Made by a program: the position numbers and the translations under genes
Shown here: in pieces, positions 1 through 64,000 of the stretch
Position numbering within the stretch: the first letter of the stretch is position 1
How the letters are laid out: each line of letters begins with the position of its first letter
The notes under the pieces: model-generated
What the model saw: the letters and a program-made list of their open reading frames with translations, nothing else
Databases searched by the model: none
Told to the model about the DNA's origin: nothing
From: Pisolithus tinctorius
Taxonomy: Eukaryota > Basidiomycota > Agaricomycetes > Boletales > Pisolithaceae
DNA: 64,000 nucleotides
Reading direction: 5' to 3'
Assembly (NCBI GenBank): GCA_024663395.1
Contig: JANFAH010000051.1
Location: forward strand, 310,001-374,000

Positions 1-605
1 TTGAATCTTGCCTTTCTCGCTGTCATGACGCCTGCACTTTAGGTGGTCCGGCTTTTATGCCCCCGTAATGGGCAGCGCCTCCTCACCCACCGTCAAGTGG
101 TCACCTTATCGTACGAGCTTGCAGGAAGTAAGTTCCACGTAGTAGACCACGAAGGGAATCTATTGTTAGGTGCGTGTGTGTTTCGGCCTTGTACTTCTTA
201 CTCATTCCCGTCGTGCAGACAGGCTCAGAACCATGTGACGAACGAGTGTGAAGACGTCAGGAACGGAAGTCGCAAGGACTTCTCTGCTTCTTTGAAACTT
301 TGTATGCGTATGGTGGCGGTCAGGGAAGGGAAGTCTGGTTCGATGACGAGATCAACCCGACACTTCTGGCCTATTTGTGCGGACACGAGGGAACAGCAAC
401 AAACCAGACGCGTTCGCTGATAATGTCTGATGAACAGCGCAGAAGACGATATTTTCCAGTCTTGAACCACTGCGGACACTTAACTTACATCTCCAAAAGG
501 GGAGTGAGAAGAGTAGGTCAGAGTAAGTGCAATGATTCCATGTCTACATCAGTGATACATGAAAATGTCCTTGTCATAGTTAAAAGGTCCGAGGCTGAAC
601 AGTAA
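1..605 (+). CDS. Unidentified gene, 3' part
   Basis: Possible 3' end of a spliced plus-strand gene that starts before the window. A splice acceptor (ctttag) ends at about position 42. A good donor (gtaagt) lies at 128, with candidate acceptors at 218, 228 and 257. After the last acceptor one frame stays open to a stop ending at 605. That part reads as a plausible protein containing the segments FETLYAYGGGQ and EVWFDDEINPTLLAYLCGHE, and ends in a basic, Cys/His-containing stretch. I do not recognise the family, and the exon joins are guesses. It could also be decayed coding DNA. Confidence 0.25.
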
Positions 606-752
606 GCAAGAAGATATCTAGTATCTGAAGGATGTAATGTCCGAAGGTGAAAGGCTAGTCCATCAGTCCACCTGAAGTCGATTATCCGTTAGCGCAGCAT
701 CACCTTAAGGGATGGGGTACGAACCAAAGAGCTACCACCACACTTCTTTGGC

Positions 753-1187
753 TCATGCGCTGATCCCACAGTAAGAGGCGTCCACTTGTGTCGACTGCAC
801 ATTAATTCTGCCAAGCTCGGAAGCCAGGTTTCCTGTCAGCGTATTCATCGCAGCTTGCGCGACGTTAAACCCCTCTAGCGACACATCCACTGCGAGAATA
901 AAGATGCTCGTGCTGCCGTATGTGACGTTGTAGCACGTCCCGCATCCAGGAGAGTCCCAGCCCGTAACGGTGTACACGCCCCCGACGTTGGGGAAGTTGG
1001 GCAGCTCTCCAAGCGTATTGTACCCCTTGGTTTCGAGTCCATATTCACCATCCGAGCAGGCTAGATTAGAGAGGAGTTCGGAGGAATTGTCGTACGCGGT
1101 ATCGTAGGACAGAGTTTGTGTTGTTGTTTGGGAGAATGCAGGGAGAGCGAGCGCAAGCAAGGAGAAGATGGAGGATGCGAACTTCAT
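753..1187 (-). CDS. Cerato-platanin family secreted protein (copy 1)
   Basis: Single-exon gene for a 144-residue protein. A signal peptide (MKFASSIFSLLALALPAFS) is followed by a small beta-barrel domain of normal family length (about 120 residues). Mature-protein motifs include QTLSYD near the N-terminus, GVYTVTGWDSPGCGTCYNV in the middle and a C-terminal SYCG. The four cysteines expected to form two disulfides are present. Cerato-platanins are secreted, expansin-fold proteins that bind chitin oligomers or act at the cell wall, and in plant-associated fungi they act as elicitors. The ATG at 1185-1187 was chosen because it directly precedes the signal peptide. The reading frame is unbroken, unlike most genes in the window. 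A second copy lies at 13423-13857 on the same strand, beyond a large transposon, so the two were probably tandem neighbours. Confidence 0.92.
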   Translation of the reverse strand: MKFASSIFSLLALALPAFSQTTTQTLSYDTAYDNSSELLSNLACSDGEYGLETKGYNTLGELPNFPNVGGVYTVTGWDSPGCGTCYNVTYGSTSIFILAVDVSLEGFNVAQAAMNTLTGNLASELGRINVQSTQVDASYCGISA

Positions 1188-1300
1188 TGTGGAGGTGAGT
1201 GGAGTACCTGAAGGGCACAAGTGCGAGTACTTTGTGAGGGATTCGAAAGAGGCTGACCGAGTGGTTTTGTCTGAGGACAATAAGCCACAGAAGCATCTCC

Positions 1301-1306
1301 TTTATA
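1301..1306 (-). promoter_or_regulatory. TATA-box candidate for cerato-platanin copy 1
   Basis: TATAAA on the minus strand about 115 bp upstream of the start codon. A similar TATA-like element lies upstream of the second cerato-platanin gene. Confidence 0.4.
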
Positions 1307-1787
1307 CGATTCAACTATCGGCGAAAGGCAGGCCAGAGAAGCCGTTCGGCAGGCATCGGGAGAATGTGACATTCACCCTGCCCCAGCGGGGATTCTCTTT
1401 GACACCGTGCCATCAGAGCAGTGGACGCGGACAGTAGGCTAACGGAAAGCAACACAGCAACACAGACTTGCCAAGTGTCAATTGTGACGCGGAAATGAAA
1501 GTAAACGTATTAAGGAATCAGGCCGAGTGCCGCGGACTGCATCCGAAAGGCGAGTCGAGTGCATCGATGATCATGGTCCGTTACCCGCACGGGCTTGGGT
1601 CGATGTCAGTAAGCACACGTACTAGTTAGGCATGCATGCGGGTGCCCACGTGAACACTAAGTGACCCGAGCCTGTCGTCGCTCTTTCGTGAGGCAGTTCG
1701 CTATTAGCCCGAAAGGAATTCATTGGCGGGCATCTATGCCCTACTGCGGGAAGATAATTTTAAAGTCTAACGACAATTCAAGAGGGG

Positions 1788-1791
1788 TGTA
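1788..1791. repeat. Left target-site duplication (TGTA)
   Basis: TGTA directly abuts the left terminal CACTGT of the transposon and matches the TGTA after its right end. Confidence 0.7.
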
Positions 1792-1817
1792 CACTGTAAA
1801 AAGTAAAATCACTAAAA
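1792..1817 (+). repeat. Left terminal inverted repeat
   Basis: 26 bp, a perfect reverse complement of 12548-12573, beginning CACTGTAAAAAGTAAAATCA. The following bases (AACAGTGTC) resemble the corresponding bases inside the right end (TCAAGTGTC). Confidence 0.9.
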
Positions 1818-1819
1818 AA

Positions 1820-2511
1820 CAGTGTCACAGACACTGATGTGTATGACGCTGCATCTGTAACATTAAACAAACAAAAATAAAACAGCTGATTGCGCGACTT
1901 TTGCAGTACTCCTCCTGCGCAACTTTTTATACTACCCCTGCATAATTTTTAACACAGCCACCTTGCACCACTTTGCACTAGCTAGGAGGGCAGATACAAT
2001 AGATAAACATAGGCAGGACGCGAACACAGTTCGTCGGCACCCTCCACAGTCATCCCGCCCAATCCACGAGGCCGTGATGCCCCACAGGGCCCGCTCGAAC
2101 GCTCGACCCCCCCCCCCCCCCCCGCCCCTCCCGCCTGGTGGCGGGATTGCTTCTTCAGGAAATTCCCACGGCATCGCCACCTGCAAATTCATGTGACCGC
2201 ACTCCGTGCCACAAGTCATCACTGGCCTAGCGAATTTGGGCCCGTTTCTTGGCAAAAATACCCATTATTACATGGGTTATGTACAGTAGCATCGAAACGA
2301 GTCCCGAGGAACGGGCGAGGAGTGCGTGTAGCCCTGACTCACTCGCTCCCCCGTGCATGTGCCCTGCTTAGTCAGTAGCTGTGGGCACAGCCACCTGCAA
2401 ATTTTCTGCGCATTACTGCAAAAGTCGCGCAATCGGCTGTTTTATTTTTGTTTGTTTAATGTTACAGATGCAGCGTCATAGATGTGGACAAAGTCAGTGT
2501 CTGTGACGCTG
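1820..2511. repeat. Internal long inverted repeat in the left end of the transposon
   Basis: An arm of about 90 bp at 1820-1908 is repeated in inverse orientation at 2414-2511 with a few changes and a short indel. Both contain the shared core ACGCTGCATCTGTAACATTA followed by AAACAAACAAAAATAAAACA. Between the arms lie about 500 bp with a C17 tract. It may be a nested non-autonomous element or an inverted duplication of the subterminal region. Only the left end of the transposon has it. Confidence 0.8.
2107..2123 (+). repeat. Homopolymer tract (C17)
   Basis: Seventeen consecutive C residues followed by a C-rich stretch, between the arms of the internal inverted repeat. The exact length is unreliable in any assembly. 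Confidence 0.85.
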
Positions 2512-3384
2512 AAGTCAGGGACACATCTTTTCAGTGTCATCAGTCGGACAATGATTTTATGGATGCCGCAATTTGTGCACTTGATTTTCAATGTCGGACA
2601 CGAAAAATCAGTGTCCCCATTAATAGCTAGGGATTATGAATTCAAACCTAATTAGTCGGAGTTTGAATTCGTGCACGTGGTCGGAGGTAGAATCGGAGGT
2701 CCAAAATTGGTAGGGGCCGGTCCACCTGGAGTTTAATACTGCGAGTCAGATTGTGAGCAATGAGGCTGTCGGAGTTAGAAGCGGGATTCCAAATTTGACT
2801 AAGTGGCTACACGGCCAAACGTAAAATATATCCCAGCTATACTTTTTTTTAGTGAGATACAGCAAGTATACAAATTATGCCGCGCGGGTCTTTTCCGTCT
2901 GTTATAAATGCAGTAATTTTAAAATTTACAGCACGTTGCTTGACAACTAGTTATGCGATAGGTGCAAACTAGATCCCCGCTAGGTCTCTGTAAAGGATAG
3001 ACTGTGTATCACAACCCAGCTGACCGTCGAGTATCTAGATTAGAGTATGTTTCCGATCTACTAATGCCATGACACACTCGATACCCATTGCCATGTATTG
3101 GGTTGATGCGCGCTCCCTTATATAGGTCCAATACTTAATCAATTATACAAGCTATACCTTGCCGCGCATAGGCCGTATGCTTGGCTCGAGTATACGGGCT
3201 ATACCTGCCATGTATCTATCATATGCTTGGTTGAGTATACAGGCTATACCTTCCCTGTCCTGTATATGCAGCATATACATACTGATACTGAATGACGATA
3301 TCACACATTACTGCACGGAAACGAATCAATTGCATGGTATATATGAACAATCAATGCAAAGTATTATGATCTAGTAGAGATGGG
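2512..3384. other. Non-coding left part of the transposon
   Basis: No gene is seen. From 2512 to 2640 there are scattered GGACAC/CAGTGTC motifs. At about 3149-3260 the word GCTATACC recurs three times at roughly 45-50 bp spacing within loosely similar units (ATGCTTGG..GAGTATAC), which looks like a degenerate tandem repeat. Confidence 0.5.
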
Positions 3385-5135
3385 CTACCACATGAGCTCG
3401 TGCTGAATAGTGGACTGCCAAGGAGGATGGACGACGGCTACTAATCGGGAACCTTTTCTGGTACCAGGACAGTCTTGAAGATCGTCCTGAAAAATCTGGA
3501 CCATGATTCTGGGTTGAACAATTAAGTAGAGCAGATATTAGAGGTTTACGCGACATACCGGTTGATCTCCTTTTCGTAGTCCTCCTTCGAGTTAGCGGCC
3601 TTGCGGGATGTGTCGCGCAGAAGTGCAAGCATGTAGTCGACATAATTCCAAAATTTCTGACGGTTAAACCGAACGAGTTTGCCATTCAATCTGAATCCTG
3701 AATCGTCATCGTCGAGGTCGTCGACGCCATCGGCGTTGGAGTCCTCGCCGTCTACGGGACCGTCAGCATCATCCTCCAGGGGCGTGGTGTCGTTGAAGAA
3801 AGAGCCATCCAAGTCCTCTGTAGCAGCAGTCACACATACGTCGCCTACGCCATCTCCTTGACCCTCCCTGTCGCCTTCCTGTGTCTGCTCCTCGGGATCG
3901 TCAAGGTCCTTTCCCATGTCTTGCTGAATTTTGGCACGCATATCAGACTTGAGCATTGGAAGAAGGCGGGCCGTGTAGCAGGCATCCAATGAAGCGATAT
4001 GATGATCACTGGTTCCGATTAGAAAAATCCGTAGACAACGGCGCTAGGTAATAAATTTAGTAGTTTGTCTACCAGAAAGAATGGGTGCGTACCAGGAAAG
4101 CCACCCGATTCCAATGCGAAACCTCTGTTTCCATGCCGGAGCTGGATCACGCCAAAACTTTCGTTACATCAATGATGCAGGTCTTCTTCACAATTGACGT
4201 GATAAGCTAGAAGAGGATTGAGAAAGCGCATAATAAATTAGACACTACATTACCTGGGACTTCAGAGTACTCCGAATACCGGCCAACGACTTCGTTACCA
4301 GCTTTCCAAGGATGCCTTTGAGCTCTGCATCGTCGAGGACAGCCGCCGGTACCTTGAACATGTCGGGATGTTCAGAAATGAATTCCTGGGTAGGATGTTA
4401 GTACCAAGTACAGTGATACCTACCAACGCACCATTATATGTTGCTGTGTGTCGGTGACATAGGCCGTGAGGTTTGGGGACAACATACACGCTACAAGGCG
4501 CGTGTGCAAGCCGGCCTACCATGGAGAAGTGACAGGATGTTCATAACGTATCAATGTATACAAAAAACTTACTTCGAAGTCCTTCCCCCTCAACGCCTCT
4601 TGTAAAGTTTGAAATTGGGTGCTTTTCTGGGCCACTTCCGACTTGACAAGGTGGGCCTTTATATCTACGAGCATATAGAATACATTGCCTGTCTAGAAGG
4701 CAACGATAATCCAAAGAATGTATGAAAATTAAAAGGAAGAGGACGAACGTCGATGAAATCCATCAGTGTCTTGTCAGGGATTTGGTGAGCTTCACAAAGG
4801 GTTTTCGCATAGAGCTTGAGGCGTTTCGTCCGCTGTGAATCCATCTGGAGCGACTCGATATTGTCTTCCCGCTCACGTCGCACACCGATTGAGATTGGTT
4901 CATCAAATGAACAAGCGGAGGCACTACGTGCCCGGAGGGAACGAGGAACATCCAACGTTGTTCCAGCAGATACCGTGATTGCAGGACCATCGTGCTGCCC
5001 AAAGGACGTTGTTGCAGCACTTAGCGCAGGTGTTCCAGGTCGGGAGCCTGCAGATGAACCCGATACAGTTCGATGCGAACTAGAAACGCGCGCGCCTGGT
5101 GCAGAGCTTGATCGCAGTTGGTAGTTTCGAAACAT
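3385..5135 (-). CDS. Transposon accessory protein, unknown function
   Basis: Spliced minus-strand gene inside the transposon, downstream of the transposase and co-oriented with it. From the ATG at 5135 the protein starts with a Ser/Pro-rich low-complexity region (RSSSAPGARVSSS). Then come a charged part (KTLCEAHQIPDKTLMDFID), exons around 4590-4250, an acidic stretch (DDLDDDDSG) near 3700, a FWNYVDYMLALLRDTSRKAA segment, and a C-terminus with IFQDDLQDCPG ending HELMW at 3385. From memory, proteins of this general plan (Ser-rich head, a DxxWxF/FWxxVDxxL body, a terminal FQDDL..CPG block) often accompany this transposase type in mushrooms. I know of no assigned function. A role as second transposition protein, as in plant CACTA elements, is inference. 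Exon joins are approximate. Confidence 0.65.
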
Positions 5136-5321
5136 GTATCGAGCGACTTGCAGACCACCGGGGCAAGTGTCGAGCTGAATACAGTTTGTTTTATTTGCTG
5201 TAATAAGCACATTATGTCAACGGGCCACACCCTCAAAGTTGCAGCTGCATTGCAAAGTACGTTCACAATGACTCATATTCAAGGACTATACAACAGTGTG
5301 AACGATATAAGCGAATTGAAA

Positions 5322-8300
5322 TTATGGGGCGCTGGAAAAGGATGGGGGGGGAGCTGAGGAAACGTGCTGATCTGAAGTACTAGCAAAATACGGATTATTC
5401 TGGTAAACCGCTGGAACAGTAAGTGGGCGGGAAAATAAGTGGGATTGAGCTGGGCCCCAGGGGACGTAAGACAGGTCCTGGTGGGGGAGATATGAATGGT
5501 ATAATAGCGAGCCAGGCGCACCAGGCATGGCAGTCGGGCGGTTCAACGGAGGCTGATGAGCAACTGGTGAGACGAGCGGAGTGTGCATTGGAAACGGTCC
5601 AGTTGCTGAGAGCTGGCCGGGTCCCAGAATGGCGATTGGGTTGATTATAGGTTGGTGGGACGCTACCGCTGCAGAAGTAGTGTGCGCCGTAATGGGTTCT
5701 GCGGCCGAAGATGGCTTCCGTGCACGGGCTGTTTGTGTAGACTGTTTCTTGCCCCTCGACTGCCTTGCCTTAGGTTGGGCTCGATCAAACACGTTCATGC
5801 TTGTATCCACCTCCAATGCACCTTCCCCGTCGTGTTTCTGTGCCTTCTTTTGCCGAACCTGCTGGGCAGCGTTACATCGGGTATGTTGGATATCATCCAA
5901 GACTCGGAGCGGCGTTTGTCGTAACGAGGGGGGGAGAGCTCTGCGGATATGGGCGTAGTTGTGAATCGAATATGTGTTCAGCAGATATTTTCGTGTGGGC
6001 TCATGACGAACGGCTTTCCGCACTTGTGTTGTCTCGGACCTTTCCTGACGAATGGCACGGTTTACAAAGCTGGCGCACTTCGAGTCGACACAGTTGTGCT
6101 GCACATTCGCAACGCAAATTACATCCTTAGAATTACTGAGTGAAAGTCTGAGATACGGGAAACGAGTACTCACATCTGGTGACACAACGATCTTGTCATC
6201 GCTGAGTTCCAAGCACGGAAGATGAATCAACGGGTGCAAAGCCGAGAACGAGAGCACCTGAATGGCAACGTGCACGACGTTGCGATGGAAAGCGTTGCGT
6301 ATTAGCACTTCTATGATACGTCCGACAGAGAATCCGGAATCAGTTTTAGGATAAAGAAATATGACGTGACTGCCGAGTTTAACTTTCTCGCTGTGCTTGG
6401 AGATGAACGAGTCGGCTTGGTAAACGTATTGATCTGGGGCTGACAGGGAGGCATCGATCTGGGCGCATTGTGTCGTCTTCCAATGTACGGCCTTCGAGAT
6501 TTCGGTCTTCCCATTTGTACCCTTGATTCGAGTAATATGACCAGTTCCTTGATGAAACTGTCAGCATGCAATGATTGGAGGACAAGTAAAGCCGATTACC
6601 ACAGAGCGTTGTCGGAGCCTCATCATTGACCTTGATTCCAAGGAGCCTGGCGTGTTCCGGATGTTCCGATAAGAAATCCAAGACTGCTGGTGCGGCCTGA
6701 ACCCACTTTTGCAGCCGCGGCTCATACCAGAAGCCCCCAGTCAATATATGCTTGACCTGATCGAGACGTGCGAATTTCCGACAGGAGTCTTGACTTGGGC
6801 CGTGTCGGCTGCTATGTATGCAGGAGAGTCGGAACACGTGGTTGTACGATTCATAGCATTCTGTTGAGAAGAGAAGCGCAGGTCCGAAGCGACGAATGTA
6901 CATGGGGAGATGGACAAGGAAGTGAAATTTTGGCTTTGAAATGAGAATGCTCGGAGCACAGATACAGGTGACGTTGAGAAAGTCTTCTATCGTCCAAGAG
7001 AGACGTGCCTGGTTATACTAATAAGCGCATGCTACTCGAAAATAACCAAAATAGCTCACCAAGTATTCATCGGTATTGTCAATCTTTGTGTGCCAAAGGA
7101 GCACCACCAATTCTCCAATACTCGTCCATCCATCCATCACACGCTGCGGGACGAGATCATGAATGACGAACGGCATGACTTGGGCCAAACTCTTGAAGTG
7201 TTTTCCAATGAGTCCACCCTTGTAGCGGCAAATATACTCCGCATTGAGACTTGGCGCATTGAGTCCGTCCCGATCGATGGCATCCAAGCGGCTTTGAAAT
7301 GTAGAGACGAGGTTTGCTTTTTCGAGGAGGAAGACTGTTTGGCCCCAGAAGTACTTCACGACACCAAGAAGTATCGTATGCAGGATCTCCGTTGGCGTGT
7401 CTAGATGGATATTCACGTCTACAAATTTTCATCTCAGTATGGTCACAGTCCACGAGTAAAGTACCGACCTTTCATACCCAGGAGCGGATTTATTGCATCC
7501 TCCAATACCCTTCCCTGAAGAAATCCAGCGAGTTCCTTCTCTAACACCTCCCTAACTTCGCTTTCGGGCTTAGAAGAAGTGCCAGCTCGCCGCTTGCGAA
7601 GGCTCTTGCCCAGTTCAATCACCGTATTTAATATGCCGAGTGAAATTGAATCTCGAACGCCGGTTGTCGATACAGAAGTCTTGACCTTTTCCGTAGCACC
7701 TGATAGCATCGCTAGGCTAAACTGCTCCTTGATCGTGTTCACCGTTCCTCAGGCGTACGAAGGTTTCCTGACTGTGCGATATTTATTCATTAGTGACATG
7801 GAGTGAAATGAATGCCGAACCGACCTTGAATAGACTACAATATCCCGCATCCGACTCCTTGTGTTCCTTCTTACCCCCAACGTCGCACGTTCGGCAGAAA
7901 TGGTTGCAACTCAAGCCAGCTTGACTGCATTCCTCGCCTTGCATTGGATTGTCGCCCGCAAGAAATAGCACTTGAGGAATCAACATCACCTCTTCTTCAT
8001 CTCTGCAATCCCAGGCTATGATTCCTGACTCCGCCACATTCCTGTTGTAACACCGGGTTCATACAAAAGAATCTCAAAGGGTTGTTGTACTTACGAAATG
8101 GATTCTTTCATTGCATGCATCAGCTCCATCGGAGCCGCATGAGGAGAAGACGTCATGAAACGCACATAGAATTCTTGTTCTAACATTTCCCGAGGAAGGT
8201 TCGCATTCGTTACATATATCACGTGGTGTTTGTTCCATTGCTTCGAGATGTTCCCAGAGACATCGTCCATGAAAATTATCAGCGGTACATTGTACACCAT

Positions 8301-9961
8301 CCAGCCACCCGACTTTCTGCGCCACACGTTAGGACAGAGCGACCCACTTTTTTTCGAGCTCTCGGTCAGCCCACAAGCAAGTTCCGAGGGGCAGCGGGAT
8401 ATTTCCTCGAACGATCTCCGAAATGAGGCAGTTGGGATAATCTCTCTCTCATCACTGATAATAAAACCCGCCTATGAATACATTCAATTACTTCAAAACC
8501 AAAATATAATGCAGTGAACGTACCTCAGTTCGTGTAGCCGCCCGTCCAAGAGCATACACAGCCTTCGTTGGAAGGAATCCTGTTGCGCCGCCAGCTATGG
8601 CTTCTGGAGCTGCAAGGAAAAAGCGTTCAGGGAAAAAATAGTCACCCGAGTATTCTTGTAACAGTTCGTCCACAAAATAAACAGTTCCATCTACTCGAAC
8701 GGCAGGAGGAGAAGGAAGTTCATGAAGTAATTTCCCGCCATTGAAAACCTGTGACATCCCTTCCCCACCATCTTCTGGAAAGTCTTGCATTGCGAACCGA
8801 GTAAGCAGATTGGCGTAGTCCTGGAATAAACGGTTCGTCAGCGGTGATCAAAAGGCAAGAATGCACGAACCTTAGCAATAGAATTTGCAATGTCATTGAT
8901 GTAAAAAATATTCCCTGATGCCGATACGACTTTCCTTGTTGGGTTACCTATGAGGTTCTTGATCTCTTCATGGCAGCGATTCAAACTATACAGAGATGGG
9001 ATATCCCGGGCCCCAAGTTCTTTCGCCCAGGACAAGATAGCTCTCTTCTGCGGTTCAGAAAACGGAAGGCGAGGGGAACTGAAGAGCAGTTCAGTAAGGA
9101 AATGCTGCAGATATGTGAATTGGAGTTTCATCGAGCAAAGGGTAGTTAAATCGCACCGCTTTTGAGGGCCATGGGTATGCTGGATTGTCAACGGATACCT
9201 GAAAATTGACATGCGTGGAACCCGGTGCAGGTTCTTCTTCAGCTGTGACATCGCGTTGAGCCGTCGATGCGCGAAGCAAAAATATGGATGTACGTACACG
9301 GTAACTCAATCCCAAAATCCGGGTCACTGCCATCATCAACGCCGAGGTCGTTACGTGCGGGTATTGAACGCGAGGCTGGCGTATAGAAAGGCATATCACC
9401 GGAAGCAAGCGCATCTTGAAGCTCCTGGAACAAGTCCACTGGCTCGTGAACACGATAATAACGAGAGTTTGAAATTGCGTTCCAGAGGTCGGAAAGTGGG
9501 ACTTCAACGGTTGGGAAAGCATCGGCAGTAGCTGGCTCAGGCTCCGAAGTTTGACTGACGACAGGATCAAGATCTTCAAGATTTGATGGTAGAGACGATG
9601 GGTCGGTGTCCATAACTTGCGAATCGTTGTCGTCCAGACACCCAGCATGAGACTCGTAGGTTGATGATTGCGGCGAAAAGTCATGGGCTTGGGGAGTCAA
9701 AGCCGTGAAACCTGAAACCGTTTTTCGGCCTTCAATCGTATACTTGACATGACGCTTGTGGACAGCAGATTCTGCATGACACTTGGTATGCCGGATATGC
9801 AGAACTTTCGATCCCGGGCAAACAACACACTCGACCAGTTTGGTACTGGATTGTGTGTATCTAAAAACTGATGAGACGATCAATAAATAGAGCAGAATGC
9901 GCGTCCATTGTGAAAAAAAAAACAAACCTTTCCCGTCAACAAGATTGAGGGCTTTCCCCAT
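5322..9961 (-). CDS. Plavaka-type (CACTA superfamily) transposase
   Basis: Multi-exon gene for a protein of roughly 1,000 residues. In order it shows a Cys/His zinc-finger-like head (VECVVCPGSK...RHTKCHAESAVHKRH, about 9835-9740), an acidic linker, LPFSEPQKRAILSWAKELGA (about 9070), PLIIFMDDVSGNISKQWNKH (about 8280), LFLAGDNPMQ with CNHFCRTC (about 7960-7880), LDTPTEILHTILLGVVKYFW (about 7400), ALLFSTECYESYNHVFRLSC (about 6880) and VQHNCVDSKC (about 6100). A Pro/Ser-rich tail runs to the stop at 5322. FMDD, AGDNPMQ and the E of FSTECYE are the likely catalytic acidic positions of the RNase H-like core. I chose the ATG at 9961, but an upstream exon is possible. One single-base break separates RTPEER from VNTIKEQFSLAM near 7743. 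The rest splices cleanly with short introns. Confidence 0.85.
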
Positions 9962-10108
9962 CCTCCGTAGATTATCGATGTGAGTCGGCGGGCAGAGATT
10001 CAATGATAACGTCGACCTTTGGAAACTTGCGAAGTCCACAAGTCACGTGATGCGCCTTGTCGCTGCGCCCTCGACTGTCCACCGTCCCAACCATTATTTC
10101 CCCTCAAA
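9962..10108. promoter_or_regulatory. Bidirectional promoter region of the transposon
   Basis: About 147 bp separate the divergent start codons of the transposase (minus) and the small plus-strand gene, so they probably share a promoter. No clear TATA box was seen. CACGTGA, an E-box-like word, lies at about 10042-10048. Confidence 0.4.
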
Positions 10109-10909
10109 ATGAGTCTATCGTCCACCAAGCAAACAGTGGTGTTTTGTCCTACCCTGGAACTCATTGATTCGGAGACTGCGTTTTTGCAGCCATTGGTCGT
10201 CACTGTCAGCTTCCCAGGGCCTGTGCCTCGACATCTCATTCACAGTAACATCGTTGGTCCTTTTCGCCGTTTATATTATCATGTTTTGGTACTGAAAAAA
10301 AAAAATCCGAACAGCCTGTTGAGATCTCCATAACTATTTCTAAGGATGGGGGCACCATGTCACCCGTCGTTCATGCAGAGGCATGGGATGTTTATCATTC
10401 TGTCCCCATGGACACTTCTTTAAGCGTAAGTCTATTATATTTTGGTCATATATCTTATCCTGATTACACTGTAGGGCTCACAGAGTGTTCGAGATAGCCT
10501 AACACCCGAAACGTCGATCATGGACCTGCCGATCCCCTTCTTACCGCTACCACATACCTTCGACCACAGAAATTCTCACCAGTGGATCGGGCTTTGCAAG
10601 GATATCGAACGTTGGCTTGTTGAGGATGTCAACACCTCCTATCCTCAGTGGGAGTGGGGTCGGGACGCGTTTTGGATGGCTTTTATTGGCTCCTACCCGA
10701 TGTTTCCGGACGGTAAATGGCATCACTGGGACCCGGACATTCCTTTGGACGGGCAATTCATTCGAGATTGGCTCAATACCGATGAGAACAAAATGGAGAA
10801 TGAGTCCGGCAGTGTCACTTCACTTGAACATACGTTGTCGATTGTCTGGGAAACGTTTTGTAGGCACGTTGCACTCTTTTATCCCTTCCCGCTGATTTCT
10901 ACTCAGTAA
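10109..10909 (+). CDS. Small transposon-borne protein, unknown function
   Basis: Divergent to the transposase. The ATG at 10109 starts MSLSSTKQTVVFCPTLELID, then TVSFPGPVPRHLIH and a hydrophobic/basic stretch ending at an A11 tract (10295-10305). After the tract the next frame continues sensibly with SEQPVEISITISKDGGTM, so a length error in the A-run or a real frameshift is likely. A clean intron (donor gtaagt at about 10426, acceptor at about 10474) leads to the last exon, which has WIGLCKDIERWLVEDV and a Trp-rich segment (WEWGRDAFWMAFIGSYPMF). The stop is at 10909. I do not recognise the family. Its position inside the terminal inverted repeats makes it cargo or a third transposition gene. 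Confidence 0.55.
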
Positions 10910-12547
10910 TTCTCTACACAAGTCAAGTTGTTTCGTATGCAACTCTGTATGAGTAGGATATGTTGTAGATCGATTTTTTCCATGTACCACTCGTCGTTGC
11001 AAAACATCGGAATATCAGTGATCTACCATTGGAACGAGGCCTGCGATACCTGCTCCATGTCCCCACCCACGTAGAACCAGGCTGCACATTCCCAGAGCAC
11101 AACTACCACGCTCATCGTTGTTCGTAACTCTCTCCGACCAGCGGCCGTTGCCCTCCCTCTGGATCATGATCACAATGCCAAAGAAACCACGTAATATTCG
11201 CTACAGATGCAGGCCTTTGACTATTAGACAAGAAGGTTAAACTGATGGTAATTTTGTCTTCGAATGCATCCGCAATCGTATACCCTCCATTATAGGTAAG
11301 ATATGATTGCGATCTTAATAGGATTATTAGCCGCCGGAACGAATGTATCATGGGGAACGTCGATCCGGTGAGGGCGTCGCCATCAATAGCACTTCCGGTG
11401 AAATGACCTACGAAGAAATGCGAAGGCTACCTATCCTTGATTTCGTACTCTGCGACATCTTCCATTGATGCTGAAGAAACCACGTAATATTTGCTACAGA
11501 CGCAGCGCTTTTGACTAGACACGAAGATTAAACTGATAGTAATTTTGTCTTTGAATGCCCCCGCATTCGTATACCCTCCATTATACATAAGATATTATTG
11601 TGATTTCATTGAGATTATGGGCCGGAATGAATACATCGTGGCGAAGGTCGACCCAGCGAGGGCGTTGCCATCAATAGTACTTCCAGTAAAATGACCTACG
11701 AAGAAATGCGTAGGCTACCTAGACACACTCCTCAATGCTTCATGTGCACCCTCCGATTCACAGTATTATTTGCTATATAATACATTCGTGGACATTCGCC
11801 CCCAAGTCGAGCATCACGTGCTTTTTATATACGGTGGGTATAGCAGAGGGCATATGGCGTATGCTAGTGACAAACATATATAGCGTATCCAAAAAAATTG
11901 CTACTCAGTGGATCTGGACAATTTCATATTAGCAATATCCACTAAAAGCTCGGTTCCATACACGTGGAGTATCTTGTCGATGAATCTCAGAGCGTCTTGG
12001 CATTATAACCCGTTTCCAAGCTCTAGTTTTTAAATTTATAAATTAAGCTGTATGTATGCGTGGGATATAGATCCAGTGTACGGCATGTAGCATGGCAACC
12101 TTTTCCGGCACTTATCCGTTGAATACTTTTGACGTTTGGCCGTGTAAGTAGTAAAGATGCACCTCTAATTTCAAGCACTGGTGGTGCAGTGGTAATGTAT
12201 CATCCCCAGTTCCTTGAAGGTCCTAAGTTCGAGACCGAGCCAGGCCACTTCTCCTGAAAAAAAAGTTGGTGAGTGTAAACCCCTGATGCGATGTCTAGCC
12301 TGCTTACATAATCACATTAGAGCGTGCCATAGTAGTAGATGGTAGTACTACATGATACATGATGCTGTTAACCAGCACATAGAACATTTTTATTCAATGA
12401 AAAGGACACCATTTTTCAGTGATAGAAACACTTATTTTTCAGTGGTTAGGACACTGTTTTTTAGTAGGCCGAATGGGCACTTCAGCATCACATAAAAACA
12501 CTGAAGTTCAATGACTGACACTCATTAAAAGTGACTTGGACACTTGA
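10910..12547. other. Non-coding right part of the transposon
   Basis: No gene is seen. It contains the direct repeat at 11181-11722 and, from about 12370, the subterminal array of AGTGTC-like motifs. Confidence 0.5.
11181..11722. repeat. Direct repeat, two copies of about 250 bp
   Basis: 11181-11432 and 11474-11722 are diverged copies. Both begin AAGAAACCACGTAATATT and end GACCTACGAAGAAATGCG followed by GGCTACCT. Differences are scattered substitutions and small indels, so the duplication is not recent. Confidence 0.85.
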
Positions 12548-12573
12548 TTTTAGTGATTTTACTTTTTACAGTG
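12548..12573 (-). repeat. Right terminal inverted repeat
   Basis: 26 bp, perfect reverse complement of 1792-1817. The preceding 170 bp carry many GGACAC, ACACTT and TTCAGTG motifs. Confidence 0.9.
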
Positions 12574-12577
12574 TGTA
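12574..12577. repeat. Right target-site duplication (TGTA)
   Basis: TGTA directly follows the right terminal ACAGTG of the transposon. Confidence 0.7.
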
Positions 12578-13422
12578 GCAACTTATTTTCCTGCCAGATA
12601 TAATACGCATTGCTTGATGGCCGGAGCCCGTGGCTGGGTAGAGGGCATAAGTTTTCATAGGAGTCCTCGAAGGAGTTCCAAAGTGGCTGTCGAGTCATAT
12701 CCGGCCATAGGTGCCCGCCGAATGAGCTCGGCGAGCAGCTTGGCTGTGTAACCAACACGACTGGGGCGGTAAACTCAAATCGATGAAATGACGACGCACC
12801 ACATGCTAGAAGGCCACATGCCCCCTGGTTTTCGCCCGATCACTTCCCGTTCCCCAACCAGTTACCTGATCATGACACTTGAAGTGCCTAAACATGATTG
12901 ATGTCGAATCTAGGATGCACTGGTCGGGCCGCTAGCACGCAGTGGCATTGCCAAACAATGCTCAGTTGCAACTGGCGAACAAGAAATGTTCAGCTCGGCT
13001 GGCACGGACATGAAACGTGTCAGTCTCTCGGTCATCTTACTCCGATCATACTGAGTGCTCCGAGACCACATGGACATCATTGCGGCTATCTTTACTACTG
13101 TAACAACGCAGAGGCGTCCACGGTCAGAGTTCCGCTGCAAAGATACTCCATACATATCCCATATAATTTTCGTACAGTGCAAAAATGACTATGTACATAA
13201 TAAATGTGCCATCTAAAGGAAAGCGAGAGTACGAGGAACACTTGGTACATATTTGCATTACTGATGCATACAGTGGAAGAGGCAGTTCGAGTTTCAGTAT
13301 CCTGGTAGCGTGGACTCCAAAGTCTGGAACAGGGAACCGACCGCACGGCACCTTGGGCGGGTAGACTAACAACCTTGGTAAGAACGGGACGGTAGGACGG
13401 CGATGAAGTGATACACCACCAT
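12578..13422. other. Intergenic between the transposon and cerato-platanin copy 2
   Basis: No gene, repeat or RNA gene was recognised in these 845 bp. Confidence 0.5.
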
Positions 13423-13857
13423 TCACTGAAGGAAACCGCAGTACGCCGGGTCCACAGGCGTCGACTGCACGTCCACCCTCCCCAATTGGGTTGACTGTCC
13501 GTCTGTCAAGTAATCCATTGCTTGCTGTGCAACATTAAACCCGTCCAACGCGCTGTCTACGGCGAGGACAGAAATCGACTTGTCCTCGTAGGTGAGGTTG
13601 TAGCAAGTTTTACAAGCGGGTGAGTTCCAGCCCGTGACAGTATACGCCCCTCCGACGTATGGGAAGTTTGGAACCTGTCCGAGCGTTGAATACCCTAGGT
13701 TTTCCAGTCCGTTGGAGCCATTCGAGCATGCTAGGTAATCAAGAGATTCAGAGGAGTCATCGTAAACCGGATCATAGGAGAGGGTTTGTGTTGTGGTTTG
13801 GCAGAGTACATGGAGGGTAAAGGTGGATAGGAAAACGAGGATAGATGCGAGCTTCAT
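13423..13857 (-). CDS. Cerato-platanin family secreted protein (copy 2)
   Basis: Single-exon gene for 144 residues, exactly the length of copy 1 at 753-1187 and clearly paralogous. A signal peptide (MKLASILVFLSTFTLHVLC) is followed by QTTTQTLSYD, GAYTVTGWNSPACKTCYNL and the C-terminal AYCGFLQ. The four structural cysteines are conserved. Differences are spread over the whole protein, so the duplication is old. Expected role: a small secreted cell-wall or chitin-interacting protein. The frame is intact. The start at 13857 directly precedes the signal peptide, and a TATA-like site lies about 75 bp upstream. Confidence 0.92.
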   Translation of the reverse strand: MKLASILVFLSTFTLHVLCQTTTQTLSYDPVYDDSSESLDYLACSNGSNGLENLGYSTLGQVPNFPYVGGAYTVTGWNSPACKTCYNLTYEDKSISVLAVDSALDGFNVAQQAMDYLTDGQSTQLGRVDVQSTPVDPAYCGFLQ

Positions 13858-13931
13858 TTGGAGCGTAGGAGGTGATGAGGATATGGACTTTGAACAGTGC
13901 AGGTGGTCGAAATTTCTCCAAGGTGGCCTCC

Positions 13932-13938
13932 CTTATAT
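13932..13938 (-). promoter_or_regulatory. TATA-box candidate for cerato-platanin copy 2
   Basis: ATATAAG on the minus strand about 75 bp upstream of the start codon, the only TATA-like word in this upstream region. Confidence 0.45.
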
Positions 13939-15301
13939 GCCTAGGTATCGGTGAATATTTGGCTGAATGTAGGACCGTGTCTGAAGTAGTGTAGGGTAGT
14001 ATCTCCGAATATACACCGTGCGTTCATGGTCAGCAGACTGACGGGGCGGGCCATAATGCTTTTTCCAGGCTTCACGACTTCCATCTGAGTGAAAGGGAAA
14101 TCCAAACACAGTACCGCAAGCAATGTTTTCGATACAATAGCTGGATGGATCGTTAAGCCACTCACCAGTCTAGTATCAGCTTTACTGTAAACGCTCAGAC
14201 AGAACCACACCGTAATCCGCTCGAAGCTCTTGGCAGCTGGAGTTATCAACACAGGTATTTCCGTCCCCCTTTGAGAGGGCGAAACAGGGCCGTTCACCAA
14301 AAATACTGGCCTCTTGCAGAAATGTGGCGAGAAGCATGGAATGTAACAGAAAGGCCCAAGGTTCCTGGATAAAAACTGCTCGTCAGGTCAGCGCAAGCCG
14401 GAGTTGATGGTATCTAGAAGGTAGCACGACAAAATTGGCACAAGCAATGCTGATGGGTGGAGTGTCGGGGATTCAAACCTCTCCTGGTAGAAGTTGGTCC
14501 GACGGCTTGCCAGCATGAAACGCAAAAGCCAGAATTGTACTCCTGTGAACAATGCAGGAGGGACGAGACATCCGGACTATGAGGTATGTGTCCTTAACTC
14601 GTCGTTTGTCTGCTAAAGGGATGAGAGGAGCAGAACTAATGGATTGTGTGAGCTGGCTACTTAAAATCTATGTCGTTTCTAGTTGTGATTAGCATAAATA
14701 AATATAAGCTAAAGTCGTCATTCAGGATATGCAATAGACGACGGAGACAAGAAGGCTGTCTCACTGTCATATGCGAGTTATATCTCGAACCCGAGCGAAC
14801 GCATGCATTCGACATGCTTCTTAAGAACTTCAGCGCACTGACCCTGATCTCCACCTTTCTCAAGGAAGCAAACGTCACGAGCGGCCTTTGTTTCTGGGCA
14901 TGCGCAGCATCTAGACAAAACTGGAAATGTCTGGTCTGTAGCAAAGCAAAATGGCAGACGTACGGCTTGAGACCCTTCGGGTTAAGAGGGTTCATTTTGG
15001 GATTTGTAGGGTCATACTTCTCCGGAGCTGGGGCTGGCGGTGATGGCGACCACCAGGAGAAGAACTAATAAACGCTCAGAACTCTTCCTCGACGACGACC
15101 TCTACGCTGACTTACACTGGAGAACATTGCTACAAGGTTTCTGCCAACCGTCGCCGGGTCATTTCGTACGTTGTTCTGTTCCTTGCTTATGTAAGGTGCC
15201 AGCAGGCTCTAGCGAGTACCGTCACCTTGCTCGGGACAACTCATACTTACCTTTTATCACGGTCTTGTCTTTGGTGGGTCTCGTGGCGAAGCGGATCGAC
15301 G
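13939..15301. other. Intergenic between cerato-platanin copy 2 and the ABC transporter
   Basis: No confident gene. Open frames of about 110-130 codons exist on both strands (for example minus 14657-14995, starting MNPLNPKGLKPYVCHF), but no family is recognisable and opposite-strand frames overlap them. The promoter of the ABC transporter must lie in the right part. Confidence 0.4.
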
Positions 15302-18300
15302 ATGGCTGCGCGAACGCCGCCGTTGTCCAAAATATTCTACGCGCTTGCTTCAACCGTTCTATTGGCCAGTCATGTAGCAGGCCAGTCGTGTTCAAACTTT
15401 GGCGCTGCATCCTCCTCCTCCAGCTGTCTATGCCCTCCTGGATTTGGTGGTTCGAACTGTTCGGAACCCGCTTGTGGCGGTACTATCTTTGACGGTTCGA
15501 ATCGCACTCTCGCGTCATCGACGTCAGGAGGTTTTCCTAACCTGACAGCCTCTGGCTGCTCTTGCTCTAGCGGGTGGACTGGTACTGGGTGCAATGTATG
15601 TACTACTTCGTCCGCCTGTCAAACAGCGTGGGCCGCTGTCAATGGCAATGCCAGCGCAAGTGCTGGGCTGGCTGCGGCGTCGGGCGTAAACGACACCCTA
15701 GTTTGTAATACACAACCAACGGTATATGCAGCCGGTGAGATAAGCTGCCAGGTCAACGTACGTTCATACTATTTGCCCTGATCAGATGTGATTGAGTCTC
15801 ATGTCGTCTCAGAATCCTACCTTGCAATCACTCTTCCCGTTGCAATCTAATTTGAATATTCTCCGCACCTACAACAGTTCGCTCTCTCCCTTGCACAATA
15901 CTTCTGGCACTCTTCTTTCTCCAAATGGATCTTCGGCAGCGTACGCCCAACTCTTCTACGCCGGCGTCGAACAATTCTCGTGTACCGCTTCCCCCTGTAC
16001 GCAGTCGACCTCGGGTTCAACAGACACATGGACTTGCTCCAATCTGCAATGCGCTTGCTTCGAGGGCACCGCGTTCTGTGGAGGTGTTCCGTCTCTGAGC
16101 CTCAATGGTACTATAAACGCACTCAGTGGCAGCCTCACAGTTTCTTGCAACGGTGATACATGTAATTTCCAGCAGCAGGTTCTCAACGGTCTCTTCGGCT
16201 CAAGTGGGTTGGCTTTGCAAGGATGCGTTTTGGGGAATGCGTCAGTCAGGCTGTGATAGATTCCTCCAACGCGAATTCCACCTCGACTGGAAGTAATTCT
16301 TCACAGCTAGGCGGAGGTGTCATTGCTGGTCTTGCTGTCATGAGTGCCTTACTCGGAGCTGGCATCATTGCTATCGTATGGGGATTATTGCTCCAGCGCG
16401 CTGCGCGTAACAAGCCATTCGACGGTGGTGCAGCAGGTGGTATCGGCGTTCGTTGGTCAGACGTCTCCTATTTCATACGACCATCGGGCACATTCAAAGG
16501 TTCAATATTCTCTCCCTCCGGACATGCTTATGGAGAAAAAACTATCCTGGACGGCGTTAGCGGAACTATTGGTCCAGGGATGTTGATGGCTGTCCTCGGT
16601 CCCAGCGGTGCAGGGAAGACGACGCTGGTAGAATTGATCGCTGGGAAACCAAAGTCGGGGCTATTCACAGGCTCCATAACATTCCCTCCTCTGCCTGCTG
16701 GTAAACGCCCTCGTGTGGCATTCGTACCGCAGACGGATGTGCTGCCTGCATTCTTGACGGTCCGGGAGGCTTTGATATTCGCGGCGTCTCTACGCCTACC
16801 AGAATCGCTTTCGGAAGAAAGGAAGGCGGCTATTGTCGATGCTGTGATTGAAAAACTAGGTTTGGAAGGTGTTGCAGAAACTAGGATTGGCGCGACAGAT
16901 GGATCAGGCCGTGGCATCAGTGGGGGTGAGGCACGCCGAGTGAGTATCGGGTTGGAGCTTGTCGGATGCCCTGATATTCTCGTGTGTGACGAGCCAACGA
17001 GTGGTTTGGACTCTGTGAGTGCGTGGCGCGTCGTTTCCGTGCTTAAGGAAGTTGCAAGAGGAGGAGGCGGGTTATTCGGTGCCATAGAAGGCGAAAAGAA
17101 TAATAGTCGAGGTGTTGCGGTTATTTGCAGCGTCCATCAGCCAAGGTACGTTTCGAATATTGGGCCGGCGCTTCGTCTTATTTCGACCATAGCTCGCGAC
17201 TTTACCATGCTTTTGACTCCGTTATGCTCCTTTCACACGGACGTGCGTTATATTCGGGCCCCGGTGGACTTGCGCCTGCCCAACACTTCAAGGCTATTCG
17301 TGATGCAGAGGTTGCACAAGATAGTATTTCAGAGATGCCAGAGTACGAAGAAGGATACAACGTCGCGGATTACCTGCTCGAGATCGCAAGTGTTGCTCCA
17401 GTCGGACTTTTCTCCTCTTCACGCGTGATGGAGAGCACTGTTAATCAGTCGCAAGACTTCAGTGGTCCCAGCGCGAGTCCAACCGCTGACGAAAAGCCTG
17501 CTGGTGCAGCCGATGTAGAAGCTTTGTCGAATCGCAGCAAGCCATCCCGAGGCGACTACGCTACAACGTTCCTCACCCAATTTCAGGTGTTATGCGGGCG
17601 AGAATGGAAGATAATACGGCGGTAAGTACACCTCGCAGGGACCTGTGCATGTTACTGAATTGCGCTGGGTAGAGACAAGACGTTGTTCCTTACTCATGTT
17701 ACAATAGCCGCTATTTTAGGGGGTATTCTGCGGTGCGTGGGTTACGGAGGTTTTATTCAACAACTGAAACAGCGGCCATGGTACAGGTGGACTGTATTTC
17801 CACACTGGTATCACCATCGCAGGCTTCCAGTCTCGAGTGGGATGTCTATTCTTCCTGGTGAGAGTATGTCCTGTCGTATTTATTGACGGCGACCGACAGT
17901 CTGTAGGGATCATTGACCGCGTTTTCGTCGTTGAGTGCATTGTATAATGTCGTGGAAGTTCGTTCGTTATTCGTTCGCGAACGGTCCAATTCATACTACA
18001 GGTAAGACCTTAGTGTTTCTCACCATTCTATTTCTGATGCCCCCTGAACAGTCCGACCGCGTGGTTGTTATCCCGAATTTTGTTCGATGTTATACCATTG
18101 CGAGTCCTTCCGACTATCATTGTATCGACCATGTGAGTCGCTTGGCAACTTCATGTTACCCGATTTTACCGTTTGATTTCCAGTACATATTGGATGGCAG
18201 GCTTGTCACCCGAAGCTTCCAGATTCTTCAAGTTCCTCTTCATTCTCGTATTGTACACGCTCGCCATGACCCTCTGGGTAAGCTTTGCCATGTTCGCCGT

Positions 18301-18820
18301 GACATTTGTTGATCTCACCATTATTACAGAACTTCTTCCTTGCCACTTCTTTCCGCAACGGTGGGATTGCAATTTTGATATCTGCCCTTTCGGCATTATA
18401 CCAGATGACATATGCTGGCTTCTTCGTGCACTTGACTTCCATTCCGCCGGTGTTGAGGTGGCTCCAGTGGCTTTGCCCGCTCAAGGTTAGTATCCGTGGT
18501 AGGAAATTTTGTTGTACTTATCCCCACGATGTCAGTTTTGCCTGGAGGCCCTTTCCGTAAATGAAGTTGGATCTGGGCTCACGATCCAAGATACCTTGCA
18601 AGGTGTCCCCATCAGCATATCTGCAGCAGTCATGATGCAAATAGTAAGCACGTTTTCTATCTGCTTGGCAAGCCTGATTTTCTGATTTTTGTTACAATAG
18701 CTGTTTGGTTTCGACCTCAGCAGCTACTATAGAGATGTGCTCGTCTTGTTTGCTTTCATCGCTGGCTTAGGTCTGCTTGTGATCGGCGTGGTTTGGTACA
18801 AGGTTAGGGAACAGCGTTAA
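15302..18820 (+). CDS. ABCG-type half transporter with extracellular EGF-like region (Adp1-like)
   Basis: Multi-exon gene. A signal peptide (MAARTPPLSKIFYALASTVL...) is followed by an extracellular Cys-rich EGF-like region (CLCPPGFGGSNC, CSCSSGWTGTGCNVC), then a membrane segment (GVIAGLAVMSALLGAGIIAI). A nucleotide-binding domain follows, with Walker A GPSGAGKTT, signature ISGGEARRVS, Walker B ILVCDEPTSGLD and the H-loop VICSVHQP. The C-terminal membrane part starts FLTHVTIAAILGGGLYFHTG and ends WYKVREQR. This order matches the fungal ABCG group of yeast ADP1. The substrate is unknown. Introns include 15758-15812, 17146-17192, 17622-17672 and 17723-17786. One base appears missing at the T4G4 run 16228-16235: GCVF continues only in the next frame as GECVSQAVID. 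The start is the ATG before the signal peptide. Confidence 0.88.
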
Positions 18821-19143
18821 ACGTCTTACGCGTTCCTACCGTTCTCTTCATTGCTTTTACTTCTGTTTTTGGGCTGCATTGTGTATGAGACATTGCTTTG
18901 ACATCTTTCCTTCTTTTGTCCTCTCCCATGTCCTGTGACCATATTGACGATGATTCCTGCGCTTACTCTGTTTACATCTATGTCTAATTGACAGTAGCCG
19001 ATTTTCTTTCTTGTCTTCGTAGGCTACGGCTTGCTTGTCGACTCGTTTGTTGTATTCTGCTACCTCAACTGTAGCTGATTAGAGTCACAGTCCTATCGTT
19101 GATACACAGCCACTGCTCTTCCTCTGTAGAAACCAGAACCAAC
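18821..19143. other. Intergenic between ABC transporter and methyltransferase
   Basis: T-rich 3' region of the transporter followed by the upstream region of the methyltransferase. No other feature was seen. Confidence 0.5.
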
Positions 19144-20033
19144 ATGGCAGAGCACCCGGCGATGCCAACCCATGGACATTGCCATGGGCTTGGTCAAACC
19201 AACGGAATTGAAGAAGCAAACAAACGATTCTTCATAGTGCTGGAATCGCAGAACACTACTCCGAACGCCCCGGCGCAGTAGAGTGCGCACGGAGGTTGGC
19301 AGCTGCGATGCTCAAGCTGTATCCTTTCGCCGAGGAGGAAACAACGGTCATGGATTTTGCTTGTGGAACTGGTAAGTCAGCCATATCGATGGTGCCTACT
19401 TGCACCACCCCACGCATAGAACCTACATACCACGTACATGATATGTAGGTCTTATATCCAGGGAACTCGCACCATATGCCAAGTCCATCGTGGGCGTCGA
19501 TATCAGCCAGAATATGGTTGATATGTATAATCTCAGCCTTTACAATCAGGGCATCTCTCCTGACGAGATGAGGGCCGTGTGCATACCAGCGATAAAGGAG
19601 GATGAAGAACATCTGAAGGGGATGACCTTGACGTCATTGTGGTGAGTGGAGGATGTTATGTTCCTATTGTGAATGCGGACATAGGCGTGATACCGGCGTT
19701 TTAGTGCGCAAATGCTTACCATCACTTCGCGTCGATCGACAGTGTCACCAAGTCCTTAGTTTCGTACCTTAAACAGGGGGGCTCGCTCCTGGTCGCAGAT
19801 CTAATCAAGAGTCAGTCATCTGAAGAGATCTTTCCTTCTAACGCCCACCACATCGTGCCCCACATGGGTGGCTTCACTGCTGAAGAAATTCGGAATGCCT
19901 TCGAAGGTGCCGGGACTTCATAATTTCAGCCTCACGAAAGCAACGAACGCAATGCCTAGACACGCGACGGGAGTCGGTGACCTTTTTCATTGCCCGGGAG
20001 ACAAATGAAAGGAGAGATGAACTTCACGTGTGA
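19144..20033 (+). pseudogene. SAM-dependent methyltransferase, interrupted by about four indels
   Basis: Class I methyltransferase of a type common in fungi. It has an N-terminal His-rich start (MAEHPAMPTHGHCHG) and NGIEEANKRFF, then HYSERPGAVECARRLAAAML, and motif I VMDFACGTG. After an intron comes LISRELAPYAKSIVGVDISQ, then AYHHFASIDSVTKSLVSYLK, GGSLLVADLIK and a C-terminus ending LFIARETNERRDELHV. The frame breaks near 19230 (one base short), at the G4 run 19618-19621 (one short), near 19915 (one extra) and at the T5 run 19983-19987 (one extra). No substitution-type stop is needed to explain the breaks, and the protein sequence stays family-like across each. It is therefore either very recently dead or, more likely given the same pattern in neighbouring genes, an assembly artefact. 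Confidence 0.75.
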
Positions 20034-20154
20034 GATTCTCGGTGATCGATATCTACAGTGGTCGTATCATATTCCTTGCGAGAACTTCGTCTGCTGGTAC
20101 GTACGTAGATTTTCAGTCATAAATAAACTAATGCCTAGTGATAATACACGTCGA

Positions 20155-23100
20155 TTACTTCAAGCAAAGAGTACCTCCAAAGCGTTTCTTAGTTATTTCA
20201 TCCACCTTGGATTTCACCTCTCGGAAGGCTGCCCACCAAGCCTTTCCTATCTTCTCCGAGGTCATCCGTTGTGTTACAACTTCAGTTTCTAGCAGATCGT
20301 CGTGCTCGTAGAACTCCCAATATCTGCGCAGCAGCACTAACCACCACTTCATCACGGCGATCGTTTTCTCCATTCCCGTATCCGATGTCTCAACGCTCTG
20401 CACCAAGAACTTGCTGAAATATTCCACATCTTTCTGGTTCGGAGGGTCTTCCTTGAAGTTTTCGACCCAAGTTTCAATTACACGCTGTACATCATCCGTC
20501 ATCGTAAAGTACAGCTTCTCTCCTTTCTTTGGACCTTGCTGCTTTAAGAAAGGGTGTTGCGGGTGTTTGGCCAGAGGTTGGGGGCTTTTTAGGATACACG
20601 CGAGTTTTTCTTTCGCGTACTTGAGAACCGTCGGCTCAGTCAGCACCCCTCCATTCTTGAGATGTCGGGCCGTGATCAATTGCTCGCGTTGCACATCGAC
20701 GGGCAGGGCCGCGAAAACCTCGGGGTCAATACCAAGCTCCCGGAGTTCATCCTCGGGAACGCGCACAGAGGAGAGGCCAACACGAGTGGGACGTTTGGTG
20801 AAAAGCGTGCTCTTTCGTGGAGAAATAGTGGTTTTGCTTCTAGGTGCAAGCTGCCTTGTGATCCGCTTGACGTCAGTGGTAGTTCCCTTCACGGGTATCC
20901 TTGGACGGCGCTCAGCCGGAACAGGAGGGGGGTTGTCGGGTACAGGAGACTTGGAACGGCGTTCATATTCGTTCTCTAGCTCTTACGGATGCTTTCCGGC
21001 AGTGCATCAAATACATCTCTGTCCACCTGAGAAAATGGAGGGATATCGTGCGCAGAGGCCTCCTCAGCACTGACAGTGCTATTCTCCTGTGGTAGTACCA
21101 TTTCTTGAGAAGGCGGCTGGACAACAATCTGCGGATGCTCAGTCGGGATTTCCATTGACTCAACCTTGTGATCTGGCGTCTTGTGTCGCAATACAGGCTG
21201 GAAGGGCAGTCTCGCTTGTGCGGTACTCTCCACCGTGCCCGCCTTCTCTAACTTTTGGATTTGAATACCTATTCCCCGCAATTCCTTGGGATCGAAGTTA
21301 AAGGATAGGAGCAGCTTCCAGGCATGGTCTCCTATATCTTTGCTATCACTAGTAGCCTGACCATGTATGTTGGAAAGAGCTGTCTGCTTATTGAAGGTCT
21401 CGCATATCCCATGCCCCAAGAACTAGATACTATGTTACTGAGTCATCGGCAAGATAAATTTATGGTCTCTTGCCTTTGGTGCCTCTTTCGGCGCACTGGG
21501 GGTCGCGCTTCATGATTTTCAGTGTCAGCGATCTGCCACGCACGGATATATTGTGCATTCGTCGCGCGACCTCTTCCGCCATCTGATAGATGAACGTCTC
21601 TGTTTGCTCGTTGTTTTCGAATCGGACGCCATACTTAATCTGGTTCGAAGACAAGTTCCAAACTAAAAAGGAGGGAAAGACGTACATTAATGTCGCACGA
21701 CACAGATCTACGGGGTTTATCTGACTCGAGCTTGCGGTCGTCGATTCCCCTAATGGCTTTGTAAAGTGTCTCTCCAGTACCTTTTCCCAGCGCTTCACAA
21801 AGCTGCCCTTTGCTCTTCTTGGCCAACTCCCCCAGGTTTGCCGTACCAAGTTTTCCTTCGCTTTCTCCCGTGTTGAATGTCCAAAGCCATGGAGGTCATC
21901 GATACCGAGGGGGTCGAGTACCCTTTGGACATCGTCGCGCTTCAGATGAAAGAGTCCTGCAGGTTTGGCCTTCCTTGTAGCGATACGAGCCAGTTGGATG
22001 TTTTCTGCGATACCGATACTAACTGCACAAACTCCCAGTCAAACCACAGGTAGCAGGAAACTACTTTACGCCTACCGTTGCACCCGGTGGCTGCCTTCAC
22101 TTCCTCCCTAATGGTCTGGGCTAATGCAAGGGCATGATCGTCCACAGAGATTGGGGCCTCTGCTCTCCGACTCTCCACGCTACGCGATACGTCCACTAAC
22201 GCTTCGTCAACAGAGACCGCCTGAAGATCATCTGCATAACGCATAAGAATTGTATAGAATTGCAAAGAGAGATCTTTATATCTTTCACGGTAGCTCGTCA
22301 GACAGCAACTAAGACGAAGAACCCCATCCCGTACCTCTCGAATTCGTAGGGTATCGTCACGACCGAAGGGCACAGTTGCCTTGCCTGTCGTAGACTGGCA
22401 AAGCCCTCGAACCATGGTGCACATGAGAGCTAGAAGAGACATACCTCATACCATTCTTGATGCCAAACGACCTCGCTTCGTAACTTGAGCTAGCAATTTC
22501 ACTCGTACTCGACGCACCACCTTGATTTCCTTGTGAATGACAGACGACCACAGGTTTACTTCGCAATTGTGGCCGAGTAGTAAGCCCCGCAGAGACGAAG
22601 AAACAGTCAAAATCACAATGCATAATAACTCTCTCGTCGTTGACAGCTTTATGCTTTCCCTTGTTCTTGGTTGGAGATCTCAATATGAGCTCTGCGCTAC
22701 CCATACTGACATCCGTCGTCGAGGTCGACTGAGCGCCCGCTTTCTCTCGTACAACTGGACCGTCCTTATCTTGCGAGTTGCCAAATTCTTCGCGTTCCGC
22801 ACGTTCTTGAGCTTCCATGACGAGATTCCTAAGTTCTGCCTTCCACATCGAGAGATGGTGTAGACGCGAGTTCTTGTAATACCCTTCGATAAAGTCGGGT
22901 GCTATTGATGTGTGGGCTGCTCTCCACTGCGGATCAGCCATAACACGTTCGGCCATTTCGTTGGACCGCCCCAAAGCATAACCAGGGACTCGAGCAGCGT
23001 CTTCATATGTGGCAGGATCGGTGGTATACAGCGGACTGGGCGGCGACTTCGATCGAGAAACGGGATCTTCCATCTCATTCCGATTGACCTGTACTTGAGG

Positions 23101-23823
23101 GCTGGGTGGTGGCGTAGATCTTGAGATTGACTTCAATGTGGTTTGTCCTACTGGAGAGCCCTGAGACGGCTCGGCTCTACCGCCGGGATGGAAAATATAG
23201 TCTGTCCAAGGAAGCAATGTGCCGGCAGCTGCGCTCTCGACAAGCCACTCAGGTCTCACGACTTTCATATGCTTGAATTCGCGAATCTTGGCGGGTGTGA
23301 GGGAGCATGTAATGATATGGGTTCTGTGGTAAACACTCAATATAACACGAGCATGAATAATAGGGAATTGGAATGCGAACACTAAGATTTCTTGCTGAGA
23401 TAAGACTGAAAGACGCCGCCATGCGTAACAATGAGTTTCCGCAATTCTTGCATGGATGGTCTCGTCCATCCATTTATCTTCTGTATGTCAGAAAACCATC
23501 TACCAAATTCACGAGAGACAGACACGCACGTATATTGAAATTCCACGAAAGATGTCGTTCTTTTCGTCAGATGTGCTCTCCAAACTGGTGTTCTGAATTT
23601 GCAACTTCGCGCGCTTGCGTTGCATGTACTCCCCCCACTGTCCAAAGTGGGAGGCCCCGTATATCTCAGCATTGGTTTCAGGTCCATTCAGATGGTGCAG
23701 CGTCGTCTTTGAGGGCTGTCCAAGGTCTTCAGGACTCTCGCTTCGAGAACGACTTCGCTTTGCGTTCGTTCTGGCCCCGCTACTGATAGGCTGTTCATTC
23801 GACACATTGTTGGTATGTTCCAT
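20155..23823 (-). CDS. REV1: DNA repair protein REV1 (Y-family dCMP transferase)
   Basis: REV1 inserts dCMP opposite abasic sites and scaffolds translesion polymerases. N-terminal part: SHFGQWGEYMQRKRAKLQIQ and a BRCT domain starting IFRGISIYV and ending VRPEWLVESAAAGTLLPW. Catalytic domain: IMHCDFDCFFVSAG (metal-binding D), VVTIPYEFER, and DDLQAVSVDEALVDV (second acidic pair). Little-finger entry: DDLHGFGHSTREKAK and YKAIRGIDDRKLES. Two ubiquitin-binding motifs follow (VFDALPESIRKS and PEVFAALPVDVQREQL). The C-terminal Pol-binding domain contains AVMKWWLVLLRRYWEFYEHD and ends RFGGTLCLK. At least two single-base losses break the frame: at the T4 run 21851-21854 and near 20981-20985. Short introns separate the exons. 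The start is the ATG at 23823, giving a normal N-terminus. Confidence 0.93.
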
Positions 23824-24661
23824 ATGTCCCGCTCAAAAACAAAATCAACTGGTGTGTGTATCCTTGCAAGGAGTTCATGACTGCGGATTGAAGCCAGATC
23901 GCTAACGTCAGCATGTTCCTAGAATGGCGAATCCGCGGCTGGAAAAGGCCGAGCTCTAATACATCTGTCTCGTAGAGTCCAACTATGTAGCTGGTACATG
24001 TTGTGGCTATCATGCTGTAGTCCAACAAGGGGTGGATCATTTGTTAAAGTTCCGGCCACGTCCTCGCGGTGATTATAATATATGCCATTTCGATGGAGAA
24101 AGTTCGAGTACACATGTAATAGCCACGCCGAGGCTGGCAGCGTCAATACGAAACGCGATCATCGCATCTTGCCTGGTCCATGAAATCGGTCAGTTGCACT
24201 ACACCATAAGACACCGGGGTTGTCATTGTCAGCAATTCTATGCTTCCCGTCATCTAGATTGGGCGCCTTAGGATCATTCCGGCTATTTTCAACCACGACG
24301 CCCAAGCCAAGTTTCATGGATCATATTAGTGTTCACAGCCGGGGGGAAACCCCATTGTTGTCGGGGCGCCCCAAACCAGTACCCTTACAGGTGGAAATAA
24401 CTGTTGCAAGGTTATTAAGAATGAAACTAGACGGTCGGACATACGAGACTTTTGCACGTGAAATTCCATAGAGTGGGCAAAGAAGGCCAAAATTATCATT
24501 CCGTTACGGAAGCAAAAAGCCTAGTTTCGTTGGGTCAGTACTTAACTAGTCGGCAATAGAGAATTTAATACATACAAGAAACGGAAACATGCACCCCAAT
24601 CGGGTTCGACGATTAGCGTAGTACAGTAACGTATAACACCAGTAAAAAGAACATGCTATGA
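23824..24661. other. Intergenic between REV1 and the PP2C gene
   Basis: Contains the REV1 upstream region. A plus-strand frame at 24220-24471 is open for 83 codons but shows no convincing family. No repeat was seen. Confidence 0.45.
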
Positions 24662-26404
24662 CTACAGTGATTGAACCACAATACTGATGTCATCCAACCA
24701 GGGGATATCAAGGTCAAGTGTCAATGCCTAGAAACGCTAACCGATTCGCCTCCGAGACCTTGCCATAGTAGTTGTAAAGCCCTATTAGGTGGTATCGTAG
24801 CAGAACGGCCACCAGCAACAGGCATATTTCGTAACCATCGGTCAATTACGCTGCGCTGGTGCTGTCCACAGACATCGGTGAATCCGTCCGAACATAGTAT
24901 GAGGTATCTTCGTAGAGGCCCCTGTGAGCGGTCTAGCGGAAAGTGTGTGACCTCGGGCACCGCAGAAATGTATGGTGGGGTCTTGTTCCGCACTAGGAAT
25001 TCCTCCCACAGAGAAATATCGCGGTTTCCCGGGAAGAGGTTATATAGGATGCGTCTCGTGAACTCCGGAGGCTGTTTAAATGGCGTGTCACCTAAACCTA
25101 GAGTTGCAAATAATCATCAGCTATGACATAGCGCAGAACGTCGCGTGACGGCTACTGACATCGAAAAGGGGCAATAGCTCCCAAAACCCGATCATCGACG
25201 ATACATTCCGATTCTCCTGGGTGTTCCCTTCGCACGCGCTCCACTTCGCGTTTATTCTGTCCGTTGTGCACCCGAGTCAAGACTTCATAACTCCAGACCT
25301 GAGGCGAAGTCTCTGATACCATAACTACCGTGAGACTTGACGATGAGCGAAGGCTCCACGAAATGAACCGTTTCTTCGCTTACCTCCTTGGCAATCGCCC
25401 AAATTAGCGAGCCACAAGTTAGTGTGATCAGGGTCGACAAGTGCTACAAGTGCAGTGGTACCATACATGCAAAGCCTTGCCCGTTTAAAGTTCTCCCCAC
25501 CCACAAGTTGATCATTGAGGATGGTATGGATCTGCTGATCGGGCATCCCTATAGCAGCATGTAAACCACCTGGAAATAGCTCTAGGACGTCATTGGCAAT
25601 CGCATCGTCGAATGCGCGGATGGCACTGCTGAATACGTCCGCTATCAGCGGAGGGGGGACAATACGTCCACCATGCTTTTTGTCAAGGTCCTCCAGAAAC
25701 TCGCGGACGATGATAGGTACGTGGTGAGCGGCGTGTTGCACGGTAGCGTCTCCAAGATGTCCTGGTAAATTAAACTCATTGAATAGAGCTCCTGAGCGGA
25801 AAGTAAGTCAATCAGACATACCATCGAATACAGCGGTAAGAGTCCATATTCGGCCGCCTACGTGCAGCTGCTGCATGGCGTAGCGGTCCTGACTTTTCGC
25901 GCCAGAAAAGGGCTGAAAGTTGAGAGCGTCAGCTCTCCACTTCTCACCAGTACCATAAGCAAGGCTTTGAGGGTCGGATGCTAGCGACAACTTATTCCAT
26001 GCCTCGGACGTGGTGAGATTGGTGAAGGCGCGGGGCCAGGGGCCATCCTCAGGACCACAGATACTTCCAGGAATCTCGTCATACCACGCCACGGATGGCG
26101 GTTGAGCTTCCTGCTGTTGCGCCGAGCCGCCTGAGCCAGCGAGCATGGCTGCGGGGAAGGAGAAAGACCGGTGGACGAGCGATGTGGGGAATCGGGGAAG
26201 TGTTGGCCGAACATTCGCCCTGCCGCTTAATATGGACGGCATGTCCTGTACAGCACTTCCGGGATAGAGTTTCACCGTAACGGGGATTACTGAAAGCTGT
26301 GATATTATGCGCGCTCCTGAGAGTGCGTATTGCACACGTGGGGACGTTATGGCCCTATAAATTGGCGGACACAGTGTAACTGGTGACAAATTTGACTGCA
26401 CCAA
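24662..26404 (-). CDS. PP2C-type protein phosphatase, probably mitochondrial (pyruvate dehydrogenase phosphatase-like)
   Basis: Metal-dependent Ser/Thr phosphatase of the PPM family. Motifs in order: KSQDRYAM, TLTAVFDGH-LGDATV (split by an intron), ALVALVDPDHTNLWLANLGD (metal-site D), DRVLGAIAPFRCLGD, RYLILCSDGFTD, and a terminal WLDDISIVVQSL. The long insert and the basic, hydroxylated N-terminus (SGRANVRPTLPRFPTSLVHR) suggest a mitochondrial presequence and kinship with the pyruvate dehydrogenase phosphatase branch (Ptc5/Ptc6-like). That branch assignment is inference. The terminal block is out of frame by one base near 24721-24725. Two starts are possible, 26404 and 26242; the second places the presequence directly at the N-terminus. 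Confidence 0.85.
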
Positions 26405-26832
26405 TCGAGATATTCAGGACCACACTTACCGGAAACAACACCCAGCGAGTGCCATCGACGTACGCATGGCACTCTCAAATGAACAGCGGCTCAGGGAAAT
26501 GGCAATTACCGCGCGTCAAGCGCGTCAGTGTGGTCAACCTGACATTTGGTGAGTAACCGACTACATTAGCTTGTTTACGTAACACACACACACACAGGGA
26601 AGATATACCATGGGTATGCTAATTGCATTGCATTGCTACACAAGGTCTGAGTCGTTTACATGTTACTGTATGTGCGAAGTATTAGGGCGAATGAAATATA
26701 CAATAGTACAAGGTCCAGCGGTGAGTGGAAATGAAAGAAGAATGCAAAAGAGTGATGAAAAATTTGCTAACCATTCTATGTAATCCCGCTAGATTAAGAG
26801 GGCGAGTATGAGCCAGAAGAAAGGAAGACAAC
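26405..26832. other. Intergenic between PP2C gene and Cys-rich membrane protein gene
   Basis: Upstream region of the PP2C gene and 3' region of the next minus-strand gene. It contains a CA microsatellite at about 26582-26596. Confidence 0.5.
26582..26596 (+). repeat. Dinucleotide microsatellite (AC)n
   Basis: About seven to eight AC units in a row. Confidence 0.85.
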
Positions 26833-29705
26833 TCATTGACGAAATGGATTGCGTGATCCGCCCGTATTAACTGGCGTCACCCAGTATGATCCGATCTCGT
26901 CAGTAGCCTCCCGGACAGATGTTGCATATGCCTCCGCATCTGTAGGCGGTGGCTTCCGCGGCGTAAGTTCGCGCCTGAGAACGTTTGGCTTCTTGCACAC
27001 CGACGAGGCGATAGTTGTGGTGGAGAATCGCGATGTCAACGGATTCGACTTCACAGGCTGTCGGGGTTCAGGCCCGTTACGCGGCATCCCTGTAACCTGG
27101 GAATAAAGCGACTCCCGAGACAAACGGTGAGAATCGTAGTCACAAGCCCCGTGGGACTTGCGATCGTGGAGCGACGGAAGGGGAGAAGGGCAACGGCTTG
27201 ACCCCGCCCTAGAATACTCGTATGCCCCGATCAATTTCTCCAGTTCCCGATCGTGGTGCGCTTCTTCCGCGGCCCGGAGCTTCCAAAGAGCAATCTCTTC
27301 ATTATCCGGAGGAGGTGGGTTTGAGTGACGGAATAATCCCAGAAGACGCTGTCGCCAGTTTGTCTTTTGATCGAGAGCTTTGGCGGAAGCAAACGCGGCT
27401 GTTGCCTTGGCTCTTTTCTTCCGAGCACGTCGGCGCCAGCACCAAAGGAATGCCATAAATATAAAGGCGCAGCCAAGCGTCATTAACAGAATTTCCCACC
27501 ACGACAGTGACTGACGAGTTGTCGTGGAAACAGGAGATGACAGGCCACTGATCGATGGCAAGGCAGCCGAACCACCGGTCGACGACGGGACTAGCACAAG
27601 TTCGGATAAACATGCGCCGAGACCAGGTACGATATTGGTTCCGCTACTGCAATTAGCCGCGACACAGGAACCCCCGCGGAGCACCTGACTCGAGCTCGAG
27701 CAAGCTAGACAATTACTTGGACCTGACCCCGAGCAACTCGAGCAACTGCTGTCACAGGACTGGCATGTGGACGAAGTGGCGTCGAAATACTGGTTTTGAC
27801 TGCAGGTCGCCAAGCAACGGCCGTTGGTAAGTACGGGGAGTGTCTGGTTGCAGCTTGTGCATTGGTTGAAAGCCGAGCCGGAACAAGTTGCACAGTCGGG
27901 ATGGCATGCAACGCAAGCACCCGAGGAGCTGAAAGCGTTGGATGGGCACGAGCTAACACACTGCCCATTCGATGCAAGCATGTTGTTCGCACATGTCAAA
28001 CAATAAGTGGCGCTTCCAGAACAAGTGCTGCATGACGAGCTACAGGCTGCCAAACGCTCAGTCAGCAACATGGTCAAGGGATCGAAGCAGGGGGACATAC
28101 CTGTGCAGGTAAGGTTATCTGTGGGAGATAAAAATGTGCCCGAAGGACAGCTCTCGATGCAATTGCCTTGATAAAGTACATAACCAGGCAAGCAACCAGT
28201 GCATTGGGCTTGGTTGGTAGTGGAGGCGACATTAAAGTTTGGTATCTGACAGGATGTACACTTGGGTCCACAAGCTGTAGATACAGTGAGAAAAACGGCC
28301 AACCTCCACGTGTAGTGGCAACTTACTATCACACTCGTGCTTATTGTTGTTGGCAATGAGGGAAGAACCCTGGCAGACACCAACGCTGTTGGTCTGCACA
28401 CACGACCCATTGAGTGAGTAAGTCCCTGAAGCGCAAATTACACAATTATTCGAGGTTGACCCGGTACACGTTTGACACTCCGTAGCGCACGGCTCGCAAC
28501 TTGTGCCGTTGCTGTAGCTGCCATCAGGGCAGGTTGTGCCGCCAGAGGTCGTCTGGGAAGCAGCATCACACTTCGTACGATCGTTTGCATCCTGCGTGTA
28601 GCCAGATTTGCACGTGATACAATCGCCCGAGCCATCAGCACACTGGGAGCAACCGAGTTGGCAAACTGTAGCACAGTTAGCACAGGTACCATAGCGTTAA
28701 GATGATTCCTTACTTTCACAGTTACCCGATGAATCGAGGAAGTATCCAGTTGCACAAGAGCACACTGGGTACCGTTGGATGCTGACGTCCAACCTGGAAG
28801 ACAACTGCATTGTCCATTCGAGCCACACTGACCATTGATACAGTTGCAACTCGATGGAGGATTCGTAACCGTCGTAGAAAGGCAACGACCGGATCCGGAA
28901 ATTCCGTCATCACATGAAGTACAGCCAGACGGGCAAGGCAGGCACGATGGTCCATAGTGCCAGATGCACACTGCTCACACGACGACCCGGAGAAACCCGA
29001 AGGGCACGAGCACGTCCGGATGCAGTACAAACGCCACTCCCAGAACACGGTGGAGAACATGTTGAAGACTCAACTTTGACTAGTGACAAAGAGCCCGACA
29101 CTCCAGCTGGAAGTTGGCTAACATCTGGGATTGAGTTCCAGAGAATAACGTGACTGTTTCCTGCAGTGACCTCTGCCCACACGTTACCAGAGAGGGCAAG
29201 AGATTCGGTGTTACTCAAGGAAGTTGAGGTATTTTGGGAAAGGCTTATGTACGAGCCTTCACCGGAGTAGAGCGCTTTCGGGTATGTTGCGATACCAGGC
29301 TGCAATTGCACAGTGAGGGGCAACGTCACCGAAGTATTGGCCGTCGAATTTGCGAATCCGGGTGAAGGAGAGAGGGTCGCGGAAGAGGACGTCAACAGTT
29401 CATTAAGTAGCTGGGGTTCGTCGACGATGTGTATTGTCCAGGAAGCAAAGTACGTCTGTGGAAATTCCAGAGGCGGAGAGCGTTGCGCCAACTGTAAACG
29501 ATATTAGCGACGAGCTCCACCAGCTAGTTTGCAACACATACGAGTCGTATTCGAGTAACCTTGAAGGCATTGACCTGCAACGCAAAGAACAGTAGAAGAT
29601 TGCGCGACTGCGAATGCTTCAGCATGCTAGTCGGAATGCAAGGGCGGGGTACTCACCAACAGACGCGCCGAAGGCAAGAGAAGCAGCGAGGATGCTTGCT
29701 AACAT
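26833..29705 (-). CDS. Furin-like/growth-factor-receptor Cys-rich type I membrane protein
   Basis: Large secreted-then-anchored protein. A signal peptide (MLASILAASLAFGASVG) is split by an intron. A non-Cys N-terminal domain (FPQTYFASWTIHIVDEPQ, GNVWAEVTAGNSHVILWNSI) follows, then EGF/furin-like repeats (CSPPCSGSGVC, CSCPSGFSGSSCEQC, CPSGCTSCDDGISGSGRC, CTSCQIPNFNVAS, CNQTLPVLTNGRC and others). One membrane helix (WWEILLMTLGCAFIFMAFLW) is followed by a basic stop-transfer and a Ser-rich cytoplasmic tail ending RNPFRQ. Similar 'growth factor receptor domain' proteins occur across mushrooms. Their ligands are unknown. Frame breaks of one base occur near 29014, 28954 and 28756 within the Cys-rich part, and the repeat pattern continues across each. 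Stop at 26833. Confidence 0.82.
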
Positions 29706-30136
29706 CCCGAGCGGTGAAGGAAAAGTGAACGTGAGGGTCGGTGAAGAAGGTTGGACAGAGAAGAAGAGCGCAGGGCTCCGATAGGACGACACTGGCTGAG
29801 TCCATCCCTTTTGTTGTGTCCCGAAAATAAAGGTGCCGGCCCGTTGCCAGCGCCAGCGAGAACAATGGACACTCGGAAAACAATAGAGCTCGGCTCACCG
29901 ACATTTTCCTTTTTGGGAACAACATGGTGGCTGTGCAACGCTCATGTAGATTTGTCGAAGTACTGTACAGATTGGTTGATGTGGCTACATATAAATGTCT
30001 TAATCTCGAGAAGCGATATGGTAGTGTATGTAAGGGATGAAGCATAACAAATCGTTCATGGGATATCAGAAAATACCAGGGGACAAGACGTGTTTCCCGC
30101 AGTCGGTTATCGCGTAGTAACGATACTCACAGTGAA
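29706..30136. other. Intergenic upstream of the Cys-rich membrane protein gene
   Basis: Promoter region of the minus-strand gene to the left and 3' flank of the calcipressin gene to the right. No other feature was recognised. Confidence 0.45.
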
Positions 30137-30937
30137 CTAACGCAAAGTCACTGGCATCGGGGTAGGGCTGTAGGGTGGTTTCCAGTGCATCCGCGATGGA
30201 TTGGGCGTGCCGTACTCCCAATCCTCTTCCTTATCTTCATCGTCTAGTTCATCCTCCCCGTCGCAATCCTCGACATATACACAACACCACACCATCCCAT
30301 CTTCGGGCTCGAGCAACACCTCCCGACCCCACGTTTCTCTCGGCATTTCAACTTGTTCAAAGCAGCGACGAGGTCCTCTGCGAGTGCGACGGAGTTCGGC
30401 GGGTCCTCACGTATCTGCTCCCAACCAACTGGCGGCGATCCCGGTGGTGAAATGAGGAAATTCTTTCCAACGGGGGAGGTTTGAGGAACTGATCCTCAGA
30501 GGTTGGTGAAGATGGACTGATAGTCGGATTTGGCTCTGCACGGTACACTCGGAGAATAGTTTGCTCCCTGTATAAAATAAGCATCACGCGCGGTCAAGGC
30601 GCGACCACACATACCCATGAACCGGTTGGATGACCAAAGGATCGCTGTTGGCCTTAGCCTGTTCCACAGACTCGACATCGTTGTATACCAAAAGTATACG
30701 GGAGAAACAAGATATCGGAACCCAATGAGCGATCTCCCCGTACACAGCAAAGTATTCACGAAGCGCCCAAAGGATAACCGGCTCAAAAAAGCTTCGTGGC
30801 ACTTGGGTGATGATAAGCGTGTTGGTGGGCTGAACGGCCGAAGGTGACGTTGGCCCGGATCGTGATGTGGAGGATGATAGACACTGGCGAAGATAGCATG
30901 GCTGCTCTACAGTGGCTCTTGGAGTGGAGGTCAGCAA
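30137..30937 (-). CDS. RCN1: Calcipressin (regulator of calcineurin)
   Basis: Calcipressins bind and modulate calcineurin in Ca2+ signalling. An RRM-like N-terminal half starts TNTLIITQVPRSFFEPVILW, continues YGEIAHWVPISCFSRILLVY and DPLVIQPVHG, then RVYRAEPNP. Next come the family-defining FLISPPGSPPVGWEQIREDP block and a C-terminal acidic part (VYVEDCDGEDELDDEDKEED). The SPPGSPP signature is present but out of frame with the upstream part by one base (break near 30457-30466). A second single-base break lies near 30343-30348. The intron between the RRM-like part and RVYRAE is short. The start at 30937 is the first ATG of the exon. A shorter N-terminus is possible. Confidence 0.87.
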
Positions 30938-31335
30938 TCAAATCAGCCGCCAATGTTATACTCTCCAGCAACCTGGATTATGTGATCTCCACAGCCGTGG
31001 CAGTGCCGGCAAGCCGCTGTCTGTTTAGTTTCAGGGTACCGTCAACTGTGCAGTGTCGTTTCTGGGAATTCCGAGTCGCACGACTCGCATGGCAAAGCAC
31101 CCACTCTTCCATGTGGAAGGCCAACTGTGCAATCACTGCCAGCCGGGTGCTGTACATGGTTTTCGATCGCCGCGCAGCGTACAAAATCATATCCGGAACC
31201 CTATAGCTATACTGTAGACGTACAACAATGCGGTCTTTCTACCCCGCGCTTCTATCTAACTGCTTATCTCTTCGACAGCCACCATCACGGCACGCCCTTG
31301 AGAAGATGGATAATCTCCACGACAGGAGGTTCAAG
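30938..31335. other. Intergenic between RCN1 and the CCDC124 homologue
   Basis: Upstream region of RCN1 and 3' flank of the next gene. Nothing else was seen. Confidence 0.45.
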
Positions 31336-32403
31336 TCATGCACGTAGCCGTTTCTGCACTGCCTCCTGCTTCTCTTTCAAAGCCTGGACCCTCTCCTCTT
31401 TGCTAGCGTCGTATGCGACCGTGACCTGATTGAATCTGCGTAAACGTTAGCATATTGATGCTGTGAAAAAAAAAGCGCCGAAACACACGGATTTTCAGGT
31501 GATTTCTGGAATTGCTTATACAGGATGTCCTGTGGGGACTATTAGGTTTGCTACGACCAATTCACAAATCCGGTGTCTTACATGATATTGCTGCAGGCGT
31601 AAACCGGGTGCTTGATGAAACGTGCAGTTAGTTGGAAGATCCAAACTGCCAGATCTCAGATACCTACATCTTCTTTGACTTTCGGCAATTCCGCCTCCTT
31701 GTACGCTTCGAATGCTGCCTGTAAACACGCGGGGTTAATCTGTACACTGCCAATGAGCTGGAATGAGATTACCTTGAATCTCCGCTGATTTGCAAAAACA
31801 CATAAGCATCACCAATGGCAAAGCTGGAACAGCCACTGACCTCAGGATGTCTCTCGATACCTGCAGCTTGTTGGCCAACACTTGCTTTGTCCATCTTCGC
31901 AGTCACGATTTCCAGAAGGTCGAGTGCGTTATCGATGCCTGTAGCGGCATAGGTTTCGGCCTCGCCTTGCTCTGTCTCTCTCTCCTTGTCCTTCCCACTG
32001 ACTAACCCGCCACCTGCAGCAATTGCACCAGGACCAGCGGGCTTGACACCTTTTGCAGTCTTCTTCGTGCCAGCCTTCGGAGCCGATTTCACTTTGGAAG
32101 GAAGAGACGATTCCTCCTCTGCAAGTAGCCGTGCATTCTCTGCCTTTCTGGCAAGCTCTGCCCGACGTTTCTCCTCCTTGTCCTCTTTTGACTTTCCAGT
32201 TTTTGCGCCTTCAGCCCAATTCTCTGCCTCCTTGCGTTCCTGAGAGACTGAGTGAGCTGCCTTACTTACAAAAGACACCGGTATGACGGCTATGACGGGT
32301 GGCCTGCCTTGTCCGCAGCAGCTGCCTGCTGTTTCTTAGCCTCATTCTCTGCCTTTTTGGCTCGCCCAGCCTCTTTCTTTGCGTTTGTGCTCTTGGGCGC
32401 CAT
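31336..32403 (-). CDS. CCDC124 (DUF1014) family coiled-coil protein
   Basis: Small, highly charged, conserved eukaryotic protein. Mammalian and yeast relatives bind ribosomes and have been linked to stress tolerance and cytokinesis. The N-terminus (MAPKSTNAKKEAGRAKKAEN) runs into a long Lys/Glu/Ala coiled coil (ENWAEGAKTGKSKEDKEEKR, ELARKAENARLLAEEE). A Gly/Ala-rich linker is followed by the conserved C-terminal domain: GIDNALDLLEIVTAKMDKAS, IERHPERRFKAAFEAYKEAE, LPKVKED, HPGLRLQQYHD, NPFNQ. There are several short introns. One base is missing at 31604-31608, where HPGLRLQQYH is conserved only if the frame changes. The stop is at 31336. The ATG at 32403 gives a typical start. Confidence 0.88.
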
Positions 32404-32692
32404 GCTCTGCAGGAAGGGTCGATTGAAGTGCGATACAAACACAGGATGATGAGTTTGGAAAGACAGAAGCTGATTACGTAGTGCTGATCTAATCTAATCG
32501 GATTCTGAGCACAGCCACCCCGATCACGATGTCCATCCGTTCACATATAAAAGGACCCCACCACTGACAGCGCCTCGTGTTCCTGTAACCCAGTCATCAA
32601 GGCCGCCCGTGAACGCAGTTGTCCGTTAACTTTACGATCCCTTAGTTTTCCGTCTTTTTTCATTTCCTTATTCCTTATCGCTGTGAGTGGTC
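32404..32692. promoter_or_regulatory. Bidirectional promoter, CCDC124 homologue / DUF6699 gene
   Basis: 289 bp between divergent start codons. TATAAAAG at 32546-32553 faces the plus-strand gene. A T-rich stretch precedes the DUF6699 start. Confidence 0.5.
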
Positions 32693-33491
32693 ATGGGCGA
32701 CTCTACTGTGAGCAAGTGGGCCGCTGGAACAAGCTGTGAGTCCGTAGAATGACGCCTATGACGCTTATTCAAACGGGTGTGCTTAGATGGACCGGTTCTA
32801 TCACAGACCGATCTATATCTGCTTAACACCGACCTTCAGCTCAACCCAATCCTTCAGGGCACAAACCCTGGGTTCCATCTATTGTTCAATCTTGTGACTG
32901 GTATGGAGGTTTTTTTTTGCTGTCGCACGCAACCTCGACGTCCTGTAGGTCCACGGTGGATTCAACCCAGAAGCAAGAGACCGTGATCTCCTCTTCACTC
33001 AAAAACGAGCCCGCACATTACCTCGTGTCACGCAGCTCATCATCATCACTGAACTCAGCCCTTGGTGCACTATTATACACAATGAGCGCGGCGTTACCAT
33101 GAGTGATGTGTGCACCGCGATATGGAAAGAGTATGTCTTGAATTTCAAGGGCAAGGCTTGTCTGACGACTTTGATTCCGCGGAATCAGATATACCGAAAA
33201 CTACGTCTCTGAACAAGAGTTCAACTCCCTTCCACCACGATTACAGAACACGTGAAGCGCGCTGCAGCTAACAACCAGCAAGCTGCTAACTGGCAGATGT
33301 ACTACAACACCCCTACACCACCCAGCCGGTACAAGAGAGTCGGTAAGTCTCGGATTTTGAACTCTACCCACGACCAGCACCAAACTTCCATTTCAGATTG
33401 GCTGCGGGACAAAATTTATTTTGATTACTTGACCAAGAAGGACACCTATTCGGTTTCACGACTCGGGTTCAAGCACCCAACATCTTTGTGA
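32693..33491 (+). CDS. DUF6699 domain protein (A)
   Basis: Spliced gene of about 185 residues. MGDSTVSKWAAGTS opens, then exons with LDGPVLSQTDLYLLNTDLQL, LNPILQGTNPGFHLLFNLVT, GFNPEARDRDLLFTQKRART, TQLIIITELSPWCTIIHNER, GVTMSDVCTAIWKEY and a C-terminus ending DWLRDKIYFDYLTKKDTYSV...HPTSL. The order 'LNP..L - RVTQLIII...PWCTII - DVCTAIW - DWLRDKIYF' fits the DUF6699 domain widespread in Agaricomycetes. The function of this domain is unknown. Unlike its neighbours the gene splices without a frame break. A TATA box lies about 145 bp upstream of the ATG. Confidence 0.7.
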
Positions 33492-34587
33492 TGTGCCTAG
33501 CTTCTTGAGTGATATCCGTTGTAATTCCTACGATTTCCTGTTATACTTGTCGCTTTCTTCGGTCGGATCATGTGCACATTGTATCACGAGTTTTTTTTCG
33601 CCCCGATTATCTACATCTACATAGCGATTCCGTTGTCCGCATCTAGCAATTGCCTGTCATAGGTTTGCTATCTTTATAGAGCACCTTACAAGCCTAGCCA
33701 ATGATATCCATTCCGATTCCTTCGCCCGAGAGTTCCTATGCAGAAAGGGGAATAGCGTGTGGGCCTCGTGGAACCATTGGTAGCTATTAACGGAAGGAGA
33801 GAGAGCCGAAATTGACGTGCCACCAGAAAATCAAGAAAACATACTAGTCCTCTAGAAATCTATGCTGTGTGTCTTTCCATGACATACGCGGTGCTCATGG
33901 GCAGTGCACAATGGTACCTGCGTACACACTAGTTGTCCGCGCCAGACGGGCGGAAGCACTCGTCGTCCGACGTTGTACAGCCACGCTTACCTAAGCTGTA
34001 GTTCATTACTTCCCAATTGGGAAGCCTTCATCATCGCCATTGGCCAAGATTTGTGTGAGAGGACCAGCTATTATAGGGCCCTTCCGCCTTCTCTAACGCC
34101 CCTTGAAAATTGTGTCGTCTAGTGTGGCTGGTGGCCAGTGTGGTACCTCGTCCCTGCTTATACCCGTACTTTCGACAGGTGAGCGCACTACTCGACACTG
34201 ATCAGTCGGAAGTAACTGAAGGATTTCGACATACGCAGCAGTTGGACACCGACACCGACACCACTGTAAAAACCGTGGTTTCGCTCCAAGGCACTCACTC
34301 CCCTGTGTCGTGCGCTTGACAATGACTAACACCGCTTTTTAGGAGTTTTGCGTGCACCAAACGGTTGAACAATTGTACGGTATAGACTGCCCCCGACGTC
34401 TGATCGACCTGTGACCGAGTCATCGTATCTGTGCTATCACGAAATTCTACGCAAGTGCAGTTCTGTATTCCTGTGAGCAACCACGTCGTCTGTCCTGACT
34501 CGATTTGGTTCAACGTAACTTTATTCAGATTGCACTGGTGAAATCTGATCTCTTCTATATCCTTATACATTTAGAACTCGCACGAAA
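33492..34587. other. Intergenic between the two DUF6699 genes
   Basis: About 1.1 kb. Short open frames only, none supported by a family or codon pattern. No repeat was recognised. Confidence 0.45.
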
Positions 34588-36036
34588 ATGCTATATGATA
34601 CACCTGATGGGGCCCGTTCATTCCTCCTCTTCCTTCTCCAGAGGGTGCAATCCCCCACCAGTCCTGCCTACGAATCGTCAGGAGCCGCACCTTCTGGCTG
34701 GGCCCACCAACCCCGCACGCCTTCGCACTATCCCGTCTACCCTCCTGGACCACCCAATATAACTCCTTTCATCCCCACTGCGCCAAGTTTACACACTACG
34801 CCCATCATGCCGTCGCGACCCGACGCGCCCGGTTCATATTACGCACCGCCTGTCTCGCTTCCAAACGTCTACGGGCCACCTGTAGCTCGCCTCCTGGCAT
34901 GCCCACCGATATGACAGGCTACCCAAATGTAGCCGCCACTGCATGGGGTCCCCCTCCCGCAGTTCCTCCGCCCCCGCAGGCCTGGCCCCCTCAACACCCA
35001 CCTCCATCGGCATACACTACGTTTCAGCAACCACTCCCTAACGGAGCCCCTGCTTGGGGACTCCCCATGGGATATCATACACCAGCTGCAGCGTGGGGGA
35101 TGCCTCCGCCTATGATGACGCCGTACGCATTTCCGGCGGCGACACCTTGGATGGGCCTTACCAATCCACCGCTCGCACCGCAGCCGCCACCACAAGCTGC
35201 TCCCCAGACCGATACAGCACGTGCAAATATCAGGTGGACGAGCAGCGTCGATCGGATGGATCCTTTTACAGAAGGACCGCACTGTAGGTTCCATACATTC
35301 CCCCTTCTGTAAACGTTCTCACGCCCGGTCGTTCCCTTTTTTGTAGATGGACCCGTGCTCGAGCCATTCCTCGCCAGAGTTGTGGGAGCGGTCATCAAAA
35401 TCAACCCGCTGCTGGCACCTCCTGGGGATTCACATGAGGATTATCTTCGATGGAACATGCTATTTCATACGAGCAATTGCTACCGCACGACTGACAGCCG
35501 ACGATCCTGGATGAAGGGGCGTAAAGCCCCGGCGACGTACCCCCGCCTAACCTATGTCAGGCTCGTCTCTCGTCGTTCCCGTGGATGATCCAGATAGTCG
35601 CGCGGGACAAGTCGGTCGGCGTAACGTGTGGAGAAATTTTGGATGGTATATCCGGATACTTGTACGGTGACGTCGCGAAAAGAGAATACGGGAACGTGTC
35701 CAAGTCACTGAAGCGTCAGATTTGGATGGCCTATCAGCAAAACCGTTCCACCGATCCTAATGTCCGGGTGGTAGGCTTGGCGAGGCTCTCAAGAGGTTAG
35801 ACTGGCTCGGCAACGATACGAGGTTCGGCGGGCTGGTTGTGAATGACGAATTTATCAAAGAAATATGCGGCGATGTGCTCCCTGCCACGTTCGAACTGAA
35901 ATGCCTGCCAAGTTACCCGCTGACACAACAAGAACTGCATGACCAACAATTGCGTCAGCAGGCGGCACGATCCAGGAACGGGTCGGCATCTAGGTCGCCT
36001 GCTCACTCTGGTTCAGAGAGTTTCGGCACGTTCTGA
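34588..36036 (+). CDS. DUF6699 domain protein with Pro-rich N-terminus (B)
   Basis: Pro/Tyr/Ala-rich, probably disordered N-terminal half (PPGPPNITPFIPTAPSLHTT, AWGPPPAVPPPPQAWPPQHP). After an intron a DUF6699-type domain follows: VGAVIKINPLLAPPGDSHED, YLRWNMLFHTSNCYRTTDSR, ATYPRLTYVRLVSR, SFPWMIQIVARDKSVGVTCG, EILDGISGYLYGDVAKREYG. The C-terminal part is LDWLGNDTRFGGLVVNDEFI...LPATFELKCL, ending SGSESFGTF. The frame shifts by one base near 34883, 35571 and 35762, and the protein stays well-formed in the next frame each time. The true start is uncertain (ATG at 34588 or 34607) because the first exon also looks shifted. Its 3' end was duplicated downstream with the F-box gene (see 41247-41520). 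Confidence 0.68.
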
Positions 36037-36639
36037 AGAGATAGAGTAAAGGCCCCTTGCACTCGTTCTGTTTTCTTTGCTTTTTTGCTCTTCTTGTTCT
36101 ATGTACGTGTGGGATAACCTCGTATAATGGTCTGTGCGCTTATTGTTTCACGTATTTGAGCGATTTGTAGGAGAGTATTCCCCGATTTTTTTTTTTGCTT
36201 TTATACCTGTATCGTTGGAAGGTTTGTTGTCGTGTCAGTAGAGAGTAGTGAAATGCATAACAATTCATACGTATGTACTTTTTCTGTCTGCAGGAGCTGG
36301 TGGGTAGGATGTGCACAAGCAAGTGACTATGTACAGCGGACGTATAGACTCTGTAATGGCAAACTGTCGTGTCCTGCAATATTCTCAAGATTTGCACTCC
36401 CTTGCGAGTGATGATCACTACGTAGCAAAGTCCTAAAGCTTGATTCAAGGCGCGATCGGAGGTTCGCAAGCCTGTAATTTTCCGCTCCTCTCCCACGTGA
36501 CATTGGTTTTCGCAGGCCCAATCGACAGCTCGCCTGTGCATCAGGCTCAAGGCTTCTAACGGACTTCCCTCCTATGCAGTAAGCAGCGGTAAGCTCTACA
36601 AACTAACGCCCTAATACGAGACTTGATAGCAATCCTGCG
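36037..36639. other. 3' flank of DUF6699 B and upstream region of F-box copy 1
   Basis: Its right part (about 36490-36639) is nearly identical to 39070-39223 upstream of F-box copy 2. The left part (about 36040-36280) recurs at about 38800-39010. Confidence 0.6.
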
Positions 36640-38114
36640 ATGGATGAACTCACCGAGGCACGAGCAGCACTGGCTGCGATGGAGAATCGCGAACAAGAAC
36701 TCCTCAGCGAGCTTCACAGCATCCGGGTTGCTGTTCGATCGCAAAGGTCCAGAGTCGAAGAACTCATCACACGATTGCCGATATCTCCTATTGATCGTCT
36801 TCCTGATGAATCACTTTTACGGGTACTCGAGTTTTACCTCGAGGAGGCTGCGCAGACATGCGACGTGTATATCCACGCCAAGCGGCAGTTGGCGAGCGTG
36901 TCATGTCGTTGGAGAGACCTGATTCTGCACTCTCCAAGCCTTTGGACCCTGCTCACGGTGACTCCAAGTTGGAGCGAAGCACGTGCGAAAATTTATATGA
37001 CTAGAAGTTCACGATCTCTCCTCGATATCATTATCAGGTTTTGTAGTTTTCATTATGATGACGGGATTTTCCCTACACTCCTCAATATTCTGTTTTCTTG
37101 CGCTCACCGCTGGCGCAGCCTCACTATCCACGAGGATACCACCGAGTTTCACAGGTTTCTCGTGCTGGAAAAGCTGAATCATTTGTTGTTCCCTTCACTG
37201 AAACGAGTTCGATTTCGAACTACCCTGGCTCATTGAGGAGGCAAGGGGAACTCTATCAGCCTATATTCCTGCATCCCCAAAATTCCCCTCATCTAGAACA
37301 AGTGCATCTTCATGTAAATGTTAGCACATCCGTGGCCGTCCACATCCCTTCTGGTGTCACCGACCTTTCCCTTTTTTTTTATGAATGTATTCACATGCGA
37401 CACCCATCACTTTTCGAGGGTCTTTCTTGCCCGGGACTGACTTCCCTTTGCATTTCTGGCTACGCTTTTGATTTCAACCTACGTCCGAGTAGTATTCAGT
37501 TACCTCTACTCGAGAAATTCGTGTGCACACTTAGTTGTGCGAAGTCACTGATACTTGCTCTTGACGCTCCGCGGCTCAGACATTTTGACTATTCTCCATC
37601 TTCCTGGAACGATTCCCCGAGCACAATTTTTGCAGACCTCCACTCCAAGTTCAATAGCGTCGATTGCCTCCACCTTTCCGGCTCCATTGCACACATTTTA
37701 TCGGAGGCTGTTTGCCTGGCATTTCCAAATGTCTGCGATCTGCAACTCACTCAACTCCATGGCGTCTTGTTGGATTCTTGCCCAACTGACTTTCCGAGCG
37801 ATGCCCTCCACTGGAAGAATCTGAAGAACCTGACTATATACCCACCAGATGACTCTGATTTGGAGTTGCTAGATGGTTTAGTCGCCTGGCTCCTGCAGCG
37901 ACTAAATGCGGGTCAATCGAAATTGCGTGTCACAGTTACTACCTCTGGGTGTGGAATGCCGTCACTGTTTCAGAGACTAATCGAACTCTGTTATCTGGAG
38001 TGGTTGGACACTTGTTATAACGTTTCGGTGATGCGTCGTCAAAGTGGAAGCCAGGCTTGGGTGGTACGTATCCATTCCATTGAGTCGGCGTTCCGCAACG
38101 CTCACATAATGTAG
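36640..38114 (+). CDS. F-box-like protein (tandem copy 1)
   Basis: Starts with a short coiled coil (MDELTEARAALAAMENREQE), then an F-box-like domain (LPISPIDRLPDESLLRVLEF...RQLASVSCRWRDLILHSPSL). A long variable C-terminal region follows with leucine-rich, LRR-like segments (HLEQVHLHVNV, LTSLCISGYAF, FPNVCDLQLTQLHGV, WKNLKNLTIY). F-box proteins recruit substrates to SCF ubiquitin ligases, and this style is hugely expanded in Agaricomycetes. The frame shifts by one base at about 37207-37210. The aligned position in copy 2 (about 39793) has the extra T, so the loss is specific to this copy. About 490 residues after correcting that single base. Confidence 0.75.
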
Positions 38115-39223
38115 GAAGTATTAAATCTGCCTCCTTGTGTCGCCGATGAGCTCAGTACCACTCTTACAATAGCGCACGTTCGAGGCAGGGTCGGAGATTG
38201 TCAGTGTGGGACGGACATAGTCCGTGACTAGGCGACAGGCTCGTGTTTTCATGGTAATGGTTTACATTGATGAGCATTTTGCGTGCGTTGGCAATCTGAA
38301 CGAGTGTTAGCAGTTATCTTGTTGCCGACAGTTCTGCCATGCGCGTCTCGCCCAGGTTTTACCAAAAGGCAATGCAGGCCCCCATAACAAAACATAGTGC
38401 CCCGTTTACGCATGCACGGGCCAACCAACTTCACCATAACTAACATGTCATAGACACACGGCTTGGTAGAGGCCTTACGTGGATCTCTAACCGCTGACAA
38501 GCTGTTTAGGTCTTTCAGGACGTTGTAAATGTTTTCCCTGATTTTTCCATTGAGGAATGTACGCAGTGTTAGCTCGATAGCAATCTTGTTATATTTAGCA
38601 TGGACACAACCAAACTTGATGCACGTGCTGTGCATGCCTGGCCTCTTCCTCCAAAATCACAATATAAAATGCGAGCAATTCAGCCGGTGCCAGGGTCAAG
38701 CGGGACCAACTCCAAAACAATTCCAAAGAATGTCAAAATGAATCCATTGCTGGCATTTGTTAGGGAGTTCACTAGAAGAGTATTTCATACAACCAATAAA
38801 GTAAAGGTCCCTTGCACTCGTTCCGTTTTCTTTGCTTTTCTGCTTTCCCTGTTCTATGTACGTGCTGGGGATAACCTCGTATAATGATCTGTGCGTTTAT
38901 TATTTCACGTATTTGAATGATTCGCAGGAGATGTATTCCGCGATTTTTTGTTTGTATACCAGTATCGTTGGAAAGTCTGTTGTCATGTCAGTAGAGAGTA
39001 GTGAAATACATAACACTTCATCATGCATGTAATTCTCCGCTCTTGCATTTGGCAACCTCGGCTGACCAATCCTCTCTCATGTGACATTGGTTTTCGCAGG
39101 CCCAATCGACAGCTCGCCTGTGCATCAGGCTCAAGGCTTCCAACGGACTTCCCGCCTATGCAGTAAGCAGCGGTAAGCTCTACAAACTAACGCCCTAATA
39201 CGAGACTTGATAGCAATCCTGCG
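38115..39223. other. Spacer between F-box copies 1 and 2
   Basis: Made of sequence that recurs elsewhere in the array. 38120-38600 recurs at 40690-41200. 38800-39010 matches the DUF6699 B 3' flank. 39070-39223 matches the upstream region of copy 1. No intact gene. Confidence 0.6.
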
Positions 39224-40701
39224 ATGGATGAGCTCACCGAGGCACGAGCAGCACTGGCTGCGATGGAGAATCGCGAACGAGAACTCCTCAGTGAGCTTCA
39301 CAGCATCCGGGATGCCGTTCGATTGCAAAGGTCTAGAGTCGAAGAACTCATCACACGATTGCCGATATCTCCTATTGATCGTCTTCCCAACGAGTCACTT
39401 TTACGGGTACTCGAGTTTTACCTCGAGGAGGCTGCCCAGACATGCGACGTGTATATCCACGCCAAGCGGCAGTTGGCGAGCGTGTCACGTCGTTGGAGAG
39501 ACCTGATTCTGCACTCTCCAAGCCTTTGGACCTTGCTCACGGTGACTTCAAGTTGGAGCGAAGCACGTGCGAAAATCTATGTGACTAGAAGTTCACAATC
39601 TCTCGACATCGTTATCAGGTTTTGTGATTATCGTTATGATGATGACAACGTGATTTTCCCTGCACTCCTCGATATTCTGACCTCTTGTGCTCATCGCTGG
39701 CGCAGTCTCATCATCCATAAGCATACCCCCGAGGTTCACAGGTCTCTCGTGCTGGAAAAGCTGAATCGATTATCGTTGCCTTCACTAAAACGAGTTTCAA
39801 TCTCGAACTTCCCTGGCTCATTAGGGAACAAGGGGAACTCTATCAACCTACATTCCTGCGTCCCAAATTTCCCCTCATCTGGAACAAGTGGATCTTCATG
39901 TAGACGTTGAGACATCCGCGGCTGGTCCACATCCCCTTCTGGTGTTTACCGACCTTTCCTTTCGGTTGGGCACCAATCACGTCCAATACTCACCACTTTT
40001 CGAGGGTCTTTCTTGCCTGGGACTGGACTTCCCCTTTCTATTTCTGGCTATGTCGTTAACTTCAGCCTACGCCTGAATAGTATTCAGTTACCTCTACTCG
40101 AGAAATTCGCGTGCACACTCAGCTGTGTGGAACCACTGATACATGCTCTTGTCGCTCCGCGGCTCAGATATTTTGATTATTCTCCATCTTGCTGGACGAT
40201 TCCCCGAGCACAATTTTTGCAGACCTCCACTCCAAGTTCAATAGCGTCGATTACCTCCGCCTTTCTGGCTCCACTACACACAATTTATCAGCGGCTGTTT
40301 GTTTGGCGTTCCCAAATGTCTGCGATCTGGAACTCACTCAATTCGATGACGATTTGCTGGATTCTACCCCAGCCGACTTTCCGAGTGATGCCATCCATTG
40401 GAAGAATCTGAGAAGCCTGGCTATACATGAACTAGATGACTCTGACTCGGAGTTGCTAGATGGTTTACACGCCTGGCTCTTGCAGCGACAAAATGTGGGT
40501 CAATCGAAGTTACTTGTCATGGTCACTACCTATGGGTGTAACATGCCGTCACCGTTTCACAGACTACCTGAAGTCTGTTCTCTGGAGTGGTTTGATTTTT
40601 GTCATAACGCTACCATGATGCGCCGTCGAAGTGGAAGCAAGGCTTGGGTGGTACGTGCTCACTCCACTGAATCGGCCTCACACAAGGCTCACATAATGTA
40701 G
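39224..40701 (+). CDS. F-box-like protein (tandem copy 2)
   Basis: Close paralogue of the gene at 36640-38114. It has the same coiled-coil start and the same F-box-like domain (LPISPIDRLPNESLLRVLEF, RQLASVSRRWRDLILHSPSL), and an alignable C-terminal LRR-like region (FPNVCDLELTQFDDDLLDST, WKNLRSLAIHELDDSDSELL) ending HSTESASHKAHIM. The protein changes frame between about 39830 and 40190 in more than one place. For example, GTCCCAAATTTCCCC at about 39862 is one base shorter than the same stretch in copy 1. It is therefore either a recent pseudogene or a gene damaged by consensus errors. Copy-specific amino acid changes are mostly conservative, which suggests it was functional after duplication. 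Confidence 0.7.
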
Positions 40702-42059
40702 GAAGTATTAAATCTGCCTGCCTGCATTGTCGATGAGCTCAGTACCACTCTCAGAACAGGGAATGTTCGAGGCAGGGTCAGAGATTGTCAGTGTGGGATG
40801 TATCTATAGGCCGTGACTAGGCGACGGCTCGTGTGTTCATGGTAATTGTTTACATTGATGAGCAGTTCGCCCGTGGCGGAAATCTGAATGAGTGTTGGCA
40901 GTTATCTTGTTGCCGACAGCTCTACCATGCGTATCTCGCGCAGGTATTATCAGAGGACAATGCAGGCCCCCCCCCACCAAAATTTACGAGACCACAGTGC
41001 CCTGTTTACACACGCACGAGCCAACCAACTTCACCATAACTAATATGGTGACGCACGACTCGGTAGAGGACTTACGTGGATCTCTGGCCGCTGACGAGCT
41101 GTTTAGGTCATTCAGGACACTGTGATATTTTCCCTGATTTTTCCATTGAGGAATGTACGCAATGTTAATTCGATAGCAGTCTTATTTGCTGTAATTAGCA
41201 TGGATACAACCAAACTTGATGCATGCCTGGCCTCTTCCTCGACCCAGATAGTCGGGCGCGCACGTGATAAGACGATCGGCGAGGCTGAGCTGGCTCGGCA
41301 ACGACATTAGGTTCGGCAGGCTTGCAGTAAGCAAATAACAAAGCAGTGATGGACTCCTGCCACGTTCGAACTGAAGTGCCAGCCAAGGGACCCGCTAACC
41401 CAACAAGAACTGCATGAGCAACAATCGCATGATCAGCAGGTGGCGCGGTGCGGAGACTCTGGGTTGCCTGCCTGCTCTGGTTCAGAAAGGAATTTGACAC
41501 ATTCTGCAGAGGCAGAGTAAAGGCTCCTTGTTCTCTACCTCGTCCTCATTTTCTTTGTTTCTCTTTAGATCTCTGTCCTGTATCATGCTGAGAAAATCTC
41601 CAACAATGGTTTGTGCACTTTTTTTCATTTATTTGAACGATTTCTAGGAGATGCATTTCCTGAACTTTCCTTCGCATATATCTTGGACACTTTCCTATCA
41701 GAAATGATTAATGTCAGCTGGCACATCTGAGTCATGCATCCCTCACTGTTATGAGGACAACTGGGATCAGATTCAGTTCATATGGAAGGACTACGTATAC
41801 TAGGTACAGTGGATTCACAGGCGCTGTGATTGGAGATCCCCCCTGATCTCAAAGTTACACATTTCACTTGCGAGTAATTGTCACCACTGTGATGTTCTGC
41901 AGCTGACCAACCCTTTCCCACGCGATATTGGTTTAACATGTCTCACGAGCACTAGGCTTCCTGGCAGCGCACTTCCCTCCTTGCGACTCAACTGTTCAGT
42001 ATGTAACAGCAAGTTCTAATAATCAGTGCCCTGAGATGTGATTCGATGGCAATTTAGAG
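40702..42059. other. Spacer between F-box copies 2 and 3
   Basis: Repeats the downstream module of copy 1 (about 40702-41210), then a truncated 3' end of the DUF6699 B gene (41247-41520), then a diverged upstream region of copy 3. CpG sites become rarer towards the right. Confidence 0.6.
41247..41520 (+). pseudogene. Truncated copy of the DUF6699 B 3' end
   Basis: Starts abruptly with GACCCAGATAGTCGGGCGCG, aligning to about 35586 in the DUF6699 B gene. It then has the CTGGCTCGGCAACGA and CTGCCACGTTCGAACTGAA segments and the end around CAGAGGCAGAGTAAAGGCTC. Internal parts are deleted and no long frame remains. It shows that the amplified unit included the end of the neighbouring DUF6699 gene. 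Confidence 0.8.
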
Positions 42060-42660
42060 ATGGACAGGCTCACCCAGGCACAAGCAGCCTTGGCCACACT
42101 GGAGAAACACGAACAAGAACTCCTCAGCGAGCTGTGCAGCATTTGGGATGCCGCTTGATTGCAAAGGCCCAAAGTCAAAGAACTCATTACACAAATGCCT
42201 GTGGCACCTGTTAATCGTCTTCCCACTGAGTTACTTCTATGAGCATTCAAGTTTCACCTCGAGGTGGTTGCCTGGACATGTGATGGGCATCACCATGCTA
42301 AATGGGAGTTGGTGAGTGTGTCACATTGTTGGAGAGACACAATTCTGCACTCTCCAAGCCTTTGGACTATGATCAAGGTGACTTCAAGTTGGAGCAAAGC
42401 ACATGTGAAAATATATGTGACTAGAAGTTCACAATCTCTCCTCAACATCATTATCAGCTTTTGTAGCAATGATGATGATGGTGAGATTTTCCCTGCACTC
42501 CTCAATGTCCTGACCTCTTGTGCTCATTGCTGGCATAGTCTCACCATCCATATGGATACAACCAAGCTTCACAGGTCTCTTGTGCTGGAAAAGCTGGATC
42601 ATTTGACATTCCCTTCACTGAAATGAGTTTCAATCCTGAAGTTCCCCAACTCATTAATGG
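42060..42660 (+). pseudogene. F-box-like gene relic (tandem copy 3)
   Basis: Aligns to the first 600 bp or so of copies 1 and 2 but is littered with CpG-to-TpG/CpA changes. One of these turns the CGA of the GTTCGATTG stretch into a TGA stop at 42156-42158. The F-box region is still readable at the DNA level (CTGCACTCTCCAAGCCTTTG is identical). Homology ends near 42660 in unrelated sequence, so the copy was truncated by insertion or deletion. Its downstream module reappears at about 47590-47880. Confidence 0.85.
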
Positions 42661-43080
42661 GGTACATAATGTACCTACTTTGTACTGTACCATATGACCA
42701 AACAAGGTTGACAATCAGCCATGTTGCACAGACTGGCTAAAGTTGAGCCCACCTCTGAGTTGTCATCATGTCACACAGCATAGCCATGATCATTGGATGT
42801 CACCATACTGCACAGTGTGGCTGAGGGGTTACTACTATATACAGTGGCTCAAAAAACTGACTGCATGTTTGTATGTTTTACATTAGTTATGACTAAACAC
42901 AATAACCCCTAACCCTAGCCCTAAACCATGATTGTATGAAATAGGGTACTTACTCTTGGCTTTCTATTGGTCCATGAATCAAGTGATTTGGATGGGAATT
43001 GATAGAATAGCAGCCATTTGAAAATGACATGTCATGCAGTCAGTTTTTTGACTTTAAGTTTTGATTACATAGTTTTGAGT

Positions 43081-43386
43081 TTAAAATGCTGTGAGGTGCT
43101 TACTAATGCTTACATGGTATATCACATGGTCCATTTGATGATTTGTCATCATACAAACAATGCCAAACAATGAATTGGGGCCATCAAGGCTCCCTCTTCT
43201 ACCCCAACTCATGAAACCATCCTCCTGGTCCATCTGGGCCATTTTCTCAGAGTAATCCCCATAACTATTGGTGCCCACTACAGTAATGTCATCAGGGTAT
43301 ATGTCCAACACAATCAAACCCTTAAAAAATCTGCTTTCAGTCACCCCTGTGCTGTTTCCCCCACCCATACCTGATATGTTCTGCAA
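43081..43386 (-). other. 101-codon open frame in the left foldback arm
   Basis: Starts MQNISGMGGGNSTGVTESRF and ends SISKHLTAF. The mirrored frame at 43855-44160 in the other arm differs at only three residues. No transposase motif or known family is recognisable. It may be open only because CpG-free, TG/CA-rich DNA happens to lack stops in this frame. Confidence 0.3.
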
Positions 43387-43854
43387 CTAATCAGTACTGA
43401 GAATGCTGAAAAAGCCATGATGGTTAATCTGGCACTGTAAAACATGACCAACAATCCAATCACCTCTTATCTGGTGGGTTTCCACCTCAGGGGTGCTGGG
43501 TTGAGGGCTAGGGTGAGCTGAAAACCTTCATTACAGTCCAGGTGCCCTGGGGGGGGATAGTCCACTGAACTGCTAGGAAGGAGATTCCATCAATCCATCT
43601 AGGCCTGGGTATTACCTATGGTCTTATATGACCAAATCACCCATTCCCAGTCATCCACAGTCAGCTGAGAGCACAGTCTAGCCATGCTTCCCATGCCACC
43701 TGAAGTGCACAGGAATGTTTTGCCTCACCCCAGCATTGAAACTAGTTGCACTGTGGTGAAAATGTACTGGTTAAAAGGTGTTTTGTTTGTTCATCATCTC
43801 CTGATGTGCCAGATTGACCTCCATGGCATTTCCAGTTGTCTCAGTACTGATTAG

Positions 43855-44160
43855 TTGCAGAACATGTCAGGTATGGGTGGGGGAAACAGCACAGGGGTGA
43901 CTGAAAGCAGATTTTTTAAGGGTTTGATTGTGTTGGACATATACCCTGATGACATTACTGTAGTGGGCACCAATATTTATGGGGATTACTCTGAGAAAAT
44001 GGCCCAGATGGACCAGGAGGATGGTTTCATGAGTTGGGGTAGAAGAGGGAGCCTTGATGGCCCCAATTCATTGTTTGGCATTGTTTGTATGATGACAAAT
44101 CATCAAATAGACCATGTGATATACCATGTAAGCATTAGTAAGCACCTCACAGCATTTTAA
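43855..44160 (+). other. 101-codon open frame in the right foldback arm
   Basis: Mirror image of the frame at 43081-43386, starting MQNMSGMGGGNSTGVTESRF. Conservation of the frame reflects the near-identity of the arms and is not by itself evidence of coding. Confidence 0.3.
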
Positions 44161-45555
44161 ACTCAAAACTATGTAATCAAAACTTAAAGTCAAAAAACTG
44201 ACTGCATGACATGTCATTTTCAAATGGCTGCTATTCTATCAATTCCCATCCAAATCACTTGATTCATGGACCAATAGAAAGCCAAGAGTAAGTACCCTAT
44301 TTCATACAATCATGGTTTAGGGCTAGGGTTAGGGGTTATTGTGTTTAGTCATAACTAATGTAAAACATACAAACATGCAGTCAGTTTTTTGAGCCACTGT
44401 ATCTTCTGTCTCTGGCATCATAACAAGCTGAACAAACAGAAGGCAAGGATCCATGCCCACTCCATGGCTCAAGACTGTACAAAATCTCCTAAGTTCTTTG
44501 AACTCTGACCAACTGTGTCTCTGCAGTCATCCAACTATGATAAACCACAGACTGGTACTTGATACCTCCTATGATTCAAACTGAACCCCCCACCACTCCC
44601 ATATCAAGGCAAATCAGCAATTATAAGCCCTCTGGATATTTCCCATGTAATATTCAGCCTTCATCACCCCTTTCAAGTGGTCCTCGACCCTCATCTCCCC
44701 CTCCTTTGAGCACTCTCCCATCATCACCTGGCAGCCACAAAGATGTTTCTGATGGTACTTTTTCTCCAGAGAGGGCTGCCTTGGATATTGCAGAAATTTC
44801 AAAGATTGTGCACAGAAAGTTTTTACCCTATCCTAGGCCAAACATTGAGCAAGCTTTGGAGCTGTGCTTCACAAGGAATTCTCTGAGAGGTGGAGCTGGA
44901 GTTAATATTGGCCTGAATGATGCTAGAAGAGTACCACTCCTCTATGTGCCCTAACATCATGGAAGGCTAATCCATCACTTCACAGGGAATGCACCTCTTT
45001 CACAATGGTATTAGGCACCTTTCTGATGTGGTGCTAAAAGAGGCAGTCTTGATGAAACATGCAGGTCATGAGACTAGATGTTATTGAGCACTGGCCTCAG
45101 CTTGGGAACTCAAGGAAGCTGAACACTATGGCAGGCTTATGAAGCATATCTACCAAGAAGACCAGAGTATGGTGATTCTTTGGCAGGCAAAGCTGGTGAG
45201 GTGAATCTAGAATGTGCAGTGGAAATGGACAATATCAAAAGTCTCATAGCCTTCAACCATGAGGTGTACTGTACAATGAAGAGGTCATGACCTTGGATAC
45301 CACAGATATGCAACTCAACCAACTATCTGAGGCAGAAATGAGCAGTAGGTGAGTCTCATGCATTATATATATATAGTAACTGACTGCTGGCTGCAGCTCC
45401 ATTGTTTACCTGTTCAAAGCTATTCTCATGTATTTGCTTTTTGAATTGTATTGTTGCACACATTTCATCTGGTTATATCAGTCAACCCTTGTGATTGCCA
45501 CAGCCCACTGAATCTCTCCCCCCCCTACCCTCTCTGCCACCATCCTATGGATCCA

Positions 45556-46040
45556 GGATTTGATGGTGGGGCAAGTAATCTAATACATAGCAAATCCTCA
45601 CTAACACACATTGACTACAGGGGTGTAGTGTGATGGGTGATGGAATGATGTTTGGCCAACCTCTCTTGGGCCCCTCAAGTGACCAAAGTCATTGTTTCCC
45701 CTTCCCCTTCCCTGTCTCTGATCTCCCAACAAACACAGGATTTGATAACTGGGCAAGTAATTGGATATGTATTGAACCCAAACTGACAAACATCAACTAC
45801 AGGACTATAGTGTGATGGGTGATGAGGTTATGATCACCCAATCTCACTCAGGCCCCTCAAGCAGCCAAGGCTATGGATTCCCAATCCTCCTTCCCAATTT
45901 CCCAACTGACACAGGATTTGACAATAGGGCAAGTAATCATATTGTATATGTATTCAAACACTAGCTCACAGACATCAACTACAGGAATGTAATGCAATGG
46001 GCAATGTGATTACAATCAGCCAACAACATCCAAGTCTCTC
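45556..46040 (+). repeat. Degenerate tandem repeat, about 180-bp period, three copies
   Basis: GGATTTGA followed by GGGCAAGTAAT recurs at 45556, 45738 and 45914. Each is followed by CATCAACTACAGG-like and GTGATGGG-like words. Confidence 0.8.
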
Positions 46041-47589
46041 AGGCATGACATAGCTGTGTCTCAACAATCATGCCCTGGCACAATTCCATCAACCTATGCC
46101 CACATCACCTGCTATGCAATCCCAGCCCATCATGGAATTCTGCAAGCTCTGACAGCATACTGAATACCCATGTCACCCTGACCTTCTATTCTCTGGTGAA
46201 CTATCTGTGCCATGTGACACATCCTTAACTATGAATGACTATGTAGCTGCTCACATTCCAATTAGGTTGAGCCACCCTGGAGAGGCTACCAGAGGGGAGG
46301 CATTTGATTGTATTTGTATTGTACCAGATACATGGCAAGCTGCTTGGAAGGCAGCTAAGGCATCATGACCTGTCCATCTACCCCCAGTCCAAGCTCTAAT
46401 GCTAGCCACCAATCCTCCTACCAACATGATGACTGCACCTGTTGCAACCCAAGCTCCCACTGTCAGAAGCAACACAATCCCTGAGTTTGCCATCAAAAAC
46501 ATGAAGGAGGAGGCCTGAAGCTGTATCCACCATTACTTTGTTATGATGCAGCCACTGCTGTCAAGTGCTGATGCAGAGTTCATTGAGCAGCTAGCTGTGG
46601 AGCTCACAGGAAGGTTTCTTGACAACTCAAGTCATAAATTCCTTTCTTTTATTAATGGTTAACAAGTCTAAATTGCATCATATTGCAGGTATCTGGCTTG
46701 AGAGCAAACACAACAAAGATAAATTTTGTGCTGCTGCTAAACACACTCTGAACAAGGTTATGACAACATTCAAGACTGTTGCCTGGATCACAATCAAGGA
46801 TGCTTACAGCCTGAGGATTCCAATCAGTGTGCAACATCCAATCAGCACAGTCTGGTGCCCAGCAATTGACCAGCTCCTTGACAAGTGGACTTTTGCAGAT
46901 GCCACAATCACAGGATACCTCACTCAACCAATTGGAATTCATTGCAGCACTGACCTTGGATATAGCTTCCAACAGGGCAAACATTGTGTGCTGCTTTCCA
47001 CCACCCTGCCATGAGTACAATAATCCACAAGATGATCTACTCTCTCCAAGGGAAGCTATCAAATGCTATCCCACCCAATACAAGAAATATTGATTGTCTT
47101 ATCGCATTCACTGTCACCATCATCCAATGGGCTCTTGTTGCTCTCAAAAGGGGTTGAGAACCAGAGTTTGAGGTGGACATCTATGAACTGCACTACCTTG
47201 ATGCACAGCAGTGCATTCAGACTGTAAGGGGGGATCTGGATCTGTCAACACACTTCAAGAAACTTACTTTAGACATCATTTGGTGTGGACAAGAACCACT
47301 CACACATTATGTTGACCCAGCCTTGTAGAATACAATTTCCTGATTGATGGTGTATTTGAGTTGATAATCTCAACTAAAGGCTGATAATCTCAGATAATTT
47401 CATCAGAACCTTGATAAGACAGCAACCAGACTGCACCAGTGCATGCCATAATACCAGCTACACAAATTTAAGACCTTACCAAACAGAGGCATCCATACAC
47501 TGCTCATCCCCTCAGGTAATTTTGCAGATGTACCTTGTGCCAGCTTTTCCTAAGGCACATACTGAAGGGTGCAAAGACAAAGAGGGGTA

Positions 47590-47880
47590 GCATCAGGTTC
47601 ACCCATGTTCAGACCAACCAAATCAATTCCACCCTAACCAACATGGAGATGCACTGAACTTGACAGAGGCCACACATATGTAAACCTCTGATCAGAACCA
47701 CTGATAACCCATTCAGGGGTGGCAAGTAATAGTAAGTGTGCTCCCTGAGCCTGCCATTGAGAAATGTACACAATGGTAATCCAAACAGTCTTACTCTGAT
47801 CTATCATTGATGCAACCAAACTTGATTTTGCTGTGCATGCAGGTTGCCTCTTCCCAAAAAATTGCAATAGAAAATGCAGG
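47590..47880 (+). pseudogene. Copy of the F-box downstream module inside the CpG-void block
   Basis: Aligns to about 40990-41230: CATTGAGAAATGTACACAAT here against CATTGAGGAATGTACGCAAT there, and AACCAAACTTGAT in both. CpG sites of the older copies appear as TG or CA. Confidence 0.75.
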
Positions 47881-48413
47881 CCCTCTGGCCTGTGTTCTGA
47901 GTTCCAAGTTGTATCAGGAAATGGAATCTATCCCAAAAGTGACTGGTGGGCAAAATTAAAGATCTATCATGGCAGAAACCATGTTCCATGCCTGGACATG
48001 AATTCACCCAATACAATATTGGGAGTGTACCACATCTTTTATGTAAGTACTCAAAGCAAAAAGTCAAATTACTCCACCAGATTTTTTTTTTTCCATTGCA
48101 GTAGAGTGGGCTGAGGAGCTTGCATATGGCATCAGTAAATGCAATGGGAAATAATTGGCTGACTGCATCCTCCGAAGTGCGGGTATACTGAGTAGTATGG
48201 ATACCCTGAAGTAAGCTATATGTAGTGACTGCTGCGCCGCAGAAGAAGTTCGATCACAAGTGCCTCGAGACAGGGGAGGCTTACCGTAATTTGAAGATCA
48301 GCGGAACACCGAATGGATCGCACAGCCACTATACCAAACACAATCAAACACATTTCCAGGCTGCTCTCCAATTTGTAGAGTGTTATTGCGCTAACGCGTG
48401 GAATGTGACGAAC

Positions 48414-50578
48414 ATGACGGCTACAGTCCCATTACTTCTTCCACCAACCTCAATTCCACGTCCCCCGCCTTGGGAACACGAATGGACGCCAAAAAGATAC
48501 CTGACCGGTCCACAACCACCGCCGGTTGACGATGCACGAATACTCGAACAAGAGATGGCTACAGCCCGACAGTTAGCAGATGGAAAGGCTGTTAAGAAAA
48601 CAAGACCCCGTCGGACGGTGGACTACAATGGCGGAATGGGCAGATGGGCTCTGGTAAGTCACAAGAGGTTCAGGTTGGTTTACAGCAATAAATGAAATGT
48701 CGTGTTTCACTGCAGTTGCGAAAACACCGCCCAAATCCGAGCTATGTACCGTGTATGAGACCTGCTCCACCGTACATAATAGATGTAGGGATTGTCTTCA
48801 ACAGTGGTAGCTCCGTGGATACTGAATGGATGATGATATTGTTTAGCTTCTTCCTCCTGTTGCGTATCCAAGTAACTCTTCGACCTCTCTGTGCACCAAG
48901 TTTATCCATACGTCCACAAATAAAATACGTTGTCCAGTCAACGTCGTGACGGTCCGTGTCCGAGGTATTCTGGTTTGACAGACAGCCTGATGATCTGCCT
49001 TTTACAACCCCCTTTCCAGTGGACACCGGAAGGAAGGCGTGTATTGACCGGCTCGACAAGCGGAGAATTCACACTTTGGAATGGCTTGACGTTCAACTTT
49101 GAGACAATTCTGCAAGCCCATGATTCTGCCATTCGCGCATTCCAATTCACGCATTCCGGAGCATATTTGGCGTCGGCCGACCAGAGCGGAATCATAAAAT
49201 ATTTTCAGCCCAACATGAATAACTTGAATGCGTGGCAAGGACACCGTGAAGCCATCCGTGGCCTTAGTTTCAGTCCGAACGATGGACGGTTTGCGACTGC
49301 AAGCGACGACTCTACCATCCGTATATGGTCTTTCGAGGAGAGCAGAGAAGAGCGCGTTCTCACAGGTTCGAAGTTATGTCCTGCATCACAATTTCTGATG
49401 ATGGAACACAAAAACAGGACATGGGTGGGATGTAAAATGTGTCGAGTGGCATCCGACCAAGGGCCTTCTTGTATCGGGAAGCAAAGACAACTTAATAAAG
49501 TTCTGGGATCCTCGCACTGGAACGATACTCTCAACACTGTAGGTTTTTTTGTCGTTCAGTTTAAATTATGCAACTCACATTTTGGTTAGCCATCAGCACA
49601 AGAACACCATTCAGGCCCTTGCATGGTCTCCTAACGGTAATCTCGTTGCCAGCGCGTCTCGTGACCAAACTGTGCGCGTCTTTGATATTCGTGCCATGAA
49701 AGAACTTCGCGTCCTTAAAGGCCATAAAAAAGAAGTGTGCTGTACGTGTAGTTCATTTCCTCGTCAACGCCCTAGTTAATTTCATACATTTCCGGCTACA
49801 TACAGCTGTCACCTTGGCATCCCATCCATCCAATCCTTGTGTCTGGTGGTTCAGAGGGCGCCGTTCTGCACTGGGACCTCTCAGGGCCTGAGCCTTCCTC
49901 CTCAAGCACATCTCCTTTCTCATTCACAACACACGGACCGCGTGCGACACTCTCACAGGCACACGATTCCAACGTGTGGTGTCTCACCTTCCACCCGCTC
50001 GGTCACTATCCTCGTAACGGCCTCCAACGACCACACGACACGATTCTGGTCGAGGGAACGCCCGGGAGACGCCACGTCAGTGTTCTCAGGGTGGAGGTGA
50101 GAAGCCCCCTGAAGTGGTGGATATGAGTGGACAGGAAGAAGACGAAGAGGTCATGGTGCCTGGATTCAGCTATGGTGGCGGCACGGGTGCCAGTGGGCTT
50201 GGGAACGGTTTCGCTGCCGCTGGAGGTAGTGGGACGGCGAAATGGTGGGGCAACGACACAGATGGAGTGGGATATTCGACTACGAATGGTAACCCACCGT
50301 TTGGACCCTCGTCAGATGCCCGTGTGCCGTTTTCGGGTGACGACGGCATGAACTCGGATGATTTTATACCTGGGCTTGGAGCAGCTGAACACCTCAATGT
50401 AGCATCTCCCAGCATACCAAGTCCTACAGGTGCGACGAGGCCAGGTGGGGCATTTCCGACTCAGGAGGATACGTGGTCAGGAGCAGGGGGAAGTGGTCGG
50501 GGTGATGACGGATGGACCGGAAGGAGAGGGGGGTATTACGGAGGACGTGGAGGCCCTCGCAGGGGAGGCAGGCATTAA
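48414..50578 (+). CDS. PFS2: Polyadenylation factor subunit 2 (WD40 protein, WDR33/PFS2)
   Basis: PFS2 is the WD40 subunit of the cleavage and polyadenylation factor that takes part in poly(A)-signal recognition. Family signatures: [46 protein letters not shown] and after an intron [22 protein letters not shown] repeats follow: [76 protein letters not shown] and [15 protein letters not shown]. The C-terminal tail is Gly/Arg-rich ([19 protein letters not shown]). Exons are separated by short introns. The first WD repeats read cleanly. Frame changes occur around 49430, 49840-50020 and near 50090. I chose the ATG at 48414 as the first Met of the conserved Pro-rich start ([20 protein letters not shown]). 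It begins 240 bp after the edge of the CpG-void block. Confidence 0.92.
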
Positions 50579-51044
50579 TGGTAGACAAATGTATCCATAT
50601 CATCGCAGTTTGCGGATGAAATTCGAGCTTGTACTTGCAAATATCCCACAATTTGCAATGGTCGCCCCGAGGGGTTGAAAGCCATGATGATAAAGAACAC
50701 TGGTCCTAGATGTACATCCTGCAAGATGGATAACTAATATCGATACGAGACTAGACATTGAGACCAGAGGAAAGGACGTGTAATAGAAAAAAAAAAATAT
50801 GAAGAGCAAAGAAGTGAGGATGCGGCTCGGTATGCATGCACTATATAACGTGTAGAGTGCGCGAAATCGGGATCATATCATCAGGGTAGACGGGCCCTGA
50901 GAGCATTACGTCCTATGGGAACGCCGGGAGCGGGAGTGGGTGGTTTAGTGTCGGGTAAATGATGACAGGGAAGAAAATGAGGAAAATGAGTCTACTCGGT
51001 CTTCGTCGCCGTGACCAAAATGCAGGGCGACTCAAGAATCTTGC
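50579..51044. other. Intergenic, convergent 3' ends of PFS2 and the CBM21 gene
   Basis: Contains an A9-10 tract near 50788 and no other visible feature. Confidence 0.5.
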
Positions 51045-53369
51045 CTACCCCGCAATGGATGTCATCGACGGGCCAGTTGGAGTCACGGTCCCGCTTGGCT
51101 GGGTAGGGCTAAAGGTCGCCAAGTCCCGGATATGAGGAGAAAACGTATGGCTAGGGGGTGACTGCGAGAGTATATACTGTTCGAAGGTTATCGTAGGGGA
51201 AGTGCGTGGATATATACTGGTCGAGTCTTCGAGTAGCGAGTCTGTCCCGGTATAGAAACAGTACCTATACAAAAAAAAAACATTAGTGTCGACATGAAGG
51301 GATGATGAACAAAAACATACTGGTTAACAAATTGCTTGTAGGCATCATCCGGCGATGCACCTGAGCCATCTTCATGGGTAGTGTCCAGCCCAGCAGATGG
51401 GTCCGTCGGCGAGACCTCGGCAGACCCTGTCTCCTCATCTTCCTGCGTGTCCTGAGAACCCGCATGATCCATGGACAGTGAATTCTCCGCAAACGAATAC
51501 GAATACAGCGGCGGAAGACCTTGGTTCAGCCCATCCAAGGGCCCAGTGTGGGGAGACGAGCCAGCCGGGGTCTTCTTTACAGTCGGGGAACTGGGCATGG
51601 CGTGGTCCACATACCCTCGCGTATGATTCCTTTTACGTCCATCTGGGCGGTGGGGTCGACCAGACAGATTAGTACCAGAAGCCGAATGGCCAGTCTCGGT
51701 GGTATCAGCCACACGAGGTAACGAAGGGGTCTCTTTACACATGACCAGAGGCGACGACGAGGGTGTGCACGGAGGTTGCGCTTCCGAGGAGTCCGAAGAT
51801 TCCTCTTGCTTAGTTTCGTTATCAATCACGCTTCTTTCCATTGGGCTGGGGTTATGGGGAGGGGGGGATCCCGCAGCGGGGTATGTATGGTTTCTTGTAT
51901 GGCGAAGTGTGGGGCGCAACTTCCACTTGGTCGCCGAACCAAAATCGTATCGTTGCGACAGCGACTTTAGCGAGGGTAACGGTGGAGAGGTGGGACTGGC
52001 GCTGAAAGACGCCTGTGTCCGTGAAGCTGACGCAGCACTGGGTGCTGCCTTCGTTCTTGCGACTTCCTCGAGGCGCATTTTTAAGTCCTTCATCGACACG
52101 TCGCTTGCATTACCCGCAACCCCACTGCGCCGGTCAGATAGCGGGACTGGATTAGCAACGAACTTGACATGATAGTTCTGACCCCAGTTGTTATCCCAAA
52201 ACTCTTTACCCCCGGTCACATACCGCAACGCCATAAAAAGGGACTTTTCTTCGATCCGGTTCCATATGTCGTGTAGGCGAATAAAAAATGTGAAGATATC
52301 AAACGCGCCATCTTCAACCGATTTCTCGTAACGCGCGGCCACCTCGCTCGTCGTCTGCCACCAATCCGTTGTGAATCGCGCGGCCAGCCACTTCTCGTAG
52401 GCAATATTGCGGACCCGTACTCTGCCAAGAAGAGTCCGCTGATCTTCCAAAAGGGTAAGCTCTTGCAGCGCCACATCGTCGTTTTTCCTTGGCGTAGGAG
52501 ACATATTACGAATGCTCATCTGAACCTGTTTCTGTGCCTTGGGAGGATCGCCATAGATAAAAGATGGAAAGTCGTCCGTGCCACTAGTATCGCTATTCGG
52601 GCTACCATCCCGCGAAACTGCCAGGGGCTTCTGCTCCGCTAAGAACAGCTTGACGTGTTCTAGTTTAGAGTCGAAGTGCACAGCTTTTGTCGCTGTCGGA
52701 GTCGCTGGTGCACTTTTAGCGGAGGCACCACCTGTCACCACGGAGAGCTGCGGGCGTCGTTTAAGCGACGGCTTCACTAGCTCACCAGATTTTTTGCGTA
52801 TGGTACGAGTTTCTGACGGGGGAATAGAGGGAGGAGTCGCTACAAGTGTGTCCACCTTCACCGGCTCGGAAACGTGACGGGCATGCTTTGGAGCCGGCTC
52901 GTCCAAGGCACACTTCTCTACCCTGATCCGTAAGGATGTGTCATCATCAGACACATCACGTGACGGGCTGTCGGGACCGCTGTCCTTCACCCTGATGCTT
53001 GCCGCCTCCGTAGAAACTTGCGCGCGCGCATGTCGAGAGAGAGAATGTTTCGAGAATGGAATGATAGTGGGATACATTCCATCAGAAGACTGTGGATGAC
53101 GAACTTGAATCTGACTCATAGCAAGGAGGTAACGGGGGATTCGTGGAGGGATTCGTGGAGGGATTCGCGGAGGTCAAAGAGCTAGGTTCTCGCATCCGCG
53201 AAAGGTGCGAATCAGAATAAGAATGGCCATGACCGTTGGGAGAAGACCGCGGTCGACGGGGTATGTGAGGAAGGGGTCGACCTGCTGTGTTAGACGAGAG
53301 TGCGTAGGCGAACCCCTTGGAGGGAAATGGTATAACGGACGTGTCCGTCAAGCAGACTGTTGAACACAT
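51045..53369 (-). CDS. Glycogen-targeting PP1 regulatory subunit with CBM21 domain (Gac1/Pig-like)
   Basis: Brings protein phosphatase 1 to glycogen and glycogen synthase. The long Ser/Pro-rich N-terminal part contains a PP1-docking RVxF-type motif, KAVHF, just before DSKLEHVKLFLAEQKPL. The CBM21 carbohydrate-binding domain follows (LLGRVRVRNIAYEKWLAARF, TTDWWQTTSEVAARYEKS, FFIRLHDIWNRIEEKSLFMA, EFWDNNWGQNYHVKF). A disordered tail then leads through an intron (acceptor near 51274) to a final exon ending TPTGPSMTSIAG. The main exon is open over more than 600 codons. The 5' exon (MCSTVCLTDTSVIPFPSKGF...) is in a different frame from the main part around 53085-53119, through a splice or an indel. 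With it the start is at 53369; without it, at 53119. Confidence 0.8.
53137..53172 (+). repeat. Short tandem repeat, 14-bp unit x about 2.5
   Basis: GGATTCGTGGAGGG repeated with one change. It encodes the PSTNPSTNP repeat in the N-terminal part of the CBM21 protein. Confidence 0.8.
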
Positions 53370-55969
53370 CCTTCTCTCGCAATCAGCACTCGGTTGGAAC
53401 CTGGTGAGTGGAATGCGTGACCAATATACTGTCAACAAATTGTAAGTTGATTGGAAACCGAAATCTTCAGCACCAAAATTACGGACCTGATCGATCCACC
53501 TGGTTTAAAGCAAGGTGGAAAGGGACATAGACAGAGGTAAAAAGTATGTACTTTTCAACGGAGGATACTATTAAAAAAGCCTGACGTCAGAAATTAGTAA
53601 GTGGCTGGCACGTGTGGAATACTAGAGAGATTGTGCGCTCACCGGACGGGGGAAAGATGATGAGGGACAATTAAGATATGAGCCAATGCAGAGGATATGA
53701 TGCCAATGTCAGACAGTCGGCCCAGGTAAACAAGTGCGTGAGATGGTCAGAAAAGCGGTCGCCGCCGATGCCTGAGGGTCGTGAAGAGCCGTCCGGATAA
53801 AGAGCGTGGTTGGTCGTGCCGTGCTCGCTAACGGGGTGGAGTGAGAGCGAGCGACTTAGACAGTGGTAGTCGTCGTCAAAAGACGGTTGTCTTTTCTTTT
53901 TTCTACGGGGGATGGAGCGGTTTTGAAATTCAGCCCGATCGACCTTTGCAATCAAATCTCGCCGCCACACGTGCGTCCCGTTTATTATTTATGGCAAGGG
54001 CTGTCACGAACTTAGGGTTACGATACATTTTATGTGGTTTCTTATCATTTCTCAGGATGGGCTATCATTCGCGAGCGCCTGGTTTACATCGAACTCAGCA
54101 ACTATCAAAATGATAACGATAGCACAAACCTATCGAGACTGCGGGCGCGGCGAGGCATTTGAAAATGACCATTACAGGAAAGCAAACCACAAAAGACTCC
54201 ACTCCAGCTCCAGCCTGGGCCTTTTGGTATCGGAGTTGCTCTGGATGTGGTCGATTCTCAGGGAGCCTGGAAAGGTTTGGCAGTGCTATCGTGGTGATTG
54301 ACACCGCTATGTCTTCTGGAATATCGGTCCACAGATGAGCCTGCAGCGCATGGATATGATGTCCCTGGATCCAGATCGAGGACGAGGTGAGACCTGCCCA
54401 GCAACACATGCCATCGTTTCCCAGCATCCGAATCCTTCTGTCAAGCCAATTTGCTTTGTCGGCGCCAATTTGGTTGACAGGAATAATCTCAGGATCTGGT
54501 TATTTGTTGTCTTCGCCATGTTAGCCACCAAAACGTTTGCCGCTGCATAGCTTGTTTGTCTTTACCTGTCTTTACCTTGTCGAACGGTATTCCATCAGGT
54601 CACACGTGTGATCGATAAGGCCTTCGCGCTTACGAGGTTTCCTCATCTTCTGGGAATGAACTTCTGAACTTACCTATGTGGTCGGCAACTTACGCCAACA
54701 CGGGCTGCGGCAAGTGTTGCCGGGAAGATTTCAATGTCACATCAGCCTGTGTAGCGCACCGATCATCCGATGGCGGCGCGCAGATTGCGCACTCCTAAGT
54801 ACACACCTGTACACACACGCACTGCCAGGTTTTGTGTGTCCACCGCAACATGTCATCCTGGCATGTCAGAGGACTCTCAGGACGGCTGACACTTCTTACA
54901 GGGTGGATATATTACGACCGGAGTTCGTAGGCGTTAAGTAGGCGACCTTCGATGAGTCTGGGATCTCCGACTCGGTAGTCGCTCTTCCGTTTCGTGTTCT
55001 TCCCTCCCATCAATTCCCCCTCGCAGTCGTTGTGTACGTCCTCAGCTTCTATCGTCCTGCACCCCTTTCTAATAGTGGGCGCGCTTTTCATCCGCCATAT
55101 TGGCCTGAGAATCTTACGCCATCTAGCGCATTCCGGTCCGACTGTTCTGCCCTGTCTCGGTGCACTCCGAAATGTACCGCCGCACCCTTCGCACTCGTTG
55201 CGCACCCCTAAATACCACTACCATGTACTACCCTCCTTCCATCCGGTCCTAAAATTTTGCGTCTACGGTTCCGGTTCCGCACTTCCGCCCCTGCCCTGTG
55301 GCCTGGTATGTGCACTTCCGCGGTTCTTTCACATGTTCCTCTGCATTACGACCTACTACACGAGAAGAGTTTGTATCCGCGTCCTACGCCGTATGTTTGT
55401 GTGGGCTGGCGTGGTGGGAAATGATTTGATGCCGCTGTGATTTAATCTACGCCTCTTCACCCTTGAGAAGAGCCGACATAACTCCTCATAACTCCAGGGG
55501 TGCTATAGTGACCGCGCAAGTTTTAAGAATGACGTCTCCTGTCACATTTACCTTAGGGTGTACATACATACCTACATACGACGTCAGTGTGTTAACGCCA
55601 AAAAATAAATACATCTAACTTATTGACAAATGGGCGTTGTAACCCAATAATACCAATACCGGGCACCGACCTTTTGAATGTGATCATCATATGAAACATG
55701 ACCCGCTATCCTGGTCCCGGAGGCTGATTCAATATCGATGGGTCCACCGCTGAGAAAATGGAACCATGATATGTTTTTACCACTCATAATACCGTCATCT
55801 TACAGACTGGGACCATCGTTTATTAGTAAGAATGATCGGGCGAAGGCTCTTATCTGCATGCTGCTCAATTGCTTGAAGCTAAAGCTAATAGAAGTGAGTA
55901 ATTCTACTGTAATTCCCTGTATAGTTCCGCAGGGGTTTGGGATATCGCTTGTTAGTTTTTTTCCCCCTT
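53370..55969. other. Gene-poor region
   Basis: 2.6 kb without a convincing gene. The left part is the upstream region of the CBM21 gene. A minus-strand frame 54912-55205 (MRNECEGCGGTFRSAPRQGR...) looks protein-like with a CxxC but matches no family I know. An overlapping plus frame, 54994-55440, is hydrophobic and unconvincing. Confidence 0.4.
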
Positions 55970-57450
55970 GATAACGGCTATCGTAGGCGTTTCCCGCTCG
56001 CCGTGATTAAAGCCCATTTTCCAAAGCTGTTCCTTGGCTTCCTTCCACCGATTATGACCGACAGGTACAGTTCTGCATTCTTCTCTGCTCATTACACACA
56101 TAATGATTCGTAGTGATTCCGACCACGGGGGTGGATATCCGGAGATCGTGGAGTTCTTCAGGCCGTATCAAGCCGAGCGTGTTAGCCTTAGGAACTCCGG
56201 GCCAATCGATATCCTTTTCTGGGAGACCAGACATCTAGCCACGTTGAGCCGTATGTCCGGGTTAACCAAGCGTGCCTGCGACGGACTCTGCCGTCATTGT
56301 TCTGTGATACCAGGTATTTACTATAAGAAACTCATAGATGAGGGTACCCCCTCAAATAATACCCTGACGTTGTTGCACGCAATCGCGACAGATGGCTCCA
56401 CTTTGTGGGAAAATGCGCCATGTTCCAATGATACTTGCACAATCGATTTTACCCATAGAGGTAAGAGAACGGCATACCTAAGAATTCTAGACAGACAACA
56501 GGGAGGGGATCGCGAATTGAAAACCCCGACTTCGTCCACGAGGACACCTACTGAAAACTGCTTTTGGTAAGGGAGCCGCGCCCACACATTGCAAGTCAAA
56601 CAGATGGCGTAGCCACGCAAACATTGGTTTGGGACCGCATGGAGCCCTCTGTCCACGAGACCCCAACACGGGATCACCAAGGCATCCGATCGTGATGCCA
56701 TCATTACCCCCGTGAACCCCACTACTGCGTCTATGCCAACATCGGGGGGCTTGAAGAAAAACGGGTAAGTTGTATTCTGTAATCAGTCAGTCGTCAGCAC
56801 CCCCATTTCGCCATCGTCTTATTTGACCAGTCCCTGCTCTCCTCGCAGATTTACCTCGACACCCCGTGTGTTGGCTCACGAGGACATTCCTCCTTTGGTC
56901 TCCTAGCCTGACAGATTTGCCATGTCATGGGTGGAACGGCTTTTGCTCCACAATACAATTAAAAACCCGCTCGGTCGATTCACCGTTTCCAATGATACCA
57001 GATAAGTGAATCCTACCTTGGAGTCGAGGTTGAACTTACTCGTGCTCAGTCTCGACCTGTGTCCTGGTCTTCGTGATGTTTACGAACCAAAGCAATATTA
57101 TTTCTCATAGTTTCTTTCAAGGAGAGGGCGATACTCTACTGTGATTCAAGTAAGTGCCAGGTCGAAGTTTATGGCGTTCAGCGAATTAATGGTAGGTAGA
57201 CTGAGTACAGGGATAACTTCGTCGATGATGGCCTTCGCGACCCGTCTCAGCTATTTGACATACCCCCAGAGATGATTAAACTATGAGGTATTCAGTGTCC
57301 CCATGTTTGACACCCAAGTTTACCCACGTAAGCTTCTGGGCCGTCGATGACTGTTCTGTGTTCTGCCGTGTGAGGCTAGGCGCAGGCCTCTCATCTGTGC
57401 CAATTTGATAAAAGAAGACCATTCATACTAGGGTTATCGATTCTATTCTG
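55970..57450 (+). repeat. Diverged segmental duplicate, copy A
   Basis: Aligns in the same orientation to 60040-61390 with many substitutions and indels. Shared anchors are TCCTTTTCTGGGAGACCAG (56210; 60306), GAAGAAAAACGGGTAAGT (56753) against GAAGAAAAATGGGTAAGT, CTCCTCGCAGATTTAC (56843; 60882) and GACACCCAAGT (57310; 61307). A donor (GTAAGT) and an acceptor (CTCGCAG) are preserved in both, so a spliced gene was duplicated. Frame 56103-56570 (DILFWETRHLATLSRMSG, DGSTLWENAPCSNDTCTIDF) is the longest remnant. The family is not identified. Confidence 0.65.
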
Positions 57451-59156
57451 CAATAGAATCTTCATTATTACTCCACCTTAATGCGGTCGGACGTACGCCC
57501 TCTGCCAAAGCGACTTGTCCTACTCTTCGTTGCTGACGTCCACAGGCCAAGCATGAACTTGATACCATGAAGGGCCGCATGTCATTTACCCAAGTCCCTG
57601 CTTCGATCATCGTAACGCAAACCCGGCGACGCCGGAAGAATTCAGTGGGCGCACACTTGGAGTGCCTGTCAACCGGTGGTATTACACCATAGTAATGAAC
57701 CTCGTTGTGACGGCATGCTACAGGACAAACAAGCTGGACACGGCGGATTCGGCGATGAAGTTCAATGTATTGTGCGAGGAATCCTTGCACTCGTCACGGC
57801 GGATGCCGTATAAGTCATTTCCCCTGGTTTTGGCGGTGCCACCGAATCTGCATCTTGCTCCGTGAGTAATGAGATGGACACTAGCATTTGCTCAAATGTA
57901 TGGTGCGACTGTTGGAATAACGAAACTCGGCAGGATAGCCAGTCGATGTGTCTAATCCCACGATGATTCCAAGTTGGTCGTTTGTACCACATTTGACCTA
58001 TGTATCGTGACAAGGTCGGTCACTCGAGCAGAGCACCCTGACATAGGCAGAAGTACCGCGGTGAGTCAGGTTAGTGTAGAAAATTTCTCGCAGGATACAG
58101 TCCCTGCAACTGGTGTCATCAGGTGACATTTATGGCAAACTGCAGATCACGATCAGTACTAGTGGTGGCTGTGGAGTCATGCTAGTTTTGAGAGGAAAAT
58201 ACATGGGAATGATAAACAGGTTCGCATACAGGGTACCAAGCATCGGCTCGTTACCGTACGCGGGGTACTGGAAGGGTTGCAGCGGAGGATCGTCACCTCC
58301 GTCAGCTGGACAGGAGACTTGGACAAGTGATCGAAGTCACGATCTTCCTTGGGGTCTCCATCAGCCGTCCCAGCTCAACCGCCCCCCGACATATCACGTG
58401 ACATCACGTGACATGTCGGGGGGGGGTTGAGCAAGGGAAGCTATGTGCGGGCTACGCCTCATTCTTTTCTGGTGTCGAGCATGAGGTTTAGATGGTCACG
58501 TCTGGACACCGTGTCACGATAAAGTATGTATTGTTGCGACCTTGGACGAGCCAACAAAGCGGGTCGTCCGCAAGGGGGATAATATGAAGGTTAGTACCTA
58601 GACGGATACGGACAAGCTGGTTTGCACACAGGGTATTGAAGTACACAAAATTGTAAAACATGACTTCTGCGGCAGGGGAAATGAAGGGACGCCTTTGGAT
58701 AAGCTGCGGACTCTTCAGCGATAACCACAATGCTATTAGCGGCGGGAATGGCAAAGAAGGACCGAAGCTCAGTATTAGAGGTCCGGAATGAACTCGTAAT
58801 CTCCATTGGAAATACCTTGAAGGGAAAGAAAGTTATGAGGAAAAACTTCCGTTGTGATCTCATACGGGAATCTGCCACAGGTGCCTACCGGATATGATTT
58901 CTCCGTGGGTGTGGTGATGTGGGTGGTTGAACGTTGAACTTCGGCTCGTCGAGAAAAGGCACGTATCACATTGCCTGACGATATGCACGTCCGCAGGACA
59001 CTGGTCCGACTACAGTCCTACATCATATCCTTCGTGCTCTGCTACTTGCGTGTGCGTTACTGGCAGCATGGTGCATCAAGATAAGTCGATCGGGCGCCGA
59101 GGGTATAGAGGTCGATTCGAAGAGTTCCACGGACAAGCTGGGTCGGTTACTTAAAT
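57451..59156. other. Between the duplicate segments, left part
   Basis: No confident gene. A minus frame (58591-58878) and small plus frames are open, with no family recognised. It contains the palindrome at 58373-58432. Confidence 0.4.
58373..58432. repeat. 60-bp palindrome with two CACGTG boxes
   Basis: Arms of 30 bp (GCTCAACCG...CACGTGAC / ATCACGTGAC...GGTTGAGC) are reverse complements with about three mismatches and no spacer. Each arm has CACGTGA and a G/C run of six to eight. It could extrude a cruciform or be a pair of bHLH binding sites. Confidence 0.9.
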
Positions 59157-59693
59157 TCAGATCGGGGAAGGTGTTGGAGGCACCTCCGCCATGGCCATAA
59201 GAGCGTCGGGCAATAATATAATGCCAATACCATTCACCAGTGAGATGATCAATGCACGCATAAAGACCGAGGGATTGATATCAGAAGCAGGTAGGTAAGC
59301 CAGAAGTATGGGAATAGAGACCTGTTCCTGCACAGGGAAAAGGAGATGGTTGATTGGAGCCAGGCAAGGAAAAATGCAGAAGGAACTTATGTCGGTTCGC
59401 TCGAGGTAACCCACCACCCATACGTAGCTTTTCCGTTGTAAGACCCAGCTGCGATCTACCTTGGATTCTTCGAACGCGTGCTTGAAGAATCGAAAATGGA
59501 GTGTATGGTTTTCAGGTTGAAGTAGAGAAACGCGTCTACGGGAAATGGACTGAAGTAGATGTGAGGATTCAGGCTCAACAGTCAACATCCTGCAGAAGCA
59601 CACAACAATGGTAGGTAGTGATGGATTTAGATTAGATGTAGACAACGTGGTAAGAATCGTACCTGCCGCAATCCCCAGCTCAAGCCCTGCCAA
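59157..59693 (-). CDS. Hypothetical protein with hydrophobic segments
   Basis: Open for 178 codons from MAGLELGIAAGTILTTLSTS. There is a further hydrophobic part near the end (FMRALIISLVNGIGIILLPD) and a final EVPPTPSPI. It might be one exon or a remnant of a multi-pass membrane protein gene of the kind common in Agaricomycetes. Part may be read through introns (gtgagt/ag-like borders occur). I do not recognise a family and cannot exclude chance. Confidence 0.3.
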   Translation of the reverse strand: MAGLELGIAAGTILTTLSTSNLNPSLPTIVVCFCRMLTVEPESSHLLQSISRRRVSLLQPENHTLHFRFFKHAFEESKVDRSWVLQRKSYVWVVGYLERTDISSFCIFPCLAPINHLLFPVQEQVSIPILLAYLPASDINPSVFMRALIISLVNGIGIILLPDALMAMAEVPPTPSPI

Positions 59694-60039
59694 CGTCGTC
59701 CAGATTCGGGCATCATCACCATGGCATGTTCAACCTATTGAGGCATTGGATACTAGTTGCCTGCCTCAGCGACCTGTAGCGATGTGGCATTTTCGACTGG
59801 CAGTGTTGTCCTGCCTGACATTGAGGCGAAGTCGAGCCGTGGAAGCTACGCTTCAAGTTCGGTCACCGTCACTTTCTCTCGCAGAGAAAATCGAATCTTT
59901 TCTCCCGGGCTCCCAACATGGCCATTATCACCCTCCGCTTGTGCCGCTCAGCCGCTTATGTACGTCCACAGACACAGCTACGTGGAGGCGTGTAATTCCG
60001 CGCGAGGGATGATCATTGATCACAATTTTTGGGACACCA
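59694..60039. other. Between the duplicate segments, right part
   Basis: Plus frames here are open but unrecognised. No repeat was seen. Confidence 0.35.
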
Positions 60040-61390
60040 CTTGTTGGCATTTTTCTTCGATAACAGCTATCATAGGTGTTTTCCGTTCGTCATGAAGGTT
60101 CGTTTCCCAAAGCCATTTCATGGCTTTTTCCACCAACTATGGCTGACAAGTACAATTCTGCATCCTTCGGTCGTCGAATAAAATGGATCATAGTGATACC
60201 GTGCGATCCTGGGGTACTTCGAAGGGCGTATCATTATTGGTGTCTGTGGAGCTCTTCTAGGTCTTATCAAACCTTCACCACTCCGGAAGGCCAGTCTACA
60301 TGTATCCTTTTCTGGGAGACCAGGCGTTGAGCCTTATGTCCGGCGAGCCTGTGACGAATTCTCCCGCAAAGCCACACAAAGTGACAAATGTCATAGTTCG
60401 GTGATACAGGGAGTTATGAGCGTATGTCCTCAAATAACGCTCCAAACCCTACCTGTTATCGTGATAGTTGACTCCGCTTTGCGGGAATTTGCGCAATGTG
60501 TCAACGATAGTGGAGTCGTGGACGTGGCTCCCTTACCAAAAGCAGTTTCTAGGACGTCCTCGTGAATGGAATTGGGAGTTTTCAATTTGCGATGCCCCTT
60601 CCTTATGTCATTCTCCTACCTCCAGGGGTAAAGCTGATCATCGCAAATCAAACAAATGGTACAGGGGCACAAATATTGATTTGAGACCACATGAAACCCT
60701 CTGTCCACGAGATCTCAACACAGACACACAGACACAAGCAACTAATCGTGATGCCATCATTGCCCCATGCACGTTCACCCCGACATTGGGGGATTTGAAG
60801 AAAAATGGGTAAGTCGGATGCTGTAATCGACACGCCTGGCATGCCACCATCGCACAGGTGTCTTATTCGAACAATGTCTGTTCTCCTCGCAGATTTACTT
60901 GGATGCCGCAAGTATTGGCTGACGAAGTCATTTCTCCTCTGGTCTCCCAGCCTCATGGGTATTTGCTTGTCGCGGGTAGAACGATTTTTCGCTCCCTGCT
61001 ACCACACAATTCATAGGAACCGGTCGATTGTTCCTGATGACGCTAGTAAGCGAATCTCACCGTGAAACCGAAATGGGACTTACTCAATCTCGCCCGATGG
61101 AACCTAGCCTATGCATCAAGGCAATATTATTCCCCAGCGTCTTCGCAGAGAAGACAATCTCTTATCGTGATTTAAGTAACTGCTTCGGCAAAGTTTCCGA
61201 AGCTCTTCGAATGAACTGCAAGGTTAGGCTGAGACCGGCCTTTACTTCATTAATGATGCCCTTCGCGTCGGTTCAGGCACTCTCGCCATCAGCGTCCCTA
61301 TTGTGACACCCAAGTCTGCTCAACGTACACTTCTGGGGCGTCGATGATTGAGCAATGTTCCACGGTGTCGGGCCAGGTCCAGGCCCTCGT
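60040..61390 (+). repeat. Diverged segmental duplicate, copy B
   Basis: Second copy of the segment at 55970-57450. The frame is more broken than in copy A. The intron borders around 60808 (donor) and 60892 (acceptor) are intact. Confidence 0.65.
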
Positions 61391-62153
61391 TTGCCTCGTC
61401 TATCATATATGTGACTTACGGTAATGTGCCAGCCATATCTATGTGGGTCACGTCGCCCATTTCTACGGTTGTTCCCAATCGATTTCCGATAAAGGTGCGT
61501 TGCCAATTTGTCCTTAATGGATTTGCATACCACGCTGTTGTGGGAAGTTCCATGGTACCTTCCAAAAGGAAGAACACTCATGCCAGGGGGTTCGGCCCTA
61601 TGAGTTACTATTACTCCTGTCTCAACGGACCAGGATTTTCTGTCGAAGTGATGTTGTTCTTGTGATAACATGTGAATGTGATAGCAGAGGATATCAATGC
61701 AATTAGCAGGGTAAAATGATGATTGGAAAATATGGGGGGGTGAACTAATATGTGGCATTGCTAGCAGCAGGTATACACACATCAAAATACAATTTAAGAC
61801 ACCATTCATTCAATGGAAGGGAAACATTTGCACCACTCCTTGCCATGGACCATCTGACTCAAGTCCAACTCTGTGCAACAACCTCTGGGAATGACTGCTA
61901 TGGTCCACATTGAGTAAAATGGACTCCTAAGTCTTAGGGGGATCCAAAGTAGTAGTTGTCCCTTTGGGCCTCTGATCCAGCCATCATCATGTAACTTGAC
62001 TGCTTGGCCCAGCACAGCCTCCTGGTGCATGGACCCATCAAAAGTGGACTGCTGTTATGTAGTGCATGTGAGGGGTCAAATGAAAAGCAAATGGGATATC
62101 TCTTGACATCTACACTTCTTATTAAGTGAAATAAGGATAGATAAAAGGTGGAG

Positions 62154-64000
62154 TTACATACCATGTGCAGGAGGGGATGGATGAAGCATGCTAGAGGGGT
62201 GGGATGCAACCAGTGTCAATTTTTCATTCTCCCAGACCCTGACAGCCTTGTCCCATGAGCCTGAGACAATCCTCTTTCCATCAGGGGAGAATGCAACTGA
62301 AGTGACATAAAAAGTATGGCCCTCAAGAGGGCTGCCAATCTGTACACCTCCCTCAACATCCCACACCCTCACAGTCTTGGTCTGCTGAGCCTGGAGACAA
62401 TCATCTTCCCATCAGGGAGAATGCCACTGATTTGACTGTATCTGTATGGCCCTTAAGATAGCTGCAATCTGCACACCTCCCTCAACATCCCACCACCCTC
62501 ACAGTGTTTGTCCCATGAGCCTGAGACAATCCTCTTCCCATCAGCAGAGAATGCAACTGAACTGACTTCTTCTATATGACCCACAGAGGGCTACCAATCT
62601 GTACACCTCCCTCAACATCCCACACCCTCCACAGTCTTGTCTGCTGAGCCTGAGACAATCATCTTCCCATCAGGGGAGAATGCCACTGATTTGACTGTAT
62701 CTGTATGGCCCTTAAGATAGCTGCCAATCTGCACACCTCCCTCAACATCCCACACCCTCACAGTGTTGTCCCAATGAGCCCTGAGACAATCCTCTTCCCA
62801 TCAGCAGAGAATGCAACTGAACTGACTTCTTCTATATGACCCACAAGAGGGCTACCAATCTGTACACCTCCCTCAACATCCCAACACCCTCACAGTCTTG
62901 TCCAAAGAGCCTGAGACAATCCTCTTCCCATCAGGGGAGAATGTGGCTGAAGTGATTGCATCTGTATGGCCCTCAAGAGGGCTGCCAATCTGCACACCTC
63001 CCTCAACATCCCACACCCTCACAGTCTTGTCCAAAGAGCCTGAGGCAATCCTCTTCCCATCAGAGGAGAATGCTACTGAAAAGACTGCATCTGTATGGCC
63101 CTCAAGAGGGCTGCCAATCTGCACACCTCCCTCAACATCCCAGACCCTCACAGTCTTGTCCCATGAGCCTGAGACAATCCTCTTCCCATCAGGGGAGAAT
63201 GCAACTGAATTGACACAAAAAGTATGACCCTCAAGAGGGCTGCCAATCTGCACACCTCCCTCAACATCCCAGACCCTCACAGTGTTGTCCCTTGAGCCTG
63301 AGACAATCCTCTTTCCATCAGGGGAGAATGCAACTGAAGTGACTTCATCTGTATGGCCCTCAAGAGGGCTGCCAATCTGCACACCTCCCTCAACATCCCA
63401 CACCCTCACAGTCTTGTCCCATGAGCCTGAGACAATCCTCTTCCCATCAGGGGAGAATGCAACTGATTGGACCCAGAAGTATGCCCCTTAAGAGGGTTGC
63501 CAATCTGCACACCTCCCTCAACATCCCAGACCCTCACAGTGTTGTCCCCTGAGCCTGAGACAACCCTCTTCCCATCAGGGGAGAATGCAACTGAAGTGAC
63601 ATAAAAAGTATGGCCCTCAAGAGGGCTGCCAATCTGCACACCTCCCTCAACAACCCACACCCTCATAGTGCTGTCCTTTGAACCTGAGACAATCCTCTTC
63701 CCATCAGGGGAGAATGCAACTGAAGTGACACCATCTGTATGGCACCCAAGAGGACTGCCAATCTGCACACCTCCCTCAACATCCCACACCCTCACAGTCT
63801 TGTCCAAAGAGCCTGAGACAATCCTCTTCCCATCAGGGGAGAATGCAACTGATCGGACTACATCTGTATGGCCCTCAAGAGGGCTGCCAATCTGTACACC
63901 TCCCTCAACATCCCAGACCCTCACAGTGTTGTCCCTTGAGCCTGAGACAATCCTCTTCCCATCAGGGGAGAATGCAACTGAAAGGACATCATCTGTATGG
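62154..64000 (-). CDS. Tandem WD40-repeat protein, 3' part (NLR-type sensor array)
   Basis: Runs off the right edge, so only the C-terminal part is visible. About 13 near-identical WD40 units of 43 residues (129 bp) follow the pattern [43 protein letters not shown]. Variation is focused at a few positions: DEVT, FCVN, DAVF, DVVR, DGVT and FYVT after GHT, and R, W, L, K or G after SGS. Such homogenised arrays with hypervariable surface sites form the ligand-sensing end of fungal NACHT-WD40 proteins such as HET-D and HET-E of Podospora. The N-terminal domains lie outside the window, so the NLR identity is inference. Units at 62373-62870 are broken by single-base indels; the rest are open. The stop at 62154 follows [11 protein letters not shown], which may be replaced by a further exon. 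Confidence 0.85.
62385..62870. repeat. Two-unit WD40 duplication differing only by indels
   Basis: Two copies of about 248 bp, from about 62385 and about 62632. Aligned by eye they show around eight one- or two-base length differences (TTGGTC/TTGTC, CCTGGAG/CCTGAG, CAGGGAG/CAGGGGAG, GTGTTTG/GTGTTG and others) and no substitution. Confidence 0.85.

Follow-up and report, generated by a model that had tools for sequence, protein, structure and literature searches.

C-to-T hypermutation at CpG sites has been reported for Tricholoma matsutake (PMC6980582) and for Rhizoctonia solani AG8 (PMC4014442), the account of the latter describing genes and repeats as being hit alike. The literature is nevertheless split over a RIP-like process in Agaricomycotina, as hypermutation was not detected in this group by PMC12730594 and a survey of 1,239 fungi (PMC12543289) presents RIP-like enrichment as unique to ascomycetes, whereas the T. 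matsutake report points the other way. Here we describe a block almost devoid of CpG in a window of 64,000 nucleotides from a Boletales fungus closest to Pisolithus, whose assembly (92.5 Mb) holds both haplotypes, so that rate, strand pattern and edges are readable from the sequence alone.

The block resembles the Agaricomycete cases in that CpG is turned into TpG or CpA in repeats, but in comparison with T. matsutake and R. solani the loss is near-total, abrupt on one side and dated by the haplotypes, and the gene flank is spared. With the RIP of Pezizomycotina it shares C-to-T change in repeated DNA; however, the target is CpG instead of CpA, TpA is not raised, tract clustering is lacking, and a RID-like gene was not recognised by an exon-wise search that may miss one. 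The hypermutation described for Pucciniomycotina at TpCpG (Horns et al. 2012, as cited in PMC12730594) has the same CpG core, but here there is no TpCpG preference and a modest ApCpG excess (one repeat family). CG methylation in Basidiomycota is attributed to DNMT1-RFD and DNMT5 (PMC13297926); a similar pair seems to be encoded here and repeats are affected, while the CpG deficit in the voids far exceeds the roughly five-fold human deficit given in that source. Finally, the Dim2-dependent mitotic mutator described for Zymoseptoria (PMC8016269) shares high-rate C-to-T change in repeats and a methyltransferase link (a presumed one in our case), but targets CA instead of CG.

A CpG void in largely repeated DNA

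Base composition predicts 278 CpG for the block (Table 1), which contains two, at 44685 and 47103 (Poisson P ~6e-117). Observed/expected ratios (o/e) were 0.007 for CpG, 0.97 for GpC, 1.66 for TpG and 1.49 for CpA, and TpA was not raised (0.65, vs. 0.75 for the parts of the window that neither void covers). The preliminary description, which had reported erased CpG, common GpC and abundant TpG/CpA, is thus confirmed: GpC is not depleted in the block, CpG is not equally low in the window outside both voids (o/e 0.95), and the repeated content listed for it (F-box copy 3, foldback element, tandem repeat) is all present in or across it. Repeat status was tested by genome search for this block and two further stretches, one void and one not. 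Many similar voids are indicated genome-wide by a CpG o/e < 0.1 in 45 of 200 sampled 250-bp windows, and the pooled CG/(TG+CA) of seven stretches picked as voids was 13/4587 (0.3%). The second void of the window extends beyond it to C51:374830 with one CpG in between; the WD40 reading of its array unit was made by eye, and among 14 motif matches only the seven units at exact 129-bp spacing were compared. No Pfam match was found for a 136-aa open stretch in the repeat-related segment.

Table 1 Features in and around the CpG void, in positions of the window
Feature	Position	Strand	Remarks
F-box copy 1	36577..37209	+	CpG-bearing control
F-box copy 2	39161..39823	+	CpG-bearing control
Left transition zone	41462..42261	.	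softer; 200-bp CpG o/e 0.24-0.66
Degenerate F-box copy 3	41997..42656	+	77-78% identity with copies 1 and 2
CpG void	42262..48172	.	2 CpG per 5,911 bp
Foldback element	42839..44402	.	arms 42839-43551 and 43690-44402 (713 nt, 92% complementary)
Repeat-related segment	44454..45324	.	94% to other haplotype; 14 more places match at 67-72%
Imperfect 182-bp tandem repeat	~45520..46045	.	three copies
Duplicated segment	45639..47532	.	other haplotype on C5; second place on C58 (93%)
CpG-free stretch	47533..48172	.	strong homology only to other haplotype
CpG-normal flank and PFS2/WDR33-like gene	48173..49589	+	exon at 48990-49589, matching chains of WDR33 and of Polyadenylation factor subunit 2
Second CpG void	61644..63854	-	over 129-bp WD40-like tandem array 62230-64000, running past window end

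Type, rate and pattern of CpG loss

Three comparisons, with the F-box copies, the other haplotype and a decaying repeat family, agree in showing that the void was caused by CpG-to-TpG/CpA mutation. The left void edge falls within F-box copy 3. To the right of 42262, one or other of its paralogues (copies 1/2) has CG at 31 sites, where copy 3 shows 26 TG/CA, no CG and five other states; to the left, the 23 such sites comprise five CG, 15 TG/CA and three others. Between the haplotypes, 45842-47986 (2,144 sites) contains 46 TG<>CA doublets, no shared CG, 11 transversions and 24 other transitions, one of them CG<>TG; in the flank at 48200-51500 (3,295 sites) there are 181 shared CG, 17 CG changes, 19 transversions and no TG<>CA. 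The whole allele alignment holds 51 TG<>CA vs. 2, 1, 1 and 0 swaps in the four control doublet pairs, and the C58 copy differs by 47 TG<>CA and seven transversions over 1,658 sites. Mutation to TpG or CpA is shown here to have hit single sites on a random strand, and to have done so independently on both haplotypes and the duplicate copy.

The number of CpG present at the haplotype split was estimated as 2 x 46 = 92 (66-120), vs. 114 expected at an o/e of 0.9, and for the remaining substitution classes the block has about the same rate as the flank. Assuming 1.5 survivors, loss per CpG cytosine was ~163 times as fast as non-CpG transitions at C:G, and ~96 times as fast as the loss of flank CpG; these values derive from a single pair of haplotypes with few transversions between them. 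Because most of the loss in 45.8-48.0 kb postdates the split, since which only ~0.5% transversions have accumulated, the loss per cytosine lies roughly 100-fold above other transitions. Methylated CpG decaying slowly over long periods, as in vertebrates, would produce the identical substitution type at independent sites, but this is improbable, as both haplotypes were nearly emptied within ~0.5% transversion divergence, at an excess of ~100-fold or more over other transitions, and the pooled ratio in voids is so low. Of the earlier reading as CpG-restricted, repeat-directed mutation or methylation with deamination over a long time, CpG-restricted, repeat-associated and methylation-compatible C-to-T change is supported. 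To speak of a long time would mislead as regards 45.8-48.0 kb, where most of the loss is younger than the haplotype split; nor was the CpG of the foldback element lost in place. Some long-read base callers make context errors by which a methylated CpG could be miscalled as TG or CA, but a sequencing artefact is hardly credible, since 32 of the 51 haplotype sites with opposite outcomes have identical six-base flanks on both sides, and the outcome is therefore not fixed by six-base context.

Intermediate stages were found in seven related copies of the decaying repeat family (CpG columns inferred), which kept 0.66, 0.64, 0.35, 0.33, 0.24, 0.07 and 0.00 of their CpG. Runs tests (lowest P 0.105) gave no clustering of kept and lost sites (five copies) or of TG and CA (seven copies), and in copy L010 the alternation even exceeds that expected by chance (P of fewer runs 0.990), so processive strand-wise mutation was rejected for the copies tested. 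The base before the mutated C (observed/expected) was T 64/77.5, A 156/121.5, C 44/62.5 and G 64/66.5 in this one family, which rejects a TpCpG preference and leaves the ApCpG excess; copy L025, which covers only part of the alignment, was omitted from the transition-context count and kept in the others. With about 330 non-CpG transitions vs. ~70 transversions over 15 copy pairs of this family, the process may in places reach beyond CpG.

These scattered, strand-random and partly incomplete losses fit 5mC decay better than tract-wise RIP. A RIP-like premeiotic mutator that hits CpG in duplicated DNA at each sexual cycle, instead of deamination of standing methylation, would account for a fast loss that lies in repeats and short flanks, has a reported precedent in the CpG-biased hypermutation of T. 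matsutake (PMC6980582), and could leave partial loss after several light rounds. We consider it unlikely, given that the copies tested show no clustering by tract or strand, and given the partial loss at several stages, the CpG kept in a 2.2-kb F-box tandem duplication (85.5% identical), and three PF00145 matches that look like two genes, neither RID-like (exon-by-exon search, insensitive). The most likely explanation is that the block is largely repeat-derived DNA whose CpG cytosines, presumably methylated on repeats, turn into T ~100 times faster than transitions normally occur, until hardly any are left.

Edges of the void

An abrupt return of CpG at 48173 had been described, and this is borne out for the right edge: CpG is back at 48173, 48180, and from 48235 onward (46 CpG in 48001-49000), and the 100-bp o/e steps from 0.00 to 0.99, as sharply as CpG spacing permits. 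The left edge is softer, the 200-bp o/e from 41262 being 0.92, 0.24, 0.31, 0.66 and 0.40, then 0 from 42262. On either side, the mutated zone outlasts the strong repeat homology by ~0.6 kb; on the right, where matches other than the second haplotype are short or weak (<= 155 bp at 71-77%), loss apparently spread ~640 bp beyond that homology (47533..48172). On our reading, the conserved PFS2-like gene has its start codon at 48414, 240 bp after the void ends, and the edge would mark a methylation limit at an active promoter.

The suggestion that an edge could be a recombination junction does not hold for the window's outer edges, as unbroken alignments cross both of them (the other haplotype over 48173, the F-box copies over 42262) and CpG returns ~185 bp earlier on the right side of the other haplotype, i.e., at a different base in each. 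Edges formed as junctions of inserted CpG-free DNA are accordingly very improbable, even if the foldback element already had almost no CpG when it inserted and, on the left side of the other haplotype, junction and void edge nearly coincide, the end of the void lying ~125 bp inward of a genuine break in the sequence (2064 vs. 2187 in L009 reversed).

Candidate enzymes and CpG-free mobile DNA

An exon-wise genome search with PF00145, which may miss others, gave three matches: a DNA_methylase domain near SNF2 on neighbouring open stretches of C6 (L052), one near BAH on neighbouring open stretches of C3 (L053), and one of the same score on C59; the domain scan of the surroundings covered C6 and C3. 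Each domain pair probably belongs to one gene, DNMT5-like and DNMT1-BAH-like respectively, and candidate CpG maintenance methyltransferases, as expected of fungi with CG-methylated repeats, are thus encoded. These enzymes would place 5-methylcytosine on repeats, which would become T through deamination with poor repair. A de novo targeting enzyme was not identified among the exon-wise methyltransferase matches, which counts against this explanation.

A missing uracil/thymine glycosylase may be a reason for the high rate, but the zero matches of the Pfam UDG model do not show this: they reflect search insensitivity, because the ung family finds exon fragments at three places. TET/JBP domains gave at least 150 matches (150 of 186 candidates scored), and a role of these proteins in speeding CpG loss is possible. 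A hand count of stops within the TET/JBP matches gave 61 TGA, eight TAG and one TAA, and the kinase control had 46 TGA, 21 TAG and 27 TAA (145 matches, many spanning introns), with nearly identical copies and haplotype pairs present in both lists. Stops in the KDZ transposases were left uncounted, as one subfamily repeats a TAG and TAA pair that is seemingly intronic.

The foldback element is a separate case from the rest of the block. Its ends (ACAGTGGCTCAAAAAACTGACTGCATG, adjoining TA), which we take to resemble those of Tc1/mariner-pogo elements, have 207 matches genome-wide at <= 2 mismatches, i.e., ~100 copies over both haplotypes if each has two ends. Its near-CpG-free state appears to predate the divergence of its two arms and largely also that from a 71%-identical sister; the element seems to have been almost CpG-free before amplification, and arrived here in that state instead of losing CpG at this site. 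Being CpG-poor before multiplying is possibly an escape from defence. We tentatively suggest, at somewhat less than even confidence, that CpG-directed methylation acts as a near-saturating repeat mutator (~100-fold), and that some sequences have prospered by having almost nothing left to methylate: the foldback family would have reached ~100 copies over both haplotypes in this way, and nearly CpG-free units would have given rise to the WD40-like array. CpG-free mobile DNA would then be mutationally and epigenetically invisible to the defence. If CpG-free transposons do escape, they would offer a naturally occurring test of which features the defence recognises.

Extent of the CpG void and nature of its edges

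The window corresponds to C51:310001-374000 in a genome of 92.5 Mb and 221 contigs. Its phosphatase-regulator-like protein shares 72% identity with one of Pisolithus sp. B1, followed among named hits by Astraeus and other Boletales (a further match reaches 94%), which places the host in the Boletales near Pisolithus. Both haplotypes seem to be present, as one CpG-normal stretch searched against the genome was found exactly twice and a stretch of C5 aligns with the block and the PFS2 side. The near-total erasure of CpG proposed for the block was confirmed (2 CpG in 5,911 bp vs. 278 expected; observed/expected (o/e) ratios of 1.66 for TpG and 1.49 for CpA), while GpC, whose depletion had been named beforehand as contrary evidence, was not depleted (o/e 0.97). 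Such voids are common: in a sample of 20 stretches of 2.5 kb, placed at round coordinates across 12 contigs, 45 of the 200 windows of 250 bp had a CpG o/e < 0.1 and many others were intermediate. Seven stretches selected for being voids, of which two are in part haplotypes of each other, held 13 CG vs. 4,587 TG + CA. The suggested coincidence with repeats is borne out for one stretch of each kind, i.e., a void with 334 genome matches and a CpG-normal stretch with only its two haplotype copies.

Features of the window and related loci (positions without prefix refer to the window)
Feature	Location	Strand	Remarks
CpG void (block)	42262-48172		
Haplotype aligned with block and PFS2 side	C5:2948000-2957900		
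F-box region	36486-41240		copies 1 and 2 at 36577 and 39161
Foldback element	42839-44402		two arms of 713 nt
Foldback copy	L018 3765-5346		
Segment duplicated on C58	45639-47532		
WD40-like tandem array	61644-64000, continuing to C51:374830	minus	129-bp unit
DNMT5-like candidate	C6		PF00145; SNF2 domain in neighbouring open stretch
DNMT1-like candidate	C3		PF00145; BAH in neighbouring open stretch
Third PF00145 place	C59		score equal to C3 match

The right edge is abrupt, as the preliminary description had it, and the left one is softer. The latter falls within F-box copy 3, whose two CpG-bearing relatives lie 2–5 kb off: inside the block, 31 sites that are CG in a relative read 14 TG, 12 CA, no CG, and 5 other in copy 3, and outside it 23 such sites read 5 CG, 15 TG/CA, and 3 other. 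Across the right edge the other haplotype aligns without a break, its CpG resuming at the equivalents of ~47987 and ~48112, before the window's own at 48173. A recombination junction, previously offered for the abrupt edge, does not account for the outer edges, since F-box homology spans the left and the haplotype alignment the right, and both are taken to be the work of mutation. Left of 44454 the haplotypes are wholly different, the other one being CpG-rich and lacking the foldback element, and its void begins ~125 bp inside that sequence break. On the left, the void starts inside an F-box copy of weak homology, ahead of the foldback element; on the right, strong homology to the C58 copy stops with the duplicated segment, beyond which, up to the void's end, the sole matches besides short or weak ones are to the other haplotype. 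The void thus overruns strong homology by ~0.6 kb on both sides. Its right end lies ~240 bp upstream of the putative PFS2 start codon, and the exon at 48990–49589 has structural matches to WDR33/Pfs2. At 51500–52311 the haplotypes are almost identical (1 difference in ~800 bp), which points to a recent recombination event or to common descent. The F-box region, a 2.2-kb tandem duplication (85.5% identical), retains its CpG, thus duplication at such identity alone does not trigger erasure.

Timing and manner of the loss

Aligned over 2,144 sites within the block, the haplotypes have not one CG in common; their differences are 46 TG/CA doublets (TG in one, CA in the other), 11 transversions, and 24 further transitions, of which one is CG/TG, whereas 3,295 flanking sites hold 181 shared CG, 17 CG changes, no TG/CA, 19 transversions, and 38 other transitions. 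Outside CpG, block and flank are similar (transversions 0.5 vs. 0.6%, non-CpG transitions 1.1 vs. 1.2%). The whole alignment has 51 TG/CA swaps, with 0–2 for each other doublet pair. Such a swap indicates an ancestral CG. If the 46 are doubled to include concordant losses, ~92 CpG (66–120) are estimated at the split, against an expectation of 114 for o/e 0.9; most were thus still in place then and have since disappeared from both haplotypes. The estimated loss rate is ~163-fold that of non-CpG transitions at C:G and ~96-fold that of flank CpG, figures that assume one to two surviving CpG per lineage and are not bounds. The C58 copy is in accord (47 TG/CA, 7 transversions in 1,658 sites).

Seven copies of a repeat family in mid-decay retain 66, 64, 35, 33, 24, 7, and 0% of their CpG, with non-CpG transversion differences < 1% in 18 of 21 pairs. 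No clustering was found of kept vs. lost sites (5 copies tested) or of TG vs. CA outcomes (7 copies); alternation was slightly above chance in one copy (L010), and the 51 haplotype swaps form 25 runs vs. 26.5 expected. Mutated sites showed no TpCpG preference and a modest ApCpG excess. This pattern fits independent deamination of single, putatively methylated CpG better than strand-wise RIP. The family also carries ~330 non-CpG transitions vs. ~70 transversions, a ratio above that of the haplotype pair, and this surplus counts against strict CpG specificity. Excerpts of published work report CpG-biased hypermutation in Tricholoma matsutake (PMC6980582) and Rhizoctonia (PMC4014442), those of a 2025 paper give hypermutation as undetected in Agaricomycotina (PMC12730594), those of a 2025 survey describe RIP-like enrichment as unique to ascomycetes (PMC12543289), and the ten repeat-annotated genomes in the excerpted part of Amselem 2015 include no Agaricomycete (PMC4352252).

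Elements poor in CpG from the start

At least 36 foldback copies were found (end matches: 102 + 105 genome-wide, control 0). Sixteen copies (120 pairs), including L026 and L027 with 99.8% identical surroundings, differ on average by 1.1% in transversions and by only 3.8 TG/CA doublets in each comparison (median 3, at most 11); loss of a normal CpG load subsequent to insertion should have left an estimated 30–40. Arms within one copy are 20–42 transversions but only 2–4 TG/CA apart. Judged from these comparisons, the element is nearly CpG-free from the start. The total of 460 TG/CA exceeds control doublets (1, 3, and 18) and arises from 21 columns, the plainest being six positions mirrored across the arms, where the founder evidently retained CpG. 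Against a 71%-identical sister there are 12 TG/CA vs. 5–8 control doublets, so the loss of a minor share of CpG may be later than their divergence. The L018 copy, in moderately CpG-bearing surroundings, retains four CpG absent from most other aligned copies and is therefore maybe a younger insertion. The element looks like a case of escape, with little remaining to methylate; alternatively, its ancestor was an old copy already decayed, and its spread has some other cause. No report of CpG-free transposon escape was found by title or abstract among the literature matches listed, which is not proof of absence.

The WD40-like array is likewise nearly CpG-free (0 CpG in 61645–63853), and its units, 132 transversions but 0.74 TG/CA per kb apart (7 units, 21 pairs), appear to have been so from the start. 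Its codons are variable, with indels in the leftmost units; the Podospora repertoire may offer a comparison (PMC1805685).

Candidate methylation machinery

PF00145 matches occur at three places in the genome, the one on C59 probably being a haplotype of that on C3. Among the candidates scored, TET/JBP dioxygenase domains have at least 150 matches genome-wide; 52 carry TGA stops, and one subfamily has 18 members at identical score, which suggests recent spread. One 1-kb piece has a CpG o/e of 0.23. These domains may be relevant to the fate of 5mC.
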